Positions 1-64,000 of a DNA stretch of 64,000 nt are shown in pieces (the first letter of the stretch is position 1; each line of letters opens with the position of its first letter). The notes under the pieces are model-generated. The model was not told the DNA's origin and did not search any database. It saw only the letters and a program-made list of their open reading frames with translations. A program made the translations under genes and the position numbers. Origin of the DNA: Candidatus Tumulicola sp. GTDB taxonomy: Bacteria > Vulcanimicrobiota > Vulcanimicrobiia > Eremiobacterales > Eremiobacteraceae. The stretch covers positions 496,001-560,000 of the forward strand of contig DATNNM010000011.1 in the NCBI GenBank assembly GCA_035601835.1, in the 5' to 3' direction.

Positions 1-2
1 CG

Positions 3-701
3 GTAGCTCCTCCTGGTCCGGACGACACCGTGATCCGTCTCTCGCAAATGCGCAAGACCATCGCCGAGCGCATGGTGCTCTCGAAAACGACCATCCCGCA
101 TGCGTGGTCGATGGTCGAGGCGGACGTCACGAAGCTCGTCAAGTGGCGAGAGAAGGAAAAAGCCGCGTTCAAGGCCCGCGAGGGCGTCAACCTCACGTTT
201 TTGCCGATCATGATCCAAGCCGTCTGCGGCGCTCTGCGCGAGTTTCCGATGGTCAACGCCGTGTGGGCCGGCGACTCGATCATCCAGCGTAAACACATCA
301 ATATTGGCGTGGCGGTGGACATCGAAGACGGGCTTATCGTTCCGGTGGTGCGCGACGCCGACCGCTACAGCTTGGCCGGGCTGGCGGCAACCGTTAATGA
401 CTTGGTCGAAAAAGCGCGCAGCCGCAAGCTGACGATGGACGACCTCATCGACGGCACGATCACGGTGGACAACACCGGCAGCCTCGGCAGCATCGCTTCC
501 GTTCCCATCATCAATCCGCCGCAGGCCGCGATCATCACGATGGAGGCCATCGTCAAGCGGCCGTGGGTGGTGGAGGATGCCATCGTGATCAGGTCCATCA
601 TGAATGTTTGCTTATGCCTGGACCACCGCGTTTTGGACGGGGCCGTGGCGTCCCATTTCCTGCAAGCCGTACGGCGCAGGCTCGAAGAGTTTTCAGCATG
701 A
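3..701 (+). CDS. 2-oxo acid dehydrogenase E2 (dihydrolipoyl acyltransferase), 3'-terminal part
   Basis: This is the C-terminal catalytic (CAT) domain of an E2 acyltransferase of the pyruvate/2-oxoglutarate/branched-chain dehydrogenase family, which moves the acyl group from lipoyl-lysine to CoA. The reading frame is open to the left edge with a Pro/Gly-rich linker (APPGPDD), so the lipoyl and E1/E3-binding domains lie outside the window and the GTG at 30 is not a true start. CAT landmarks are the LSQMRKTIAERM entry, the DNTGSLGS strand and the active-site DHRVLDG near the C-terminus (His and Asp catalytic). Which complex it belongs to cannot be told from this piece. The TGA stop is directly followed by a hairpin repeat at 702. 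Confidence 0.9.
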   Translation, partial: VAPPGPDDTVIRLSQMRKTIAERMVLSKTTIPHAWSMVEADVTKLVKWREKEKAAFKAREGVNLTFLPIMIQAVCGALREFPMVNAVWAGDSIIQRKHINIGVAVDIEDGLIVPVVRDADRYSLAGLAATVNDLVEKARSRKLTMDDLIDGTITVDNTGSLGSIASVPIINPPQAAIITMEAIVKRPWVVEDAIVIRSIMNVCLCLDHRVLDGAVASHFLQAVRRRLEEFSA

Positions 702-725
702 TGTAGTGCCGAGCTTTAGCCCCGG
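702..725 (-). repeat. Dispersed TAAA-loop hairpin repeat, reverse orientation
   Basis: The stretch begins TGTAGTGCC and ends CTTTAGCCCCGG. It is the reverse complement of the family form CCGGGGC-TAAA-GCCCCGG-CACTACA, with one diverged stem arm. It starts on the base after the E2 stop codon. Confidence 0.7.
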
Positions 726-827
726 AAGGGGAGGGAGCCGAGCCTGGGAAGCGAAGCCTCACCTCGAAATCGTTCGCAAAGCCAAGACTTTGCGACCACC
801 TCTCGCATGCCTGAGGAAAGGACCTCT

Positions 828-1694
828 ATGCGGATGAGCGTCTCTCGTTTTCTCGCGCTAGGTGCGGCGTTGCTGGCCGGGGCAACTTTGGGAGCCTGTT
901 CCAGCAGCGGCACACCCATCGCGCCCACCGGCAACAACAACCAGATCAACTCATTCCCTGGCGCCCCCGTGCGCTTTATCCAAGGCTCACCGAACCTGCA
1001 CCTCGGCATCACCAACGCCGATTTCCGTGTCGACGGCCAACTCGTGGTAACGCTCAACTATGCGCAAGCAACACAGTTTATTCTGAGCATACCGGCCGGG
1101 TCGCACACGGTCACGCTCTACGATCACGCCAATCCCACGAATCCGCTGTTCACCGGAACAACCGTCACGCTGAGCCCCAACACGAAGTATGCGATCGTCG
1201 CGGGAGGCGATGCCGGCGCGACTCTAACGAACCAAAAACCGCAGATCTTCCTGTTCGCCGAACCGCACTACAACACACCGTCCGGTTCTGCTGCGATGAG
1301 TTTCTTCAACGCCTCGCCTAAGGCCCAAGCGGTCGGCGTCTCGTACAATTGCGTCACCGGTGGACCAAGTTGCCTAAACGGCATCGGCAGCCCAGCCGTC
1401 GGCGGCTCGTCGACCAACAACATCCTGTTCCATTCAATCAATGACGGCTGGTGTTTCGGAGCATACCACCCAACCGGCGGCGTTGTGCTTGTCACCGGCG
1501 GGGGATTCCCCAATGCAACCACTTCCGACCCGAGGAACGCGCAATGCCCCGTCAATGCTGTATTCCTCATCGGGACCACCACCGCGCCATTCAATAACTT
1601 CGACATGTTCCTGATCGACGCAGTCGGGGTCGTAACTGCCGCACCAACCGGTCCCTCGAGATATATCGTTCTTGACGGGCAGCAGAACGGGTAG
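828..1694 (+). CDS. Lipoprotein with DUF4397-like domains
   Basis: Predicted exported lipoprotein of 288 aa. It has a short charged N-terminus, a hydrophobic stretch and a lipobox (LGAC) near residue 24, then a Gly/Asn/Thr-rich linker. The body starts VRFIQGSPNLHLGI and contains a second copy-like start (MSFFNASPKAQAVGV). These are typical of DUF4397 repeats, beta-sandwich modules of unknown function on cell surfaces. ATG 828 is chosen over ATG 807 because AGGAAAGG lies just upstream and the signal peptide then starts correctly. Four Cys in the second half could form disulfides. It stands alone, with a strong terminator after it. Function unknown. Confidence 0.75.
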   Translation: MRMSVSRFLALGAALLAGATLGACSSSGTPIAPTGNNNQINSFPGAPVRFIQGSPNLHLGITNADFRVDGQLVVTLNYAQATQFILSIPAGSHTVTLYDHANPTNPLFTGTTVTLSPNTKYAIVAGGDAGATLTNQKPQIFLFAEPHYNTPSGSAAMSFFNASPKAQAVGVSYNCVTGGPSCLNGIGSPAVGGSSTNNILFHSINDGWCFGAYHPTGGVVLVTGGGFPNATTSDPRNAQCPVNAVFLIGTTTAPFNNFDMFLIDAVGVVTAAPTGPSRYIVLDGQQNG

Positions 1695-1716
1695 CTCTAC
1701 AGTCGTTAGCAAACTC

Positions 1717-1749
1717 GCGGCGCCGAACTCGGCGCCGCTTTCTTTTTTT
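1717..1749 (+). terminator. Rho-independent terminator
   Basis: A perfect 9-bp stem (GCGGCGCCG / CGGCGCCGC) with an AACT loop is followed by a T-rich run. It lies between the convergent lipoprotein and MFS genes; the MFS stop codon is at the end of the T-run. Confidence 0.85.
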
Positions 1750-3031
1750 ATGCCAACTCGCGCACGTCGCGGCGCAGCCACGCCCCAAGGGCGACCACGG
1801 CGACGATGACGCCGCCCACCAAGAAGGTCGCGGAGAGCGACGATAAGCTCGCCGCAAATCCCAGCACGTATGCCCCCAGCGGCATCAGGCCAAGAAAAAT
1901 CATGGTGTAGATAGACATGACGCGCCCGCGCATGTCCGGCGGCGTGTACGTCTGCAGCAGCGTGTTGGCCATGCCCAAGAACAACATCGAGGCGACGCCG
2001 AGACCAGCGAGCGCTGCGGAGACTCCCCAAAACGTCTGTGCAAGGCCCAAGAACGCCAGCACGATGCCCGAAGCGGCCGCGCTTGCCAAAAAGATCACGC
2101 CGCGATCGCGCCGCACGCCGATGAGCGCCGTGATGATGGACCCCGCCAGGGCGCCGACGCCGGCAAACGCCATGAGTTCGCCGAGAATGCGCGCGTCGGC
2201 GTGGAGCACGCTCTTCGCGAGGGCAGGCAGAAGCGTGATGTACGGCCGCGCGACGATCGACAGAACCGCGGACACGATGATGACCCCGAGCACGGCTGCA
2301 TTGCTGCGCATGTAGTCAAAACCAGCGAGCATGTCGCTCCACAGGCCGGGGCGGTTGTCCATCGGCGTCGCCGGTTTGGGCTTCATCGCGAGCACCGCGG
2401 CCAGCACCGCCACATACGAGGCGGCATTGATGAAGAAGCACACGGCAAAGCCGACGCTCGCGACCAGGAGGCCGCCCAGGACCGGTCCGATGATGAAGGG
2501 CGCGTTGAAGGCCGCGGAGTTGAGGCCGATGGCGTTCATGAGCTCGCGGCGGCCGACCAGCACCGAAACGAGCGACTGCCGGGTCGGCGCCTCAAAGGCG
2601 GCCGCGGCTGATGATATCGCGGCGAGCAGCATCACGTGCCAGATCTGGATGACGTGCAGCGCCACGAGAACGCCCAGGAGCAGTGTCGCGAGCGCCATGA
2701 CGAATTGGCTCGCGGCGAGCAGCCTGCGGCGGTCGACCCGGTCGATGATCGCGCCGGCGAAGCCGGAAAGCGCGAGCACGGGCACCGCGCGCACGAAGCC
2801 CACCAAGCCGAGATAGAACGGCGCTACAGCCGGTGAGGGGGAAAGTTCGACCACGAGCCAGCCCTGGGCGAGCAGGGCCATCCACGTGCCCGTATTGGAG
2901 ACCAAAAGCCCGAACCATAGCAATCGGAACTCGCGATAGGCGAGGGCGCCAAATCGCGCGCGGGCGTGTGGAGACGGGAGGTCGAGGTGGGGTTCGGGGC
3001 TGTCTGCGATATCGGAGACGATGACGGGCAC
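1748..3031 (-). CDS. MFS transporter (EntS/MFS_3-like exporter)
   Basis: 427-aa polytopic membrane protein, probably 12 helices, of the major facilitator superfamily. The N-terminal half has the LLVSNTGTWMALLAQGWLV and IIDRVDRRRLL features seen in the enterobactin-exporter-like (EntS, MFS_3) group, in which the D-R-x-x-R-R loop between helices 2 and 3 is conserved. Proton-driven export of a small molecule is the likely role; substrate unknown. The start is GTG at 3031 without a clear ribosome binding site. It is read in the same direction as the luxE-luxC-aminotransferase operon about 420 bp upstream, so it could export that product, but the gap and the repeats between them weaken the link. 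Confidence 0.8.
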   Translation of the reverse strand: MPVIVSDIADSPEPHLDLPSPHARARFGALAYREFRLLWFGLLVSNTGTWMALLAQGWLVVELSPSPAVAPFYLGLVGFVRAVPVLALSGFAGAIIDRVDRRRLLAASQFVMALATLLLGVLVALHVIQIWHVMLLAAISSAAAAFEAPTRQSLVSVLVGRRELMNAIGLNSAAFNAPFIIGPVLGGLLVASVGFAVCFFINAASYVAVLAAVLAMKPKPATPMDNRPGLWSDMLAGFDYMRSNAAVLGVIIVSAVLSIVARPYITLLPALAKSVLHADARILGELMAFAGVGALAGSIITALIGVRRDRGVIFLASAAASGIVLAFLGLAQTFWGVSAALAGLGVASMLFLGMANTLLQTYTPPDMRGRVMSIYTMIFLGLMPLGAYVLGFAASLSSLSATFLVGGVIVAVVALGAWLRRDVRELA

Positions 3032-3051
3032 GAAGGGCTGGGTTCGATTCT

Positions 3052-3076
3052 CCGGGGCTAAAGCCCCGGCACTACA
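3052..3076 (+). repeat. Dispersed TAAA-loop hairpin repeat, full copy
   Basis: Full consensus copy: stem CCGGGGC, loop TAAA, stem GCCCCGG, tail CACTACA. It lies just upstream of the MFS start. Confidence 0.85.
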
Positions 3077-3083
3077 GACACGA

Positions 3084-3100
3084 AAAGCCCCGGCACTACA
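3084..3100 (+). repeat. Right-half copy of the hairpin repeat
   Basis: The 17 bases AAAGCCCCGGCACTACA repeat the right arm and tail of the copy at 3052, 24 bp earlier, without the left arm. Confidence 0.75.
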
Positions 3101-3124
3101 AAACGCCTGGGCCTAAAATCAGTT

Positions 3125-3150
3125 ACGACCGGGCCGTGAGGCCCGGTCGT
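3125..3150 (+). repeat. Long perfect hairpin, variant stem
   Basis: An 11-bp perfect stem (ACGACCGGGCC / GGCCCGGTCGT) with a GTGA loop, followed by TACTG. Same size and setting as the dispersed hairpins but with a different loop; no T-run follows on either side. Confidence 0.6.
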
Positions 3151-3450
3151 TACTGTCTGGCCGATGGCGCTGTTGCCGCGTTTTCGAACTGACCATTGTA
3201 CACTGCCAGCTCGCTTACGAAGGCATTACTGGGACGCGATCCCCAGGTCCATCACTTGACGTGAGTCAAGTCCCCAACGGCAGGGGTACCATTTCCGAAA
3301 CGCTCGGCTCTCTACGCTTGCAACCGTAGCATCCGTTGTTGCTTCGCTGTTTCGGCACCGCGGTCGGTGTATGGGCATCATACTGTGCGCGCGCTAGCAA
3401 TACAAGCGGAACGACTGTTCGTTTTTGAAATAAATTGTGGATAAGTTGTG

Positions 3451-4812
3451 TCAGGCTTCGATCAGCGCCTCAGCAACGATGCCGAGCGCAAACTCAAGTT
3501 GTTCTTTTTCGATCACCAACGGTGGCGTGAACGACAAGACATTATTAGCAGGACCACCTGCAAGCAGCACCACGCCGCGACGCAAAGCGCCTGCAACGGT
3601 TTGCGCTGCGATCTTGCTCGCCGGCTCGCCGGCTTCATCCACGCACTCGAGTCCCCACATGAGGCCCTTGCCGCGGACGTCGCCGATCCGTCCACCGGCA
3701 CGATCGCGGATCGCGTTCAACATGGCGCCAAGCGGTTTTTCCAACGCTGCCGCGCGTTCGACCAGTTTGTGCTCGCGTAACTCTTGGATGCTTGCCAACG
3801 CGGCGGCGCAGCCCGTTGGGTGCCCTAGGAAGGTGCTCGTGTGGATCGCCTCGCCGGTACATTCCGGCCACCGGTCCATCACCTCGGCCTTACCGATGCA
3901 GGCGGAGATCGGGAAGCCGGACGACATGCCCTTGCCCACGCAGATGAGGTCCGGCACCACGCCGGCGTGGTCGCACGCAAACCAGCGGCCCGTGCGGCCG
4001 AAGCCGGTGAAGATCTCGTCGGCGATGAGCAGTAAGCGGCGCCGGTCGCATAACTCGCGCAGGTCGGCGAGCCAACCCAACGGCGCCGGCACTTCGCCGC
4101 CGCGCCCCTGGATCGGCTCGACGATCACAGCGCCGATCTCGCCGCCGCCTTCGGCATCCAGCACCTCTTCGACAAAGCTGAGGCAGGCGGTTTCGCATTC
4201 CGGGTAGGTGAGGTTGAGCGGGCAGCGATAGCAATACGCGTACGGCACGCGCCGCGCAAACGAACCGAGTTGTTTGACGAAAGGCTCGCGGAAGTGGTCG
4301 CGATCGGTGAGCGCGAGGGCGCCGTAGGTCAGGCCGTGGTACGCGCCGGTGAAGCTGATGACGCCCGGCTTGCCCGTGGCGATGGCCGCCGTTTTTATCG
4401 CCGACTCCACCGCTTCGGCTCCTGAAGAAGCGAGAATGACGCGCTTGGAGCCTTTGCCGGGCGTCACCTCGCATAGCGCTTCCGCCAACAGCACTTTGCC
4501 TTCGGTGGGATGCACGTCGCCCATACCGTGCAACAGTCTGCCCGCTTGATGCGCGAGCGCCTCGACGACGCGAGGATTGCTGTGCCCGGCGGCGGCGACC
4601 CCGAAAGCTCCGCTCAGATCGACATAGACGTTGCCGTCGACGTCCACGAGATTCGCGCCGGTGCCGCGCTCGAAGAAGACCGGGAAATCGTCGCTGACGT
4701 AGGTGACGTCACGGCACTCGCATTCACGCAGGCGCTTGGCCAGTTCGCGGCTGCGCGGGCCGGGCGGCTCGACCACGACGTGGGCCAAGTCCTTGCCGGT
4801 GAGTTCTTTCAC
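3451..4812 (-). CDS. Class III PLP-dependent aminotransferase
   Basis: 453-aa aminotransferase of the acetylornithine/4-aminobutyrate/omega-transaminase family. It moves an amino group to an aldehyde or keto acceptor. Visible landmarks are the SSGAEAVESA phosphate-binding loop, AYHG, VEPIQGRGGE, LLIADEIFTGFGRTG (Asp on the pyridine nitrogen) and CVGKGMSSGFPIS (Schiff-base Lys). A cysteine cluster (YCYRCP...ECETAC) is present in the middle. GTG 4812 is chosen because GGAGGG precedes it and because it overlaps the luxC stop as GTGA, which suggests translational coupling. As the last gene of luxE-luxC-aminotransferase its likely substrate is the aldehyde made by LuxC, giving a primary amine. The substrate is inferred from context only. 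Confidence 0.9.
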   Translation of the reverse strand: MKELTGKDLAHVVVEPPGPRSRELAKRLRECECRDVTYVSDDFPVFFERGTGANLVDVDGNVYVDLSGAFGVAAAGHSNPRVVEALAHQAGRLLHGMGDVHPTEGKVLLAEALCEVTPGKGSKRVILASSGAEAVESAIKTAAIATGKPGVISFTGAYHGLTYGALALTDRDHFREPFVKQLGSFARRVPYAYCYRCPLNLTYPECETACLSFVEEVLDAEGGGEIGAVIVEPIQGRGGEVPAPLGWLADLRELCDRRRLLLIADEIFTGFGRTGRWFACDHAGVVPDLICVGKGMSSGFPISACIGKAEVMDRWPECTGEAIHTSTFLGHPTGCAAALASIQELREHKLVERAAALEKPLGAMLNAIRDRAGGRIGDVRGKGLMWGLECVDEAGEPASKIAAQTVAGALRRGVVLLAGGPANNVLSFTPPLVIEKEQLEFALGIVAEALIEA

Positions 4813-5987
4813 GCGCCCTCCGCTTCGCAAAAATCTTGGACTGTTGGGCGATAGCCGAATGGCGGCCGCTGCATTTCTCCAAGCTCGCAATGACGCCTCG
4901 CCGGCGAAGCTTCGAGCGCCGAACGCTCTTCGGGCGCCAGCCCGCCCGCCGTTCCGATCGTCTCCAATGGCCGGCCAAATGCGGCGAGGTGTCGCTGCAT
5001 AGTCCCGGCATCCGCGCATGGCTTGACGACGACGACCCGGCCGAAGCCCGCGCACCGGGGCGCGCCGTCGGGTTCAACGACGACGACGAACTCAGGGACG
5101 CCGCTCTTGGCCGGTCCTGTGAGGAGCGTGCTCAGGCCGTGTGGCACCGCATCGAGCGCGGTCACCGCGCAGCGCCGGAGAAAGCTAGCGATCAGCGCGG
5201 GCTCAGCCTCTTCCAGCGCGGCGCGCGGCAATGCGCGCCCCTCGCGCTCGAGTGCCGCCGCCAGCGCGCGCGCGAACAACGTGGCCCTACCGGCGTCGCC
5301 GCGCACGTAGACGGTTTGCGGCGACATGCAACCGCGCTGATCGAAGAGGCAGACGTCGCGGGCCGCGGCCGCGGCCGCCTCGTTCAGCTCCGCTCCGGCG
5401 TTCACATATCCGACGCTATACGAATCGCCATAAGGAACAAAATGTGGTATGCCAGACTTTAGTCTGGCTTTGATGCGAGAGCGGAGAGCATCGAGCGTTT
5501 CATCGCTGCCGAACGCGATGACGCGCTCGACCTGATCCAGTGCCTCGGCCTCCGGCTCTGTTTCGCCGCCGCGCCAATGTTGCGCGGAAACCGCTCCGGC
5601 CACGCCATCCAGTTGCGCCGAGACGATGGGCGCAAGATGCCGTTCGTCGCTTGCCGCCTTGAGGATGACCGGTGAGCCGGCCAGCGCGGCGCAGAACGCC
5701 GACGACACCGCCGGCCCGATGATATTTCCGGGCAAGATCACGAGGGTTGAAACCGGTCGCCCGGAGAGCGCCTGCGTCATCGCGCGAGCCGTTGCTTCGT
5801 CAAGATCGAATAACACGTTGTCCAGTGCGCGCTCCACAACCGGCGCCGGCCATCGGCCGCCGGCAAGCGCGCTGCGCGCCTGCGCACGCACCGGAGATGA
5901 CGGATCGCGCCACTCCGCCGCGCACTCGGCGATGCGGCGGACGGGAAGGTCGAGGCTATCGGCGACCGGCATGCTATCGGGCGCCAT
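4809..5987 (-). CDS. luxC: LuxC-family acyl-CoA/acyl-protein reductase
   Basis: 392-aa member of the LuxC fatty-acid reductase family (aldehyde dehydrogenase fold). It reduces an acyl thioester or enzyme-bound acyl group with NADPH to an aldehyde. The region VCLFDQRGCMSPQTVYV holds the likely acyl-accepting Cys, and LVILPGNIIGPAV matches the N-terminal family signature. ATG 5987 overlaps luxE by 14 bp; ATG 5972, two bases past the luxE stop, is an alternative. Codons around 5440-5470 are AT-rich and rare for this gene, because a hairpin repeat sits there in frame and appears to add a few residues (ARLKSGIPH). No luxAB luciferase genes are in the window, so bioluminescence is not implied. Confidence 0.85.
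   Translation of the reverse strand: MAPDSMPVADSLDLPVRRIAECAAEWRDPSSPVRAQARSALAGGRWPAPVVERALDNVLFDLDEATARAMTQALSGRPVSTLVILPGNIIGPAVSSAFCAALAGSPVILKAASDERHLAPIVSAQLDGVAGAVSAQHWRGGETEPEAEALDQVERVIAFGSDETLDALRSRIKARLKSGIPHFVPYGDSYSVGYVNAGAELNEAAAAAARDVCLFDQRGCMSPQTVYVRGDAGRATLFARALAAALEREGRALPRAALEEAEPALIASFLRRCAVTALDAVPHGLSTLLTGPAKSGVPEFVVVVEPDGAPRCAGFGRVVVVKPCADAGTMQRHLAAFGRPLETIGTAGGLAPEERSALEASPARRHCELGEMQRPPFGYRPTVQDFCEAEGA
5443..5468 (-). repeat. Hairpin repeat inside the luxC coding region
   Basis: On the coding strand this reads stem GCCAGAC, loop TAAA, stem GTCTGGC, tail ATACCACA. It fits the family plan (stem-TAAA-stem-tail) with a different stem sequence. It is in frame, without a stop, and encodes part of ARLKSGIPH. 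Confidence 0.65.
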
Positions 5988-7083
5988 GCTCGAGCAGCGC
6001 ATCGATCGCAATACTACAGCCCTTCGGCGGCGCTCCTGCGAAGCGCCCGATGAGCTCAAAGCCGCCCGACACGATGCGCGCAACGTCGGCCGTCAAGACC
6101 GCAGCGACCGAGCCGCGGTTGCTCAAATCGAAGACTTGAAGCAGTCCTTGGCGGCCCTCCCGAACCGGCTTGCCGGTGACGGGATCCACGACCGCGATGC
6201 GAGTCCAATGCGGGCCGATCTTGGTGCCGACGCGCGCTTCGCGCTCCGCGAAGTAATCGGCCAGGTTCGCATCATACCATTGACTACCCAATTCGCACAT
6301 GCCATATTCGGAAACGCAAAACACGCGCGGTATGCCCAAGATATCGGAAAACCAGCGATAGAGGCGCTCGCCCGACACCTCGCGAGAGCGGCCCTTGAAA
6401 CCGCCCGTTTCGACCACGCGGCTGCCGCGTGGCAGCTTGACGCGCAATCCCTCCTTCTCGCAGCGCTCGAAGAAATGCACGAAAGCGAATGCCGTGCCGA
6501 TCACGGCGACGGGCTCGGCGACCGTTCGAAGCATGCCGGCGGCGGACTCAAAGTCCAGCTTGTCGTCGCGGATCAAGAAAGCATCGCGCTTGGTCCCCAG
6601 CGTTTGACTGAGCTTCGACAACATGTATGAAAGCGAAGACTGTGGAGCTTGCGCAAACGATGGCGCCAGGAATAGCATTTGTATGGAGGTCTTGTCGGGC
6701 ATGACGCATGCTCGAAAATGAGCGAGCAGCGACGCATCGTACAGCGCGGTGGAAGTGAGTTCATGGCGGGATCGGGCACCCTGCGCCCCGGTTGTTCCGC
6801 TGGACAAGAATGTGACCTGCGTGTGCTCCGCGGGGAAGCACGCCAACCGCGTTAGACCGAATGCGGACGTCGGAATCGCGGGGACGTCGAGCCACCCGTG
6901 CACCGACTCGGGCGTTTGGCCGAACCGGTCGCAGTAGAGCCGGTAGCCCGGATTGCACGCGTACTGGTGTGCAAACAGCTCGAGGGCCAAACGCTGGAAC
7001 GACACATTGTTGGCGCTCGGTAGCTCGATGAAGTAGCGTATCCTCTTGTCAAGCTCGTCGGCATTCGAGACGGAGATGTCCAC
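5974..7083 (-). CDS. luxE: LuxE-family acyl-protein synthetase
   Basis: 369-aa member of the LuxE acyl-protein synthetase family (ANL adenylating superfamily relatives). It activates a fatty acid with ATP and hands the acyl group to an enzyme thiol and then to LuxC. The TFLSSGTTGAQGARS stretch is the ATP/AMP-binding P-loop-like motif, and FCVSEYGMCELGSQWYD matches the second conserved core motif. The C-terminus (DLSNRGSVAAVLTADVA) also fits the family. The start is GTG 7083. It is the first gene of the leftward operon luxE-luxC-aminotransferase. An 81-bp gap with a hairpin repeat separates it from the divergent thioesterase gene. Confidence 0.85.
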   Translation of the reverse strand: MDISVSNADELDKRIRYFIELPSANNVSFQRLALELFAHQYACNPGYRLYCDRFGQTPESVHGWLDVPAIPTSAFGLTRLACFPAEHTQVTFLSSGTTGAQGARSRHELTSTALYDASLLAHFRACVMPDKTSIQMLFLAPSFAQAPQSSLSYMLSKLSQTLGTKRDAFLIRDDKLDFESAAGMLRTVAEPVAVIGTAFAFVHFFERCEKEGLRVKLPRGSRVVETGGFKGRSREVSGERLYRWFSDILGIPRVFCVSEYGMCELGSQWYDANLADYFAEREARVGTKIGPHWTRIAVVDPVTGKPVREGRQGLLQVFDLSNRGSVAAVLTADVARIVSGGFELIGRFAGAPPKGCSIAIDALLEHGAR

Positions 7084-7103
7084 GCTTTCGCAGTTCTACA
7101 TCA

Positions 7104-7122
7104 CCGGGGCTAAAGCCCCGGC
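7104..7122 (+). repeat. Dispersed TAAA-loop hairpin repeat
   Basis: CCGGGGC-TAAA-GCCCCGG followed by CGACAACA, a diverged tail. It lies between the divergent luxE and thioesterase starts. Confidence 0.8.
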
Positions 7123-7164
7123 GACAACAAGGTCCGGCAGTACACTGGGTAAGAAGCTGGCTAA

Positions 7165-7566
7165 ATGAACCTCAAGATCGGGCAGACGTCGCAGTCAGAA
7201 TATGTCGCTTCTGCGGAACGGCTGGCGGATCGATATGGCAATGCCGGTGTTCCGGTTCTGGCGACGCCGCACTTGGTGGCGCTCGCCGAGAGCGAATGCG
7301 TGCGCTGCGTGGCAGACGCGCTCGCGCCCGGAACGTCGACGGTCGGCATCCGGCTGGACGTGCGCCACCTCGCAGCCACGCCCGAGGCCATGCGCTTCAC
7401 GATGCGCGCGGAGTTGGCCGAGATCGATCGGCGCAGGCTGGTTTTCAAAGTCGAAGCGCACGACGAAGTCGAGAAGATCTTCGAAGGCGTTCACGAGCGT
7501 TTCATCGTCGAGACCGGACCGTTTCTGGTCAAGACGAGCGCCAAGAAGGCAGCGGCGAAGCGGTGA
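7165..7566 (+). CDS. Hotdog thioesterase, FlK-like
   Basis: 133-aa protein of the fluoroacetyl-CoA-thioesterase-like hotdog family, which hydrolyses small acyl-CoA esters. Family features are ATPHLVALAESECV (the Glu of the active site), STVGIRLDVRHLAATPEAM (His) and the HERFIVE end. Most members act on ordinary acyl-CoA, so fluoroacetate resistance should not be inferred. It has a Lys/Ala-rich tail. The stop overlaps the next gene as GTGA, and the gene is divergent from luxE. It may release or edit acyl-CoA for the neighbouring LuxCE system (inference). Confidence 0.75.
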   Translation: MNLKIGQTSQSEYVASAERLADRYGNAGVPVLATPHLVALAESECVRCVADALAPGTSTVGIRLDVRHLAATPEAMRFTMRAELAEIDRRRLVFKVEAHDEVEKIFEGVHERFIVETGPFLVKTSAKKAAAKR

Positions 7567-8195
7567 TCGTCGAGCATATCCCGGTCGGACTCTTAGCGTG
7601 CAACTGTATCGTGCTCGGCGATGAGAAGACCGGCAAAGCGATCGTCATCGATCCCGGCGATGATATCGACAAGATCGAGGCGCTCCTCTCCAAGCACGGG
7701 CTGACGGTGACGGCCATCCTCGCGACGCACGCACACATCGACCATGTTGGTGGACTCGCGCTGCTCAAAGAGCGCACTGGGGCCCCGGCGTTGATCCACG
7801 AAGCCGATGTCCCCCTGTACGAAGCGCTTGCAGCGCAAGCGGAATGGCTGGGCGTACCCGCGCCGCCCGTCGGCGAGATCGACAAGAACCTCGTTGACGG
7901 AGGATCGATCGACTTCGGGCGCCTGCGAGTCGACGTGCGCCACACACCCGGACACACGCCGGGCAGCGTTTCGCTCGTATTGCCGCAGGACAAGCCCGTG
8001 GTCTTTTCCGGCGACACGCTTTTTGCCGGCAGCATCGGCCGAACCGACTTGTGGGGCGGCAATTTCGACGACATCATGCGTTCCATACGCGGCACGTTGA
8101 TGGCGCTGCCGGACGAAGCGTTGGTAGTGCCGGGGCACGGACCAGAGACGACGATCGGCGCCGAACGGCGCACCAACCCGTTCATCACAAAGTAA
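7563..8195 (+). CDS. MBL-fold metallo-hydrolase (glyoxalase II/YcbL-like)
   Basis: 210-aa single-domain metallo-beta-lactamase-fold hydrolase. The dinuclear zinc ligands are visible: ATHAHIDHVGG, HTPGHTPGS, FSGDTLFAGSIGRTD and VPGHGP. The short length and GRTDL motif are typical of the YcbL/GloB-like subgroup, which cleaves thioesters such as S-lactoylglutathione; the actual substrate is unknown. The GTG start overlaps the stop of the thioesterase, so the two are probably made together. A second, HTH-fused MBL protein of the same type lies at 45485-46318. Confidence 0.85.
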   Translation: MIVEHIPVGLLACNCIVLGDEKTGKAIVIDPGDDIDKIEALLSKHGLTVTAILATHAHIDHVGGLALLKERTGAPALIHEADVPLYEALAAQAEWLGVPAPPVGEIDKNLVDGGSIDFGRLRVDVRHTPGHTPGSVSLVLPQDKPVVFSGDTLFAGSIGRTDLWGGNFDDIMRSIRGTLMALPDEALVVPGHGPETTIGAERRTNPFITK

Positions 8196-8204
8196 AGGTG
8201 ATTC

Positions 8205-8624
8205 ATGTCTGAAAACATCGGCAACAAATTGCCGCCGCCGCTGCGCTTCGACCTTGGGGAAAAAGCCACCGGCGAGATCTGTCGAGCCGTTCTCTTGATC
8301 ACGGTGGACGCCGACGGCGCGCCGCGCGTCGCGGTGCTGTCGCCCGGCGAGGTCAAGGCGCTCGACGAACGACGCCTCGGGATCGAGGTCCACGGGCAAA
8401 CGACGACCGCCAAGAACCTTGGTCGCGGCAGCAGCGCGCTGGTCTGGTGCGTGCTCGACGCCGCGGCCTACTCGATGCGCGGCACGCCATCACCCGCGAT
8501 TCAGTCCGCGCAGGGATTCGCGGCGTTCGAGATCACGCTGAACGATGTCTTGAAAGATTTTCAGGCCGGCTCACCGATGGTGGCCGGCCCGACGTACAAG
8601 AACCTAGGCTCGGGCCGGGGCTAA
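8205..8624 (+). CDS. Pyridoxamine 5'-phosphate oxidase-like (flavin split-barrel) protein
   Basis: 139-aa protein that resembles the flavin split-barrel/PNPOx-like superfamily: ITVDADGAPRVAVLSPGEV at the start of the barrel, a later KNLGRGSSALVWCVLD strand, and a DVLKDF...MVAGPTYK end. Such proteins bind FMN, F420 or heme; the cofactor cannot be told. It lies 9 bp after the MBL gene, likely the same transcript. Its last residues (GSGRG) and its TAA stop are encoded by a hairpin repeat, so the native C-terminus has probably been replaced or trimmed by the repeat. Confidence 0.6.
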   Translation: MSENIGNKLPPPLRFDLGEKATGEICRAVLLITVDADGAPRVAVLSPGEVKALDERRLGIEVHGQTTTAKNLGRGSSALVWCVLDAAAYSMRGTPSPAIQSAQGFAAFEITLNDVLKDFQAGSPMVAGPTYKNLGSGRG

Positions 8625-8639
8625 AGCCCCGGCACTGCA
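8615..8639 (+). repeat. Dispersed TAAA-loop hairpin repeat supplying a stop codon
   Basis: CCGGGGC-TAAA-GCCCCGG-CACTGCA. The loop TAA (8622-8624) is the stop codon of the gene at 8205. Confidence 0.85.
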
Positions 8640-8659
8640 ACCACGACCGGATCATCGGC

Positions 8660-9322
8660 CTATGTCTGGATCGTCGAAGCGTCGGGAACGCAATCGGTGG
8701 TGACCCCGGGAAGACCGGTTGCGTTTGCAGTCCCCATGAACATGTTGGTCTGTCCGGTGCCGCCGAGCGCGGTGATTGGGACGTTGACGGTGACTGTACC
8801 GCCCGAACCGCTCACTGTCGCCTCGCCGGTACCCACTCTGCCGGGAAGACTAAAAATCTGGAAGTTGCCGTCCGCAAGACGTGGGAACGATGCGCCACCG
8901 TCGACTCCGTGGTCGAAGCCGGTGCCGTAGCTGAAACCGCCGCAATTTCCGCTGACGCCGGTCGAGCTGTTCTGATCGGCGTCGACTAGGAAGAAAAGTC
9001 CGAGCAGCGTTCCGCTCGAGCCTATGTTGCTGCCGGGCGGTGGCAACGATGCAAACGCATTGGTCTGCATGAACGTCAGTGTGATCGCGATGTTGGTGTA
9101 GCTAGCGCTGCCGGCCGGACCCGTCCGGCTCGTCTGGACGCTTAGAACATCCCATGTGGTACCCGAGGCGGCGGGCTCGGTGTCGCTCGCGGGCACATTG
9201 AAAGTCGTGACGACCGGCGGCGGTGGCTGAGGCCCGAAAGGCAGGCCGCTATAACTCGATGCCGTGCATGCGGCCATCGCGGCTGCAAACGCCGCGGCGC
9301 CAAGAAGCAAAACGTGACGCAT
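8660..9322 (-). CDS. Putative lipoprotein of unknown function
   Basis: 220-aa exported protein with a lipobox-like MAAC near residue 19, a Pro-rich linker (PQPPPP) and a Thr/Gly/Ser-rich body. The FLVDADQNSSTG segment looks like a calcium-binding-style loop, and a similar stretch occurs in beta-rich surface proteins. ATG 9322 is chosen because AGGAGG sits 7 bp upstream; ATG 9328 would leave only 1 bp. Two Cys in the second half could pair. I do not recognise the family. Confidence 0.65.
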   Translation of the reverse strand: MRHVLLLGAAAFAAAMAACTASSYSGLPFGPQPPPPVVTTFNVPASDTEPAASGTTWDVLSVQTSRTGPAGSASYTNIAITLTFMQTNAFASLPPPGSNIGSSGTLLGLFFLVDADQNSSTGVSGNCGGFSYGTGFDHGVDGGASFPRLADGNFQIFSLPGRVGTGEATVSGSGGTVTVNVPITALGGTGQTNMFMGTANATGLPGVTTDCVPDASTIQT

Positions 9323-9406
9323 GATCATGCCTCCTGAATTTGGGCAAGCATTGATTCATCAAGACGGGCTCCCAAACCATCTTTGGCGTCGCCCGCCCAT
9401 AAGCAA

Positions 9407-9431
9407 AACGGACCTAAAGGTCCGTTGCTAC
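9407..9431 (+). repeat. Hairpin repeat, AACGGACC subtype
   Basis: Perfect 8-bp stem AACGGACC / GGTCCGTT with TAAA loop, tail GCTAC. Same plan as the CCGGGGC subtype but with a completely different, self-complementary stem. Confidence 0.8.
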
Positions 9432-9451
9432 GTATGAGGCCCGTTGCTCCG

Positions 9452-9826
9452 TTAGGCGGCGCCGGCGCGGGCAGCAGCGCGCAGTGAACGCGCATCGTCC
9501 AGTCGCGAGACCACGGGCACCAGGCGGGTGATGCCCGCGACTTCAAACAGCCGCCGCACCGTCGGGTTCGCGCACACGACCGCGACGTAGGCCCCGACCG
9601 CGCCAAGTTTTCGCAACGCGGCGATCAGCGCCCCAAAGCCCACGGAATCGGCGGTTTCAACGCCGGACATGTCGATCGTGCAGTCGCGCAAACCGGATTC
9701 GAGGACGCGTCCGATGGATCTGGACAAACGCTTCGCGCACGAAGCGTCCAGCCGCGGGCCGATGACGATCGTATCGGTGATGGGAGATCTGCGCCTCGTC
9801 GCGACGAGCGCGCCCTTGGTCTTCAT
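9452..9826 (-). CDS. STAS-domain protein (anti-sigma-factor-antagonist type)
   Basis: 124-aa STAS domain, as in SpoIIAA/RsbV-type anti-anti-sigma factors. The characteristic strand-helix DMSGVETADSVGFGALIAAL carries the Ser (ADSVG) that partner kinases phosphorylate in this family. The second half (ANPTVRRLFEVAGI) is also typical. ATG 9826 is preferred; an in-frame GTG at 9850 with AAAAGG upstream would add eight residues. No kinase or sigma factor gene is next to it, so its partner is elsewhere. The upstream DNA is an AT-rich stretch with hairpin repeats. Confidence 0.8.
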   Translation of the reverse strand: MKTKGALVATRRRSPITDTIVIGPRLDASCAKRLSRSIGRVLESGLRDCTIDMSGVETADSVGFGALIAALRKLGAVGAYVAVVCANPTVRRLFEVAGITRLVPVVSRLDDARSLRAAARAGAA

Positions 9827-9864
9827 GTCGAACTCACTAACTGCCCGCACTGGTTATGCCTTTT

Positions 9865-9889
9865 CCGGGGCTAAAGCCCCGGCACTACA
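9865..9889 (+). repeat. Dispersed TAAA-loop hairpin repeat, full copy
   Basis: CCGGGGC-TAAA-GCCCCGG-CACTACA, exact consensus, 15 bp upstream of the earliest STAS start. Confidence 0.85.
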
Positions 9890-10067
9890 TTTATGTTGTG
9901 AAAAGGGTACGTCACGGTGAGCCTGGTGGCTCAATGGGAGTATACGCCTAAACTATATGGCTCAATACTGAGAAAGTTACATGGAACGCGTGAAACTCTC
10001 ATTAAACCATTGCGACTAATGGCACAGACGCGGAAACCTTAAAAAATGCTGAAAGAGGGGAAGAAAC
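9890..10067. other. AT-richer non-coding island between two hairpin repeats
   Basis: No gene seen. The base composition is clearly lower in GC than the flanks. The 9-mer TGGCTCAAT occurs twice, at 9927 and 9958, 31 bp apart. On the minus strand a weak promoter-like pair (TTGAGC, 15 bp, TATACT at 9965-9939) could serve the STAS gene. Confidence 0.4.
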
Positions 10068-10092
10068 CCGGGGCTAAAGTCCCGGCACTACA
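10068..10092 (+). repeat. Dispersed TAAA-loop hairpin repeat
   Basis: CCGGGGC-TAAA-GTCCCGG-CACTACA with one stem change (C to T). It lies 10 bp past the stop of the NifU-like gene. Confidence 0.85.
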
Positions 10093-10102
10093 TTATTTAC
10101 GA

Positions 10103-10507
10103 TTACATCTTGGAGAAGGCTTCGGCGGCGGTGGTCGGCGCTTTGGCCTTGCGATAGTTGTCGATCGTCACTTTGAGCGCCTCGAGCACGCGGACCGGAT
10201 AGTCCTTTTTGCGCTCGGGGAAGCCGTCGAGGAACGACTCGATTTCTGCAGGCGTGATCGCTTCCGCTTCGTCCACGGTCTTGTTCTTGGCGAGCGTCGT
10301 GAGAATCGCGCAAGTGGCGACGCCGAAACCGCAGCCGGTCGTGAAATACGAAATGTCCTCGATCCTATCGCCCTCGCCGACCTTGAGATAGAACGTGTAC
10401 ATGTCGCCGCACGAGTCCGAGAAATACTCGCCCGTAGCGCTCGGGTTTTCCATGGTGGCAAACCCGTGTCGCTTCTCGACGAGCTCTTGAAACTTGGGGA
10501 AATCCAT
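10103..10507 (-). CDS. NifU N-terminal-like iron-sulfur scaffold-type protein
   Basis: 134-aa protein of the IscU/NifU_N fold. The SDSCGDMYTF motif gives Cys33 and Asp35, and TTGCGFGVATC gives Cys59 plus an extra Cys66. Where IscU and SufU carry a third cluster-ligand Cys (before the last helix) this protein has KDYPVRVLEA, with no Cys. So it may be a modified scaffold or an accessory cluster carrier rather than a standard one. The ATG follows the sufR stop directly (TAG-ATG), so it is co-translated with the SUF regulator. A conventional SufU is encoded separately at 16270. Confidence 0.8.
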   Translation of the reverse strand: MDFPKFQELVEKRHGFATMENPSATGEYFSDSCGDMYTFYLKVGEGDRIEDISYFTTGCGFGVATCAILTTLAKNKTVDEAEAITPAEIESFLDGFPERKKDYPVRVLEALKVTIDNYRKAKAPTTAAEAFSKM

Positions 10508-11149
10508 CTAGGTGCCTCCAGCTTTGGAAGGGATGATGAACTCGCAGACGTCGTCGCCTCGTGCGATCGAGGTTCGCTGCGTCGGCGTGGTGGGCAATAC
10601 CTCTTGCATCAGCGTGTGAACGACGCCGCAAACCTGCGGGTGCGCTACGGCGGTATCCTTGAACGGGCAGTTGTGCTCGCGCAGGACAAACCCGTCCTGC
10701 GTGCGTTCGAAGTCGGCGAGCACGCCTTGCTCTTGGAGGATCTTGGTCAGCTCGGCTACTCGCTGTTCATCGCCCTTGCCCTCGAAGCGCGACGCATATT
10801 TGCGCGCGGAGCGCTTGCCAAGGTTGCGGAACAGCGCAGAAACGCGTTCCTCGCCTTCTTCGGCGCGCAACTCGTTCAACACAGCGTTGAGCAGAACGCC
10901 GTAACGCTGTGGGAAGAGGCGCTCTCCCTCACCGGTGAGCGAAAACAGGAGGCTGGGCTTTGTCGGACCACGGCGTGCGCTCGTCTCGAGAACCAGCCCG
11001 TCGCGTTCCAGGCGCGCCAAGTGCTGCCGGATCGCGTTCGCGGTAAGACCGAGCTCTTCGGCGAGCTCGGAAGCCGTCCGCGGACCATGTCGTTTTAGCG
11101 ACTGGGTGACGCGACCGCGGGTCGTTTGAAAAAAACTTGCTTCTCGCAT
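10508..11149 (-). CDS. sufR: SufR-family iron-sulfur-sensing transcriptional regulator
   Basis: 213-aa regulator with an N-terminal winged helix (about residues 10-60; ASELAEELGLTANAIRQHL is the helix-turn-helix) and a C-terminal sensor part. Cys161 and Cys174 form the CX12C pattern of SufR, and Cys202 in VCEF is the third likely ligand. In SufR these hold an iron-sulfur cluster that allows repression of suf genes. It is divergent from sufC with about 127 bp between the starts, and a likely operator overlaps both -35 boxes. It forms an operon with the NifU-like gene. Confidence 0.9.
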   Translation of the reverse strand: MREASFFQTTRGRVTQSLKRHGPRTASELAEELGLTANAIRQHLARLERDGLVLETSARRGPTKPSLLFSLTGEGERLFPQRYGVLLNAVLNELRAEEGEERVSALFRNLGKRSARKYASRFEGKGDEQRVAELTKILQEQGVLADFERTQDGFVLREHNCPFKDTAVAHPQVCGVVHTLMQEVLPTTPTQRTSIARGDDVCEFIIPSKAGGT

Positions 11150-11191
11150 GATTGATTGCCGGGTCCCCAGCGGAGGGTTCCCTGCGAGTTA

Positions 11192-11220
11192 AGTATAAAG
11201 CAATCGCACAAGATTTTCAA
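11192..11220 (-). promoter_or_regulatory. Predicted sigma-70-type promoter of sufR
   Basis: Read leftward: TTGAAA (11220-11215), 17-bp spacer, TATACT (11197-11192). Close to the housekeeping consensus and about 45 bp from the sufR start. Confidence 0.75.
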
Positions 11221-11231
11221 CCATTATCTTG
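11209..11231. promoter_or_regulatory. Inverted repeat, putative SufR operator
   Basis: CAAGAT, 11 bp, ATCTTG. The arms touch the -35 boxes of both divergent promoters, so one bound dimer could control both. The assignment to SufR is by position only. Confidence 0.5.
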
Positions 11232-11257
11232 ACTATCTTTGCCCGTTGGCCTACAAT
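11229..11257 (+). promoter_or_regulatory. Predicted sigma-70-type promoter of the sufCBD operon
   Basis: TTGACT (11229-11234), 17-bp spacer, TACAAT (11252-11257). A near-consensus promoter that would give a very short leader before the sufC ATG at 11277. Confidence 0.8.
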
Positions 11258-11276
11258 ATTAACTGAGAAGGTACGC

Positions 11277-12038
11277 ATGCCAGACATCATCCTTGAAGTA
11301 CGCGATTTGCACGTTTCCGTGGGCGACAACGAGATCATCCGCGGGATTGACCTTTCGGTCGAGCGCGGCTCGGTGCACGCCCTGATGGGCCCCAACGGCT
11401 CCGGCAAAAGCACTCTGTCGCTGGTCCTGATGGGGCACCCCAAGTACGTGGTCACCAAAGGCGACATCTTCTTCGAAGGCAAGAGCGTGCTCGGCATGAA
11501 GCCCAACGAGCGCTCGCTTGCCGGCATGTTCCTCGCTTTCCAATACCCGTCCGCCGTGCCGGGCGTGAGCGTCGCCAATTTCATGCGCAACACGCTCATG
11601 GCGCGAGCCAAGGGCAATGCCCCGCTGACGCCGGCCAAATTCAAAGGGCTGCTCGACTCAGCGTCCGACAAGCTCAAGATCGAGCGCTCAGTGTTGGGCC
11701 GCTACGTCAACGACGGTTTTTCGGGCGGCGAGAAGAAGCGGCTCGAAATGCTCCAAATGCTGGTGCTCAACCCGACGCTCGCAATCTTAGACGAAACCGA
11801 TTCGGGGTTGGACATCGATGCGCTGCGCATCATCGCAGAAGGCATCGAGGCACAGCGTTCGCCGGAGCGCTCCATCCTGCTGATCACACACTACCAGCGC
11901 ATCTTGAACTACGTGAAGCCCGACGTCGTGCACGTGCTCGTCAAGGGCAAGATCGTCAAGCAAGGCGGGCCGGAGCTGGCGCACGAGCTCGAAGCGCAGG
12001 GCTACGATCCGCTCATCAAAGAGTTAGTGGAGGCCTAA
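11277..12038 (+). CDS. sufC: Fe-S cluster assembly ATPase SufC
   Basis: 253-aa ABC-type ATPase that powers the SufBCD scaffold in iron-sulfur cluster building. Walker A is GPNGSGKST, the Q-loop is FQYPSAVPG, the ABC signature is FSGGEKKR and Walker B/D-loop is LAILDETDSGLDIDAL, where the SufC-type DETDSGLD is seen. ATG 11277 is used because it follows GAGAAGG and the promoter; the frame is open further upstream to a TTG that is really the -35 box. First gene of sufC-B-D-Rieske-S-U. Confidence 0.95.
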   Translation: MPDIILEVRDLHVSVGDNEIIRGIDLSVERGSVHALMGPNGSGKSTLSLVLMGHPKYVVTKGDIFFEGKSVLGMKPNERSLAGMFLAFQYPSAVPGVSVANFMRNTLMARAKGNAPLTPAKFKGLLDSASDKLKIERSVLGRYVNDGFSGGEKKRLEMLQMLVLNPTLAILDETDSGLDIDALRIIAEGIEAQRSPERSILLITHYQRILNYVKPDVVHVLVKGKIVKQGGPELAHELEAQGYDPLIKELVEA

Positions 12039-12047
12039 GATATAACC

Positions 12048-13460
12048 ATGGCCCTCAAACAAGAACAACTCGTCGACAAAGATTATAAGTACGGTTTCCG
12101 CGATCAAACCGAGAGCTACGCTTTCAAAGCGCGCAAAGGCATCGATCACGACATCGTCGAGCAGATCTCGCAGATGAAAAAAGAGCCGCAATGGATGCAC
12201 GACTTCCGCCACAAATCGCTCGACATCTTCCTCTCCAAGCCGATGCCGCCGTGGGCCAATCTCGAGCTGCTCGGCCAGATCAATTTCGACGACATCTACT
12301 ATTACATGCGCGCCTCCGACGTCGAGGGCAAGACGTGGGAAGAGGTGCCCGAGGACATCAAGCGCACGTTCGACCGGCTCGGCATCCCGGAAGCGGAGCG
12401 CAAGTTCTTGGGCGGGGTCACCGCGCAGTACGATTCTGAAGTCGTCTATCACAGCATTCGCAAGGACCTCGAGGCCAAGGGCGTGCTGTTCTCCGACATG
12501 GACACCGGTCTGCGCGAGCACGAGGATATCGTGCGCGAGCATTTCGCCACGGTGATCCCGCCGGCGGACAACAAATTCTCCGCGCTCAATTCGGCGGCGT
12601 GGTCGGGCGGCTCGTTCATCTGGGTACCGCCGGGCGTCCGCGTGGATATTCCGCTGCAGGCCTACTTCCGCATCAACGCCGAGAGCATGGGCCAGTTCGA
12701 ACGCACGCTGATCATCGCCGAGCCGGGCTCGTTCGTGCACTACATCGAGGGATGTACCGCCCCGACGTACTCGAGCAACTCGCTGCACTCAGCCGTGGTG
12801 GAACTCATCGCCAAAGAAGGCGCGCATATCCGCTACACCACGATCCAGAACTGGTACAAGAACATCTATAATCTCGTGACCAAGCGCGCGATCGCGCACA
12901 AGAACTCGCACGTCGAGTGGGTCGACGGCAACATCGGCTCGCGCCTGACCATGAAGTATCCGTCGGTGTACATGGTGGGCGAAGGCGCGCGCGGCGAGGT
13001 GTTGTCGGTGGCGTACGCCAGTGAGGGCATGCATCAGGATGCCGGCGCGAAGATGATCCATGCCGCGCCGAACACGACCTCGATCATCACGAGCAAATCG
13101 GTGAGCAAGGGCGGCGGGCGCACCACCTATCGCGGCTTGGTCAAAGTGTACGAAGGCTGCGACGGCGTGAAATCCAACGTGCGCTGCGACGCGCTGCTCA
13201 TGGATCCGGAATCTCGCTCCGACACCTACCCGACCATGGAGATCGACGCCAAGAACGTGCGCATCGAGCACGAGGCGACCGTCTCGAAGGTCGGCGAAGA
13301 GCAGCTCTTCTACGTGATGAGCCGTGGCCTGACCGAGGTAGAGGCGACCACGATGATCGTCAACGGCTTCTTCGAGCCGTTCGTCAAGGAGCTGCCCATG
13401 GAATACGCGGTGGAGCTCAACCGGCTCATCGCGATGGAGATGGAAGGCTCCGTCGGGTAA
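12048..13460 (+). CDS. sufB: Fe-S cluster assembly protein SufB
   Basis: 470-aa beta-helix scaffold subunit of SufBCD, the site of cluster formation together with SufD. Family landmarks are the N-terminal [27 protein letters not shown] (the Cys of this loop is among the conserved ones), [14 protein letters not shown], and the C-terminal [18 protein letters not shown] with HEAT before it. Full length for the family. It starts 9 bp after sufC. Confidence 0.95.
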
Positions 13461-13463
13461 ACC

Positions 13464-14678
13464 TTGACCGAAACGCTGATCAAGAACGCAGTCGACGCCG
13501 AAATCATCAAAACGATTTCGGCGTCTGAGCCTGCGTGGCTGCGCGAACTGCGCCTGGGCGCGTTCGAGCGCTACGCGAGCCTGCCCACGCCCACGGATCG
13601 AACCCCAGGTTGGCGCCGCTTAAAGTTGGACGGGATCTCCTTCGACCCGCCGGCGCCGGCGCCGTCCAGCCCGTCCTGGGAAATCGGCAGCGAGAACGAA
13701 AGGAAAGGCGTATTCCTCGGCCACCTGAGCGCGTGCGCCAAGTTGGAGGCATTTGAACCACTCATCCGCGAGGAACTGACGCGCCGCACTCCAGCAAGTT
13801 CCTTGGAGAAATTCTCATCGCTGGTGCAGTGCGCTTGGCGGATCGGGTGTTTCGTTTACGTGCCCGACGGAGTTGAGGCGACGGAACCCATCCGTCTAGG
13901 CTACTTCGACTACGGTCCGTACCCGCGCACACTCATCATCCTGGGCAAGAACGCGCGTCTTACGTTGACGGAGCAGTTCGCCAAGGGTTACGATTTTACG
14001 GCTGGACTTACGACATTGGTTCTCGGAGATGGCGCACACCTCACGTACGCGCATGTTCAAGAATGTGAACACAGCGCCGTCGTCTTCTCGCACCAGCATG
14101 CGCGCATCGGGCGCGACGCCAAATTGGTGACGCTCAACTTCGGCCTCGGCGGCCGGCTGGCGAAAAGCGACGTCGAGGTCGAGCTGCTCGGCCGCGGCGC
14201 GCACAGCGATATGCTGGGGCTCATCTTCGCTGAAGGCTCGCAGCAATTCGACTACCATACGCTACAGGGCCACCGCTCGCCCGACACGCGCAGCGATCTG
14301 CTGTTCAAGGCCGCGTTGGACGACGAATCGCATTCGGTCTACACGGGCGTGATCATCATCGAAAAAGGCGCGCAGCGCAGCGATGCCTATCAGGCGAATC
14401 GCAACCTGTTGCTCGGCGCGAACGCGCGCGCAGACACCGAGCCCAAACTCGAGATTGAGGCAGACGACGTGCGCTGTACGCATGGCGCAACGGTCGGCCC
14501 CATCGACGAAGAACAGCTCTTCTACCTCCAGAGCCGCGGCCTCGACGAGGATTCGGCATCGCGGCTCGTCGTGGACGGATTCTTCCAGGACGTGCTCGAC
14601 CGCGTGGGCGATCCGCGCGTGACCGATCCGCTGCGCGAGAAGGTCTGGCCGCACCTCGGACGTCTTGGAGCGCACTAG
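13464..14678 (+). CDS. sufD: Fe-S cluster assembly protein SufD
   Basis: 404-aa partner of SufB, with the same C-terminal beta-helix: HGATVGPIDEEQLFYLQSRGL (HGAT and the QLFYLQSRG stretch define SufB/SufD) and LARLVVDGFF-like end (SRLVVDGFFQDVLDRV). The N-terminal helical part differs from SufB as expected. The start is TTG 13464, three bases after the sufB stop, so it is likely coupled. SufD binds SufC and assists iron entry in the E. coli complex. Confidence 0.92.
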   Translation: MTETLIKNAVDAEIIKTISASEPAWLRELRLGAFERYASLPTPTDRTPGWRRLKLDGISFDPPAPAPSSPSWEIGSENERKGVFLGHLSACAKLEAFEPLIREELTRRTPASSLEKFSSLVQCAWRIGCFVYVPDGVEATEPIRLGYFDYGPYPRTLIILGKNARLTLTEQFAKGYDFTAGLTTLVLGDGAHLTYAHVQECEHSAVVFSHQHARIGRDAKLVTLNFGLGGRLAKSDVEVELLGRGAHSDMLGLIFAEGSQQFDYHTLQGHRSPDTRSDLLFKAALDDESHSVYTGVIIIEKGAQRSDAYQANRNLLLGANARADTEPKLEIEADDVRCTHGATVGPIDEEQLFYLQSRGLDEDSASRLVVDGFFQDVLDRVGDPRVTDPLREKVWPHLGRLGAH

Positions 14679-14682
14679 TCCG

Positions 14683-15003
14683 ATGCCGGTGTTGGTGGAA
14701 GTCGCGCGCGTCAGCGACGTGCCGGTGGGCAAAGTCAAGACGGTTGAAGCCGGTGGAAAACGTTTTGCGCTGTGCAATTACGACGGCACGTTCTACGCGA
14801 TCGACGACGAGTGCACGCACGATCGCGGTCCGCTGGACCAGGGCGAACTCATCGGCCAAGAGATCGAATGTCCGCGCCATGGCGCTCGCTTTGACGTGAT
14901 CACCGGTCGTGCCACGCGCCTGCCGGCCATCCGGCCCGTGAAATCCTATCCTGTCACCGTCACAGACGGCAAAATCTGCATCGAGGTGCCTGAAGCACCG
15001 TGA
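14683..15003 (+). CDS. Rieske-type [2Fe-2S] ferredoxin in the SUF operon
   Basis: 106-aa Rieske domain protein of the non-heme dioxygenase ferredoxin-subunit (BphF-like) type. The two cluster motifs are ECTHDRGPL (Cys, His) and ECPRHGARFD (Cys, His). No oxygenase gene is near. A Rieske gene inside suf operons is also found in Actinobacteria, where it may supply electrons for assembly or repair; that role is not proven. ATG 14683 lies 4 bp past the sufD stop. Its stop overlaps the sufS start as GTGA. Confidence 0.88.
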   Translation: MPVLVEVARVSDVPVGKVKTVEAGGKRFALCNYDGTFYAIDDECTHDRGPLDQGELIGQEIECPRHGARFDVITGRATRLPAIRPVKSYPVTVTDGKICIEVPEAP

Positions 15004-16262
15004 GCACGTTGATCAAACCCACCGGAGCGAGCCTGAGCGAGGCCGAGGTCGCTCGCATCCGCGCCGATTTCCCGATCCTCAAAGAACGTCCGCACGGCAA
15101 GCCTTTGGTTTTCCTCGACAGCGCGGCATCTTCGCAGAAGCCCATTCAAGTCATCGAGGCGATGGACGACTACTACCGGCGCTATCACGCCAACATCCAT
15201 CGCGGCGTCTACCATATCAGCGAATTGGCCACCGAGGCGTACGAAGAGGCGCGCGCCGCCGTAGCGCGGTTCATCAACGCACCGCGCGCGAGCGAATGCA
15301 TCTACGTCCGCAACGCGACCGAGGCCCTTAATCTCGTCGCGTATTCGTGGGGCCGCTCGAACGTCGGACCGAAAGACGCCATCGTGGTGACGGAGATGGA
15401 GCACCACTCCAATCTCGTGCCGTGGCAGGTGCTCGCGCAGCAGACGGGGGCGCAACTGCGTTTCGTGCGGGTCACCGACGACGGACTGCTTGATCTGACC
15501 AACCTCGACGCGCTGCTCGACGGCGCCAAGATCTTCGCGTTCACGGCCGTCAGCAATACGTTGGGCACGATCAACCCGACGAAGCGACTTGCCGCCCGCG
15601 CGCGCGCGGCGGGAGCCGTCAGCGTCGTTGACGCGTGCCAAGCCGTGCCGCGCATGCCGGTCGACGTGCAGGACTGGGGCGCCGACTTCATCGCGTTCTC
15701 GTCGCACAAGATGCTGGGCCCTACCGGCGTGGGCATCCTATGGGGCCAGCAAGCGCTGCTGGATTCGATGCCGCCATTTTTGACCGGCGGCGGCATGATC
15801 GGCATCGTGCGGCTCGAGCGCTCTACCTACGCCGATGTGCCCGCGCGCTTCGAGGCCGGCACGCCAGCCATCGCCGAGGCGGTGGGCTTGGGCGCTGCCG
15901 TGCGCTATCTCGAGGCGATCGGCATGGATCGCGTCCATCGCTACGAACTGGAGCTGGCTTCGTACGCGATGCGGCGCCTGCGCGAGACGTCGCACGTCAC
16001 GATCTACGGGCCCGGGATGGAGCATCGCACCGGCGTCATCTCGATCACGGTCGGCGACATCCACGCGCACGATCTCGCCAGCATTCTCGATAGCGAAGGG
16101 GTCTGCGTGCGCGCAGGGCACCACTGCAACCAGCCGCTGATGGAGAAGCTCGGCGTGCCGGCGACCGCCCGCGCCTCGTTCTACCTTTACAACACGCCGG
16201 GCGAGGTCGATGCGCTGATCGCGGCGATCGAAAAGGCGAAGAAGATCTTCAAGCTAACATAG
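15000..16262 (+). CDS. sufS: Cysteine desulfurase SufS
   Basis: 420-aa class V PLP enzyme that takes sulfur from cysteine as a persulfide for cluster building. Landmarks are FLDSAASSQKP, NATEALNLVA, EMEHHSNLVPW (His near the ring), SSHKMLGPTGVG (Schiff-base Lys) and RAGHHCNQP (persulfide Cys). The GTG start overlaps the Rieske stop. It is group II (SufS-like), consistent with the SufU partner encoded 7 bp downstream. Confidence 0.95.
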   Translation: MSTLIKPTGASLSEAEVARIRADFPILKERPHGKPLVFLDSAASSQKPIQVIEAMDDYYRRYHANIHRGVYHISELATEAYEEARAAVARFINAPRASECIYVRNATEALNLVAYSWGRSNVGPKDAIVVTEMEHHSNLVPWQVLAQQTGAQLRFVRVTDDGLLDLTNLDALLDGAKIFAFTAVSNTLGTINPTKRLAARARAAGAVSVVDACQAVPRMPVDVQDWGADFIAFSSHKMLGPTGVGILWGQQALLDSMPPFLTGGGMIGIVRLERSTYADVPARFEAGTPAIAEAVGLGAAVRYLEAIGMDRVHRYELELASYAMRRLRETSHVTIYGPGMEHRTGVISITVGDIHAHDLASILDSEGVCVRAGHHCNQPLMEKLGVPATARASFYLYNTPGEVDALIAAIEKAKKIFKLT

Positions 16263-16269
16263 GCCTTCT

Positions 16270-16707
16270 ATGACCGATCCAACCTTCACCGGGATGGACG
16301 AGCTCTACCGCGACTTCATCCTCGATCACTATCGCAATCCGCGCAACGCCGGCACGCTGGAGCATCCCGACGCGTCGTTCGAGGACATCAACCCGCTGTG
16401 CGGCGACAAGATCCGCATGGACGTGGCGGTGCGCGACGGCGTGGTCACCGATGTCAAGTTCAGGGGCCGCGGCTGCGCGATCTCGCAGGCCTCCGCGTCG
16501 CTGCTCACCGAGGAGATCAAGGGCAAAACGCTCGCCGACATCGAGAAGATCGGGAAGGACGAAGTGCTGGCCAACGTCGGCATCAACATCTCCGCCGCGC
16601 GCCTGAAGTGCGCGCTGCTGGGCCTCAAGGTGCTCAAACAGGCGCTGGCGCTCAAGTACGAACCATCAGAAGAAGAAAAAGCCTACCCCGACGGCCAACG
16701 CTCCTGA
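16270..16707 (+). CDS. sufU: SufU sulfur-transfer/scaffold protein
   Basis: 145-aa SufU. The three zinc/sulfur-handling Cys and the Asp are all present: NPLCGD (Cys44, Asp46), GRGCAISQAS (Cys69) and RLKCALLG (Cys114). In Firmicutes SufU is a zinc protein that takes the persulfide from SufS. It closes the operon and is followed by a terminator. No sufT/DUF59 gene follows. Confidence 0.93.
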   Translation: MTDPTFTGMDELYRDFILDHYRNPRNAGTLEHPDASFEDINPLCGDKIRMDVAVRDGVVTDVKFRGRGCAISQASASLLTEEIKGKTLADIEKIGKDEVLANVGINISAARLKCALLGLKVLKQALALKYEPSEEEKAYPDGQRS

Positions 16708-16741
16708 AACGCACGGGCCTCTAGCCGCCGTTGCGTTTTTT
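16708..16741 (+). terminator. Terminator of the suf operon
   Basis: A stem AACGCA-CGG / CCG-T-TGCGTT (one bulged T) with a GC-rich loop is followed by TTTTTT. It starts right after the sufU stop. The convergent PAP2 gene ends inside it. Confidence 0.75.
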
Positions 16742-17221
16742 CCAATACAACGCAGCTGCCACGCCCGGCAGCGCGCCGATCGCCCACCCCGCCAACACGT
16801 CTTGCTGCCAATGCAGCAAGCAGAAGATGCGTGCGACGCCGACGGCGAGCGCCGCGAAAATGGCGAGCACGGCCCATGGCTCATTCACGAACGCGAGAAA
16901 CGCCGCGACATAGGCCGTCGCCGCGGAATGATCCGACGGAAAACTGTTGTCGGCCGGGTCGTGCGCTACGAGCGGCGTGACGCCGAGGACGACGAATGGC
17001 CGCAGCTCATGGTAGGACCAGCCTGCAACAAGGTCGAGGGCCAAGCCGACTGCCGCGCCCACCGCGAAGGGCACGAGCAAGCCCCATTGCGAACGGCGGC
17101 GCCACGCCGCCCCGGCGAACGCGACGACGGTGAGCAGGACACCTCCTTGCGCGAGCGCCACCGCCACCACCGCTAGAGCATGATCGCCCCACAGCGAGTG
17201 AAACCACAATGTCGTCGACAT
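16721..17221 (-). CDS. PAP2-family phosphatase (membrane)
   Basis: 166-aa integral membrane protein of the type 2 phosphatidic-acid phosphatase family, with about five or six helices. It shows HELRPF (motif 1, reduced), NSFPSDHSA (motif 2, catalytic His) and ARIFCLLHWQQDVLAG (motif 3: Arg, His nucleophile and Asp). Likely substrates are lipid phosphates such as undecaprenyl pyrophosphate. ATG 17221 with AAGGG eight bases before it is preferred over GTG 17230. The gene is convergent with sufU. Confidence 0.85.
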   Translation of the reverse strand: MSTTLWFHSLWGDHALAVVAVALAQGGVLLTVVAFAGAAWRRRSQWGLLVPFAVGAAVGLALDLVAGWSYHELRPFVVLGVTPLVAHDPADNSFPSDHSAATAYVAAFLAFVNEPWAVLAIFAALAVGVARIFCLLHWQQDVLAGWAIGALPGVAAALYWKKRNGG

Positions 17222-17298
17222 GGCGCGCACCCTTTTTAAGTATTTCGCTTGGGACCTGCCAGGATTTGACGGTGAAGGACGTCGTAAGAAGGGCGGGC

Positions 17299-17700
17299 AT
17301 GCCTGTCCATCCGATTCACCATCTGTCGATCGGCACCGATGCCTTCAAGGTCGCCAAAAAATTCTACGGCGCGTTGCTGCCCGCGCTTGGTTTCGACATC
17401 GTTTTTGAGAAGCCCGACTCGTTCGGCTATCAGCGCGAAGGCTTTGAGATCATCCTGGTCAAGGGCAGTAGCGTCAAAGAAGATCTGTGGGACGGCGAGC
17501 GCCGCGTCGGCTTCGACCACCTCGCGCTCAATGCTGATTCGCGCGCGAAAGTCGACGAGTGCGCGAAGCTCTTGGACGAACTCGGGGGCGACATCGACGA
17601 GCCGCCGGCCGTCGATCCAGAACACGGCGACGACTATTACGCCTTGTGGGCGCGCGATCCGAGCGGCCTGCGCATCGAGGTCGTCTACCAAGGGCCCTAA
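17299..17700 (+). CDS. VOC-family protein (glyoxalase/dioxygenase fold)
   Basis: 133-aa vicinal-oxygen-chelate domain protein. It has two beta-alpha-beta-beta-beta modules: PIHHLSIGTDAFKVAKKFYGALLPALGF with a metal-ligand His, then VGFDHLALNADSRAKVDE with a second His, and a RDPSGLRIEVVYQ end with the ligand Glu. Such proteins include lactoylglutathione lyases and resistance proteins; the substrate is unknown. ATG 17299 follows AAGAAGGG and avoids overlap with the divergent PAP2 gene; longer starts exist. Confidence 0.8.
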   Translation: MPVHPIHHLSIGTDAFKVAKKFYGALLPALGFDIVFEKPDSFGYQREGFEIILVKGSSVKEDLWDGERRVGFDHLALNADSRAKVDECAKLLDELGGDIDEPPAVDPEHGDDYYALWARDPSGLRIEVVYQGP

Positions 17701-17793
17701 GCAACCTAAGAAGAGTAACCACCTAGACATAAATCTAGTCCCGGGCCAAAATCCACAAGGAAACCTGCCCGCAGGTGGCGTCAATAGTTTACT

Positions 17794-19052
17794 ATGTCCA
17801 CTTTCAACCGATTAAGAACCTTGGGCCCGGCCGCTGTGCTGGCCGCGGCGGTTGCGATCTCGACACTCGGCGCCTTCGGCTGCGCGCCGCGGCAGGGCGG
17901 CCCGCCGGGCGGCGGCGCCGGCGGTTTTGCGATGCCGGTGGCTGCCGCTCCGATCAAACGCGGCTCCATCGCCGAGTATTTCCAAGTCACGGGCGAAGTG
18001 ATGCCGCTGCAAGCGGCCTCGCTGTCCTCGGTGGTGTCCGGCGCGGTCGTCTCGGTCGGCGCGCAGATCGGCCAGCGCGTCCACAAAGGCGACCTTCTGG
18101 TGCAGATCGACGCCAGCACGCTGCGGGCGCAACAGGCGCAAGCGGCGGCCAACCTGTCGGAGGTGAGCGCCAACACCCAAGGCGGCTCCACTACGGCGCA
18201 GGCCAATCTCGCATCCGCAAAGGTGGCGGACGATACCGCGCAAGCTAACCTGCGCCGCAACGAAACGCTGTTCCACCAAGGCTACGTCGCAAAAACGACG
18301 CTCGAGCAGGCAGCGGAACAAGCAGCGGCGGCGGACGCCGCGTATCACGCCGCCTTGGTGACGGCGCAAAACGCCAGTCTTCGCAAGGGGAACAGCGCGG
18401 CGACGGCCGCCGTGCAAAACGCGGAGGCCGCGCTGGGCGCCATCAGCGCGCAGATCGCGCAGAGCGAAGTCCGGGCCCCGTTTGACGGCGTGGTGACGGC
18501 GCGCAACGTCGACCCAGGCTCGCTTGCGACGCCCGGCACAGTGTTGATGGAAGTCGTGCAAATGGACCACTGCTATGTCGACGTCGGCATTTCGGGATCC
18601 AACTTAGGGACCGTGCACGTCGGCACGCCGGCGAACGTGACCATCTCGGGGATAGCGAACCGCACCTGGCATGGCACCGTCGCGTACCTCAACCTCGCGG
18701 CAGCTCCGGGATCGTTGATCTATCGCGCGCGGATCCCGCTCGCCAATCCCGATCTTACGTTGCGCTCGGGCATGATCGCCACTGCAGCGTTCAAAAGCGC
18801 CGGCAAGACCGGCGTGCTGCTGGCGCCTCGCGCGGCAGTGTTCCAAACCGACACCGGCTACTCGATGTTCGTGATCGACGGCGGCAAAGCCAAGCCGCTG
18901 CAGGTTGAGGTCGGTCTTCAGAACGACCAGCAGGTCGAAGTCACCGGCCCCGGCCTCAAGCCCGGCGTGCAAGCCATTCTGAACCACTCGGTGCTGCTCC
19001 AGCCGGGCATGCCGGTCCAATCGATGTCGGCAAAGGGCGGCAAAGGGTACTG

Positions 19053-19053
<1 letters not shown>
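17794..19053 (+). CDS. RND efflux adaptor (membrane fusion lipoprotein)
   Basis: 419-aa periplasmic adaptor of the AcrA/MexA type. It has a lipobox (GAFGC) near residue 30, a Gly-rich linker, the split biotinyl-lipoyl half motifs (SGAVVSVGAQIGQRVHKGDLL and VRAPFDGVVTARNV), a long Ala/Gln-rich coiled-coil hairpin between them and a beta-barrel plus membrane-proximal domain. It links the inner-membrane pump to an outer-membrane TolC. No tolC-like gene follows, so the exit duct must be encoded elsewhere. The stop shares one base with the start of the pump gene (TGATG). Confidence 0.92.
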
Positions 19054-22174
<3,121 letters not shown>

Positions 22175-22178
<4 letters not shown>

Positions 22179-24001
22179 AGAACAGAAGCCCTGGCGGCGT
22201 GGCGGGTGCGGCGGCGATTGTCTTCGTGCAGCTGACGCTTGCGCAAGCGAATGGACTGCGGCGTCACTTCCACCAACTCGTCGTCTTCGATGAACTCGAG
22301 CGCGCGCTCGAGGGTCATCAGCTCCGGCGGCGACAGATTGGGCGCGTCGTCAGAACCTGAGGCGCGCATGTTGGTGAGTTTCTTGGCTTTGCACACGTTG
22401 ACCGTGATGTCGTCTTCGGACTTGGTTCGCCCCACGACCATGCCTTCGTAGACCGTCGTCTGAGGCCCGACGAAGAAGGTGCCTCGCGACTGCAGGTTGT
22501 CGAGCGCGTAGGCCGTGACGGTTCCCGTCTCGGCGCTCACCAAAGCACCGACCCCGCGATGCGGGATCTCACCCGCGAGCGGCTGATGGTCGTAGTACGT
22601 GTGATTGACCACTGCGGTCCCGCGCGTGAGGGTCATGAGTTCGCTGCGCAAACCGAACAGGGCGCGCGTCGGCAGCGTATACTCGAGCCGCTGCTGCGAG
22701 GTGAAGCGCAACATATTGAGCAGGTGAGCGCGGCGTTTGCCGAGCGCCTCGATGACCGAGCCCGCGTGTTCTTCCGCTACGTCGACCACCAAATACTCCA
22801 CCGGCTCCATGCGTTTGCCGTCGCGCTCTATGATGACCACCTGCGGCTTGGAGACCGCGAGTTCGTAGCCTTCGCGCCGCATCGTTTCGATGAGCACCGA
22901 CAGATGCAGCTCGCCGCGGCCTGAAACCGCAAACGTGTCGGGCGAGGCCGTCGGAGCCACGCGCAGCGCGACGTTGCTCTCCAACTCGCGCTCGAGCCTG
23001 TCCTTGAGATGGCGGCTGGTCAGATACTTGCCCTCGCGCCCGGCGAACGGGCTCGTATTGACCAGAAAATCCACCGCAACGGTCGGCTCGTCCACCAATA
23101 CGGCGTCCACCGCTTCGGCGTGTTCGGCGTCGGTCAGCGTGTCGGCGATATTCACGCCTTCCGCGCCGGAGAGCGCGATGATGTCACCGGCTCGCGCCTC
23201 TGCGAGCTCGTTGCGTTGCAAGCCGACGAACTCCAAGATCTTGGTCACGCGATGCGGCGTGCGTTCGTCGCCGCGGATGCGCAAGATCGCGTCGCCCGGA
23301 CGCACGATGCCGCGAAACACTCGGCCGATCGCGATGCGCCCCACGTACTCGTTGTGATCGATGTTGGACACGAGCATCTGGAACGGGCCCTCATCGTCGC
23401 CCGGCGGCTCGGGGACGTGCTCGATGATCGCGTCCATCAGCGGGCGCAAAGTGGTGCCCGGCACCGCGAGGTCCGTGCTCGCCGTCCCGGCACGAGCGTT
23501 TGCATAGATCACAGGAAAATCGAGCTGGTGGTCGGCGCAGCCGATGTCGATGAACAAGGCCAACACCTCATCCAGCACTTCCTTCGGCCGGGCATCTTTG
23601 CGGTCGATCTTGTTGATGACGGTTATCACCGGCAGATCTTGTTCGAGGGCTTTGCGCAAGACGAAGCGTGTCCCCGGGAGCGGTCCCTCCGCGGCGTCCA
23701 CGAGCAGCAGTATGCCATTGACCATCTGCAGAACCCGCTCGACTTCGCCGCCGAAATCGGCATGACCCGGGGTATCTACGATGTTGATCTTGATGTCGCC
23801 CCAAAGGATGCCGGTGTTCTTGGCGAGGATCGTGATGCCGCGCTCGCGCTCGATGGGATTGACGTCCATGACGCGCTCGCCGGCCTGCGACGGATCGCGG
23901 AAAATGCCCGCTTGGCGCAGCATGCCGTCGACGAGCGTCGTCTTGCCGTGATCCACATGGGCGACAATCGCGATATTGCGAACGTTGGGACGAGTGTGCA
24001 C
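22175..24001 (-). CDS. typA: Translational GTPase TypA/BipA
   Basis: About 608-aa ribosome-associated GTPase that helps cells grow in cold or stress and assists ribosome assembly. G1 is [10 protein letters not shown]2 lies in [12 protein letters not shown]3 is [15 protein letters not shown]4 is [10 protein letters not shown]. The C-terminal part carries the TypA-specific ENLQSRG-like region ([23 protein letters not shown]) and [16 protein letters not shown] 24001 is used; TTG 24010 is also possible. It is divergent from the LOG-family gene. Confidence 0.95.
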
Positions 24002-24029
24002 GATTCTCAATACGGCCGATAACGGAAAT

Positions 24030-24776
24030 ATGCCTCCGACGAACGATCAGCTTTCAGACGGCGACAATGCCGCGCGCCAAGAATTGAGGCCATATGCGGG
24101 AGACGTCGCCCCCGACCTCGACCCCACGTACGACCCGCAAGAGGATCCGACGGTCCGCACGATCGGCGTCATGGGCGCCGCGGGCGGTTACCTCGATCCC
24201 GAGGTGCGCAAGCGCGCGCACGAGCTGGGCGTCGCGATCGCGCGCGCAGGTTGCGTGCTCATCACGGGAGCGTGTCCGGGATTGCCGTATGACAGCGCGC
24301 GTGGCGCCCTCGCTGAAGGCGGACTTTCGGTCGGCATTTCGCCGGCGCTGTCGCGCAGCGAGCACGTCAAACGTTACGACTCACCGGTCGACGCCTACAA
24401 CGTCATCATCTACGCCGGTAGCGGCTTGATGGGCCGCGAGGTTCACAACATCCACTCGTCCGACATCGTCATCATAGCGGGGGGCCGTTCCGGCACGCTG
24501 GGCGAGTTTTGCATCGCCTTCGATGAAGGCAAGCTGATCGGAGTCCTCAAGAACTCCGGCGGCATCGCGGACGACCTGCCCAGCATCCTGCCGAAGCTCA
24601 CCAAGGAGACCGGCGCGCACTTGATCTATGACGCGGACCCGCACGCACTCGTGGCCCGATGCGTCGAATTCTATCGCGCCGGGCACTTCCGTCGACCCTC
24701 GACGTTCATGGCAGAAAAGCCCGCGGAGGATGGCGAATGGCCCGGATCACCTTCATCGGCGCCGCGGGCGTCGTAA
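24030..24776 (+). CDS. LOG/TIGR00725-family nucleotide-binding Rossmann protein
   Basis: 248-aa protein of the LOG/DprA-like Rossmann superfamily (TIGR00725 group). Seen are VRTIGVMGAAGGYL, ACPGLPYDSARGA, and GGRSGTLGEFCIAFDEGKLIGV, which corresponds to the PGGxGTxxE motif of LOG phosphoribohydrolases with the first Pro changed. LOG enzymes release cytokinin-type bases from nucleotides; the role of this subgroup is not established. ATG 24030 is chosen over the longer frame that would run into typA. It overlaps the next gene by 40 bp. Confidence 0.75.
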   Translation: MPPTNDQLSDGDNAARQELRPYAGDVAPDLDPTYDPQEDPTVRTIGVMGAAGGYLDPEVRKRAHELGVAIARAGCVLITGACPGLPYDSARGALAEGGLSVGISPALSRSEHVKRYDSPVDAYNVIIYAGSGLMGREVHNIHSSDIVIIAGGRSGTLGEFCIAFDEGKLIGVLKNSGGIADDLPSILPKLTKETGAHLIYDADPHALVARCVEFYRAGHFRRPSTFMAEKPAEDGEWPGSPSSAPRAS

Positions 24777-26113
24777 CCGGCAGCAAGCACCTCGTCGAGA
24801 CCGACGCGGGCGCGCGCCTGCTTCTTGATTGCGGGTTGTATCAAGGCATGCGTGACCTGACGGAGCGGAACTGGACGCCGCCGCCGGCGGACCCCAAGAC
24901 GTTGGACGCGGTGATCCTCTCGCACGCTCACCTCGACCATTGCGGCTACCTGCCGGCGCTCGTGCAGCAAGGCTTTCGGGGCTCGATCTACACGACTTCA
25001 GCGACCGCCGAGACGGCGGCTCTGGTCCTGCACGACTCGGCGCATTTGCAGGAAGACGAGGCGGCTCGAGCCCAGCGGCACCCCGAACGGGGCGCGCACG
25101 CAAAACCGCTATACACCGATGACGACGTCAACGCCGTCGTCAAACTTTTCAAGCCCACGGCGTATGACGACCTCCGCGACGACATCGCCGGCTGCCGCTT
25201 CCGCTTGTCGGATGCCGGCCACATCCTCGGCTCGGCCCTCACCGAGTTGTGGTTCGATCGATCGAAGTTGACGTTCACCGGCGACCTCGGGCGCTACAAC
25301 CGGCCGCTCTTGCGCGACCCTTCGCCCATCGCCGAGAGCGAGTATGTGCTGGCCGAGTCGACGTACGGCGACCGCAACCACTCCGCGACCGATCCGCAGG
25401 TGGACTTAGGGAATGTGACCACCGCGGCCATGCAGCGCGGCGGCGTGCTCGTCATCCCGGCCTTCGCCATCGGCCGGACGCAAGAGGTGCTGTACGCCAT
25501 CGGCCAGCTGCAGCGCCAGGGCAGCTTTCCTAACGTGGACGTCTATGTGGATAGCCCGATGGCCATCGAGGCCGACGCGATCATGGAACGCCATCCGGAA
25601 GCGCTTCGCTTCGACCTCAAGCGGCGCTTCGGGCCCGGCGATATGAACATGGGTGCGTCGCGGGTCACCATCTCGCAAACCTCAGATCAATCGAAGGCGC
25701 TCAATGCCCTTAAAACAAACGCGATCATCATCTCGTCCAGCGGCATGGCAAGCGGCGGTCGCATCCTCCATCACTTACGCAATAGGCTGCCGCGACAGGC
25801 CGATACAGTTTGCTTCGTCGGCTTCCAGGGACCGGGCACGCTCGGCAATCAGCTGGCGAACGGCGCCAAGCAAGTCAAGGTCTTTGGGGAAGAGGTGTCT
25901 GTCAATGCGCTCATCACGCGCATAGACGGCTTTTCGGCACACGCCGACCGCAGCGAATTGCTGCGCTGGTTCGGGAATTTCCGCGACAAGCCCAGCGTCT
26001 ATCTGGTGCACGCAGAACCGGCCGCGGCGGCATCGCTCGCGGCGGCGGTGACTCAAACCTACGGCTTTCCCGCACAGGTCGCAAAACAGGGTCAGGTATT
26101 GGAGATTTCTTAA
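24737..26113 (+). CDS. MBL/beta-CASP ribonuclease-like protein (CPSF-type)
   Basis: 458-aa metallo-beta-lactamase plus beta-CASP protein, the fold of RNA-processing nucleases such as CPSF73 and archaeal/bacterial homologs. Zinc motif 2 is LSHAHLDHCGYLP, later ligands lie in SDAGHILGSA and FTGDLGRYN, and the beta-CASP part includes PAFAIGRTQEVLY, SSSGMASGGRILHHL and GFSAHADRSELL. Likely acts on RNA ends. ATG 24737 follows GGAGG. It overlaps the LOG gene, so the two are translated from one message. Confidence 0.88.
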   Translation: MARITFIGAAGVVTGSKHLVETDAGARLLLDCGLYQGMRDLTERNWTPPPADPKTLDAVILSHAHLDHCGYLPALVQQGFRGSIYTTSATAETAALVLHDSAHLQEDEAARAQRHPERGAHAKPLYTDDDVNAVVKLFKPTAYDDLRDDIAGCRFRLSDAGHILGSALTELWFDRSKLTFTGDLGRYNRPLLRDPSPIAESEYVLAESTYGDRNHSATDPQVDLGNVTTAAMQRGGVLVIPAFAIGRTQEVLYAIGQLQRQGSFPNVDVYVDSPMAIEADAIMERHPEALRFDLKRRFGPGDMNMGASRVTISQTSDQSKALNALKTNAIIISSSGMASGGRILHHLRNRLPRQADTVCFVGFQGPGTLGNQLANGAKQVKVFGEEVSVNALITRIDGFSAHADRSELLRWFGNFRDKPSVYLVHAEPAAAASLAAAVTQTYGFPAQVAKQGQVLEIS

Positions 26114-26295
26114 GGCCCCGTCGGCCTTCCGAGCTCGACGAGCTCATCGGACTCATCGTGCGTCTTCGCAAGGCGACTTTCGGAGAACTCACGCAAGTGT
26201 TTCCGATATTCGTATTCGTGTACCGGATCGATGCGAAGCACGTCGTCCGCGCCCAGCTGTTCGACCAGACTTGTCAGAGTGTCCTGATTCAGCAT
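26110..26295 (-). CDS. Small acidic protein of unknown function
   Basis: 61 aa, rich in Glu/Asp/Leu, with no membrane segment. ATG 26295 is preceded by AGGGGG at good spacing, which supports translation; an in-frame upstream start (26337) would overlap the core-metE gene. It ends with a 4-bp overlap with the convergent nuclease gene. It follows core-metE in the leftward metE-meaB direction and may be the last gene of that operon. I do not recognise it. Confidence 0.5.
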   Translation of the reverse strand: MLNQDTLTSLVEQLGADDVLRIDPVHEYEYRKHLREFSESRLAKTHDESDELVELGRPTGP

Positions 26296-26333
26296 GCGTG
26301 TGCCCCCTTTACTATTGATATTCCCAGGCACGC

Positions 26334-27344
26334 TCAAGCTGAAACGAGTTTGGCCCCCGCACCCAACGCGCGCAACTTGGCGTACGCGACCTCACGACTC
26401 ATCGGCGCCATGCCGCAGTTCGTCGATGCGGCGAGGCGCTCGATCGGCACGTGCTCCAGCGCCATCCGAAGGGTACGGCAAACTTCTTCGGGCGTTTCGA
26501 CGCGCTCGTCGGCCACGTCGATGACTCCTACGGCGAGCTGTTTGTCGCCCGCCAGAGCGAGCACTTTCGGCGACACGCGGCTACCAGCCAATTCGATGGA
26601 GATCTGGCCGATGCGGCTGCGTGCGAGCAGCGGCAACACGATCGCGTATTGGTCCCACGTTTGGCCCAGACCGCGTTTCCATTCCAAGTTCGCCGGAATG
26701 CCGTAACCGTAGCACACATGCACGGCGGTGGCGCAGGGTGCACCGCGAATCGCGGCATCGAGCGCCTCGACGCCCCATTCCGCGAGATCCTCGAAGTAAA
26801 CGTTGAACGCCGGCTCGTCGAGTTGGACCACATCGACGCCGGCCGCCGCGAGATCGCCGATCTCCTCGCGCAAAAGCTCCGCGAACGCCAGTGCCAGCGC
26901 TTTCCGGCTGCCGTAGTATTCATCGTGGAGCGTGTCGACGATGGTCATGGGACCGGGCATCGTCACTTTGAGTTTGCGCGTGGTCAGCGAACGCGCAAAA
27001 CGCGCTTCATCTCCGTGCGCCGACCCGCGCCTTCGCACCGGGCCCGTCACCGTTGGGAGATCCGCTTGATACCGGTCGGCCCGAATGCCCTTGCGCACTA
27101 TTTTCGAAAAGTCGACGCCGTCGATGCGCTCCAGAAAGCCGTGGACGAAATGACGCCGGAACTGCTCGCCGTCGGTCACGAGGTCGATGCCGGCACGCTC
27201 CTGCTCGAAGATGGCGATGCGCACCGCGTCCTCTTTGGCACGCTCTAATTCGGGCCCATCCAGCCGCCATTGCGGCCACAACCGTTCCGTCTCGGCCAGC
27301 CAGTGCGGCTTCGGGAGACTGCCGGCGATCGTGGTGCTTATCAA
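26334..27344 (-). CDS. Core-MetE-type cobalamin-independent methionine synthase family protein
   Basis: 336-aa protein matching only the C-terminal catalytic barrel of MetE. Canonical MetE has about 750 residues, so the N-terminal half is absent. Zinc ligands are AVHVCYG (His209, Cys211), the Glu in SIELAGSR and the Cys in STNCGMAPM. TMPGPMT and VVQLDEPAFN match the barrel core. Short 'core-MetE' forms in archaea and bacteria can take methyl from corrinoid proteins instead of folate. Its start overlaps the end of meaB by 4 bp, an interesting link to B12 chemistry. Confidence 0.85.
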   Translation of the reverse strand: MISTTIAGSLPKPHWLAETERLWPQWRLDGPELERAKEDAVRIAIFEQERAGIDLVTDGEQFRRHFVHGFLERIDGVDFSKIVRKGIRADRYQADLPTVTGPVRRRGSAHGDEARFARSLTTRKLKVTMPGPMTIVDTLHDEYYGSRKALALAFAELLREEIGDLAAAGVDVVQLDEPAFNVYFEDLAEWGVEALDAAIRGAPCATAVHVCYGYGIPANLEWKRGLGQTWDQYAIVLPLLARSRIGQISIELAGSRVSPKVLALAGDKQLAVGVIDVADERVETPEEVCRTLRMALEHVPIERLAASTNCGMAPMSREVAYAKLRALGAGAKLVSA

Positions 27345-28378
27345 GTCTTCTTGAGGTGATCGGCGACGATGCGCCGAGCCGCGGTCCGCGGATCCAGTTC
27401 CCGCTGGAGCACCGCGGCGAGCACGTTTTCCATCGCGCCGTTGTGCGCGAGCTCATCGGCCACATAGTCCCCGATGTGGCGCTGCACGGCAGCGACGACT
27501 TCTTCGCGCAGGCGATCGCGCGAGCGCCCCATGCGTTCGTCGGCCGTGAGGACGAGCCGGTGCCGCTGGCAGGCTTCCCATAGGGCGGGGACGCCTTCGC
27601 CGGTCGTGCCGATCGTCTCGAGCACCGGCGGCATCCAGCGGCGACGGCGCTCTTCCGATCCGCCGAGCGTCAGCATCGTCTTGAGATCGGAAACGGTCTG
27701 ATGGGCGCCCGGCCGGTCAGCCATATTGACCACGAAGATGTCGGCGATCTCGAGCAACCCGGCCTTGATGGTTTGCACGCCGTCGCCGAGTCCTGGCACG
27801 GTGACGACGACGACCGTGTCCGCGACCTTGACGATCTCCAACTCGATCTGACCCACGCCCACCGTCTCGACGAGGATGACGTCGCGTCCGAAGGCGTCCA
27901 GCGCGCGCACCGCGTCGCGCGTCGCCGGTGCCAAGCCCCCGAGACTCTTGCGCGAGGCCATGCTGCGGATGAAGACGCCGCCGTCGCCGGCGTGCCGCTG
28001 CATGCGAACGCGATCGCCGAGCACCGCGCCGCCGGTGAACGGACTCGACGGATCGACGCATACGATGCCGACGGTGCGGCCCTCCTTGCGGATCACGGCC
28101 GCGAGCAAGTCGACCAAAGTGCTTTTGCCCGAGCCGGGCGGACCCGTCACGCCGATGACGTGAGCGTGACCCGTTCGCGGATACAGGGCGGCGACCAGCG
28201 CAGCTGCCGCCGGGTCATCGTTCTCGATGAGCGTGATGGCGCGCGCGAGAGCCCGCCAATCGGCGTCGAGCACGCGGTGAGCCAGCTCGCGCCCGCGCGC
28301 TTCAGCGGCCTTGGACGGTGCGGTTTGCATGTGGGTTCGAGATTTCACGAAGCCCGCGAGGCGCGCCTCCGTCGGCAT
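27341..28378 (-). CDS. meaB: MeaB/ArgK-type G3E GTPase (B12 enzyme chaperone)
   Basis: 345-aa G3E-family GTPase that loads and protects adenosylcobalamin-dependent acyl-CoA mutases such as methylmalonyl-CoA mutase. Walker A is GVTGPPGSGKST, Walker B-type is VDPSSPFTGGAVLGDR (a MeaB signature), switch II is VETVGVGQIELEIVKVAD, and base recognition is NMADRPGA (family usually NKAD). ATG 28378 is used; ATG 28330 is an alternative. No mutase gene is in view. First gene of the leftward meaB-core metE set, 47 bp from a divergent gene. Confidence 0.9.
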   Translation of the reverse strand: MPTEARLAGFVKSRTHMQTAPSKAAEARGRELAHRVLDADWRALARAITLIENDDPAAAALVAALYPRTGHAHVIGVTGPPGSGKSTLVDLLAAVIRKEGRTVGIVCVDPSSPFTGGAVLGDRVRMQRHAGDGGVFIRSMASRKSLGGLAPATRDAVRALDAFGRDVILVETVGVGQIELEIVKVADTVVVVTVPGLGDGVQTIKAGLLEIADIFVVNMADRPGAHQTVSDLKTMLTLGGSEERRRRWMPPVLETIGTTGEGVPALWEACQRHRLVLTADERMGRSRDRLREEVVAAVQRHIGDYVADELAHNGAMENVLAAVLQRELDPRTAARRIVADHLKKT

Positions 28379-28425
28379 CGCAGCGTACAGGTGCCGCCCT
28401 GCCGGATAACTGAATCTTACTCTCC

Positions 28426-29178
28426 ATGAAGGCGATTTTGCGGGCTATCTTGTGCCTCGTTTTCGCGCTTGGGTGGCTTGCGACGTCGAGCGTGCCGGCG
28501 TCGGCGAAGTGCGCGCTCGTCCCGACCAGCTTTGTGCTCGCGGGCGTCGGCAAGTCCGGCGGCCTTTTCCGATATGAGGTGAGCCTGTGGGCCGATAGCG
28601 GCGGCCCGAGTTCCGCGGTCTTTGCGGTTTCTTCGGTCAATACGGGCCCCAAGCAGATATATGCTCCGCATGTGGTGCTGTCAAAAGGCGAAGGTGGCGC
28701 TTTCAAGGGGACGATGACGTTTGCGATCTCCGCTCGTTACGCGCGTGGGATTTCGGTCAAGCAGGTGGGCTCCAAGGACGGCACGTCGGCCCCGTGCGCC
28801 GATGCAGAGCACCGCATCGACGGACCACCGGGGACGGCGGACTTCGATGACAGCACGCCTGCGGCCAAAGCGCTGTCTGAAGCAAAGCCGGTCATCGAGA
28901 AATCGAACGATCCGGGCATTTTCGAGCACATGATGATCGCGAACTACCCTGCGCGCGAACACGCCAACGGGATTCAAGGCTCTGCGCTCGTTCAAGTCAT
29001 CGTGGGTAACGACGGAACGGTGCTGGAAGCAAGCGTGATCCGAAGCAGCGGACATCCGGGCCTCGATGGCGCCGCGCTGGAGGCTGCCAGATCGAGCACC
29101 TACGTGGAGACCAAAGTTCAAGGCAAACCCGCGGTCGGCAAGTACAAGACAGAATACTCCTTCAATCTTCCCCTCTGA
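28426..29178 (+). CDS. Exported TonB C-terminal-domain protein (paralogue 1)
   Basis: 250-aa protein with a cleavable signal peptide (hydrophobic core then SVPASA-K) instead of the membrane anchor and Pro-rich spacer of true TonB. Residues about 165-250 form a TonB C-terminal domain: YPAREHANGIQGSALVQVIV, GTVLEASVIRSSGHPGLDGA, and a YSFNLPL end. Two Cys in the N-terminal part (KCALVP and APCADA) are kept in the next gene. It starts a tandem pair 9 bp apart. The job is likely periplasmic, but without an anchor it cannot transduce energy in the usual way. Confidence 0.75.
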   Translation: MKAILRAILCLVFALGWLATSSVPASAKCALVPTSFVLAGVGKSGGLFRYEVSLWADSGGPSSAVFAVSSVNTGPKQIYAPHVVLSKGEGGAFKGTMTFAISARYARGISVKQVGSKDGTSAPCADAEHRIDGPPGTADFDDSTPAAKALSEAKPVIEKSNDPGIFEHMMIANYPAREHANGIQGSALVQVIVGNDGTVLEASVIRSSGHPGLDGAALEAARSSTYVETKVQGKPAVGKYKTEYSFNLPL

Positions 29179-29187
29179 GCGCACAGC

Positions 29188-29898
29188 ATGATCATAATCG
29201 CCGTTGTCGCGGCCCTGGCAGCAGCGTCGCCCGCCTCATCGACTGACTGTCCGGTCGCCGTCCGGACCTTTGTCCAACTCGACCATGGCGCGCGATTCTC
29301 TCGCTACCGCGTGGCCGTGACCTCGGCGATCGCTGCGCCGACTGCGGTCCGACTCGTCGTTCGAGGCGACGCCAACGCCGCTGACCCCGCAGTTTTTGTT
29401 CCGCTCCTCACTCCTCGCGAAAGCGTGGAGGGCAAAGCCACCGCCAGTGTCCTGTTCGTGTGGCCAAGCGCTGACCTTACCGCCGTCAATGTGAAGGAAG
29501 TGATCGATCTGACCACCGCCACGGTCACGCAATGCCCGCAAGCACAAGACGTCGCCATTCTCCGCTATCCCGGTGTCGAGAAGAACGTCTTCGACGATTC
29601 CGCGGAGACGCGTCAGCCACACGTCATCGCGCACGTCATAACCGATCCGTCCTTCATTAACCTAGTCGCTCCAAACGTTTCCGAAACCGACGTCTTAGCG
29701 GGTCATCAGGGCGATGCGATCATCGAAATCACAATCGGGCCGGGCGGCAAGGTCGAAGGCGTCAACGTCTTTCGATCGTCGGGTTACTACACACTGGACA
29801 ACGCCGCGCTCAAGGCCGCTCGGGAGAGCACATTTTCCGAGCCGACGCTGGACGGCAAGCCGGTGCGCCTGAGCTACTTCGTGACATACCGGTTTTGA
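29188..29898 (+). CDS. Exported TonB C-terminal-domain protein (paralogue 2)
   Basis: 236-aa paralogue of the gene just before it. It has a signal peptide ending near ASPASS, the same Cys spacing (DCPVAV and TQCPQA) and a TonB C-terminal domain: GHQGDAIIEITIGPGGKVEG, NVFRSSGYYTLDNAALKAA and a final SYFVTYRF. The N-terminal regions of the two align poorly except around the Cys pair, which points to an old duplication. Its stop overlaps or abuts the next gene. Function unknown. Confidence 0.72.
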   Translation: MIIIAVVAALAAASPASSTDCPVAVRTFVQLDHGARFSRYRVAVTSAIAAPTAVRLVVRGDANAADPAVFVPLLTPRESVEGKATASVLFVWPSADLTAVNVKEVIDLTTATVTQCPQAQDVAILRYPGVEKNVFDDSAETRQPHVIAHVITDPSFINLVAPNVSETDVLAGHQGDAIIEITIGPGGKVEGVNVFRSSGYYTLDNAALKAARESTFSEPTLDGKPVRLSYFVTYRF

Positions 29899-29912
29899 GC
29901 GCTACCGCAACG

Positions 29913-30875
29913 ATGCCCGCCTCCGACCAAGCTTCGGTCAGCATTCCGGTGCGCAAGCCGTTCACGCTGTTCTCGACCGTGACGTCGCACGGCTGGTATC
30001 AAACGCTGCCGTTCCGCTGGGATCAACGGCGCGGCGTGCTCTTGCGCGCCGAGCAACTGATGGATCATCGCGTCATGCTGCTCGAGATCTCCGAACAGCG
30101 TTCAACGAAGCGCGGCTACAGCGACGTGCTCTTCAAGGTCAAGGGTGAAGGCGCGACCGACCCCGGCGTTGCTCAAGAGATGGCGCGCCGCGTCACGATC
30201 ATGCTGCACTTGGATGAGGACCTGCAGTCATTCTACGCGTTGTGCCGCAAGCTGCCGGAGATGAAGGGCGCGTTGCGCTGGGGCGCCGGCCGCAGCATGC
30301 GCGCATCGTCGCTGTGGGAGGATGTCGTCAAGACCGTGCTCGGCACCAACGTGCTATGGAAGCAAGCGGTCGTGATGATCAACCGGCTGGCGGACCTCGG
30401 GGAAGTGTGCCCGGCTGATACCACGCTCAAGGCCTGGCCCTCGCCGGGTCGCGTGGCGCGCGCAGGCGAGCGCTATCTGCGCGACGTGGTTCGCGCGGGC
30501 TACCGCGCGCCGTATATCATCGAACTGGCAGCGGCGCAGAAGACGGGCGCCCTCGACTTCGACACGATCGAGGCACAAGCGAAGACGATGGACGCCGAGC
30601 AGCTCTACAAAACCCTGGTCAAACTCAAAGGCATCGGCAAATCGTCGGCTCATTTCCTCATGAATCTGCTCGGACATTACGACCACATCGCGGTCGACAG
30701 CGCCACGTACGCATATGCCAAGCGAGAACTCTTCCGCGGAAAGCGTCCGACCGAAAAGCAGATCCGCAAGAGGTTTGCGGAGTTCGGCCGCTGGCAATCG
30801 CTCGTCTATTGGTTTGGACGTTGGTCGCCTAAGCTCGAATGGTGGGAGGACGCAAGCGGTCGAGCGTCTATGTGA
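29913..30875 (+). CDS. HhH-GPD DNA glycosylase (AlkA-like)
   Basis: 320-aa helix-hairpin-helix DNA glycosylase of the 3-methyladenine glycosylase II type, for base excision of alkylated bases. The hairpin is LVKLKGIGKSSAHFLMNLL, and the catalytic Asp is in HYDHIAVDSATY. The N-terminal third resembles the AlkA beta-sheet domain. ATG 29913 is used; a TTG at 29895 overlapping the previous stop is possible. An Ogt-like alkylation-repair protein is encoded 2.5 kb downstream. Confidence 0.82.
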   Translation: MPASDQASVSIPVRKPFTLFSTVTSHGWYQTLPFRWDQRRGVLLRAEQLMDHRVMLLEISEQRSTKRGYSDVLFKVKGEGATDPGVAQEMARRVTIMLHLDEDLQSFYALCRKLPEMKGALRWGAGRSMRASSLWEDVVKTVLGTNVLWKQAVVMINRLADLGEVCPADTTLKAWPSPGRVARAGERYLRDVVRAGYRAPYIIELAAAQKTGALDFDTIEAQAKTMDAEQLYKTLVKLKGIGKSSAHFLMNLLGHYDHIAVDSATYAYAKRELFRGKRPTEKQIRKRFAEFGRWQSLVYWFGRWSPKLEWWEDASGRASM

Positions 30876-30877
30876 CG

Positions 30878-32101
30878 TCAGGCTATCCGCGTTCCTGGGA
30901 AATACGCAGCCAGGATCGCCGCCGCCGGCATGCCTGCGTCGGCGCGGCCGCGCGCGCCCCACTGGCACATCCCGACGCCGTGACCGAGCCCATGCCCCGT
31001 CACCGCAAACGCCTCACCGTCTCGAACGATGTCGAACATGCTGCTCGGCAGCACCTTATAGCCCAGCGCTTCGGCGACGTTGACGTAGAAGCGCCTGCCA
31101 TCGTAGTCCGAGTCCGCTGCATCAGTCCGGGAAACGCGCAGCCGTTTCACGCGTCCGCCGGGCCAGCGTTCTGAGACGTCCACGCCCACGAGCCGATCGG
31201 CGGGAACCCCAAGCGCGCGTGCCATCGCGTCACGCGCGATGCTGTTCTTCCAGGCGAAGTACGGTGCTGCGGAGCAATACGCGCGTCCGCCGGCGTCGTC
31301 GTCCGCCACGCCGTTGAGGTATGACGGACCTGCGCGGCCCGTCAGCTCGACGCTGCCGGCCGTATGGCCGCCGCAAGCCGAACTGTAGAAAACATCAGCC
31401 GGCGCAGCTCCGGCGACCAGCACTTGGCCCGAAGTAGCCGCCACGGCGCTGGAAAATGTCGGAGCGATCCCGTCGAGCCCGCGATACACTTGGCTCGAGG
31501 TGTCGTCGGTAAGGTCGTACGCGCGCGCCGAAGCGTGCGCGGCCGCGCGAATCGCATACGTCCGTGCGGCGATCGCTTGCGCCCTGATGGACTCCGTATG
31601 CCAGCCCGGACTGATTTCTGACGCCAGCGTCGAAGCGACGTATGAATCGACGTCGACATAATTGATGACAGTGATCGCTCCGGCTTGCATGGCGACCGTC
31701 AGCGAGCCGTTGTAGCGCCGCAGCAATGGCTGGCCGCCCGCGGTGTAGCTCGTCACCGCGAATGGGGCAGGCGATGCGATCAATACGACGGGGTCGTTGA
31801 TCGGTGCTTGCCGGCCGTCGAGCGTGAGAGTGGCGGCCACAGCGTCGAAGACAGCGTTGGCCGCGGACAACCGGTCGGCGCCGACCGCGATGGAAAGCGG
31901 TACGAGACCGCTGACCTCGAGCCGCGCGATCGACGATCCGGAAAAGAGTTTGACTCGGATGGAGCGCCCTGCGACTTCGCCGGCAGCGCTCGCTGCGGAC
32001 GGATCGACAAGCGACGCAAATGCCCAAGCCGCGCCCGCGCTCACCACGAACTCGCGACGAGTCCACACGAGCGTTGTATGTTGCGCGCCCGAACGAAGCA
32101 T
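30878..32101 (-). CDS. SpoIID/LytB-domain peptidoglycan-acting protein with Tat signal
   Basis: 407-aa exported protein. A twin-arginine signal (WTRREFVVSAGAAWAFA) begins about residue 13, so ATG 32101 is preferred over longer starts. The SpoIID catalytic Glu is in LASEISPGWHTESIRAQAIAARTYA, and zinc/fold residues are in SSACGGHTAGS and HGLGHGVGMCQWGA. In Bacilli SpoIID cuts glycan strands during sporulation; homologs in non-sporulating bacteria remodel cell walls. It ends 2 bp from the convergent glycosylase gene and is divergent from the P1 peptidase. Confidence 0.85.
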   Translation of the reverse strand: MLRSGAQHTTLVWTRREFVVSAGAAWAFASLVDPSAASAAGEVAGRSIRVKLFSGSSIARLEVSGLVPLSIAVGADRLSAANAVFDAVAATLTLDGRQAPINDPVVLIASPAPFAVTSYTAGGQPLLRRYNGSLTVAMQAGAITVINYVDVDSYVASTLASEISPGWHTESIRAQAIAARTYAIRAAAHASARAYDLTDDTSSQVYRGLDGIAPTFSSAVAATSGQVLVAGAAPADVFYSSACGGHTAGSVELTGRAGPSYLNGVADDDAGGRAYCSAAPYFAWKNSIARDAMARALGVPADRLVGVDVSERWPGGRVKRLRVSRTDAADSDYDGRRFYVNVAEALGYKVLPSSMFDIVRDGEAFAVTGHGLGHGVGMCQWGARGRADAGMPAAAILAAYFPGTRIA

Positions 32102-32144
32102 TCCTATATAGGCAGCGTCCAAGCAAGCGGCGAAAACGCGAGCC

Positions 32145-33320
32145 ATGATAGTACGAGTCACGATCGCGTTTTTGATGCTCACCGGCACACCGGCGCTCAC
32201 CCTTGCAGCTCCTTTCCAAAGCGATGGACCCTATGCGAAGGCGCCGGCGCTTGGCATCCGCATCGGCACGCTGTCGCCCGGCCCGTTGGATGCGATCACC
32301 GACGTCGCCGGCGTGCGCGTCGGTCACGTGACGCACATCGCGGGCGACGGCGCGCTTGTGCCCGGCACGGGCCCGGTACGCACCGGCGTCACCGCGATCA
32401 TTCCGCGCGTCGATGTCTGGCACAAGAAAGTATTCGCGGCGGCGTGGCCGATCAACGGCAACGGCGAGATGACCGGCACGACATGGGTCAACGAAGCCGG
32501 CTGGCTTGAAGTGCCGATCCTGTTGACCGATACGCTCTCGGTCGGAAGAGTCGATGACGGCGTCGTGAGTTGGATGATGAAGCACTACCCGCAGGTCGGC
32601 GTCGAGGATGACGTGCCCCTGCCGGTGGTGGCTGAATGCGATGACGGTTACCTCAATGATATGCGCGGCCGGCACAACACGGCCGACGATGCGGTGACCG
32701 CCCTTGAAACAGCGGCCGGCGGCGCCGTCGAGCAGGGGAGCATCGGCGCGGGCACCGGCATGGCTTCGTACGGTTTCAAGGGAGGCATCGGAACGGCGTC
32801 ACGCGTCTTGAGCGCGAAGGACGGCGGCTACACGGTAGGCGTGCTCGTGAACGCGAACAACGGCAGCGAAGGCCGCCGCGCCCTGCTCGTCAACGGTGTG
32901 CCGGTCGGTCAGGCATTGAGCAGCGAAGTCTCGTTGCTGCCGGAGCGAACCCACTCGATTATCGTCATCGTGGCGACCGACGCGCCGCTCTTGCACGATC
33001 AACTGCTGCGAGTCGCGAAGCGCTCGGCTCTTGGGCTCGCGCGCACGGGAACCACTGCGTTGGACCAAAGCGGTGACCTCGTCATCGCTTTCTCGACCGC
33101 GAACGTCGTGCCGCATTATCCGGACCAACGCACTTTCAAGGTGACCACAATGGATCATGCGCACATCAATCCGATCTTTCTCGCAACGGCCGATGCGACC
33201 GAAGAAGCGGTTATCAACGCGCTGCTTTCGGCGAAATCCATCACCGGACGCGATGGCCACACGGTCAAGGCGCTGCCGCACGACCGCTTGCTGCAGATCA
33301 TGCACCGCTACGGAAGATAG
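32145..33320 (+). CDS. P1-family (DmpA-like) aminopeptidase
   Basis: 391-aa exported peptidase (signal ending near LTLAAP) of the DmpA/BapA family, Ntn-like enzymes that cut themselves into alpha and beta chains. NGNGEMTGTTWVNEAG and SIGAGTGMASYGFKGGIGTASR are family motifs. The beta chain should begin at Ser in HSIIVIVATDAPLL; the residue before it is His, whereas I recall Gly in DmpA. It likely releases N-terminal residues or beta-amino acids from peptides. The ATG at 32145 is embedded in a CATG shared with a possible start on the other strand. Confidence 0.85.
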   Translation: MIVRVTIAFLMLTGTPALTLAAPFQSDGPYAKAPALGIRIGTLSPGPLDAITDVAGVRVGHVTHIAGDGALVPGTGPVRTGVTAIIPRVDVWHKKVFAAAWPINGNGEMTGTTWVNEAGWLEVPILLTDTLSVGRVDDGVVSWMMKHYPQVGVEDDVPLPVVAECDDGYLNDMRGRHNTADDAVTALETAAGGAVEQGSIGAGTGMASYGFKGGIGTASRVLSAKDGGYTVGVLVNANNGSEGRRALLVNGVPVGQALSSEVSLLPERTHSIIVIVATDAPLLHDQLLRVAKRSALGLARTGTTALDQSGDLVIAFSTANVVPHYPDQRTFKVTTMDHAHINPIFLATADATEEAVINALLSAKSITGRDGHTVKALPHDRLLQIMHRYGR

Positions 33321-33329
33321 CTAGAGGCC

Positions 33330-33875
33330 TTGGCTTTCCGCGGCACCTGCTCAACCGGCGTCGTGCAGGCGGGCCGGCAGCGGCTGCGCGTGGCTTGGAC
33401 GCATGCCGGCATCGCGTTTCTCGACCCCGAGCGCCGCGGCTTGCGGCTCGCGATCGAAAAGCGCATCCGCATGCGCCTCAAGGAGGCGCCGGTGCCGCGA
33501 TTGATTCGCGACTCGCTTTACGCCCTCGCCCGCGGCGCACCCGATATCGATGTGCCGATCGACCTTTCGTGGGCAAGAGACTACGAGCGCGACGTGCTGC
33601 TCGCCGCGCGCAGCATACGCTGGGGAGAAACGCGCCCGTATAGCTGGCTTGCGCGCGAGGCCCGCCGCCCGCTCGCCGTCCGAGCGGCCGCCAGCGTCAT
33701 CGCGCGTAACCCGCTATGGTTTCTCGTGCCCTGGCATCGCGTTATCTACAAGGATGGGCGCGCAACACGACCCGGCCGCGGCGGTCCGCCTCAGTATAAG
33801 GAAGAACTGCTCGCGCGCGAACGCAAAAAGCCGGGCACTAGGGCAGCCGCAGTTCCATCTCGTCGGAAGGGCTGA
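33330..33875 (+). CDS. Ogt/MGMT-like protein with Trp in place of the acceptor Cys
   Basis: 181-aa protein with the full two-domain layout of O6-alkylguanine-DNA alkyltransferases: an N-terminal domain (about 1-75) and a C-terminal DNA-binding domain with IRWGETRPYSWLAREARRP, ASVIARNP and FLVPWHRVIYKDG. The PCHRV acceptor site reads PWHRV (Trp135). Trp there is the hallmark of alkyltransferase-like (ATL) proteins, which bind lesions and pass them to nucleotide excision repair. ATLs are usually short, so this looks like an Ogt that lost its Cys. Start TTG 33330 follows AGAGG. The tail overlaps the convergent GNAT gene by 38 bp. Confidence 0.75.
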   Translation: MAFRGTCSTGVVQAGRQRLRVAWTHAGIAFLDPERRGLRLAIEKRIRMRLKEAPVPRLIRDSLYALARGAPDIDVPIDLSWARDYERDVLLAARSIRWGETRPYSWLAREARRPLAVRAAASVIARNPLWFLVPWHRVIYKDGRATRPGRGGPPQYKEELLARERKKPGTRAAAVPSRRKG

Positions 33876-34311
33876 AGCCTAGGGCTTCATACACGGGTCT
33901 GCCCATCGTCGAGCTGCGCAAACGCACGACGACGCAAGCGCGCTCCTTGGCCCATTGCACCGCTCGCGAAGTCAGCGCGCTCGCGATACCGTTGCGGCGC
34001 CGAGCCGGAATCACGTAGACGTGAGAGATGATGGCAGACTGCCTTCCATAGATAAGGTTGCGGTAGTCGGCAGGTTTGTAGACCGCCGTCAGCCCGACCA
34101 TCAGGCCATCGACTTCGGCCACGAACAACGTGCCTGCGCCATCGGCGATCAGTCCTCCGAAGAACTTGACGTAGCGATCGCGCCAACTCCGGTCCTTGAC
34201 GTCGAGGTCGCTTCCGTCCAATTCGAGGGTCATCTCGCGCCGCAACCAGCACGTGCCGGCGATCTCGTCCGCTCGGATCTCGCGGATCGCGAACGCGGTA
34301 TTGGGGCTCAC
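33838..34311 (-). CDS. GNAT-family N-acetyltransferase
   Basis: 157-aa acetyltransferase. Seen are the acceptor-strand region TLFVAEVDGLMVGLTAVYK, then HVYVIPARRRNGIASALTSRAVQWAKE, where RRRNGIA is the acetyl-CoA pyrophosphate loop, and a PVYEALGF end. The target is unknown. GTG 34311 overlaps the stop of hflX as GTGA, so it is coupled to hflX; longer in-frame starts would lie inside hflX. The 3' end overlaps the Ogt-like gene. Confidence 0.8.
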   Translation of the reverse strand: MSPNTAFAIREIRADEIAGTCWLRREMTLELDGSDLDVKDRSWRDRYVKFFGGLIADGAGTLFVAEVDGLMVGLTAVYKPADYRNLIYGRQSAIISHVYVIPARRRNGIASALTSRAVQWAKERACVVVRLRSSTMGRPVYEALGFSPSDEMELRLP

Positions 34312-35378
34312 GTCAGAGCGCTCGACACCGCGCGTTTGAGTTCGTCGAGGCCCGCTCCGGTCTTGGCGGAGACTCGTACCCCGCCACCGCTTGGCGTGGC
34401 GGTCGCGATGTCGCTCTTGTTCCAAGCCACGATCGTCGGCTTTTCTCCGGCACCGAGTTCGCGAAGCACCGTCTCGACCGCTTCGCGCTGGCGCATCCAA
34501 TGCGGATTGCTGGAATCGATCACATGCACCAAGAGCGTTGCGCTCGTCACCTCTTCCAGCGTCGCCCGAAACGCGGCGACCAGCTCTTTTGGCAGGTCGC
34601 TGACGAAGCCGACCGTGTCCGCCACGATGGCGCTCGCATCATCGTCGAGCCGGATCTTACGCAGCGTCGGATCGAGCGTGGCAAAGGGTTGATCCGCGAC
34701 GAAAACACGTGCCCCGGTCAATGCGTTCAGCAGTGAAGACTTGCCCGCGTTGGTGTAACCGACCAGCGCGATCACCGGCGTTCCTTCGCGACTCCGTCGT
34801 TGCTCGCGGCGCCTCTTGCGCACGTCTAACACCTGACCCTCGAGCAGCGAGATGCGCAAACGGATGCGCCGCCGATCGACCTCGAGTTTGGTCTCGCCCG
34901 GGCCGCGCGTGCCGATGCCGCCGCCCAAACGAGAGAGGGCGTCCTGGCTGCCGATCAGATTCGCGGCGCGGTGGCGCAGCTGCGCGAGCTCGACCTGCAG
35001 TTTGCCTTCGCCGGTCCGGGCGTGCCGCGCGAAGATGTCGAGGATGACGACCGATCTGTCCATCACGAAGACATCGCCGCCCATGACCTTCTCCAGCGCG
35101 GCGCGCTGACGAGGCCGCAAGCTGTTCAAGACGATGACGCCCTCGGCGTGTTGCTCGCGCACGGCCGCCGCAAGCTCCTCGGCCTTGCCCGTCCCTATTA
35201 ATGTAGACGGGTCAACGGCCGAGCGGCGCTGCAGCATCCGGCTCACGACTTGCGTGCCGGCGGCCCGTGCCAGCGCCTCGAGTTCGTCGACTTCGACCTC
35301 AAAGCGTGAACGATCGCCGCGGGTGTCGACGCCGACCAGGATCACACGCTGGGGGCCGGGTTGGGTCGCGTGAAGCAT
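34308..35378 (-). CDS. hflX: GTPase HflX
   Basis: 356-aa ribosome-splitting GTPase of heat or stress response. The N-terminal HflX domain has LIGTGKAEEL, LRPRQRAALEK and ELAQLRHRAANLIG; LSRLGGGIGTRGPGETKLE is the Gly-rich linker. The G domain has GYTNAGKSSLLN (G1), ATLDPTLRKI (G2 region), DTVGFVSDLP (G3) and NKSD (G4). ATG 35378 is chosen at the natural family start. It leads a two-gene operon with the GNAT gene. Confidence 0.93.
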   Translation of the reverse strand: MLHATQPGPQRVILVGVDTRGDRSRFEVEVDELEALARAAGTQVVSRMLQRRSAVDPSTLIGTGKAEELAAAVREQHAEGVIVLNSLRPRQRAALEKVMGGDVFVMDRSVVILDIFARHARTGEGKLQVELAQLRHRAANLIGSQDALSRLGGGIGTRGPGETKLEVDRRRIRLRISLLEGQVLDVRKRRREQRRSREGTPVIALVGYTNAGKSSLLNALTGARVFVADQPFATLDPTLRKIRLDDDASAIVADTVGFVSDLPKELVAAFRATLEEVTSATLLVHVIDSSNPHWMRQREAVETVLRELGAGEKPTIVAWNKSDIATATPSGGGVRVSAKTGAGLDELKRAVSSALT

Positions 35379-35423
35379 TGGGTAACGATACGACGGGGGC
35401 GGCCATATAGCCGCCCACGTCAT

Positions 35424-35455
35424 CCGAGCTCGCGTCGCTCGCTCGGAACACTACA
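35424..35455 (+). repeat. Hairpin repeat, CCGAGC subtype
   Basis: CCGAGC, 11-bp loop, GCTCGG, followed by AACACTACA. The stem matches the reverse complement of the copy at 42606, and the ACTACA tail matches the main family. Confidence 0.55.
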
Positions 35456-35469
35456 TCGAGGTGAGTTAT

Positions 35470-35865
35470 CTAAACGGCGGAGAGAGTCGGGGGCGCTTTG
35501 CGCAAGCCGGGCGGATGGTCCGCCACCGGCGTCAGCGCCGCGAAGCTCAATTGTTTCTGATAGGTCGAGATGAGAAGCTCGACGCCGCCGTGGACGCTGC
35601 CCTCCGAGGCGACGCATTTGGACAGTTTTTTGGTGAAGTATTCTTCCAGATTCGATAACGCGTGCTGCCAGTAGGCGTCTTTCGTCAGCCGCGAGCCGTC
35701 GTACCGATTCTTGTCGACAAGCCAAACAAAAACCGGCTCGCTTCCTTCGCGAAACCCCAACACGAACAGGGGTATCGGCTGGGCGGCCGGCTCATCCTCT
35801 GGGTGGAACGAACAAACCGTATAGAACTCGAGTAAGACGTGCTCAGGCTCGATGGGTTTACTCAC
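35470..35865 (-). CDS. Conserved-looking protein of unknown function
   Basis: 131-aa soluble protein, no signal peptide. GTG 35865 has GGAGGAGG eight bases upstream, an unusually strong ribosome binding site, and the frame before it has coding content only by chance. It has a mixed alpha/beta look with VFVWLVDKNRYDGSRLTKDAYWQ in the middle and a short C-terminal tail rich in Pro/Leu. It stands alone between hflX and glcD, leftward. I do not recognise a family. Confidence 0.6.
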   Translation of the reverse strand: MSKPIEPEHVLLEFYTVCSFHPEDEPAAQPIPLFVLGFREGSEPVFVWLVDKNRYDGSRLTKDAYWQHALSNLEEYFTKKLSKCVASEGSVHGGVELLISTYQKQLSFAALTPVADHPPGLRKAPPTLSAV

Positions 35866-35954
35866 CGGCGCCTCCTCCCGCTCTGAAGAGAAGATTCGGA
35901 CGCGCGCGCGGCAGGCGTGGTTGGTCCGTGGACCCGAGCTTCGTCGGGCAATAA

Positions 35955-35979
35955 AACGGACCTGCAGGTGCGTTGCGAC
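35955..35979 (+). repeat. Hairpin repeat, degenerate AACGGACC subtype
   Basis: AACGGACC-TGC-AGGTGCGTT followed by GCGAC. It resembles the copy at 9407 (AACGGACC...GGTCCGTT-GCTAC) with changes. It ends 11 bp before the glcD start. Confidence 0.5.
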
Positions 35980-35990
35980 AATACCCGGGC

Positions 35991-37436
35991 ATGTCGCTGC
36001 GCGACGAGCTTCTTGCGGCATGCGGTCCGGACGGGCTGGTCGACGATCCGGGCGGCCGCTCGGCCTATTCATACGAAGCGGCGCTGCCTAGCCACACCGG
36101 ATGGCCCGATTTCGTGGTGCTGCCGCGGACCACCGACCAAGTCGTTGCGGTCGTGAAGGCGGCAGCCAAGCACGGCGCGCCCATCGTGCCGCGCGGCTCC
36201 GGCACAGGGCTTGTCGGCGGCTCTCTGCCCACGCGCGGGGGCATCACGGTCGCGCTGACGCGCATGAATCGCATCCTCCGCATCGATCGCCCGAACCGCT
36301 TCGCGGTCGTGCAGCCCGGGGTCATAAACCTGGACCTCTCGAGCGCGACCCGCCCCTACGGATTTTTCTACGCTCCCGATCCTTCCAGTCAAAAGATATC
36401 GACCGTCGGCGGCAACGTCGCGTGCAATGCCGGCGGGCCGCATTGCCTCGAGTACGGCACGACGACCAACCACGTGCTCGGCATGACGTTCGTGCTCCCG
36501 GATGGCGGCGTCGTCCAAAGCGGCATCGCTCCAGACGAACCGGGCTTTGATCTCACCGCCATCATGACCGGCTCGGAAGGCACGCTCGGCATCGTCACGG
36601 AGATCACGGTGAGACTGACGCCGGTGCCCGAAGCCGCACGCGTGGCGTTGGCGGCGTTTGACAGCATCGCAGCGGCTTCGGAAACGGTGTCGGCGATCAT
36701 CGGCCACGGCATCGTGCCGGCGGCGCTGGAGATGATGGATCGGCGTGCCACGGAGGCGGTGGAGGCGGCGTTTCACGTCGGCTACCCCGTGGGCTCCGAC
36801 GCGGTGTTGCTCATCGAGATGGACGGCCTAAAAGATGCCGTCGAGGAGCGGCTTGCCGCCGTCGTCAGGACGTGCCACGAGCACGGTGCGCTGTCCGTGC
36901 GCGAGGCGCGCAGCCAAGCGGAGCGCGATGGGCTCTGGGCCGGCCGCAAAGGCGCCGCGGCTGCGATGGGCCGGATCGCACCCAACTTCTACGTGCAAGA
37001 CTGCGTCGTGCCGCGCACGCGGTTCCCACAGGCGGTCACCCGCGTCGACGCCATCTGCGCGCATCACAAGATCAGGGTCGCCACCGTGCTGCACGCGGGC
37101 GACGGCAACCTGCACCCGAGCCTCTGTTTCGACCGACGCGACCAAGACGAAGTCCGTCGCGTGATGACGGCCGGCACGGAGATTCTGAAAGCCTGCGTGG
37201 ATCTCGGCGGCACCGTCTCCGGCGAGCACGGCATCGGCCTGGAGAAACGTAACGCGCTCGACCTCATCTTCTCGCCGGACGATCTTGCTGCCATGGCAAA
37301 GCTCAAGGGCTGCTTCAATCCATCGCTGCTGTTCAATCCTGATAAGATATTCCCGTCAAGCCGTCGCTGCGCCGAATTGCTCGAACTGGCCGCGGGCGGC
37401 ACGCGCGCCGCTATGGAGGCGGGCGCGTGGGTCTAG
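35991..37436 (+). CDS. glcD: Glycolate oxidase subunit GlcD-like FAD dehydrogenase
   Basis: 481-aa flavoprotein of the FAD-linked oxidase (PCMH) family, the catalytic subunit that oxidises glycolate or a similar 2-hydroxy acid. FAD-binding features are PRGSGTGLVGGSLPTRGGI, SSQKISTVGGNVACNAGG and MTGSEGTLGIVTEITVRL; the C-terminal domain has HAGDGNLHPSLCFD (His ligands for substrate) and SGEHGIGLEKR. ATG 35991 is used. It heads an operon glcD-E-F with the typical order, overlapping glcE by 10 bp. Confidence 0.9.
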   Translation: MSLRDELLAACGPDGLVDDPGGRSAYSYEAALPSHTGWPDFVVLPRTTDQVVAVVKAAAKHGAPIVPRGSGTGLVGGSLPTRGGITVALTRMNRILRIDRPNRFAVVQPGVINLDLSSATRPYGFFYAPDPSSQKISTVGGNVACNAGGPHCLEYGTTTNHVLGMTFVLPDGGVVQSGIAPDEPGFDLTAIMTGSEGTLGIVTEITVRLTPVPEAARVALAAFDSIAAASETVSAIIGHGIVPAALEMMDRRATEAVEAAFHVGYPVGSDAVLLIEMDGLKDAVEERLAAVVRTCHEHGALSVREARSQAERDGLWAGRKGAAAAMGRIAPNFYVQDCVVPRTRFPQAVTRVDAICAHHKIRVATVLHAGDGNLHPSLCFDRRDQDEVRRVMTAGTEILKACVDLGGTVSGEHGIGLEKRNALDLIFSPDDLAAMAKLKGCFNPSLLFNPDKIFPSSRRCAELLELAAGGTRAAMEAGAWV

Positions 37437-38635
37437 CGCCGGCGCTCCACATCGATGGCGTCGTCGCGAGCGGCGTGACGCGCCCCGCCTCGATCGAAGA
37501 GCTGTGCTCGACGTTGCGCGAGGCCAATGCCATGCGACTGCGCGTGACGCCGGTCGGCGGGGGCACGCACAGCGACGTCGGCTATCCGGTGGATCGTATC
37601 GATCTCGCGGTCGACATGACGGCGTTGTCCGCCGTGAACGAATACGAACCCGACGATCTTACGATTTCCGTTCAAGCCGGCATGCGCGTGGCGGCGCTGG
37701 CATCGCTGCTCGAGGCGCGAGGTCAACATCTGCCGCTGGACGTCGAACAGCCAGAGCGCGCGACCATCGGAGGAGCGATCGCCGTAGGGCACGCGGGGCC
37801 CCGCCGGTATGGCTTCGGAAGTTTGCGCGACCTGCTCATCGGCCTGCGCGTGGTGCTCGCCGACGGCACGCTCGTGAAGTCCGGCGGCATGGTCGTCAAG
37901 AACGTGTCCGGCTACGATCTCACCAAGCTTCACCATGGCGCGCTCGGGTCGCTGGGGCTCATCGTGGACGCGAATTTCAAACTGCTGAGCGCGCCGAAGC
38001 AGCGCACGTTGCTGATCGCGGAATATCGCTCGCCGTCCATCGCCCTCGAGGCAGCCGCATCGCTTGTCCAAGGCGCGTTGCCCTATAGCGCGGTCGCCGT
38101 CACCGGACCTGGAAAGGTCCATGTCGGTTGCGAAGGGCATATCAAGGACGCGGCTCGCTTGCGAGCGGAGGCGCTCAAGGTCTTGCAGGCCGCGGGCGCT
38201 GCGGAAGTGCAGGAGCTGCACGGGACCGCTGATTCGGCCTCTCATTGGGGCAGCATCGGGCCGGCCGCGCGAGGCGAAGCCGAGGTGGTGTTTCGGGTTA
38301 ATGCGCCCATTGCGGCAATGGCGGGTTTGACGCGCCAGGCTTTGGAACTCGGCGTCGAGCACGACCTAGTCATGAGCTGGACCGCCGACATGGGCTGCGG
38401 CGTGCTCGAACTGGGCGCCGGGCCGAAGGTGGGCATACCCCGCCTCAACCGATTCTATGAAGCGCTCGCACAGATCGCCGAGCTGGTTCGGGTGAGCCAT
38501 GGGGCCCCAGACGTTCGCCGAGAACTACCGGTGTTCGGTCCCGAACCACAGGGGCTTGCGCTGATGCGACTCATCAAAAACCAGTTCGATCCGAACGGGA
38601 TCTTGAACGTCGGCAAGAATGTTGGCCGGCTTTAG
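37427..38635 (+). CDS. glcE: Glycolate oxidase subunit GlcE-like FAD-binding protein
   Basis: 402-aa second flavin subunit. It has the shorter PCMH pattern PVGGGTHSDVGYPV, PERATIGGAIAVGHAGPRRYG, and VKSGGMVVKNVSGYDLTKLHHGALGSLG, and ends FDPNGILNVGK. It works with GlcD and GlcF to pass electrons to the chain. GTG 37427 lies within glcD, and the end overlaps glcF by 17 bp, so the three are tightly coupled. Confidence 0.88.
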   Translation: MGLAPALHIDGVVASGVTRPASIEELCSTLREANAMRLRVTPVGGGTHSDVGYPVDRIDLAVDMTALSAVNEYEPDDLTISVQAGMRVAALASLLEARGQHLPLDVEQPERATIGGAIAVGHAGPRRYGFGSLRDLLIGLRVVLADGTLVKSGGMVVKNVSGYDLTKLHHGALGSLGLIVDANFKLLSAPKQRTLLIAEYRSPSIALEAAASLVQGALPYSAVAVTGPGKVHVGCEGHIKDAARLRAEALKVLQAAGAAEVQELHGTADSASHWGSIGPAARGEAEVVFRVNAPIAAMAGLTRQALELGVEHDLVMSWTADMGCGVLELGAGPKVGIPRLNRFYEALAQIAELVRVSHGAPDVRRELPVFGPEPQGLALMRLIKNQFDPNGILNVGKNVGRL

Positions 38636-40031
38636 TCCGCACGACGCGCCGTCGGACGCGATCGTCAATACGTGTATCCGGTGCGGCTTCTGTCTGCCCA
38701 CCTGCCCGACGTACGTGCTCACGCAAGACGAACGGTCATCGCCTCGCGGCCGCATCGGTTTGATCGGTGAAGTCATCGAGGGACGGCTGGGCGTTGACGA
38801 TGCGACGTTTCGGGCCCAGATGTTCGAATGCTTGGGGTGTCGCAACTGCGAGCCCGTCTGCCCTTCGGGCGTGGCGTTCGGTGCGCTCTTAGAAGATGCG
38901 AGGGCGCAGATAACGCAAGCCGACGCAAGTTCACCCGCCGGTAGATTGCGCGCATTGGCGTATGACGTGCTCCTGGGCAACCTATCGACGCTCCGTCTGC
39001 TGGCGATCCTCGCGCGCTGGTATCGCATCACCGGCTTCCAGCGAATCGTGCGCCGCAGCGGCCTGCTCGAGGTGCTAGGAATCGAGCGGCTCGAGCGGCT
39101 CATGCCTGCGATCGAAAATACGCCGTTCGACGCCGACGGTTCGACCTGGCTGCCCAGCGCCGGCAGGCCCAAAGGCAAGGTCGCACTGTTTTGCGGCTGC
39201 GTCATGAGCGTCGCCTTCGCAAACGTCCACAAGGCCACGGTGCGAGTCCTCAACGTCAACGGCTGGGCGGTCGAGGCGACGCGTGATCAGGGATGCTGCG
39301 GCGCGCTGCACGTGCATGCGGGCTTTAAGGATCGCGCACGCGAGCTCGCCCGGAAGACCATCGCCGCATTCGAGCGCTCCTCGGCGCAATTCATCGTCGT
39401 CAACGCCGCGGGTTGCGGCGCGCAGCTCAAAGAGTACGGCCACCTGCTCAAAGACGACCCTTCGTGGGCGCACCGAGCCCAGACGTTCTCCGAGAGGGTG
39501 CGCGATTTCAGCGAGCTTCTGGCTTCCGAGCCGCTCAACTGCGAGGATATGGAAGGCGTTCGCGCGCGCGTGACCTATCAGGATGCCTGCCACCTCGCGC
39601 ACGCGCAGCGCATCACGCGGGAGCCGCGAACGCTCATCGACGCGATCCCCGGTGTCGAGCGGATCGAGATGCCCGAATCCGATCGATGCTGCGGCAGCGC
39701 CGGCGTCTACAACATCACGCATCCGGCATTCGCCGCGCTGCTAGGCGAACGCAAGCTAGCCGCAGCCGCATCCGTTGGAGCCGAGCGCATCGTCACCACG
39801 AATCCCGGCTGCCAGATGCAGCTCGAGGCCGAAGCCGCACGCATCGGAGGCCTGCGCGTTCAGCATATCGCGCAGCTGCTTGACGAGTCATATGGAGTGG
39901 CCGGCGTCACTCCTGACGCGACGGACGGCGCGCGTAGGCCGTCATCCGGAGGATTGCACGTCACGCTCGGCGCAATCGCAGCCGTTGGGGTGGCCGCGCT
40001 CTTAGTGCGCAGCCTATTACGGTCGAAATGA
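38619..40031 (+). CDS. glcF: Glycolate oxidase iron-sulfur subunit GlcF with C-terminal membrane anchor
   Basis: 470-aa subunit with two N-terminal [4Fe-4S] motifs (NTCIRCGFCLPTCPTY and CLGCRNCEPVCPSG) and two CCG domains (GCVMSV...GCCGAL and CCGSAGVYN) that bind further metal or heme-like cofactors in the heterodisulfide-reductase style. After the usual end near residue 435 there is a linker and a hydrophobic helix (LGAIAAVGVAALLVRSLL) with a basic tail, likely a membrane anchor. That extension is unlike E. coli GlcF. The stop overlaps the next ATG. Confidence 0.88.
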   Translation: MLAGFSPHDAPSDAIVNTCIRCGFCLPTCPTYVLTQDERSSPRGRIGLIGEVIEGRLGVDDATFRAQMFECLGCRNCEPVCPSGVAFGALLEDARAQITQADASSPAGRLRALAYDVLLGNLSTLRLLAILARWYRITGFQRIVRRSGLLEVLGIERLERLMPAIENTPFDADGSTWLPSAGRPKGKVALFCGCVMSVAFANVHKATVRVLNVNGWAVEATRDQGCCGALHVHAGFKDRARELARKTIAAFERSSAQFIVVNAAGCGAQLKEYGHLLKDDPSWAHRAQTFSERVRDFSELLASEPLNCEDMEGVRARVTYQDACHLAHAQRITREPRTLIDAIPGVERIEMPESDRCCGSAGVYNITHPAFAALLGERKLAAAASVGAERIVTTNPGCQMQLEAEAARIGGLRVQHIAQLLDESYGVAGVTPDATDGARRPSSGGLHVTLGAIAAVGVAALLVRSLLRSK

Positions 40032-40795
40032 ACGCGCACAAACCGTACTTCGTACAGCTCTCCGACACGCATCTGTTCGCCGACGCGACGCAAACGTTGT
40101 GGGGCGTTTCGCCGGATCGCGAATTGGATCGCGTCGTCGCGGCGTTGCTGGCGATGGAGACGCCGCCCGCGTTCGCGCTCGTGACCGGAGACTGCTCCGG
40201 GGATGGCAGCGAGACTTCGTATCGTCGCCTTGCGGAAAAACTGCGGCCGTTGAACGCGCCGGTCTACTACGCGCCGGGCAACCACGACGATCCGTCGCTC
40301 ATGGCTAAGCTCTTCTCGCGGCGCACGCTCGGTGCCGGCGAGAAACTGACGCAGGTGATGCAGTCCGGCGGTTGGCGCTTCGTCTTGTTGGACAGCTCGG
40401 TCGCGGGCAAAGATCAGGGAACGCTCGGCGACGATCAACTCGCCTGGCTTCGCGACACGTTGGCTCGAGAGCCGAAAGCCGCGACCATGGTCGTCGTGCA
40501 TCATAACCCGTTGCCGATCGGTTCGCAGTGGCTGGACACGATGACGATCAGCGACGCGCGGGAATTGCTCGAGATCTTGGACGCCGCGCCCCAAGTGCAC
40601 GCCGTGCTGTACGGCCACGTCCATCAGGAATGCGCGACCAAGCGTGGCCCGACCGCGTACATGAGCGCGCCGTCGACCTTTTTCCAGTTCAAACCGGGCG
40701 CCGCGAGCTTTTGCTCGGATGGACTTCCGCCCGGCGCGCGTCTTGTGAACCTCAACGGCGCCAGTTTCTCGACGTCGATCCTGCGCGTTTCTTAA
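40028..40795 (+). CDS. cpdA: CpdA-like metallophosphoesterase
   Basis: 255-aa calcineurin-like phosphoesterase resembling the 3',5'-cAMP phosphodiesterase CpdA. The metal motifs are QLSDTHLF, TGDCSGDG (family usually TGDLxxDG), PGNHDD, VVVHHNPLP and YGHVHQE. It may hydrolyse cyclic nucleotides or another phosphoester; no adenylate cyclase is in the window. ATG overlaps the glcF stop as ATGA, tying it to the glycolate operon. Confidence 0.82.
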   Translation: MNAHKPYFVQLSDTHLFADATQTLWGVSPDRELDRVVAALLAMETPPAFALVTGDCSGDGSETSYRRLAEKLRPLNAPVYYAPGNHDDPSLMAKLFSRRTLGAGEKLTQVMQSGGWRFVLLDSSVAGKDQGTLGDDQLAWLRDTLAREPKAATMVVVHHNPLPIGSQWLDTMTISDARELLEILDAAPQVHAVLYGHVHQECATKRGPTAYMSAPSTFFQFKPGAASFCSDGLPPGARLVNLNGASFSTSILRVS

Positions 40796-40807
40796 GAAGG
40801 CAAACTA

Positions 40808-40866
40808 GTAGCCATGGGCCTTGTAGCCACGGCCCTTTGCGCCGGCCGCTGGGCTTTGAGGGCCCA
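40808..40866. repeat. Decayed hairpin repeats
   Basis: Two remnants: GTAGCCATGGGCC with GTAGCCACGGCCC next to it (the GTGGCTAC-type tail in reverse), and TGGGC-TTTGAG-GGCCCA at 40850-40866. They resemble the dispersed hairpins but are imperfect. Confidence 0.4.
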
Positions 40867-40929
40867 TTTGCCGATGAAGAAAGAAACGCGGTTGCGAGGG
40901 GTTTGTAGACCGCAAGGGGGGCTCTTTTT

Positions 40930-41379
40930 TTGCCCAGGTCAAGACGGTGGACGACGGAGATCGGGCCGCACGAGACCAGCACGTACACCCGCGGCACCAC
41001 CAAATGGGAACCAACGCTTGCCTTTCCGAAAGCGGGCGCGCATCGCGCCACTATCGGCGATCGCCTCTTCGCCGAGGTCCACATCGACGTCAAGGTGCAG
41101 CAAGAGCGCGATAGCGCGAACCACGACCCGTTCGACGGGTCGAGCGCGCGCAGTTCCCAGCCTTTCCTCGAGAGCATCGTGTATGACTACCTGGGCGTCG
41201 AACACGGCGATACCCTGACGATCCGCGAAACATCCCGGCAAGGCGACCGGCTCGAGCGCTCGATGTTGTACGTCCGCCTTAATCCGGACGGCCCGACAAA
41301 AGTGCGCTTCGCTTCCGGAGTCGTGAGCATCATCGTGGACGATGAGCAAGTGGCCATCGTGCGCTGGCTGGGGGTCTAA
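40930..41379 (+). CDS. Hypothetical protein, uncertain start
   Basis: Up to 149 aa from TTG 40930, which has a G-run at ribosome-binding distance. The reading frame has normal codon use from about 40990 to the end. The middle and end (VVSIIVDDEQVAIVRWLGV) look beta-rich. The upstream A/G-rich and T-run stretch (40870-40931) could also be a weak terminator of the glc operon, in which case the true start is internal. No family recognised. A GH125 gene follows 72 bp later on the same strand. Confidence 0.45.
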   Translation: MPRSRRWTTEIGPHETSTYTRGTTKWEPTLAFPKAGAHRATIGDRLFAEVHIDVKVQQERDSANHDPFDGSSARSSQPFLESIVYDYLGVEHGDTLTIRETSRQGDRLERSMLYVRLNPDGPTKVRFASGVVSIIVDDEQVAIVRWLGV

Positions 41380-41451
41380 AAAGCCGGTCCGGCCACCGGG
41401 ACTAGCCACGTAGGACTTTTGTCCACAAGCCCCAAACACGTGTTCTATTCG

Positions 41452-42591
41452 ATGCACTGGATAACAGCCCTCATGGGTGTGTTGACGGTGGCGGTTGTGG
41501 CAGTCCCTGCTCAACCGCTCAATGTAGCGTCCATCTACCATCGCGCCGCGAATCTCAACGCGGCGCTTTTTTTCGTCACGAGCGACAATACCACGTACGT
41601 CAGCACCGGCGATATCAATGCGATGTACCTGCGGGATTCCAGCATTCAGGCGCTGTCAGTGCTCCACAATCGAAGACTCGTGCGCGGGGTGATCGCACGA
41701 CAGGAGCGCCTCATCATCCTCGACCCCTATGCCAACTCGTTCTACAGCAACTACATGGTGCGGGAGCGCAAGTTCGAGCTTGACTCGCTGTGCTACCCGG
41801 TGATGCTGGTCGCCAAGTATGCGCGAGCCACGGGCGATCGCTCCGTCTTCGATCCGCCGCTGTGGTACGAGCTGCGCGCCGTGCTCAACATACTCGAGAT
41901 CGAACAAAATCACGCGCACTCGCATTATCGTCATAACGAACATCACATCGGCCGCGGTACCGGGTTCATTTGGAGCGGGTTCAGGCCAAGCGACGAACCG
42001 CAATCCTACAATTTCAACGTGCCCGAGAATATGTTCGCGACCGTGACGCTGCGCGTCATGGCGCGCCTTTTCCGCGACAACTACCGCGATGAGGAAGATG
42101 CCCGACGCGCGGAGGCGGTCGCGTCGGCCGCCGAGGATGCGATCGAGCGTGGAGCTATTTTCAAGACGACGTTCGGGCGCATCTACGCGTATGAGGTCGA
42201 TGGCCTCGGTCATGCGGTGTTCTTGGATGACGCCAACACACCGAGTCTGCTCTCGATACCGTTGCTCGGCTACCATGCGGACCCAGGCGTCTACGCGGCG
42301 ACGCGGCGCTTCGTGCTGAGTCGAGCCAACCCATACTACTATGAGGGGCGTGTGGCGTCCGGCATCGGCAGCTCGCACACGCCGCCCGGCTACGTATGGC
42401 CGCTGGCGCTCGTGGTCCAATACCGCACGGCGCGCGGCCAGCACGAACGCAGCACGGTGTTGCGCGAACTAGCGGGCTCCAGCATCGGCGATGGCGCTCT
42501 GCACGAGTCGTTCGACGTGAACGACCCGCATAAGTTCACGCGCGATAATTTCGGCTGGGTAAACGCGCTTTTCGTCCAGACGTTCCGCTGA
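41452..42591 (+). CDS. GH125 family glycoside hydrolase (exo-alpha-1,6-mannosidase type)
   Basis: 379-aa secreted enzyme. GH125 signatures are GDINAMYLRDSSIQ, FIWSGFRPSDEPQSYNFNVPENMFA, FLDDANTPSLLSIPLLGYH, GSSHTPPGYVWPLAL and DGALHESFDVNDPHKFTRDNFGWVN. Characterised members remove alpha-1,6-mannose from the non-reducing end; the WSGFRPSDE acidic residues are part of the active site. ATG 41452 gives a normal signal peptide; a TTG at 41419 would add a short tail. It may process mannosylated glycans taken from fungi or host cells, or its own surface. It ends in a terminator-like hairpin at 42652. Confidence 0.88.
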   Translation: MHWITALMGVLTVAVVAVPAQPLNVASIYHRAANLNAALFFVTSDNTTYVSTGDINAMYLRDSSIQALSVLHNRRLVRGVIARQERLIILDPYANSFYSNYMVRERKFELDSLCYPVMLVAKYARATGDRSVFDPPLWYELRAVLNILEIEQNHAHSHYRHNEHHIGRGTGFIWSGFRPSDEPQSYNFNVPENMFATVTLRVMARLFRDNYRDEEDARRAEAVASAAEDAIERGAIFKTTFGRIYAYEVDGLGHAVFLDDANTPSLLSIPLLGYHADPGVYAATRRFVLSRANPYYYEGRVASGIGSSHTPPGYVWPLALVVQYRTARGQHERSTVLRELAGSSIGDGALHESFDVNDPHKFTRDNFGWVNALFVQTFR

Positions 42592-42605
42592 CATCACACA
42601 CCTGA

Positions 42606-42630
42606 TGTAGCGTTCCGAGCGAAGCTCGGA
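42606..42630. repeat. Hairpin repeat, TCCGAGC subtype
   Basis: TGTAGCGT, then stem TCCGAGC, loop GAA, stem GCTCGGA. In reverse it gives the CACTACA-like tail; compare 35424. Confidence 0.6.
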
Positions 42631-42651
42631 GCCGGTTGACCCCTGAAGAAC

Positions 42652-42682
42652 AACGGGACCTTTTAGGTTCCGTTAGTTTTTT
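42652..42682 (+). terminator. Hairpin with T-run; terminator of the GH125 gene
   Basis: AACGGGACC-TTTTA-GGTTCCGTT (one G-T pair) then AG and TTTTTT. The stem also resembles the AACGGACC repeat subtype, so a repeat may have been turned into a terminator. Confidence 0.7.
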
Positions 42683-42686
42683 CCGC

Positions 42687-42739
42687 GCGATCTAGAGGTC
42701 GCACACTACACGATGAGTCATCGGGACTTGAAGGTCCCG
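42687..42739 (+). repeat. Two further hairpin repeats
   Basis: At 42687-42710: GCGATC-TAGA-GGTCGC, tail ACACTACA. At 42722-42739: CGGGAC-TTGAAG-GTCCCG. Both follow the stem-loop-stem plan with stem sequences not seen elsewhere in the window. Confidence 0.6.
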
Positions 42740-42766
42740 CTCCACGATCAGGGTCAGTTAGACCAA

Positions 42767-44503
42767 TTACAGGCCGGTGTAGACCGGGCCGCCGCCGCCT
42801 TCCGGCGGGACCCAATCGATGATCTGATACGGATCCATGATATCGCACGTCTTGCAATGCACGCAATTGGCGAAGTTGATCTGCAGCCGCTTGCCGGAAT
42901 CCGCAAAGCCTTCTTTGGAGATCTGCGCCGCGCCGACAGCGGCCGGGATCATCTCGTACACGTTGGCCGGGCAGAAATACTGGCATGGATTGCCATACTC
43001 GTGCGCGCATCGCGTGGCGCAGATGTCCGTATCCGCCACATGCAGATGGTTCGGCGTGTTCTCATCGTGCGTCGTGCCGCTCTTGAAGACGTCGTCGAGT
43101 TTGCCGAACGTCAACTTGCCGTCGTACTTGGGCCGCTCGAAGCCCGGCACGTTCCGGCCGAAGTAATCGACCAGCTTTTCCATGCGCTCGTGGCCGGCTT
43201 TGCCCGGCAGTCGGTTTCGGACGCCGAAACCCATGCCGCCCGTCACCATGCCCAGCGCCACGTTGATCATGCCGGCTAAGCGCAGGCCGTCAAAACCCTG
43301 ATGGAAGTTGCGGGCGGGATAGAGGTCGTTGCGGATCCAGGACCGGTTGACGCGCTGCTCGTGGCCCGCCAGTTTCGCGGCGGAGGCGTCGCCCGAGACG
43401 ACCGCTTCGTATGCCGTCTCCGCGGAAAGCATGCCGGATTTCATCGCGAGGTGGATGCCCTTGAGCCGCATCGGATTGAGCATGCCGGCGGTATCCCCGA
43501 CCAAAAGCACGCCATCTGCGTACGGTCTGGGCATGGCGAACCAGCCGCCCTCGGGGATCGCTTTGGCGCCGTACCGGATCATCTGGCCGCCGGCGAGCAG
43601 CTTGGCCACGCTCGGATGCGCCTTGAACTTCTGGAACTCGGCGTGCGGCTCGAGCAGCGGGTTCTTGTAGTCGAGACCGACGACGAAGCCGACGTCCCAG
43701 ATGTCATCCGCCATCGAGTAGATGAAGCCGCCGCCGAACGTTTGGTCGTCGAGCGGGAAGCCAAGCGTATGGATCACTTGACCCTCGGGCGTCGAGCCCT
43801 TCGGCATCTGCCATAGTTCCTTGATGCCGATCGCGTAGACTTGCGGATTTTTGCCCGCGCCGAGGGGCAACCGATGCTCGAGCTGCTTCGCAAGCGTGCC
43901 GCGCGGGCCTTCGCCCAGCACCGTCACTTTCGCGATAAGGTCTGGACCCGGTTCGTAGTTCGCCTTGGGCTGCCCGTTCTTGTCGAGGCCCTTGTCGCCG
44001 ATGCGCACGCCGATGACGCGTTCGCCGTCGTACAACAGCTCCTGACCTGGGAATTGAGCGAAGACCTGTACGCCCAGCGCCTCGGCCTGTTCGGCGAGCC
44101 ACTTCACGATCTTGTTCAACGAAGCGACGTACTTGCCGTGGTTGTTCAGCATCGGCGGCATGATCGGCGCCTTCATGTGGCCCTTTGGGTTCATGAACCA
44201 CAAAGCGTCAGTGGCGACCGGGCCCTCGACGGGGCAACCTGCCGCCAGAAAATCGCCGAAGAGTTCGCGCATGCTGCGCGGGTCCATCACCGCGCCGGAA
44301 ATGCCATGGTCGCCGATGTTCTTGGCCTTGTCGATGACCAGGATATTGTCGGTGGAAAGTTCAGGCCCGCTGCGCGTGCCCGCTTTCACGGCCGCGTTGT
44401 GTTCGCGGTACAGCTGTGCCAAGCGGATCGCGCCGGCAAGACCGGCGGGGCCGGCGCCGACGAAGACGACGTCGAGTTCGAGAAGATCTCGTTGTGCTGC
44501 CAT
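42767..44503 (-). CDS. Electron-transfer flavoprotein:ubiquinone oxidoreductase (ETF-QO)
   Basis: 578-aa FAD and [4Fe-4S] enzyme that passes electrons from ETF to quinone, linking fatty-acid and amino-acid oxidation to respiration. The N-terminal FAD motif is DVVFVGAGPAGLAGAIRLA, followed by ISGAVMDPRSM and VLLVGDTAGMLNP. The C-terminal cluster motif is ICATRC...CQYFCPANVY and NCVHCKTCDIMDP. Full length. No etfAB genes are near, so it appears alone with a lipoprotein gene upstream on the same strand. Confidence 0.95.
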   Translation of the reverse strand: MAAQRDLLELDVVFVGAGPAGLAGAIRLAQLYREHNAAVKAGTRSGPELSTDNILVIDKAKNIGDHGISGAVMDPRSMRELFGDFLAAGCPVEGPVATDALWFMNPKGHMKAPIMPPMLNNHGKYVASLNKIVKWLAEQAEALGVQVFAQFPGQELLYDGERVIGVRIGDKGLDKNGQPKANYEPGPDLIAKVTVLGEGPRGTLAKQLEHRLPLGAGKNPQVYAIGIKELWQMPKGSTPEGQVIHTLGFPLDDQTFGGGFIYSMADDIWDVGFVVGLDYKNPLLEPHAEFQKFKAHPSVAKLLAGGQMIRYGAKAIPEGGWFAMPRPYADGVLLVGDTAGMLNPMRLKGIHLAMKSGMLSAETAYEAVVSGDASAAKLAGHEQRVNRSWIRNDLYPARNFHQGFDGLRLAGMINVALGMVTGGMGFGVRNRLPGKAGHERMEKLVDYFGRNVPGFERPKYDGKLTFGKLDDVFKSGTTHDENTPNHLHVADTDICATRCAHEYGNPCQYFCPANVYEMIPAAVGAAQISKEGFADSGKRLQINFANCVHCKTCDIMDPYQIIDWVPPEGGGGPVYTGL

Positions 44504-44536
44504 TGTCCTGTCGCCGGCTCCCTGCGGGAGTGAGGC

Positions 44537-45442
44537 CTACAAAAGCGCCCCGCTGGACTTTGCGACCATCGCCCCGTTGCCTTGCGCGGAGACGGTGTAG
44601 TCGCCATTGGGCAAAGCTTTGCCCTTGTACGACATCACCACGCTGATGAAGCCGGTCGTGGTCCGCGGCGGCAGCGCCAAAACGATATGGATCTTTTGCG
44701 GCGTGCCCTTCGGGACCGTCATCGCGAAGCCGTCGATGTTGACTTTAGCGGTGCCCGCGTTCGTCAGCGCAAATGTCACTTCGTAGTGCGGCCCTCCCTC
44801 GGCCACCACAATGCGAGAAACCTCGACGCCGTCGATGCTCGTGCTGCCCTTCGGGTCCTTGTCGTCGAGCGGCACGAACGGCGTATCGATGGGCGGGAGG
44901 TCCACGCTCGTCTGCACGACGATTTTGCCCTTGTCGTCCGTGAACGCAAGGCTCAACTGCTTGGCCGCGGCGAGATCTTTCTTGGGTTTGAACGCGACCA
45001 GCGCGACGTCGGATGTGGCGTTCGCCCCGGCGGTGATTTTGAGCGGAGCCTCGCCGACGACATCCTTATCCAGCACGGCGGTGACCTTCGTCAGTACGAC
45101 CGGAGTGTTCGTGCCGTTCCTCAGTGCGAATGCGAGCTCCACAAAGCGCGTGGCCTTTGCCGGATCCGGGTCTGAGCCGTCGTACGCATAACGCGCTGAC
45201 GCGCCCGCGACGCCCAAGGTCGCGGACCCGCTCGACAAAGGACCCGGAGAAGCGCCCAGAAGACCCGATGCCAAGGGACCGGGCGAACCGGTTTGTCCTG
45301 ATGCGACCGAAGGGCTCTGCGCGCCAGCCGGGTACGCGGGCACCGGCGGCGCGCCGAAGCCGGCATTTTGGCTGCAGCCCGCGGTCACGAAGAGGGCGGC
45401 CAAGAAGGCGCCCCCCAGTGAAATGTGTAGGCGAAAAGACAT
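44537..45442 (-). CDS. Lipoprotein of unknown function
   Basis: 301-aa exported lipoprotein: signal peptide with lipobox VTAGC near residue 23, then a low-complexity Pro/Ser/Gly linker to about residue 75, and two beta-sandwich-like parts. FALRNGTNTPVVLTKV and FALTNAGTAKVNIDGF look like repeated Ig-type strands, so the protein may be a two-module surface or periplasmic binding protein. It is 33 bp upstream of ETF-QO. No family recognised. Confidence 0.65.
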   Translation of the reverse strand: MSFRLHISLGGAFLAALFVTAGCSQNAGFGAPPVPAYPAGAQSPSVASGQTGSPGPLASGLLGASPGPLSSGSATLGVAGASARYAYDGSDPDPAKATRFVELAFALRNGTNTPVVLTKVTAVLDKDVVGEAPLKITAGANATSDVALVAFKPKKDLAAAKQLSLAFTDDKGKIVVQTSVDLPPIDTPFVPLDDKDPKGSTSIDGVEVSRIVVAEGGPHYEVTFALTNAGTAKVNIDGFAMTVPKGTPQKIHIVLALPPRTTTGFISVVMSYKGKALPNGDYTVSAQGNGAMVAKSSGALL

Positions 45443-45484
45443 AGGCGCAGGTGATTCGGTGAGCCGCCTTGCCGCGCCTCCGCC

Positions 45485-46318
45485 TCAGAAAAACGGGTTG
45501 TGCTCGCGTTCCTCTTCGATCGTCGAGGGCGGGCCATGACCCGGCAAGACGACGGTCTCGTCCGGCAGCGTGAAGATCTTGGTGGCCGCACCGTGCAGCA
45601 GATCTTCGTAACCGAAACGATCGCCGAAACAGCCGCCGACGGATCCGGCGAAGAGCGTGTCGCCGGTGAAGATGGATCCTCGGTAGATGAAGCAGATGGA
45701 CCCATCCGTGTGACCGGGCGTGTGCACGACGCGGATCTCACCGTCGCCGAACGCCAAGCTTTCGCCGTCGCTGACCGAGACGGCATCGCGCGAGAGCGCG
45801 CCGAGCGCCGGCGCGTCAAGGCGGTGGACCGCGATGCGCGCCGATGGGAACGCGCGACGGATCTCGGGGACCCCGTCGATATGGTCGGGATGTTTGTGCG
45901 TGACGAGGATGTAGTCGAGCTTGACCGGAGAGCGCTGCAGCGTCGCGATGATGTTGCGCGTATTCCCGCCGGGATCGACGAAAGCCGCAACTTTTTGCTG
46001 CTCGAGGATGAGGAAATAGCCGTTGCTCGGGTGCGGGGTGTTGATCTGATGTCCGATGTGCTGGCCTTGCTCGCGCTCGACGGGGCGCCAGCGCGAGAGG
46101 GCGATGTCCGCCAGCTTGCCCGCATCGAGTTTGAGCGCGCGCCCGATAGCCCGCGCCTCGTCTTCGCTGGGCTTGGCGGCGTCCTGCATGAATTGCGCCA
46201 ACCGTTCCGCGGCAACGCCGGTGCGCGCCGAGAGTTCGGAGACCTCTGTGCCGCGTCCGCGCGACGCTTTGCGGATGATGTCCCCGAAGGTGTCTTCAAG
46301 TTCGAGTTTGATGATCAC
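45485..46318 (-). CDS. HTH (XRE-like)-MBL-fold hydrolase fusion
   Basis: 277-aa protein from GTG 46318. Residues about 10-72 look like an XRE/Cro-type helix-turn-helix (VSELSARTGVAAERLAQFMQ then ALKLDAGKLADIAL). Residues about 80-277 are an MBL hydrolase: LVTHKHPDHIDG, HTPGHTDGS, FTGDTLFAGSVGG and LPGHGP. The hydrolase alone resembles the YcbL-like protein at 7563. Whether the N-terminal part binds DNA is not known. It is the last gene of marR-emrA-emrB, 7 bp after emrB. Confidence 0.75.
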   Translation of the reverse strand: MIIKLELEDTFGDIIRKASRGRGTEVSELSARTGVAAERLAQFMQDAAKPSEDEARAIGRALKLDAGKLADIALSRWRPVEREQGQHIGHQINTPHPSNGYFLILEQQKVAAFVDPGGNTRNIIATLQRSPVKLDYILVTHKHPDHIDGVPEIRRAFPSARIAVHRLDAPALGALSRDAVSVSDGESLAFGDGEIRVVHTPGHTDGSICFIYRGSIFTGDTLFAGSVGGCFGDRFGYEDLLHGAATKIFTLPDETVVLPGHGPPSTIEEEREHNPFF

Positions 46319-46325
46319 CCCGCGG

Positions 46326-47903
46326 TCATTCGGCGGCGGCAGGGGCAGGCGCCTGGGAGCCGCGCAATTTCGAGATTTGGAAGAACGGCAGAATAACCGC
46401 CGTCGCGATGAGCGATATCGCCAGGGCGAGCGACACGTCGGCAAACGCGCCGACGAACGCCTGTTGCGTCAGCAACAACGAGAGTAAGGCCTTTGCCTGC
46501 TGCGCTGCCAGCGCGGCCGAAGAGCCATGCGCCATAAAGCCGGCGGTGAACGAGGCAAGCCGCTCGCTGGTCTGGCTTGAGAACTGCGTCAGGGCCTCGC
46601 CGAAACGTTCGAAATGGAATTTCTCGCGATTGACGACCATCGTCGCCAGGATCGCGATGCCGAAGGAACCGCCAAGCGTGCGCGTGAGATTGAACAAGGA
46701 CGAGCCGTCGGCACGATCCCTCGGCGCGAGTGCGGTCAGCGACAGCGCGCCGATGGAGGTGAACATGAACGGCAGCGAAGCGCCGCGCAGGATCTGGATC
46801 CACATCAGCGTTGACCACGAGGTTTGCAGATCGGCGAGGCTTTGGAAGTAGAGCGCCGCAGCGAAAAGCCCGAGTCCGAAGAACATCAAAAACCGCCCGT
46901 CGATGAAGGACGACAGCTGGCCCACCACGGGGAACAGCACGAGACTGACCAGGGCCGCGGGGAAGAGCAACAGCCCGATCTGCAACGCGGTGTAGTGCAG
47001 CAGATTGCCGGCGAACAGCGGCGTGATGAACAGCATGCCGAAAAGCGCCGCGCCCAGCATCGCGCCGGCGACCGAGCCGAGCGTGAAATTGCGGTTGGCG
47101 AAGATCCGAATATTGATGAGCGGGTGCTCGACGCGCAGCTCGATGACGAGAAAGGCGATGAAGGCAGCGAGGGAAAGGGCGCTCATCCCGATGATGAACG
47201 ACGACTCGAACCAGCCGTTTTTCTCGCCCTCCTGGAGCACGATCTGCAGGGTGGCCAGCCACGTCCCCACCGCGAGCAAGCCCCAAATGTCGATCGGCCG
47301 AGAAGCGCGCTGCGCGAGAGCTTCGCGGTTCTCGCCGATGAGCGTTTGGCTCAAGATGATCGAGAGCGTGACCAGCGGCACGTTGACGAAGAATATCCAC
47401 GGCCACGACAGGGTGTCGGTGAGCCAGCCGCCGAGCGTGGGGCCGATGGCGGGTCCGATCGTCGCGCCCACGCCGTACAGCGCCGATGCCATCGCGAATT
47501 CCGAGGGCGGGAACGCCTCGAGCAGGATGGTGAGCGACACCGGCAGGATGGCTCCGCCGCCGATGCCCTGCAGCACGCGGAAGAAGATGAGCGAAGGCAA
47601 GTTCCACGACAGACCGCACAGCAGCGAAGCCACCATGAACACGAACTGGCTGATCGCGAAATAGCGCTTCAGTCCGATGACGCTGGAGAGCCAGCCGGTC
47701 GTCGGGATGATGATGACGTTGCTGATGAGATACCCGGTGATCACCCAATCGATCTCGTCTACGCCTGCCCCAAAGCTTGACTGCATGTTCGGAATGGCGA
47801 CGTTGACGATGCTGGCATCCAGCACCGCGGTCAGCGCCGCGAGCATCACCGGGATGGCGATGAGCCATTTGTTCCCGGTGATCACCTTGGAATAGGATTG
47901 CAT
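46326..47903 (-). CDS. emrB: DHA2-family drug/proton antiporter (EmrB/QacA type)
   Basis: 525-aa MFS protein with about 14 helices. The N-terminal LDASIVNVAIP and the antiporter motif C GATIGPAIGPTLGGWLTD are clear, as is the YRWIFFVNVP-like WPWIFFVNVPLV. With the EmrA-type adaptor upstream it forms a tripartite exporter for hydrophobic toxins. An unrelated open frame of similar size on the same strand is only a shadow of this gene. Confidence 0.93.
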   Translation of the reverse strand: MQSYSKVITGNKWLIAIPVMLAALTAVLDASIVNVAIPNMQSSFGAGVDEIDWVITGYLISNVIIIPTTGWLSSVIGLKRYFAISQFVFMVASLLCGLSWNLPSLIFFRVLQGIGGGAILPVSLTILLEAFPPSEFAMASALYGVGATIGPAIGPTLGGWLTDTLSWPWIFFVNVPLVTLSIILSQTLIGENREALAQRASRPIDIWGLLAVGTWLATLQIVLQEGEKNGWFESSFIIGMSALSLAAFIAFLVIELRVEHPLINIRIFANRNFTLGSVAGAMLGAALFGMLFITPLFAGNLLHYTALQIGLLLFPAALVSLVLFPVVGQLSSFIDGRFLMFFGLGLFAAALYFQSLADLQTSWSTLMWIQILRGASLPFMFTSIGALSLTALAPRDRADGSSLFNLTRTLGGSFGIAILATMVVNREKFHFERFGEALTQFSSQTSERLASFTAGFMAHGSSAALAAQQAKALLSLLLTQQAFVGAFADVSLALAISLIATAVILPFFQISKLRGSQAPAPAAAE

Positions 47904-47914
47904 GCTCTGCCGGA

Positions 47915-49159
47915 CTAGTGGTTGCTTGTGTCGATCGTGACTTCGACCGAAAGCCCCTGTCGCAAGGCTTGGTCGGCGTTTGGATCTTGGTCCACGGTGA
48001 TGCGCACCGGAACGCGCTGCACGACCTTGGTGAAGTTGCCGCTCGCGTTGTCGGGCGGGATGAGCGAGAACGTGGCGCCGGTGGCCGGCGCGATGTTCTG
48101 GACCTTGCCGGTGAGCCTAAGTTTCGGATAGGCGTCCACCTTGATGTCGACCGGCTGGCCCACGCGCACGTTGGTCAGCTGCGTCTCCTTGAGGTTGGCC
48201 GTGATCCATAACGCGTGGGGATCGGCGACCGCCATGAGCGGCTGGCCGACGGCCACGGAATCGCCGACATTGACCGACTTCTTGCTCACCACACCGTCGA
48301 TCGGGGCCAAGATGGTCGCGTACGAGAGTTGCAGCCGGGCGAGATCGAGCGCCGCCTTGGCGGCCCTGACCTGCGCGGCGCCCGTCGCCGCCTGCGCCGA
48401 CTTGATCTGGGTGGTCTGGAAGCCGGTCTCCGCTTGCGCAAGTTGGGCACTCCCGGCCGCGATTTGGTTTTGGGCCTGCCCGATGCCGGCTTGCGCCTGC
48501 GCGACTGCGGCCTGCGCTTCGCGCACGCCCTGCGCGGCGGCATCCCGCGCGGCGCGGGCGGCGTCGTACGCGGCCTTGGCCGCATCCCATTGCGACTGCG
48601 CAATGGCCCCCTGAGCCACCAGCGTGCGCGCGCGTTGCTCATCCGAGGCGGCCTTTGTGAGCGCGGCCTGCGCCGCATCGAGTTGAGACTTTGCGGCGGC
48701 GACCGCGGCTTGAGTCGAGGTGTACTTCGCCTGCGCGTTCTGCAGCCCGCCTTGCGCCTGGCCGATGCCCGCACTCGCTTGCGCCGTCTGCGCCGCCGTC
48801 AACGCCGCTTGCTGCGGTACGCCGATCGTGGCGGCACGCCCGTTGGCGACTGCCTGCGCGTACGCGGCCGCGGCTTGTTCCACGGCGCCTTTGAGGTCGC
48901 GATCGTCCAGCAGGACCAACTTGTCGCCCTTGTGGACGAAACGGTCGTCCTCGACGTAGACCGCCTTGACCTGGCCCTTCACCTTAGGACTGATGTTCGT
49001 GATGTCGCCGCTGATCTGCGCGTCGTCAGTCGAAACGTGGCGCGATGCATAGATGAAATACGGTATGCCGACGATCAAGCCGATGATGACGAGCGCTGCG
49101 GCGATTGCGATGATGATCCTGCGACGGCTTCCGTTGCCGGCAGGAGTCTGTTGCGCCAC
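47915..49159 (-). CDS. emrA: EmrA-type HlyD-family adaptor
   Basis: 414-aa membrane fusion protein with one N-terminal helix (about 14-33; IIIAIAAALVIIGLIVG), SRHVSTDDAQISGDI, which is the EmrA-like start of the lipoyl domain, and a very long Ala/Gln-rich coiled coil (about 85-250). The second lipoyl half is LAPIDGVVSKKSVNVGDSV. It starts 4 bp after marR and is followed by emrB after 11 bp. Confidence 0.93.
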   Translation of the reverse strand: MAQQTPAGNGSRRRIIIAIAAALVIIGLIVGIPYFIYASRHVSTDDAQISGDITNISPKVKGQVKAVYVEDDRFVHKGDKLVLLDDRDLKGAVEQAAAAYAQAVANGRAATIGVPQQAALTAAQTAQASAGIGQAQGGLQNAQAKYTSTQAAVAAAKSQLDAAQAALTKAASDEQRARTLVAQGAIAQSQWDAAKAAYDAARAARDAAAQGVREAQAAVAQAQAGIGQAQNQIAAGSAQLAQAETGFQTTQIKSAQAATGAAQVRAAKAALDLARLQLSYATILAPIDGVVSKKSVNVGDSVAVGQPLMAVADPHALWITANLKETQLTNVRVGQPVDIKVDAYPKLRLTGKVQNIAPATGATFSLIPPDNASGNFTKVVQRVPVRITVDQDPNADQALRQGLSVEVTIDTSNH

Positions 49160-49163
49160 GGAC

Positions 49164-49733
49164 TTATGCGCTCGGCAGTTCGAATTTCGGCAGGCTGAGC
49201 GTGCCGACGTGCGCGCGCAGTTTGTCGAGCAGTTCGACGAGCTGGCGCTTTTCTTTCGTGCTGAAGCAGCTGACTATTTGCTTGGTGATGCCGTGGTGGC
49301 GCGGCGCGAACCATGCCATGAACTCTTTGCCCTTCTTGGTCAACTCCGCCAGCACCATGCGCCGGTCGCCGGGATAATCCGTGCGCTGCACGACTCCGTC
49401 CCGGACCAGGCCATCGATGAGGCCGGTGATGTTCGCGCGCGTGACCACGAGGTAGTCGCCCAACTCAGACAGCGGCAGCGAGTTCGAATCGACCGCATCG
49501 AGCACCATGAGGATGTTCAGGCGGCCAGGCGTGAGGTTCAGGTCGCCGTAGGTTGACTCGAATAGATTGCTGAGTTCGCTGAGGGTTCGCTTCAGGGTGA
49601 TCATGAGGTTGACGTTGTCGAAGTTGCCGCTGGAACAGGACTGGCAGTAGTGCATGATGCCCGAGCGGAGCTTGAGTAGATCGTCAGTCGTCTCGTCAGC
49701 GGGCGCGGTGGCAGCGGTGGTTGTCTCGTCCAT
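49164..49733 (-). CDS. MarR-family transcriptional regulator of the emr operon
   Basis: 189-aa MarR regulator with a longer N-terminal segment. The winged helix spans about residues 60-150: LTPGRLNILMVLDAVDS, LSELGDYLVVTRANITGLIDGLVRDGVV and the wing RTDYPGDRRMVLAELT. Cys30 and Cys33 (HYCQSCSS) could sense oxidants. It is the first gene of marR-emrA-emrB-HTH/MBL, so autoregulation and derepression by toxins is the expected mode. A palindrome lies 17 bp upstream of its start. Confidence 0.88.
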   Translation of the reverse strand: MDETTTAATAPADETTDDLLKLRSGIMHYCQSCSSGNFDNVNLMITLKRTLSELSNLFESTYGDLNLTPGRLNILMVLDAVDSNSLPLSELGDYLVVTRANITGLIDGLVRDGVVQRTDYPGDRRMVLAELTKKGKEFMAWFAPRHHGITKQIVSCFSTKEKRQLVELLDKLRAHVGTLSLPKFELPSA

Positions 49734-49749
49734 ACGGCTCCTTGATAGT

Positions 49750-49760
49750 TTAGTGCCTAA
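49750..49760. promoter_or_regulatory. Palindrome, putative MarR operator
   Basis: TTAG-TGC-CTAA, a short perfect palindrome just upstream of the marR-emrAB operon. Candidate site for autoregulation, by position. Confidence 0.4.
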
Positions 49761-49824
49761 CCATTTATGCCCTCATGGTATAGGCTCCTCCCTGCCACCT
49801 TGAGTGCGCCCCCCTCCGTTAGCC

Positions 49825-50565
49825 CTATCTCACCACAATCGTGAGAGCCATGTTTCTGTGCCCGGAGCCGCACTGAATCGAGCAATGAATGACGTACGTT
49901 CCGGCTTTCGGCGTGAACGTCACTCTCGCGAATTGGTCCTGACTGATCGCGGTTTGCGGGATCCCGAGCTCGTCCGATTGGATGCCGTGCACGCCCGAAG
50001 TGGAGGTCAATCGCAATGTCACCGGTCTTCCGGCGGCAACGCTGATCGTATCGGGCGTGAATTTCCAGTTGGACGCGACGATGTTGACGACAGAAACGAC
50101 GGTTGCCGTCGGAGGCGGCGGTGCCGCCGCGGCTGCCATGGCCACGCTCACCGTCCGGGAGTTGCCGTCGTAGTTGACGTTCGCTCCCAACGATTCCGAG
50201 ATGAAGCGCAGCGGCACCAACGTGCGCGCACCCACCAAGAACGGCGCGACGTCCAAAGAGGTCGCCTGGCCGTTGATGGTCGCCGCCGTCGAGCCGATGT
50301 GCAGTTGGATGTTGCGGTGGTTGCCGGTCGCGTTGATCAAACCGTTGTCGTAGACGACGGTCGCGCCAAGACGCTCGAAGACGCCGCGCAGCGGCACAAA
50401 AACGCGTCCGCTCCTCACGATGGGCGGCTGGTCGAACGATGCCTCTTGGCCGTTCACGATGATGCGTACGTTGTCCGCAAGGGCTTGCGCCGATGGAAAC
50501 ATGCTCACGCTTGGACTAAGGAACGAGAGCGACAAAACAATCGTAAGAGCACGAAGGATTCGCAT
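49825..50565 (-). CDS. Exported stalk-domain protein with CuA-type cupredoxin
   Basis: 246-aa secreted protein. After a signal peptide (cleavage near ALA-DN) come copper-amine-oxidase N-terminal 'stalk' units (about 33-142: VNGQEASFDQPPIV, GRVFVPLRGVFERLGA and TLVPLRFISESLGA). A cupredoxin follows (about 155-246). The latter carries the full CuA set: His193 in GVHGIQSDELGI, and CSIQCGSGHRNM with Cys228, Cys232, His236 and Met239, as in cytochrome oxidase subunit II. ATG 50565 has AAGGGG upstream. No oxidase or nitrous-oxide reductase genes are near. It may carry electrons or copper at the cell surface (inference). Confidence 0.78.
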   Translation of the reverse strand: MRILRALTIVLSLSFLSPSVSMFPSAQALADNVRIIVNGQEASFDQPPIVRSGRVFVPLRGVFERLGATVVYDNGLINATGNHRNIQLHIGSTAATINGQATSLDVAPFLVGARTLVPLRFISESLGANVNYDGNSRTVSVAMAAAAAPPPPTATVVSVVNIVASNWKFTPDTISVAAGRPVTLRLTSTSGVHGIQSDELGIPQTAISQDQFARVTFTPKAGTYVIHCSIQCGSGHRNMALTIVVR

Positions 50566-50626
50566 AAGATACCCCTTCCTAATTAGGTCATACCCAAAAG
50601 GAGGGAGTCTCAACTACGCTCGGCCT

Positions 50627-51808
50627 TTAGTGGAGAACCCGTGGAACAAATGGTCCGTGTTTTGTGAACAGCGACGCCGCATCGCGCAGCACGGACTGCA
50701 TTTCGTCTGCCAGTACGTCAGGCTCGTAGATCTCCAGATAATTGACGTGTTGACCGGCTTTGTTCGTCTCCATCGCGAGGTTGATCGACTTGCTCAAAGC
50801 CAGGGGCGGATTGCCCTTAGCGCCCATCACGGCGCTGCTGTTTTCGGCTGAGGTACGCAGTTGAAGGCCTGTGATAATGCGCCCGCTATAACCGATCACA
50901 AACTGATCTTCTTTTTCTGAATTGGGGCTGTGAGGACCGGGGCCCGCATGGACGTTGCTTGACTGAAGCGCAAATCGGCGTCCCAACAGATCATTTGCCG
51001 AGTCGACAATCGCCTGTTTGGTGCGCAACCCCTCGCCAGCATCGACTTTGCTCTGGTCATTGATATTCAGACCAGACCCCTCAGACAGCGAGATGTACTG
51101 ACTAGGGAAGTCGGCGGCATAAGCTTTGAAGATATTCTGCCATGCCCCGATATACTTGGACGGCGTATAACCGTCATTTCCCCACGTCTTAAGATCCTTC
51201 GGCGAATTCGGCAGCGTGAACTCTGCAGAGACCGATGTCGGTCCGTCAGCTGCGACCAGTCTCAGAGCGGGCGACGATCCGTACCTGTCGCCCACCTGCT
51301 TCACGAACGCCAGCCAATTGGCAAGATACGTTGGGTCCCACGGCATCGGAAGCGGCAAAACGGTGCCTTTGCCGGGGCCATATTGGATTGCGAACGGTTC
51401 GGTCTTCGCGCCTGCCAAAGCCCACGTAGGAGCAAAGAATCCGGGGAAAATGAGGAGGTGCACCCATTTTTTTGATGCAGCGGCCGCAGCGAACAGCGCA
51501 TCCAGATTCGACCAATCCGGTTTTCCTTGGGTCGCCTCGATGTCGCTCCAATGGATCTGAAGCGCGACGCCGCTTATGGAGGGATTATTCAAGGCCTTCA
51601 GCCATGATGGATCCTTCAGCTCGGCGGTATCTATGACCACCACGAGCCCGCTCGGTGCGGCGACCAAGGTTGGGGGACCCGGATGACCGATCACGTGCGG
51701 CGTGCCGCCACCAACGGGCCCCGCAGACGCCTGCACGAAAGAGGCGACCGCAAGCAACGCGGCCGCGAATAACGGAAGAAGCACAGCTGTCACAAGAGAG
51801 CGTCTCAT
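50627..51808 (-). CDS. Secreted TIM-barrel-like (glycosidase-like) protein
   Basis: 393-aa exported protein, with a signal peptide ending near VQASA. The segments VVVIDTAEL, ISGVALQIHWSDIEATQGKP and DALFAAAAASKKWVHLLIFPG resemble the first strands of clan-A glycoside hydrolase barrels (beta-galactosidase or GH5-like). I cannot point to the catalytic Glu pair with confidence; the Glu in VSAEFTLP and in LEIYEPD are candidates. Composition is slightly less GC-rich than its neighbours. It stands in a leftward pair with the stalk gene, 13 bp apart. Confidence 0.6.
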   Translation of the reverse strand: MRRSLVTAVLLPLFAAALLAVASFVQASAGPVGGGTPHVIGHPGPPTLVAAPSGLVVVIDTAELKDPSWLKALNNPSISGVALQIHWSDIEATQGKPDWSNLDALFAAAAASKKWVHLLIFPGFFAPTWALAGAKTEPFAIQYGPGKGTVLPLPMPWDPTYLANWLAFVKQVGDRYGSSPALRLVAADGPTSVSAEFTLPNSPKDLKTWGNDGYTPSKYIGAWQNIFKAYAADFPSQYISLSEGSGLNINDQSKVDAGEGLRTKQAIVDSANDLLGRRFALQSSNVHAGPGPHSPNSEKEDQFVIGYSGRIITGLQLRTSAENSSAVMGAKGNPPLALSKSINLAMETNKAGQHVNYLEIYEPDVLADEMQSVLRDAASLFTKHGPFVPRVLH

Positions 51809-51854
51809 GATGCGGTAACTCCGGCGCTTGCTTTAGAGTTCCTCCGAACCAGCG

Positions 51855-51860
51855 ATTATA
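51855..51860 (-). promoter_or_regulatory. Candidate -10 box for the leftward pair
   Basis: TATAAT read leftward, 46 bp before the start of the TIM-barrel-like gene; the -35 hexamer at 17 bp (GGTAGA) is poor. Tentative. Confidence 0.35.
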
Positions 51861-51905
51861 ATGCTCCGCTCATATTCTCTACCGCCCGCACACGCGTACG
51901 TTTGC

Positions 51906-52817
51906 CTACAGGCTGCGGCGGTACGTCGCGACGCCCGCTTCGACGCCGGTGCGCGTGAGGCCTAAGGACCGCGCCAGCGCGGCGAACGAGACGTTCTCGG
52001 CAAGCGTGTATGCGAAGAGCTCCTTGACCCCGCGAGCGCGCAGTTCAGTCGCCAGCCGCTCGACGAGCCGCCGGCCGACGCCTTGCCGGCGCGCGTCTCG
52101 CGAGACGATGATTCCAAGCTCAGCCGAATCGCGCCCGTCGATCCACGCGTGCGCCATGCCGACCGGCTCGTCGCCGCGCTCGGCCAGCAAGCCGACGACG
52201 TTGTCGCCGAGCTCGACGAACTGGCGCAGCTGCGCATCGTCCAGATCTTCTTTGAATTGGAAGAAACGGCAATACCGGTCTTCACTCGTGGTGTGTTCGA
52301 ACACATAGCGGCAACGCGCCAGATCATCGGATCGGATAAGCCTGACCCACACGCTGATCCGCTCCCCCACATGCTCGCCCTGCTCGCGGAAGTGATAGCC
52401 GAGATCCGTGAAGAGCGGCGAGGAGATCAGCAGATCGGCGGAACTGCGGTTGCATGCGATGGGCACGTCGTGCAGCACGGCGAGGCGCAGCAGCATCTTG
52501 ACGTCGACGTCATGCGGTTGCGGCGTGAGCGGATCCCAGAAGAAGAAGACGACGTGGATCCGCCCCTCGGAGATCAGCGCGCCTACTTGCGCGTCGCCGC
52601 CGAGCGGGCCCGACAACAGCGTGTTGATGCGCAAGTCGAGTTTGCGTGCCACCGAACTTGCGGTCGTCGCGGTGGCGTAGATATCGCAATTCGAAAGCGT
52701 GTCGGCGTTGAACGCCGCCCACTCCGCCATCTCGTCTTTGCGGGCGTCGTGGGCGATAAGGGCGACACTGAGCCGTTCGGGTTCGTCCCTGGTGAAAGCA
52801 AGCGCCATGGCCGCCAT
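51906..52817 (-). CDS. Methylglyoxal synthase-GNAT acetyltransferase fusion
   Basis: 303-aa two-domain protein. Residues about 15-140 are methylglyoxal synthase, which turns dihydroxyacetone phosphate into methylglyoxal and phosphate. All key residues are kept: AHD (His23, Asp24), SGPLGGDAQ (Asp75), FFWDPL (Asp95) and PHDVDV (His102, Asp105). Residues about 155-300 are a GNAT acetyltransferase, with IIVSRDARRQGVGRRLVERL as the acetyl-CoA loop. MgsA normally ends after about 150 residues. No frameshift is seen; the fusion is one open frame. Neighbours give no pathway hint. Start ATG 52817 or 52808. Confidence 0.85.
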   Translation of the reverse strand: MAAMALAFTRDEPERLSVALIAHDARKDEMAEWAAFNADTLSNCDIYATATTASSVARKLDLRINTLLSGPLGGDAQVGALISEGRIHVVFFFWDPLTPQPHDVDVKMLLRLAVLHDVPIACNRSSADLLISSPLFTDLGYHFREQGEHVGERISVWVRLIRSDDLARCRYVFEHTTSEDRYCRFFQFKEDLDDAQLRQFVELGDNVVGLLAERGDEPVGMAHAWIDGRDSAELGIIVSRDARRQGVGRRLVERLATELRARGVKELFAYTLAENVSFAALARSLGLTRTGVEAGVATYRRSL

Positions 52818-52920
52818 TCTACCACGCGGGGCCTAAGGTACGGTTATGCACTCGTGACGATGTTGGCGCCCGCAGTGCTGCAATCGTCGCACCCCCGGCG
52901 CCGCACCGGGACGGTAAACG

Positions 52921-52953
52921 GGAGCCCGCGGCCGACGTGCGACCGCGGGCTCC
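52921..52953 (-). terminator. Strong hairpin downstream of the propeller/lipoprotein genes
   Basis: Perfect 11-bp stem GGAGCCCGCGG / CCGCGGGCTCC with an 11-base loop. Read leftward it is followed by CGTTTACC, a weak T-run. Likely terminates transcription from 53383 and 55035. Confidence 0.6.
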
Positions 52954-52975
52954 GTTGGTGTGAGACCTGTAGGGT

Positions 52976-53383
52976 CTATTGGACGCTTCCAGATGTGGTC
53001 GTCACGGTCACGTTGACGACGGCGGCATGGCCGAACCCGTCGCTGATCGTGACGGAGCACTTGCCCGCGCTCGCCGATGCCAGCGTGAACTGAGCGCTCG
53101 GGCCGTTCGCGGTGGCCGGCGAGAGGTTCGCGACCGGTCCGGTGCTGCACGTATTCGCGATCGTGAAGGCTTGCGTGAAGCCGCCTTCAACGGCCACGAA
53201 GGTCTGTTGCGAACCGGCGGTGGTGAAGTTCACGTTGATCGCCGACCCGGGTGCTCCGCCGCCTGACTGGACGGTGAGCCCCGCGCCGCCGTTAGGCGTG
53301 ACGACCGTCGTGGTCTCATTGCCGGTGCAACCGGCGAACGCGAGCACGGCGACGAACGCCAGCATTCCAAATGATGTCTTCAT
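52976..53383 (-). CDS. Small lipoprotein of unknown function
   Basis: 135-aa lipoprotein with lipobox FAGC near residue 19 and a Thr/Gly/Ser/Val-rich beta body (probably one Ig-like or pilus-type sandwich). Two Cys (ANTCSTG and GKCSVT) may form a disulfide. The ATG shares a base with the stop of the propeller gene (TAATG), so it is coupled to it. No family recognised. Confidence 0.65.
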   Translation of the reverse strand: MKTSFGMLAFVAVLAFAGCTGNETTTVVTPNGGAGLTVQSGGGAPGSAINVNFTTAGSQQTFVAVEGGFTQAFTIANTCSTGPVANLSPATANGPSAQFTLASASAGKCSVTISDGFGHAAVVNVTVTTTSGSVQ

Positions 53384-55035
53384 TAGTACACCAGCTTTCC
53401 AATCCGGCCCGGATTGAGACCCGTGCCGGGCTCGCAGAACCACAGTGAACCATCGGGTGCTACCGCGATTCCCTTCACTCCTAGTCCGATGACCGGCGAG
53501 GTGTATTCGGTCACGACGCCGCCGGTGGTGACGCGGCCGATCCGGTCCAATCCGCTCTCGGTGAACCACAGCGCGCCGTCCTTGCCGACGGTGATTCCGA
53601 GCGGGTTCGCGGTCGCCGTGACCGTCGGGAACTCACCGGTAACCGTGAAACTCGTAGGATCGAGGCGTCCGATTCTGCTGGTCCCAAATTCGGTAAACCA
53701 CACGTTGCCGTCCGGCCCGCGAACGATCCCCGACGGCGCTGAACCCACTGTCAGTGGGATCTCGGTGATGGCGCCGAAGAGCATCGGGATCCGCCCGATC
53801 TGGTCGGCCGCGTTCTCGGTGAAGTAGAGATTGTTATCGGGTGCGGTTGCGATGCCGAACGGCTTCGAATTCGCCGTCGGAATCGTCGTTTCGCCGGAGA
53901 CGCCGCTTGTCAAACCCTGGAATCCGACGTGGTTGCCGACGTTGCCCGTGAACCAGACGTTTCCGTCGCCGCGATCCACCAACAGTTGGGGCCCGTCGGA
54001 CGCGAACAGAGTGCTGAATTCGGTGAACGCGCCGGCGGTCGTCACTCTGGCGATTTTGCTCCCGTTGAACTCGGTGATCCACAAGTTGCCATCAGCAGCG
54101 CCGACGATCCCCCGCGGATCCGACGACGCCGTGGGGACTGTGAACTCGGTGACCACGCCGGCCGGGGTGATGCGGGCAACGGCGTTGCCGGGGGATTCGG
54201 TGAACCACATGTTGCCGTCGGCACCGGCGGCGATCCACTGAGGCTTATTGGCCGCGACCGGGATGGAGAATTGGTAGAACGTCGGCTTCGGCGCGAATGT
54301 CGTCGAAGCGGTGGCGACGCCGGTGGACGTGGCGACGATATCGGCGGTCCACAGCGTACCGCCGTTATACGTCAACGTCGCGGTGGTTGCCGAGTTCGGA
54401 ATATTGTTTGCTGACAGCGCCAGCGTGCCGCTGTTCGCCGGATCGCTGATGGCAAGGTGGACCGGGGCGCTGTAGTCGCCGGGCCCCACGATGACGTTCC
54501 CATCCGCGTCCTTAGCGGCTAAATTGACGTTCACCGTCGCCGGTACGCCGGCGTTGGGACTCTGGTTGGACAGCGAAATCGCGAGCGAGGCTATGACGCC
54601 GTTGAGCGTCGCAGAAATGACATTCGCAGTGCCGGCGACGATGTTCTGCGTGATCGACGCGCGGCTCAACACGTTACCCTGACCATTTTGCGCGTCATAA
54701 CTGGCAAACGCGAAGGTATCGACGCCTACGGGCGCATCGATGACGATCGTCGTCGCGGGCGCGTTGACGAACTGAGCCGTTCCGCCGTTGACGGCAACGC
54801 TGACGCTGCGCGCAGTCGCCGGCAGATACTTGGGCGTGATGGACAGCGTCTTGGGCGCCGGCCAGTGGACCGTGAAGGTCACTTTCGCCATTCGCTGAGG
54901 TGTGATTCCGGGCCCCGGAGGCATGACGGGGTTGGATGCTCCACTGCATGCGCTCAAACCGCCCACCACCAAGGCGATAGCGAGAGCACGCAAGCAATAG
55001 AGATGGCCAGAGCCCCTTGATGAACTAGTTTTCAT
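53383..55035 (-). CDS. Virginiamycin B lyase-like beta-propeller lipoprotein
   Basis: 550-aa lipoprotein: signal peptide with lipobox LSAC near residue 30, an N-terminal beta-rich part (about 40-240, Ig-like), then about seven blades of the streptogramin-lyase type propeller (repeating G-x-D-G-N-x-W-F-T-E pattern, for example GADGNMWFTE, AADGNLWITE, GPDGNVWFTE, GKDGALWFTE). Similar proteins abound in soil bacteria and are rarely true antibiotic lyases. ATG 55035 with GGAGA upstream is used. It is followed by the coupled small lipoprotein. Confidence 0.82.
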   Translation of the reverse strand: MKTSSSRGSGHLYCLRALAIALVVGGLSACSGASNPVMPPGPGITPQRMAKVTFTVHWPAPKTLSITPKYLPATARSVSVAVNGGTAQFVNAPATTIVIDAPVGVDTFAFASYDAQNGQGNVLSRASITQNIVAGTANVISATLNGVIASLAISLSNQSPNAGVPATVNVNLAAKDADGNVIVGPGDYSAPVHLAISDPANSGTLALSANNIPNSATTATLTYNGGTLWTADIVATSTGVATASTTFAPKPTFYQFSIPVAANKPQWIAAGADGNMWFTESPGNAVARITPAGVVTEFTVPTASSDPRGIVGAADGNLWITEFNGSKIARVTTAGAFTEFSTLFASDGPQLLVDRGDGNVWFTGNVGNHVGFQGLTSGVSGETTIPTANSKPFGIATAPDNNLYFTENAADQIGRIPMLFGAITEIPLTVGSAPSGIVRGPDGNVWFTEFGTSRIGRLDPTSFTVTGEFPTVTATANPLGITVGKDGALWFTESGLDRIGRVTTGGVVTEYTSPVIGLGVKGIAVAPDGSLWFCEPGTGLNPGRIGKLVY

Positions 55036-55192
55036 CGGGATCTCCAATTATCGGCGCGAGGTGGCCGGAGGCATTCCCGTCACAGAAAGCTTTTCCTTGC
55101 CGCAAAACCGCACCGAACGAAAGTTCGCCCCCCTCGTAAGGATGGCAGGTGCGGCCTCGTGCGTCGCCATAGGTGGGGTCAAGGAGAAAGTC

Positions 55193-55453
55193 ATGCCGAC
55201 CGAATGCACGCATCTCGATCACATCCACAAAGTCACGCCCAGCGCGGCGGGCTGCGAGGAGTGTCTCGCGATGGGCGATAGCTGGGTCCACTTGCGCGAA
55301 TGTTTGGAATGCGGACATGTCGGATGCTGCGATGATTCCAAGAATAAGCACGCGACGAAACATTTCCACAAGACGCAGCACCCCATCATACGTTCGTTTC
55401 AGCCGGGGGAGCATTGGAAATGGTGCTATGTCGATGAGGTGATGTGGGAGTGA
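55193..55453 (+). CDS. UBP-type zinc-finger protein
   Basis: 86-aa protein that is one ZnF-UBP domain, as in ubiquitin proteases and HDAC6. Ligand-type residues are CTHLDHI, GCEECLAMGDSWVHLRECLECGHVGCCDDSKNKHATKHFHKTQHPI (shown by the Cys pairs and the His run). Such domains occur in many bacteria without ubiquitin; their binding target is unknown. ATG 55193 has AAGGAG upstream. Its stop overlaps the yceI start as GTGA. Confidence 0.85.
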   Translation: MPTECTHLDHIHKVTPSAAGCEECLAMGDSWVHLRECLECGHVGCCDDSKNKHATKHFHKTQHPIIRSFQPGEHWKWCYVDEVMWE

Positions 55454-55998
55454 AGTGGTTTTTCGAGCCCGGTCACACGGCGGCGGAGTTCCGCGCGCGA
55501 CACATGATGGTGACCTGGGTACGCGGTCAGTTCAAGAACGTTTCGGGCGACCTCGAGTTCGACCCCGAGGACCTGACCAAGACGAAGATCGACACGGTGA
55601 TCAAGGCCGAGACGGTGTGGACCGGCGAACCCGCGCGCGACGCGCACCTCCGCAGCGCCGACTTCCTCGACGTCGAACACCACCCGACGATCGAGTTTCA
55701 CAGCAAGCGCGTGGAGGTCGTCGGCAAGATCGATTTTCACGTCATCGGCGACCTCACCATCCGCGGCATCACCCGCGAGGTCGGGCTGGCGGTCACCTAC
55801 CTCGGCCAGTGGGAAACGCCGTGGTGGGAAGACGGCGTGAACAAGGGGCCGCGTCAGCGGGCAGGCTTCCTCGCCACGACGCGGATCAACCGGCAAAATT
55901 TCAAGGTGAGCTGGAACGATAGCATGGCGCGCGGCGGCGTCGTCGTCGGCGACTATCTGGACATCACGCTCGACGTCGAGGCGGTCCGCAAAGACTAG
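55450..55998 (+). CDS. YceI-family lipocalin-like protein
   Basis: 182-aa protein with the YceI fold, a beta-barrel that holds isoprenoid-type lipids. Motifs are WFFEPGHTAAEFRARHMMVTWVRGQF, DAHLRSADFLDVEHHPTIEFHSK and DLTIRGITREVGLAV. There is no signal peptide, so it is likely cytoplasmic, unlike E. coli YceI. GTG 55450 overlaps the zinc-finger stop; GTG 55444 is also possible. The pair may act together. Confidence 0.87.
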   Translation: MKWFFEPGHTAAEFRARHMMVTWVRGQFKNVSGDLEFDPEDLTKTKIDTVIKAETVWTGEPARDAHLRSADFLDVEHHPTIEFHSKRVEVVGKIDFHVIGDLTIRGITREVGLAVTYLGQWETPWWEDGVNKGPRQRAGFLATTRINRQNFKVSWNDSMARGGVVVGDYLDITLDVEAVRKD

Positions 55999-56071
55999 CG
56001 GGGCTAGCACGGTCCCCGACTCTCGGACGGCTGCAGGACGGGCCGATGGTAGGCTGGTCCTGGAGGCGGCG

Positions 56072-56278
56072 ATGGAACGTTCCGAGCATCTTTTCGTAGT
56101 GCGCATGTGGCGCGAAGCCTCGACCGGCGAAGCCGCCTGGCGCGGTTCGGTCGAGGATGTCGAGTCGCATCAGCGGCTGAGCTTCACCAAATATGCCGAT
56201 CTGATAGACTTCATCGCGCTCCGGACCGGCGACGCGCCCGAGCCGCTCGAGCACCAAAGGTCGCAATCTCCCGATTGA
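56072..56278 (+). CDS. Small conserved-type protein, antisense to regulator 3' end
   Basis: 68 aa. GGAGG lies five bases before the ATG. The core FVVRMWREASTGEAAWRGSVEDVESHQRLSF is a compact beta-rich pattern that I have seen in small uncharacterised bacterial proteins, followed by a short helix (YADLIDFIAL). Its last 68 bp overlap the end of the giant regulator on the other strand. Function unknown. Confidence 0.55.
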   Translation: MERSEHLFVVRMWREASTGEAAWRGSVEDVESHQRLSFTKYADLIDFIALRTGDAPEPLEHQRSQSPD

Positions 56279-59200
56279 ACCAAAGCTCCCCAAAACTTGG
56301 GACTGCATCGTCCGGGACAGCGGCCGCGAATTTCTCAAGCGCCGCCCTGGCGCGCGCGATCAAAACGCCCGCCCGGGCCGGCTTCTTGAGACTCTTGTAG
56401 ACTTTAGCCGCCGCCAAGAACACATATTGCGGCCACATGGCGCCCTCCGTCGACTCCTCCGCAGCCGCTATCATCTCGTCGGCGACCTCTTGCGCGCGCT
56501 TGAGATCCCGCGCCTGAACATAGCCAAGGGCAAGGTCGGCGAGATCTTGCAAGTTGTCTGCGGCACGGCTGATGCCCCGGCGCAGCGCAAGCCCCTGCTC
56601 CATGTGGACGATCGCCTCGCTCACTTCGCCAAGGTCACGCTCCGCAGCGCCGAGATTCGCGAGCGCCGCGGATTCCATCGTCGGATTTTTCAGCTCGCGG
56701 GCGAGCTCGATCGCCTTGCGCGCCAGGCTCTTGGCAGCCGCCAGATGACCGGTCCATAGTTCGAGCGCGCTCAGATTCACCGTGGCCACCGTGCGGCCGC
56801 GCAGATCGTCAAGGTCTTCGAACAATGCCATTGCGGCTGTTGCCCCCTCGCGGGCTTGCTCGAACATCCCTAGGCGCATCGCAAGAATGCAATCGTTCAC
56901 GCGGCGCAACGCGAGCCCCTGACGCTTGCCGATCGCCTGGAAAATCGCTGCCGCGGCGCTATTCGCGCGCCGCGCCTCATCGAACCGGAAAAGCCGCAGC
57001 GCCGCTGACGCTTGGCGGCCAAGCGCGTCCGCCTCACCCTCACGGTCGCCCATGGCGCGGTGCAGTTCTTGCGCCGCGACGCATAGGTCGATGCATTCAG
57101 CGAAGCGCTGTTGGATGAGCGCCGCCGTTCCGGCGGTCATCGTCGCACGCGCGATCAATGGCAGCGTTGAATGCTCGGCCGCGCGCGCTCGCGCCCGATC
57201 CAAGTAGGCGCGGCCTTCTGCGATCGATCCGTGGTGAGAGGCTTGCTCGGCGAGAAGACACAGGCATTCGACCGCATCCGGGCGGCTGCCGAAAAGGTCC
57301 AGCGCGTGCGCTGCCTGCTTCATCGACAGCTCGACTTGGCCGAGCAGCGAAGCATGCTCGGCAGCCGTCAGCAAAGCCCGGGCTTTTTTCAGCCGATCAT
57401 CGCCTGCCAGACGTTGGAGCTGGGTGATCGCCGCCGCTTCCCGGTCGCGCTCGCCCAGGGAGCGCTCGAGCCGAACCCGGCGCAGCGTCGCGTCGAACTT
57501 CGCATCGCCGTCGCCCAAGCCGTCCGCCAGCCGCTCGAACTCGTCGATGTCGGTACGCTGGCCCGATCGATCGCCCATGTGGTTGCGGCAGGCTTCACGC
57601 ATGGACACGAACTCCAAGCGCATCTCGTCGGCTTGCGTCAACGCAAGTCCCCGGGTCAACGCGGCCTCCGCTTCGGCGTGCGCGAAGACATCCGCGGCGC
57701 GCTTGCCGGCCTCAAGATACCATAGCGCGGCTCGTTCGGGCTCGCGGCCCAGCTCGTAATGGCGCGCTAGATCGGCCGCGAGCTCATCGCGCCGCTCTGC
57801 GTAAAGCTCCTCGATGGCGTGGGCGGTGCGCCGATGTCGCCGGACGAGGACGTCGGGCGAGATCGCGTCGTAGAGCGTCTGTTGGATCAGCTGATGGCGG
57901 AACGCGAAGGCGTAGCGCGCGCGTCCGGAGCTCTCCCTCACGATCGCGCGGTCGACGAGTTCATCCAACGCCCGCAGCACCTGGTCTTCGGGCCAGCCGG
58001 ACACTTCGCGCACGAGATCCACGTCAAAGCCGCGGCCCGCGACGGAGGCGATTTCGGCGCAGGCGCGCGTGTCAGGCGACAGGCGCGCAAGCCGCGCCGC
58101 GATGATCGCGCGAACCGCGGGCGCTTCGCCGATCCGCGCCACGTCCGGCCGGCTGTCCGCCCAGTCGCGCGCGATCTCAGCCGCGAACAGCGGATTGCCC
58201 TCGCTTTGCGCCAGCAGCATCGGGGCGAGGCTTTCGGCCTCCGACGCAAGTGTCGGGATGGCGGCCAACATCGTCCTGAGATCTTCGACGCCCAGCGGCG
58301 CGGGCGTCAAGTGATCGGCGATGCCTTTGGGCTGCAGCCGGTGCCGGAGTTGGCGCAGCATGTGCGTGCGCGGCGTCTCGTCATCGCGATAGGTCGCAAG
58401 CGCGAGAATGCGCGCGTTCGAAAAGCGCGGTGCCAAAAACTCAAGCGCAGCGATGGTGGCTTCGCCCGCCCAATGGAGATCCTCCAAGATCAGCAGCAGC
58501 GGCCGCGATCGCGCGAGCGCAGCGAGCGTCACGGCCAGCGATTCGAAGAGGCGCAGCCGATCTCGATCGGACGCGCTCGGCTGCACCGGCGGGATGTCGC
58601 TGCGCTGCGCGCGCAGTTCCGGCACGAGCTGGGCGATCGCGCCTAGCCAAACCGGTTCGATGCGCAGCGCCGTCACGAGCGGCAGCGCGAAGCGCAGGGC
58701 GTCGGTGACGGCCTGATACGGCGCGCCCTCCGGCGAGCTGGTCGCTCCGAAAAGGACGCGTCCGCCTTCGCGCTCGACCGCAAGCGCGAAGTCGCCGGCC
58801 AATCGAGACTTGCCGATCCCCGCCTCGCCTCCCATGAGGACGAGGCTTCCCGCGCCGGCCACCGCGCGGTTCCAATGCTCTTGCAGGAACGCGGTCTCGG
58901 CCGACCGGCCCACGAACGGAAGAATAGCGCGCGTCTCACGCCGTCCTGGTTTCGGTCCCAGTTCGATCGTCGCGGCCGGACCGGGCAGCGGATCACCGCG
59001 CAGGATGATGTCGCGCAAGGCGACCGTCTCCGGCATGGGGTCGACTTCCATCTCCTCGCGCAGCCGCCGCCGGAAAGACTCGAATTCTTGCAGTGCTCCG
59101 GACCGATCGCCGAGCTCGTAACGCGCGCTCATGAGCTGACGCAGCGCGTCTTCTCGCCACGGGTCGCTGACCAGCATGCGCGCGGCGTACTCGGCCGCAC

Positions 59201-59717
59201 CGTGGAAATCGCGCGAGCGACGGCGGTTCACGACGATGCGGTCGAGCGCCCCCAGGTATGCGTTTCGCAAGCGGTTCCTGTGTTCGATGATCCAGTCGTC
59301 GTAGAGGTTTTCGAGCAGTTCACCCCGATACAGCGCGACCGCTTCGGGCAACAAGTCGTCGTCCTTTAAGCAACGCTCGAACTCGGCGATATCGAACCAC
59401 GCAGGCGAGTTCGGATTCCAACGCAGCGAATCGCCGTCGGCCAAGATCCAGGCTGCATCCGCGCGAGGCGGCAATGCCCGCTGCACCATGTGCAGATGGC
59501 GTCGCAGGTTTGCGCGCGCCGTCTCCTCGGCGTCGTCCGGCCAAAGCGCAAACGCTGCGGCGTCGCGCGAAAGCGGCGCCTGGCGGTGAAGCAGCAAGTA
59601 AGCCAGCAGCGGCAGCGCTTTTGGCGGCCCCGCGAACGGAAACGGAGCGCCGACCAACTCGAAGTGCGGCGTGCCGAAAAAGTGGATGCGAAAACCGTTT
59701 GCGTCCGCGCGAATCAA
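56211..59717 (-). CDS. BTAD/AAA ATPase/TPR transcriptional regulator (SARP-LAL type)
   Basis: 1168-aa regulator. N-terminal about 1-110: winged-helix output domain; about 110-240: bacterial transcriptional activator domain (BTAD; DDWIIEHRNRLRNAYLGAL, REDALRQLMSARYELGDR); about 265-550: AAA ATPase with Walker A GGEAGIGKSRLAGDF and Walker B-like LLLILEDLHWAG; the rest: TPR-like helical repeats. Such proteins switch on secondary-metabolite or stress genes in Actinobacteria. Start TTG 59717 is preceded by a G-run; no target operon is obvious. It is not next to an enzyme cluster. Confidence 0.85.
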   Translation of the reverse strand: MIRADANGFRIHFFGTPHFELVGAPFPFAGPPKALPLLAYLLLHRQAPLSRDAAAFALWPDDAEETARANLRRHLHMVQRALPPRADAAWILADGDSLRWNPNSPAWFDIAEFERCLKDDDLLPEAVALYRGELLENLYDDWIIEHRNRLRNAYLGALDRIVVNRRRSRDFHGAAEYAARMLVSDPWREDALRQLMSARYELGDRSGALQEFESFRRRLREEMEVDPMPETVALRDIILRGDPLPGPAATIELGPKPGRRETRAILPFVGRSAETAFLQEHWNRAVAGAGSLVLMGGEAGIGKSRLAGDFALAVEREGGRVLFGATSSPEGAPYQAVTDALRFALPLVTALRIEPVWLGAIAQLVPELRAQRSDIPPVQPSASDRDRLRLFESLAVTLAALARSRPLLLILEDLHWAGEATIAALEFLAPRFSNARILALATYRDDETPRTHMLRQLRHRLQPKGIADHLTPAPLGVEDLRTMLAAIPTLASEAESLAPMLLAQSEGNPLFAAEIARDWADSRPDVARIGEAPAVRAIIAARLARLSPDTRACAEIASVAGRGFDVDLVREVSGWPEDQVLRALDELVDRAIVRESSGRARYAFAFRHQLIQQTLYDAISPDVLVRRHRRTAHAIEELYAERRDELAADLARHYELGREPERAALWYLEAGKRAADVFAHAEAEAALTRGLALTQADEMRLEFVSMREACRNHMGDRSGQRTDIDEFERLADGLGDGDAKFDATLRRVRLERSLGERDREAAAITQLQRLAGDDRLKKARALLTAAEHASLLGQVELSMKQAAHALDLFGSRPDAVECLCLLAEQASHHGSIAEGRAYLDRARARAAEHSTLPLIARATMTAGTAALIQQRFAECIDLCVAAQELHRAMGDREGEADALGRQASAALRLFRFDEARRANSAAAAIFQAIGKRQGLALRRVNDCILAMRLGMFEQAREGATAAMALFEDLDDLRGRTVATVNLSALELWTGHLAAAKSLARKAIELARELKNPTMESAALANLGAAERDLGEVSEAIVHMEQGLALRRGISRAADNLQDLADLALGYVQARDLKRAQEVADEMIAAAEESTEGAMWPQYVFLAAAKVYKSLKKPARAGVLIARARAALEKFAAAVPDDAVPSFGELWFNREIATFGARAARARRRSGAR

Positions 59718-59745
59718 AGATGCCCCCGAGGGTCAAAAGTTCGTT

Positions 59746-59767
59746 CAACGGACCTAAAGGTCCGTTG
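59746..59767 (+). repeat. Hairpin repeat, CAACGGACC subtype
   Basis: Perfect 9-bp stem CAACGGACC / GGTCCGTTG with TAAA loop. Upstream of rfbC and of the regulator start. Confidence 0.8.
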
Positions 59768-59807
59768 TGAAGGTCCGGTTCCATATCGGGTCTAAGGGCG
59801 GGCCCGG

Positions 59808-60317
59808 ATGATCGTCGTCAAGCCCACCAAGTTCGCCGACGCCCACCTCTTCGTGCCTGATGTTTTCAGCGACGCGCGCGGCTATTTCAAAGAGACGTAT
59901 GCGCGGCGAAAGTACGAAGAGCTCGGGATCGCTGATGAATGGGTGCAAGATGCCGTGTCTCGCTCGCGTAAGAACGTCTTGCGAGGCATGCACTACGACA
60001 TGCGGATGGCGAAACTGGCCCAGGTCCTGGTCGGCCGCGCATACGACGTCATCGTAGACGTGCGCGAAGGTTCGCCCACCTACAAACAGTGGCAAGGCTT
60101 TGATCTCAGCGGCGACAATCACATGCAGGTCTACGTGCCCAAGGGCTTCGCACACGGTTTCTTGGCCCTGTCCGATGAGGTCATCTTCCATTATAAGATG
60201 AGCGCGCATTTCGACCCGCAACACGAGCGCGTGCTCAGCTGGAAAGACCCGTCAGTGGGGATCGAATGGCCGATTGAAGGCGAGCCGCTCTTGTCGCCAA
60301 AAGATGCCGCGGCCTGA
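59808..60317 (+). CDS. rfbC: dTDP-4-dehydrorhamnose 3,5-epimerase-like protein RfbC
   Basis: 169-aa cupin-fold sugar-nucleotide epimerase, a step in dTDP-L-rhamnose formation. LRGMHYD carries the base His, AKLAQVLVG the Lys, and FHYKMSAHF the acid Tyr; the family's second Tyr is Phe here, so the exact product may differ. It lacks a few residues of the usual loop after RGMHY. No other rhamnose genes (rfbA, B, D) are near. It overlaps the next small gene by 14 bp. Confidence 0.88.
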   Translation: MIVVKPTKFADAHLFVPDVFSDARGYFKETYARRKYEELGIADEWVQDAVSRSRKNVLRGMHYDMRMAKLAQVLVGRAYDVIVDVREGSPTYKQWQGFDLSGDNHMQVYVPKGFAHGFLALSDEVIFHYKMSAHFDPQHERVLSWKDPSVGIEWPIEGEPLLSPKDAAA

Positions 60318-60495
60318 GCTCTCGCGCGTGGCCGACTTGGCGGCCGCGCTGGGGGAACACGTCGTCGACCTCGAGCGCCGCATACAGGCGCTCGAATCCG
60401 GCACCAAGACGCCGAAGGCGATCGCGGCGAGCGATCTGCGCCGCATCACCAAGGCGTTGATGAGGTTGTCGCTCGAGTTGAGGAAGAACAGCTGA
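60304..60495 (+). CDS. Small helical protein between rfbC and the permease
   Basis: 63 aa, almost all alpha-helical, with LAAALGEHVVDLERRIQALES resembling a short coiled coil and a Lys/Arg-rich second half. ATG 60304 sits inside the rfbC end, and the stop shares a base with the permease start (TGATG), so all three are coupled. No family recognised. Confidence 0.55.
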   Translation: MPRPELSRVADLAAALGEHVVDLERRIQALESGTKTPKAIAASDLRRITKALMRLSLELRKNS

Positions 60496-61913
60496 TGGGC
60501 CTATTCATCACCCGGTCGATCGACGCGCTCACCAAAGAGACCGAGGAAATACAAGGCCCGACGCTGCGCCGGGCGCTGGGGCCGTGGGCGCTCATCGCGT
60601 TCGGACTGGGCAGCATGGTGGGCGGCGGCATCTTCGCGACCATCGGTCTCGGCGTGCACACCTACGCCGGCCCGTCCGTCGTGCTCTCCTTCATCCTGGC
60701 GGGGCTGGCGTGTGTGTTCGCGGCTCTCGCATACGCCGAGATCGCGTCGATGGTACCCGTGGCCGGAAGCGCGTATACGTATACCTACGCGACACTGGGC
60801 GAATTCGTGGCTTGGATCGTGGGCTGGAACCTGATCCTGGAATACGCGCTTTCGGCGGCACCCGACGCGAACATCCTTTCGGGCAACTTGCAGCAGTGGC
60901 TCGCCGGATTCAACGTGCACCTGCCGCTATGGGCCACCGCCTTCTTTTCGCCTGAACAGCACACGTACTTCGACGTCTTCGCTTTTCTCTCGTGCGTGCT
61001 CGTCGGCGTGCTCGTGGCGGCCGGCATCCGCGAGTCGGCCCACACCAACTCCGGACTCGTCGTCATAAAAATGGGGGTGCTCGTCCTCTTCGTGCTGGCG
61101 GCCATTCCATTTTTCCACTCGGCCAATCTGCACCCGTTCGTAACGCACGGCTGGGGCACCCAAGGTGTCATCGGGGCCGCCTTCATCGTGTTCTTCGCCT
61201 TTATCGGCTTTGACGCGACCACCACTACGGCAGAGGAAGCGAAAAACCCGCAGCGCGACATACCGATCGCGATTCTTGGGGCGTTGGGCATCGGAGCGCT
61301 CTTCTACGTGGCGGTTGCGATCGCGCTCACCGGCATGGTGCCGGCCACGCAAGTGAGCGAAAACACCCCGCTCTCGAGCGCATTTCAGACGGTTGGGCTC
61401 GGCCGTTACGCATGGATCATGAACTGGGGGGCGGGTTTTGGCGCGGTGTCCATCATCCTCACCGCCTTCGTCGGTCAGGCGCGGATCTTCTACGTCATGG
61501 CGCGCGACGGTCTTCTGCCCAAGGGCGTCGCAAGGATCCATCCCGTCTTCCGCACGCCCGCGCGCATGACCATCATCATGAGCGTCGTCGTCGGTGTGCT
61601 CGCCGCGATGTTCGACCTCAACACGCTGCTCGATTTCGTCAATATCGGCACGCTTGCTGCGTTCATATGCGTAAGCATCGGGGTCATCATCCTGCGCTAT
61701 ACTCAGCCGGATCGGCCAAGGCGTTTCAGGTCACCGTTTGTGCCCGTCTTTCCTGCGATAGGCGTCATCCTCTCGCTCGTGCTCGTCTTCTATGGAACCA
61801 ATTGGATCGTGTGGACGCGTTTTGGCGTGTGGATGCTGATCGGCTTGGCGGTGTACGCGCTCTACGGATATCGCAATAGCGTGGAGCGGAGGGCGCAGCA
61901 AACACGGGGCTAA
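60495..61913 (+). CDS. APC-superfamily amino-acid permease (CAT type)
   Basis: 472-aa membrane protein with about 12 helices, of the cationic amino-acid transporter-like group. The unwound helix 1 motif is GLGSMVGGGIFATIGL; later FFAFIGFDATTTTAEEAKNPQRDIP is the family's helix-6 and loop signature. The substrate is an amino acid or polyamine, not defined. Its last codons and TAA stop are part of a hairpin repeat (ACACGGGGCTAA), so the C-terminus may have been changed by the repeat. Confidence 0.9.
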   Translation: MGLFITRSIDALTKETEEIQGPTLRRALGPWALIAFGLGSMVGGGIFATIGLGVHTYAGPSVVLSFILAGLACVFAALAYAEIASMVPVAGSAYTYTYATLGEFVAWIVGWNLILEYALSAAPDANILSGNLQQWLAGFNVHLPLWATAFFSPEQHTYFDVFAFLSCVLVGVLVAAGIRESAHTNSGLVVIKMGVLVLFVLAAIPFFHSANLHPFVTHGWGTQGVIGAAFIVFFAFIGFDATTTTAEEAKNPQRDIPIAILGALGIGALFYVAVAIALTGMVPATQVSENTPLSSAFQTVGLGRYAWIMNWGAGFGAVSIILTAFVGQARIFYVMARDGLLPKGVARIHPVFRTPARMTIIMSVVVGVLAAMFDLNTLLDFVNIGTLAAFICVSIGVIILRYTQPDRPRRFRSPFVPVFPAIGVILSLVLVFYGTNWIVWTRFGVWMLIGLAVYALYGYRNSVERRAQQTRG

Positions 61914-61943
61914 AGAGCCACGGAGCTAAAGCTCCGTGGCTAC
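61905..61943 (+). repeat. Composite hairpin repeat supplying a stop codon
   Basis: A left half CGGGGC-TAAAG with the stop TAA 61911-61913 is followed by an 11-bp stem AGCCACGGAGC-TAAA-GCTCCGTGGCT and tail ACG. It looks like two elements in tandem or one inserted into another. Confidence 0.75.
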
Positions 61944-61944
61944 G

Positions 61945-62775
61945 TTAGATCTTGGAGGAGAGGGTCGCCGGCTCGAGCGAGACCAAATAACGCTGGCGGT
62001 CGCTCACCGTGCCGAATGTCTTCTTGCCCGAGGTCAGATGCAAGCTGTCGGTGATGTCGAGTTCGATGGACATGATGCGCTTATTGACGCGATCGTAATC
62101 GCAGCGGACCGTGACGCGCGCCGTGCCCGTCGCATAGCCAAGCGGCTCGCCTGAGTTGGAGTAGACCGGTTCCTTCATGGGCGCCGACCCTTCGCCGGAC
62201 AGGCTGAAGACTTCCACGCCGAGCAACAAGTGCTGCGAATCCACCGCGTAGCGTATCGTCGGTCGCGCGGTCATGCCGAAGAGTTTGGTGCCGAGCTTCG
62301 CCGACCAACGATCGCCGACTCGCAGCGCGGCTCCGTCGTTAACCGCATTCTCACCGAGAAAGACCAAAGGCAAAAGAAAGACGCCGCCGAGATTGCCGTT
62401 ATCGCGCGCGATCGTGCCGTCATCGCGGACCAGCGTCCAACCCGAACCGGGGTGTTTGACCGGCTTTCCGCCGGACACGACGGCGACGAGTTGACCGGAA
62501 CGATATAAGCTGATGCCGAGCGAGGTCATGTCCTTGATGGCCACGTGTTCGCTGCCGTTGAGCGTCGTCGGCATCGCCGCCTGATCGACCTTGCGTCCGT
62601 AGGCGTCGCGCCCGACGATCGCCTGCGCCACGTTACCCGTCAAGGTGTAGTCAAGAACATCTCCGACGCGATGAGCCAGCGCCGCGCCGGCTTCCGGCGC
62701 CGACGCCGGGTCTGCCTGGGCAAGCGAGGCGCTGCATAAGAGCAGGCAGGTCGATAAGACACCAAACAAACGCAT
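61945..62775 (-). CDS. Exported protein of unknown function
   Basis: 276-aa secreted protein, with a signal peptide ending near SLAQA. The body is beta-rich, with repeated G-x-x-x-x-Y-x-l patterns (VLDYTLTGNVAQAIVG, GNLGGVFLLPLVFLGE). ATG 62775 has GGAGG nine bases upstream. It runs in the same direction as the partial gene to its right. I do not recognise the family. Confidence 0.65.
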   Translation of the reverse strand: MRLFGVLSTCLLLCSASLAQADPASAPEAGAALAHRVGDVLDYTLTGNVAQAIVGRDAYGRKVDQAAMPTTLNGSEHVAIKDMTSLGISLYRSGQLVAVVSGGKPVKHPGSGWTLVRDDGTIARDNGNLGGVFLLPLVFLGENAVNDGAALRVGDRWSAKLGTKLFGMTARPTIRYAVDSQHLLLGVEVFSLSGEGSAPMKEPVYSNSGEPLGYATGTARVTVRCDYDRVNKRIMSIELDITDSLHLTSGKKTFGTVSDRQRYLVSLEPATLSSKI

Positions 62776-62913
62776 CGCGAGGATGACCTCCAGAAGATTT
62801 TTTTGTTTGGGAAAAGCTACCCGCGGCGTGTGATATGCACAGCGCCCGCGGTTGTCGGCACTTTCGCGTCGTCCGAGCCTTGCCCTGGCGTTCCGGTCGC
62901 CTATGCGGGACAG

Positions 62914-64000
62914 CTAGATCGTGACGTCAAGTCGTAAACGCATTGAAGACGACTGCGTGTTCAACGCAGGATCGTTATCGTAGTGGTGTTGCGACACGAC
63001 CTCGAGGCCCGGCGCGAACTGCGGAGTCAGGTGCCACGTGAGTAAGCCGCTCAGGTTGAGCGTGTGACCTTCGCTTGCTGCGCCGCGCATGTTCATATTG
63101 GTGGCGCTCATCTGGATCTGGAAGTTCCTCGTCACGCCGCCCATGCTTTGACCGAGCGGCGCAGGTCGCCCACCGAACGTAAAACTGTAACTCGCGTTTT
63201 CGTTGAGCGTCGCGGACGACGTGCTGCTGACGGTCTGCGTGCCGACGAGCCCAAGCCCTATGACATGCGCTCCCGAAGTCAGCGCATAGAGCAGGCTCGC
63301 ATTGCGCGTCAGCGAGTTCTGATCCGGGTTTGTTCCGTTCACCGCCGAAGTGAGCTGGTAGTCCGCGGTGATCCCGGAACGCACGAGCACGATGTGCCCG
63401 ATGCGCGTCGTGTTGTCGATGCCCGCCGCCACGGCGCGATCTCGCTCGAGCGCCAGATTCAGCGTCGGCGCGTTCGCCGGCGTCATGCTGAAGACAACGC
63501 TGCCGGTCGATGTGTGGTTGAGAACAGAGCGCTGATCGTCACGGCCCCAGAGCAGCGTCACGTTCGAGATCATCGAGGTGGGAAGCGCCACCGATGCGGT
63601 GCTTCCCGCCCGATCGAATTGCGCCGACGCTCCGTTGCCGGCGCCGAAGGCCGGCCCGCCGTTGTGGTATTCGTAGTTGGCGGTCAGCGAGCCGACCGCG
63701 TATGCGAGCAGCGCCTTGTCCGAAGCATCGCTCAGGCTCGGGGTCGCTCCGAGCTCGTCGCGCGTGGAAGACTTGCCGCCGGTGAGCGTCGCCGTCAAGT
63801 GCGGCGTCAGCGCATCCGTGAACTCGAACACGCCGGCGCGGACGTCCAGCGGATTGAGGCCGCTCGTCGGCACGAACTTGTTGACGTTGTCCTGGCTGCG
63901 CGTGTAGGCGACGCGGAAAGCGTCAGCGCTGTTCGGCCCCCATTTCTTGGCGATGTCGAAAAGTTGGCCGGTGCGTTCGGTGGTGGCTTGGCTCGCAAGC
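62914..64000 (-). CDS. Partial exported beta-rich protein (5' end beyond window)
   Basis: At least 361 residues, open through the right edge. The frame continues upstream of the GTG at 63873 without a stop (LASQATTERTGQLF and on), so that GTG is internal. The sequence is Asn/Thr/Ser/Gly-rich with alternating hydrophobic residues and a C-terminal SMRLRLDVTI, as expected of an outer-membrane beta-barrel or a large surface protein. No export signal can be seen because the start is missing. Family not recognised. Confidence 0.6.
   Translation of the reverse strand, partial: LASQATTERTGQLFDIAKKWGPNSADAFRVAYTRSQDNVNKFVPTSGLNPLDVRAGVFEFTDALTPHLTATLTGGKSSTRDELGATPSLSDASDKALLAYAVGSLTANYEYHNGGPAFGAGNGASAQFDRAGSTASVALPTSMISNVTLLWGRDDQRSVLNHTSTGSVVFSMTPANAPTLNLALERDRAVAAGIDNTTRIGHIVLVRSGITADYQLTSAVNGTNPDQNSLTRNASLLYALTSGAHVIGLGLVGTQTVSSTSSATLNENASYSFTFGGRPAPLGQSMGGVTRNFQIQMSATNMNMRGAASEGHTLNLSGLLTWHLTPQFAPGLEVVSQHHYDNDPALNTQSSSMRLRLDVTI

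Follow-up and report, generated by a model that had tools for sequence, protein, structure and literature searches.

We identified three overlapping genes that encode a LuxE-like enzyme, a LuxC-like reductase and a class III aminotransferase in a 64,000-nt window, the whole stretch of DNA that was analyzed (Table 1). Together these proteins probably make up a self-contained module in which three enzymes convert a carboxylic acid to a primary amine. LuxE would use ATP to activate the acid as an acyl-AMP and then move the acyl group onto its own C-terminal cysteine. LuxC would accept the acyl group on a cysteine of its own and, with NAD(P)H as reductant, convert it to an aldehyde, which the aminotransferase would take to R-CH2-NH2. 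We infer the direction of the reactions, their metabolic coupling and the amine product from what is observed: family identity, catalytic residues, linkage, co-occurrence and an altered active site. The candidate acid is likely a fatty or other hydrophobic acid.

The first-pass annotation had placed five genes at this locus, and ORF coordinates and Pfam matches bear out their positions and families. The overlapping starts that it described are also present, as luxE and luxC share 14 bases and luxC and the aminotransferase gene share 4. The divergent thioesterase and MBL-fold genes likewise overlap by 4 bases, and 81 bp separate luxE from the thioesterase gene. The LuxC-like protein is the sole PF05893 match in the whole genome.

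Table 1. Features of the luxE-luxC-aminotransferase locus, in window coordinates.
Feature	Position	Strand	Details
MFS_3/EntS-like exporter (predicted)	1748..3031	-	PF05977
Structured ncRNA gene, unlisted, between aminotransferase and MFS genes	3120..3385	-	covariation; own -10-like box and terminator
Class III PLP aminotransferase, LuxE-linked clade	3451..4812	-	453 aa, GTG start; PF00202 E=3e-105
luxC-like acyl-thioester reductase	4809..5987	-	392 aa; PF05893 E=4e-30
luxE-like acyl-adenylating/acyl-transferring enzyme	5974..7083	-	369 aa, GTG start; PF04443 E=1e-18, residues 29-359
18-bp near-palindromic interspersed repeat, divergent intergenic region	7104..7121	.	five copies in window
FlK-type hotdog acyl-CoA thioesterase, divergent neighbor	7165..7566	+	PF22636 E=9e-31, 106.5 bits (cut-off 27)
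MBL-fold, thioester-hydrolase-like protein, divergent neighbor	7563..8195	+	PF00753 E=1e-36; GloB-like

LuxE and LuxC are homologous over nearly their full length to the subunits of the solved LuxC-LuxE complex 7XC6, and both acyl-carrying catalytic cysteines of that complex are retained. The LuxE profile matches LuxE of 7XC6 at E=3e-32, and the C-terminal acyl-accepting cysteine (C356, in a GCS motif) is aligned with its counterpart and invariant in 29 sequences. The LuxE domain spans most of the protein, and its AF2 model (pLDDT 91.0) has PaaK-type ANL ligases as its nearest solved folds. The LuxC profile matches LuxC of 7XC6 at E=1.5e-25, with an invariant and aligned catalytic cysteine (C220). 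Both proteins fall far below the cut-offs of the NCBIfam equivalogs (64 versus 550 bits for LuxE, 48 versus 750 bits for LuxC). Searches of plasmids and phages returned only weak, distant matches for LuxC and none for LuxE. Unlike in lux operons, neither a luciferase nor LuxD adjoins the pair (no luciferase was found among the neighboring genes scanned), and the aldehyde presumably goes to the aminotransferase instead.

Could the locus run in the catabolic direction, such that the aminotransferase deaminates an amine taken up from outside and the aldehyde is then oxidized and released as the acid by LuxC and LuxE? LuxC does belong to the ALDH superfamily (a weak PDB match to 4h7n), and the hosts are often oligotrophs. 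However, LuxE is an ATP-spending activator for which reverse operation is not known, and no conserved amine importer or deaminase occurs among the neighbors seen. We therefore consider catabolism very unlikely.

The aminotransferase has the PF00202 domain, the class III fold and an invariant PLP lysine (K294). GabT is its closest solved relative in both sequence (33–38% identity) and fold (TM about 0.9 between the model and GabT structures), and every NCBIfam match belongs to GABA- or acetylornithine-type families. Among the matches listed, however, no curated family claims the protein: the best NCBIfam score, 376 bits, falls short of its cut-off of 552, as do those of the GabT model (332 versus 507 bits) and the ArgD model (274 versus 410 bits). 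LuxE-linked aminotransferases form one clade (SH-aLRT 99) that spans at least four phyla and excludes 26 class III paralogs from the sampled genomes. Every complete member of this clade has replaced three GabT specificity residues (R141 by L, E211 by R, and R398 by S, A, T, Q or E); the window's own protein has L, R and S at these positions. Because of these replacements, the enzyme is, judged by sequence, not an ordinary GABA or acetylornithine aminotransferase. Clade, score and active-site residues thus lead us to reject accidental placement of such an enzyme beside luxC, a reading that the conservation of the triplet across phyla makes scarcely credible. The first-pass annotation had regarded an aminotransferase of the ordinary acetylornithine or GABA clade, with the triplet absent from relatives, as fatal to its proposal; clade, scores, residues and the conserved triplet all point the other way, and the proposal survives.

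The altered active site is also relevant to whether the protein is an aldehyde transaminase at all. An Ala/Ser racemase appears alongside GabT among the top solved-structure matches, and the loss of arginine at position 398 would suit a racemase, a lyase or another class III-fold activity that shares the operon by chance. We consider this improbable, as the PLP lysine and the full fold are kept throughout the clade and the close tie to an aldehyde-forming pair is best explained by aldehyde use. In an aldehyde transaminase, R237, the arginine gained at the position of GabT E211, would likely bind the donor carboxylate in place of the lost R398.

The genome-context search that the first-pass annotation had called for recovered luxE-luxC-aminotransferase triplets across phyla and in two gene orders. 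In the Eremiobacterota class that includes the host, 82 of 83 genomes encode LuxE and 78 encode the aminotransferase that goes with it; both are absent from all 24 genomes in the rest of the phylum. The two genes lie on the same strand and at most 4 kb apart in 64 of the 78 Eremiobacterota genomes, and the order and strand of the trio are identical in the loci inspected. This linkage is far above chance, since the same order recurs across the class. A second order, aminotransferase-LuxE-LuxC, was identified in Myxococcota, Deltaproteobacteria, Verrucomicrobia and Omnitrophota. Among 144 Myxococcota genomes, 117 encode both LuxE and the aminotransferase, 6 LuxE only, 2 the aminotransferase only and 19 neither (Fisher p about 1e-16, not corrected for relatedness).

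The genes are also co-retained where they are unlinked, in one Eremiobacterota genus (g12) and in 20 Myxococcota. Gemmatimonadota encode luxE-luxC with the aminotransferase elsewhere in the genome, a case of co-retention without linkage that nonetheless counts against the three-enzyme module. luxE and luxC are fused once (L048), and in one genome (G042) an extra gene without a Pfam match lies between them. In Sumerlaeota, a class I/II aminotransferase gene follows luxE. We do not claim it as a replacement for the class III enzyme, because it scores well over the cut-off for an ordinary aromatic-amino-acid transaminase (574–603 versus 377 bits). Linkage, co-retention and the single fusion thus uphold the acid-to-aldehyde-to-amine unit that the first-pass annotation had proposed, and the conserved Cys, Cys and Lys fit its chemistry. 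The proposal is thereby supported in part, with a fatty acid as putative substrate and a lipid or signal as putative product.

Carboxyl activation, reduction and class III transamination also occur in succession in ArgB-ArgC-ArgD and LysZ-LysY-LysJ. Those pathways use a kinase and a GAPDH-like reductase, whereas the locus described here has LuxE and LuxC in their place. By the same logic, the module may act on a non-fatty acid (small, sugar-type or amino-acid-type) and provide an aminated block for a surface glycan, a polyamine or a cofactor, a less likely possibility but the foremost of the alternatives. Its core, single-copy, non-clustered distribution would suit a common metabolite. Relatives of LuxE and LuxC act in O-antigen and flagellar-glycan pathways, which weighs for this alternative and against the main reading: the LuxE-domain protein RfbN is reported to act in tetronate synthesis for the Vibrio cholerae O-antigen (PMC4772473), and luxE and luxC occur in Aeromonas flagellar glycosylation islands (PMC7874193). 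On the other hand, the conserved neighbors in the loci inspected include no gene for glycan, sugar or polyamine metabolism. Both carboxylate-binding arginines of GabT are lost, and an acceptor with its own carboxylate is therefore disfavored.

The closest functional parallels to a fatty acid-to-amine module come from natural products. In tambjamine YP1 synthesis, TamA and TamH convert a C12 acid to a C12 amine: the acid is activated, its thioester is reduced and a class III transaminase completes the conversion (PMC9594044). PigE of prodigiosin synthesis is reported to follow the same acid-to-amine logic (PMC8341465). ANL activation, thioester reduction and class III transamination are common to these systems and the module described here; the protein architectures differ. 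TamA is an ANL-ACP fusion, whereas the activator here is a LuxE with an acyl-cysteine. TamH fuses a transaminase to an AAR-like reductase, an arrangement absent from our locus, which has a separate aminotransferase ORF and a LuxC of the ALDH superfamily. Moreover, TamA and TamH are encoded in a natural-product cluster, whereas the genes described here are single, core-genome genes outside any such cluster.

Genes around the trio vary from family to family (Suf genes; metY, CoA-binding and Gfo-Idh-MocA genes; GGDEF; MFS) and give no substrate, which tempers the acid-to-amine reading. Since other families and phyla have different neighbors, we count neither the MFS gene nor the divergent thioesterases as part of the core module. 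The FlK-type domain of the first divergent protein is well over its cut-off; the best NCBIfam match of the MBL hydrolase is GloB, at 100 bits, which is below the cut-off of 201. The divergent thioesterases of the first-pass annotation are present, but a thioesterase or MBL gene diverges from luxE only in loci of the window's own family, where the MBL position is conserved, and we reject them as core parts. Within this family they recall LuxD of lux operons and may, like LuxD, supply the free acid. The 18-bp repeat in the divergent intergenic region occurs in the window five times against 0 expected. Suf genes adjoin the trio in Myxococcota, and in the window they follow some 2 kb after the divergent pair; this proximity is probably a coincidence, with no mechanism found.

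The downstream MFS gene noted in the first pass is on the same strand and occupies the same place in all five same-family loci with enough flank. We reject it as an operon member: it lies 419 bp from the aminotransferase gene, with a terminator-like hairpin and a distinct gene for a structured RNA in between, and thus looks like its own transcription unit. The RNA gene was found in 13 of 13 family genomes, has no Rfam match and covaries strongly (two-sided changes at 28 of 66 pairs; 0 of 500 shuffles as high).

A more specific role is conceivable, although we think it rather unlikely. The module might be a core cell-envelope pathway that places a long-chain or branched alkylamine in membrane lipids, with amine lipids replacing phosphatidylethanolamine in Eremiobacteria. 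Two observations can be cited for it: phosphatidylserine decarboxylase was found in none of 41 Eremiobacteria genomes, and the polar lipids of the one cultured member, Vulcanimicrobium alpinus, are all unidentified (PMC9758169). That these are reported as unidentified lipids and not as aminolipids is mild evidence against an abundant free-amine lipid (PMC9758169).

A few natural products have revealed the outline of acid-to-amine cascades, and the module described here is an independently assembled one, consisting of LuxE, LuxC and a dedicated aminotransferase. We found no description of this trio or of a fatty-amine lipid pathway in the openly accessible literature searched, a result that falls short of proof of novelty. 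The three genes offer a ready-made set for turning acids into amines by biocatalysis, and the module is testable in cultured organisms, namely Minicystis rosea (L062) and, very probably, V. alpinus. As a single-copy trait, the trio is near-universal in a whole bacterial class and is shared by most of the sampled Myxococcota; genomes of Verrucomicrobia, Omnitrophota and Gemmatimonadota have it as well. This broad core distribution suggests that widespread soil bacteria make an amine not yet described.

The first-pass annotation had placed luxE, luxC, a class III aminotransferase gene, a thioesterase gene and an MBL gene at this locus, and all five are borne out as placed. In the window, luxE overlaps luxC by 14 bases and luxC overlaps the aminotransferase gene by 4 bases, with all three genes on the minus strand. 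The FlK-type thioesterase and GloB-like MBL genes overlap each other by 4 bases and diverge from this trio across an 81-bp gap. The source genome (G000; 2.57 Mb, 18 contigs, 97.9% complete) contains luxC as its sole PF05893 gene and eight class III matches besides the trio aminotransferase, the nearest of which is 40% identical. The closest named relative found (L041, Candidatus Eremiobacterota) has a LuxE with 56% identity.

By profile search, 82 of the 83 class genomes have LuxE, almost invariably as a single copy, and 0 of 24 genomes from other classes of the phylum have it. The trio-type aminotransferase (E<=1e-120) was identified in 78 of the 83 class genomes and in none from the other classes. 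Neither protein was detected in genome G001. With the window LuxC as query, 48 of 61 relatives gave a match. Fetched loci keep LuxE, LuxC and aminotransferase together in this order wherever the contig permits, with the exception of L027, in which LuxE is set apart by extra DNA. Single-contig genome G014 (3,508,363 bp; locus GC 69.3%) carries the trio. LuxE and the aminotransferase lie on the same strand and at most 4 kb apart in 64 of the 78 genomes that have both. In 11 genomes of genus g12 (G016, G021, G026, G041, G045, G046, G052, G053, G055, G074 and G075) LuxE has relocated away from the aminotransferase, yet both genes are retained; in two of these the genes share a contig, 0.2 and 2.6 Mb apart. 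The trio thus stays together even without adjacency. Some genomes of the larger family f2 have extra genes inserted between luxE and luxC (see table).

We scanned a LuxE profile over the genomes of 84,980 species and searched the fetched loci by profile. A second gene order, aminotransferase-LuxE-LuxC, occurs in Myxococcota/Deltaproteobacteria, one Verrucomicrobia genome and one Omnitrophota genome, including all of the best 20 Myxococcota loci. One deltaproteobacterial MAG encodes LuxE and LuxC as a single 767-aa reading frame. Among 144 Myxococcota genomes, 123 have LuxE and 119 have the aminotransferase; 117 carry both, 6 carry LuxE alone, 2 carry the aminotransferase alone and 19 lack the two (Fisher p about 1e-16, relatedness ignored). 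Read from the two presence tables, the genes are adjacent in 97 of the 117 genomes with both and apart in 20, three of which have them on a shared contig at distances of 0.6-1.6 Mb. In two Gemmatimonadota genomes that have LuxE-LuxC, the same aminotransferase type is encoded away from that pair, scoring 512 and 555 bits, versus at most 284 for the class III enzyme ranked next.

Against the solved Photobacterium LuxC-LuxE complex (7XC6), the LuxE profile matches one chain at E=3e-32 and the LuxC profile the other at E=1.5e-25. The LuxE C-terminal GCS cysteine and the LuxC catalytic cysteine are both invariant and align with their 7XC6 counterparts. Structure matches to the predicted LuxE model (pLDDT 91.0) are PaaK-type adenylating enzymes.

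The aminotransferase falls under the cut-off for each NCBIfam model shown, and structure matches to its predicted model (pLDDT 90.5) include GabT and an Ala/Ser racemase. When placed in a tree (quick search, SH-aLRT support, no bootstrap) with 26 paralogous class III enzymes of the sampled genomes and five from E. coli, all LuxE-linked aminotransferases fall in one clade (SH-aLRT 99). In E. coli GabT, the substrate carboxylates are held by R141 and R398, the latter paired with E211. Complete clade members, without exception, replace R141 with Leu, E211 with Arg and R398 with Ser, Ala, Thr, Gln or Glu, and none of the aligned class III paralogues has that Leu or Arg. Judged from these alignments, the replacements would mean that the substrate pair differs from that of GabT; the new Arg may instead hold the donor's carboxylate.

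The simplest pathway employing all three enzymes runs from carboxylic acid through aldehyde to primary amine. LuxE would activate the acid and pass the acyl group to LuxC, which would reduce it to an aldehyde for transamination by the aminotransferase. TamA/TamH, which converts a C12 acid to a C12 amine with L-Glu as donor (PMC9594044), is a proven functional analogue of this proposed pathway, and ArgB-ArgC-ArgD is a formal one. The trio itself lies outside the Tam/Pig family, because its reductase belongs to another family and its transaminase is unfused. LuxE/LuxC relatives are also employed in sugar pathways (PMC4772473, PMC7874193).

The window's family keeps a divergent MBL or thioesterase gene and the downstream MFS gene. 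Most f2 loci instead read metY-like, CoA-binding protein, LuxE, LuxC, aminotransferase and Gfo/Idh/MocA oxidoreductase. Since neighbours vary, the core module is the trio alone, and the substrate is not readable from its surroundings. In Myxococcota, Rrf2-SufB-SufC-SufD directly follows the trio at L043 and L050 (by Pfam) and likewise at L068 (by layout). The window has a Suf cluster about 2 kb past the divergent genes. This proximity may be coincidence.

Features at and around the trio
Feature	Position	Strand	Note
Unlisted structured ncRNA gene (A5), ~266 nt	window 3120-3385; G000:C11:499120-499385	minus	between aminotransferase and MFS gene
TTATCCACAATTTATTT	window 3425-3450	minus	directly past aminotransferase stop
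CCGGGGCTTTAGCCCCGG	window 3052, 7104, 8615, 9865, 10068		18-bp near-palindrome
Suf cluster	window 10103-14678
Lipoprotein-like gene	L134:10703-11983 (G054)	opposite	between luxE and luxC
362-aa gene	L136:7950-9038 (G042)		between luxE and luxC; no Pfam match
LuxE-LuxC fusion	L048:3699-6002

Each of the 13 genomes in the window's family carries the conserved ncRNA gene; outside the family, one f2 genome gives a weak match (G269, E=2.6e-6), and Rfam gives none. The gene's -10-like box reads TATACT (TATGAT in the window copy), a terminator-like hairpin is also present, and 28 of the 66 predicted pairs show two-sided changes, a number reached by 0 of 500 shuffles. As the gene is present in G001, which has no detected LuxE or aminotransferase, it has no obvious place in the module. 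TTATCCACAATTTATTT, which resembles a DnaA box with an AT-rich stretch after it, is conserved upstream of the ncRNA gene in most aligned family members. CCGGGGCTTTAGCCCCGG, with five copies within ~7 kb where 0 are expected, is an interspersed repeat.

One lead on the product comes from membrane lipids. Phosphatidylserine decarboxylase (PF02666) was detected in 0 of 41 Eremiobacterota genomes (G000-G040) by a search that does detect E. coli and other copies. Eremiobacterota membranes are probably without PE from the usual route. Polar lipids and glycolipids of V. alpinus, the one cultured member, are recorded solely as unidentified (PMC9758169). The product of the trio could possibly be an alkylamine-bearing lipid; the link from decarboxylase absence to such a product covers Eremiobacterota genomes only.
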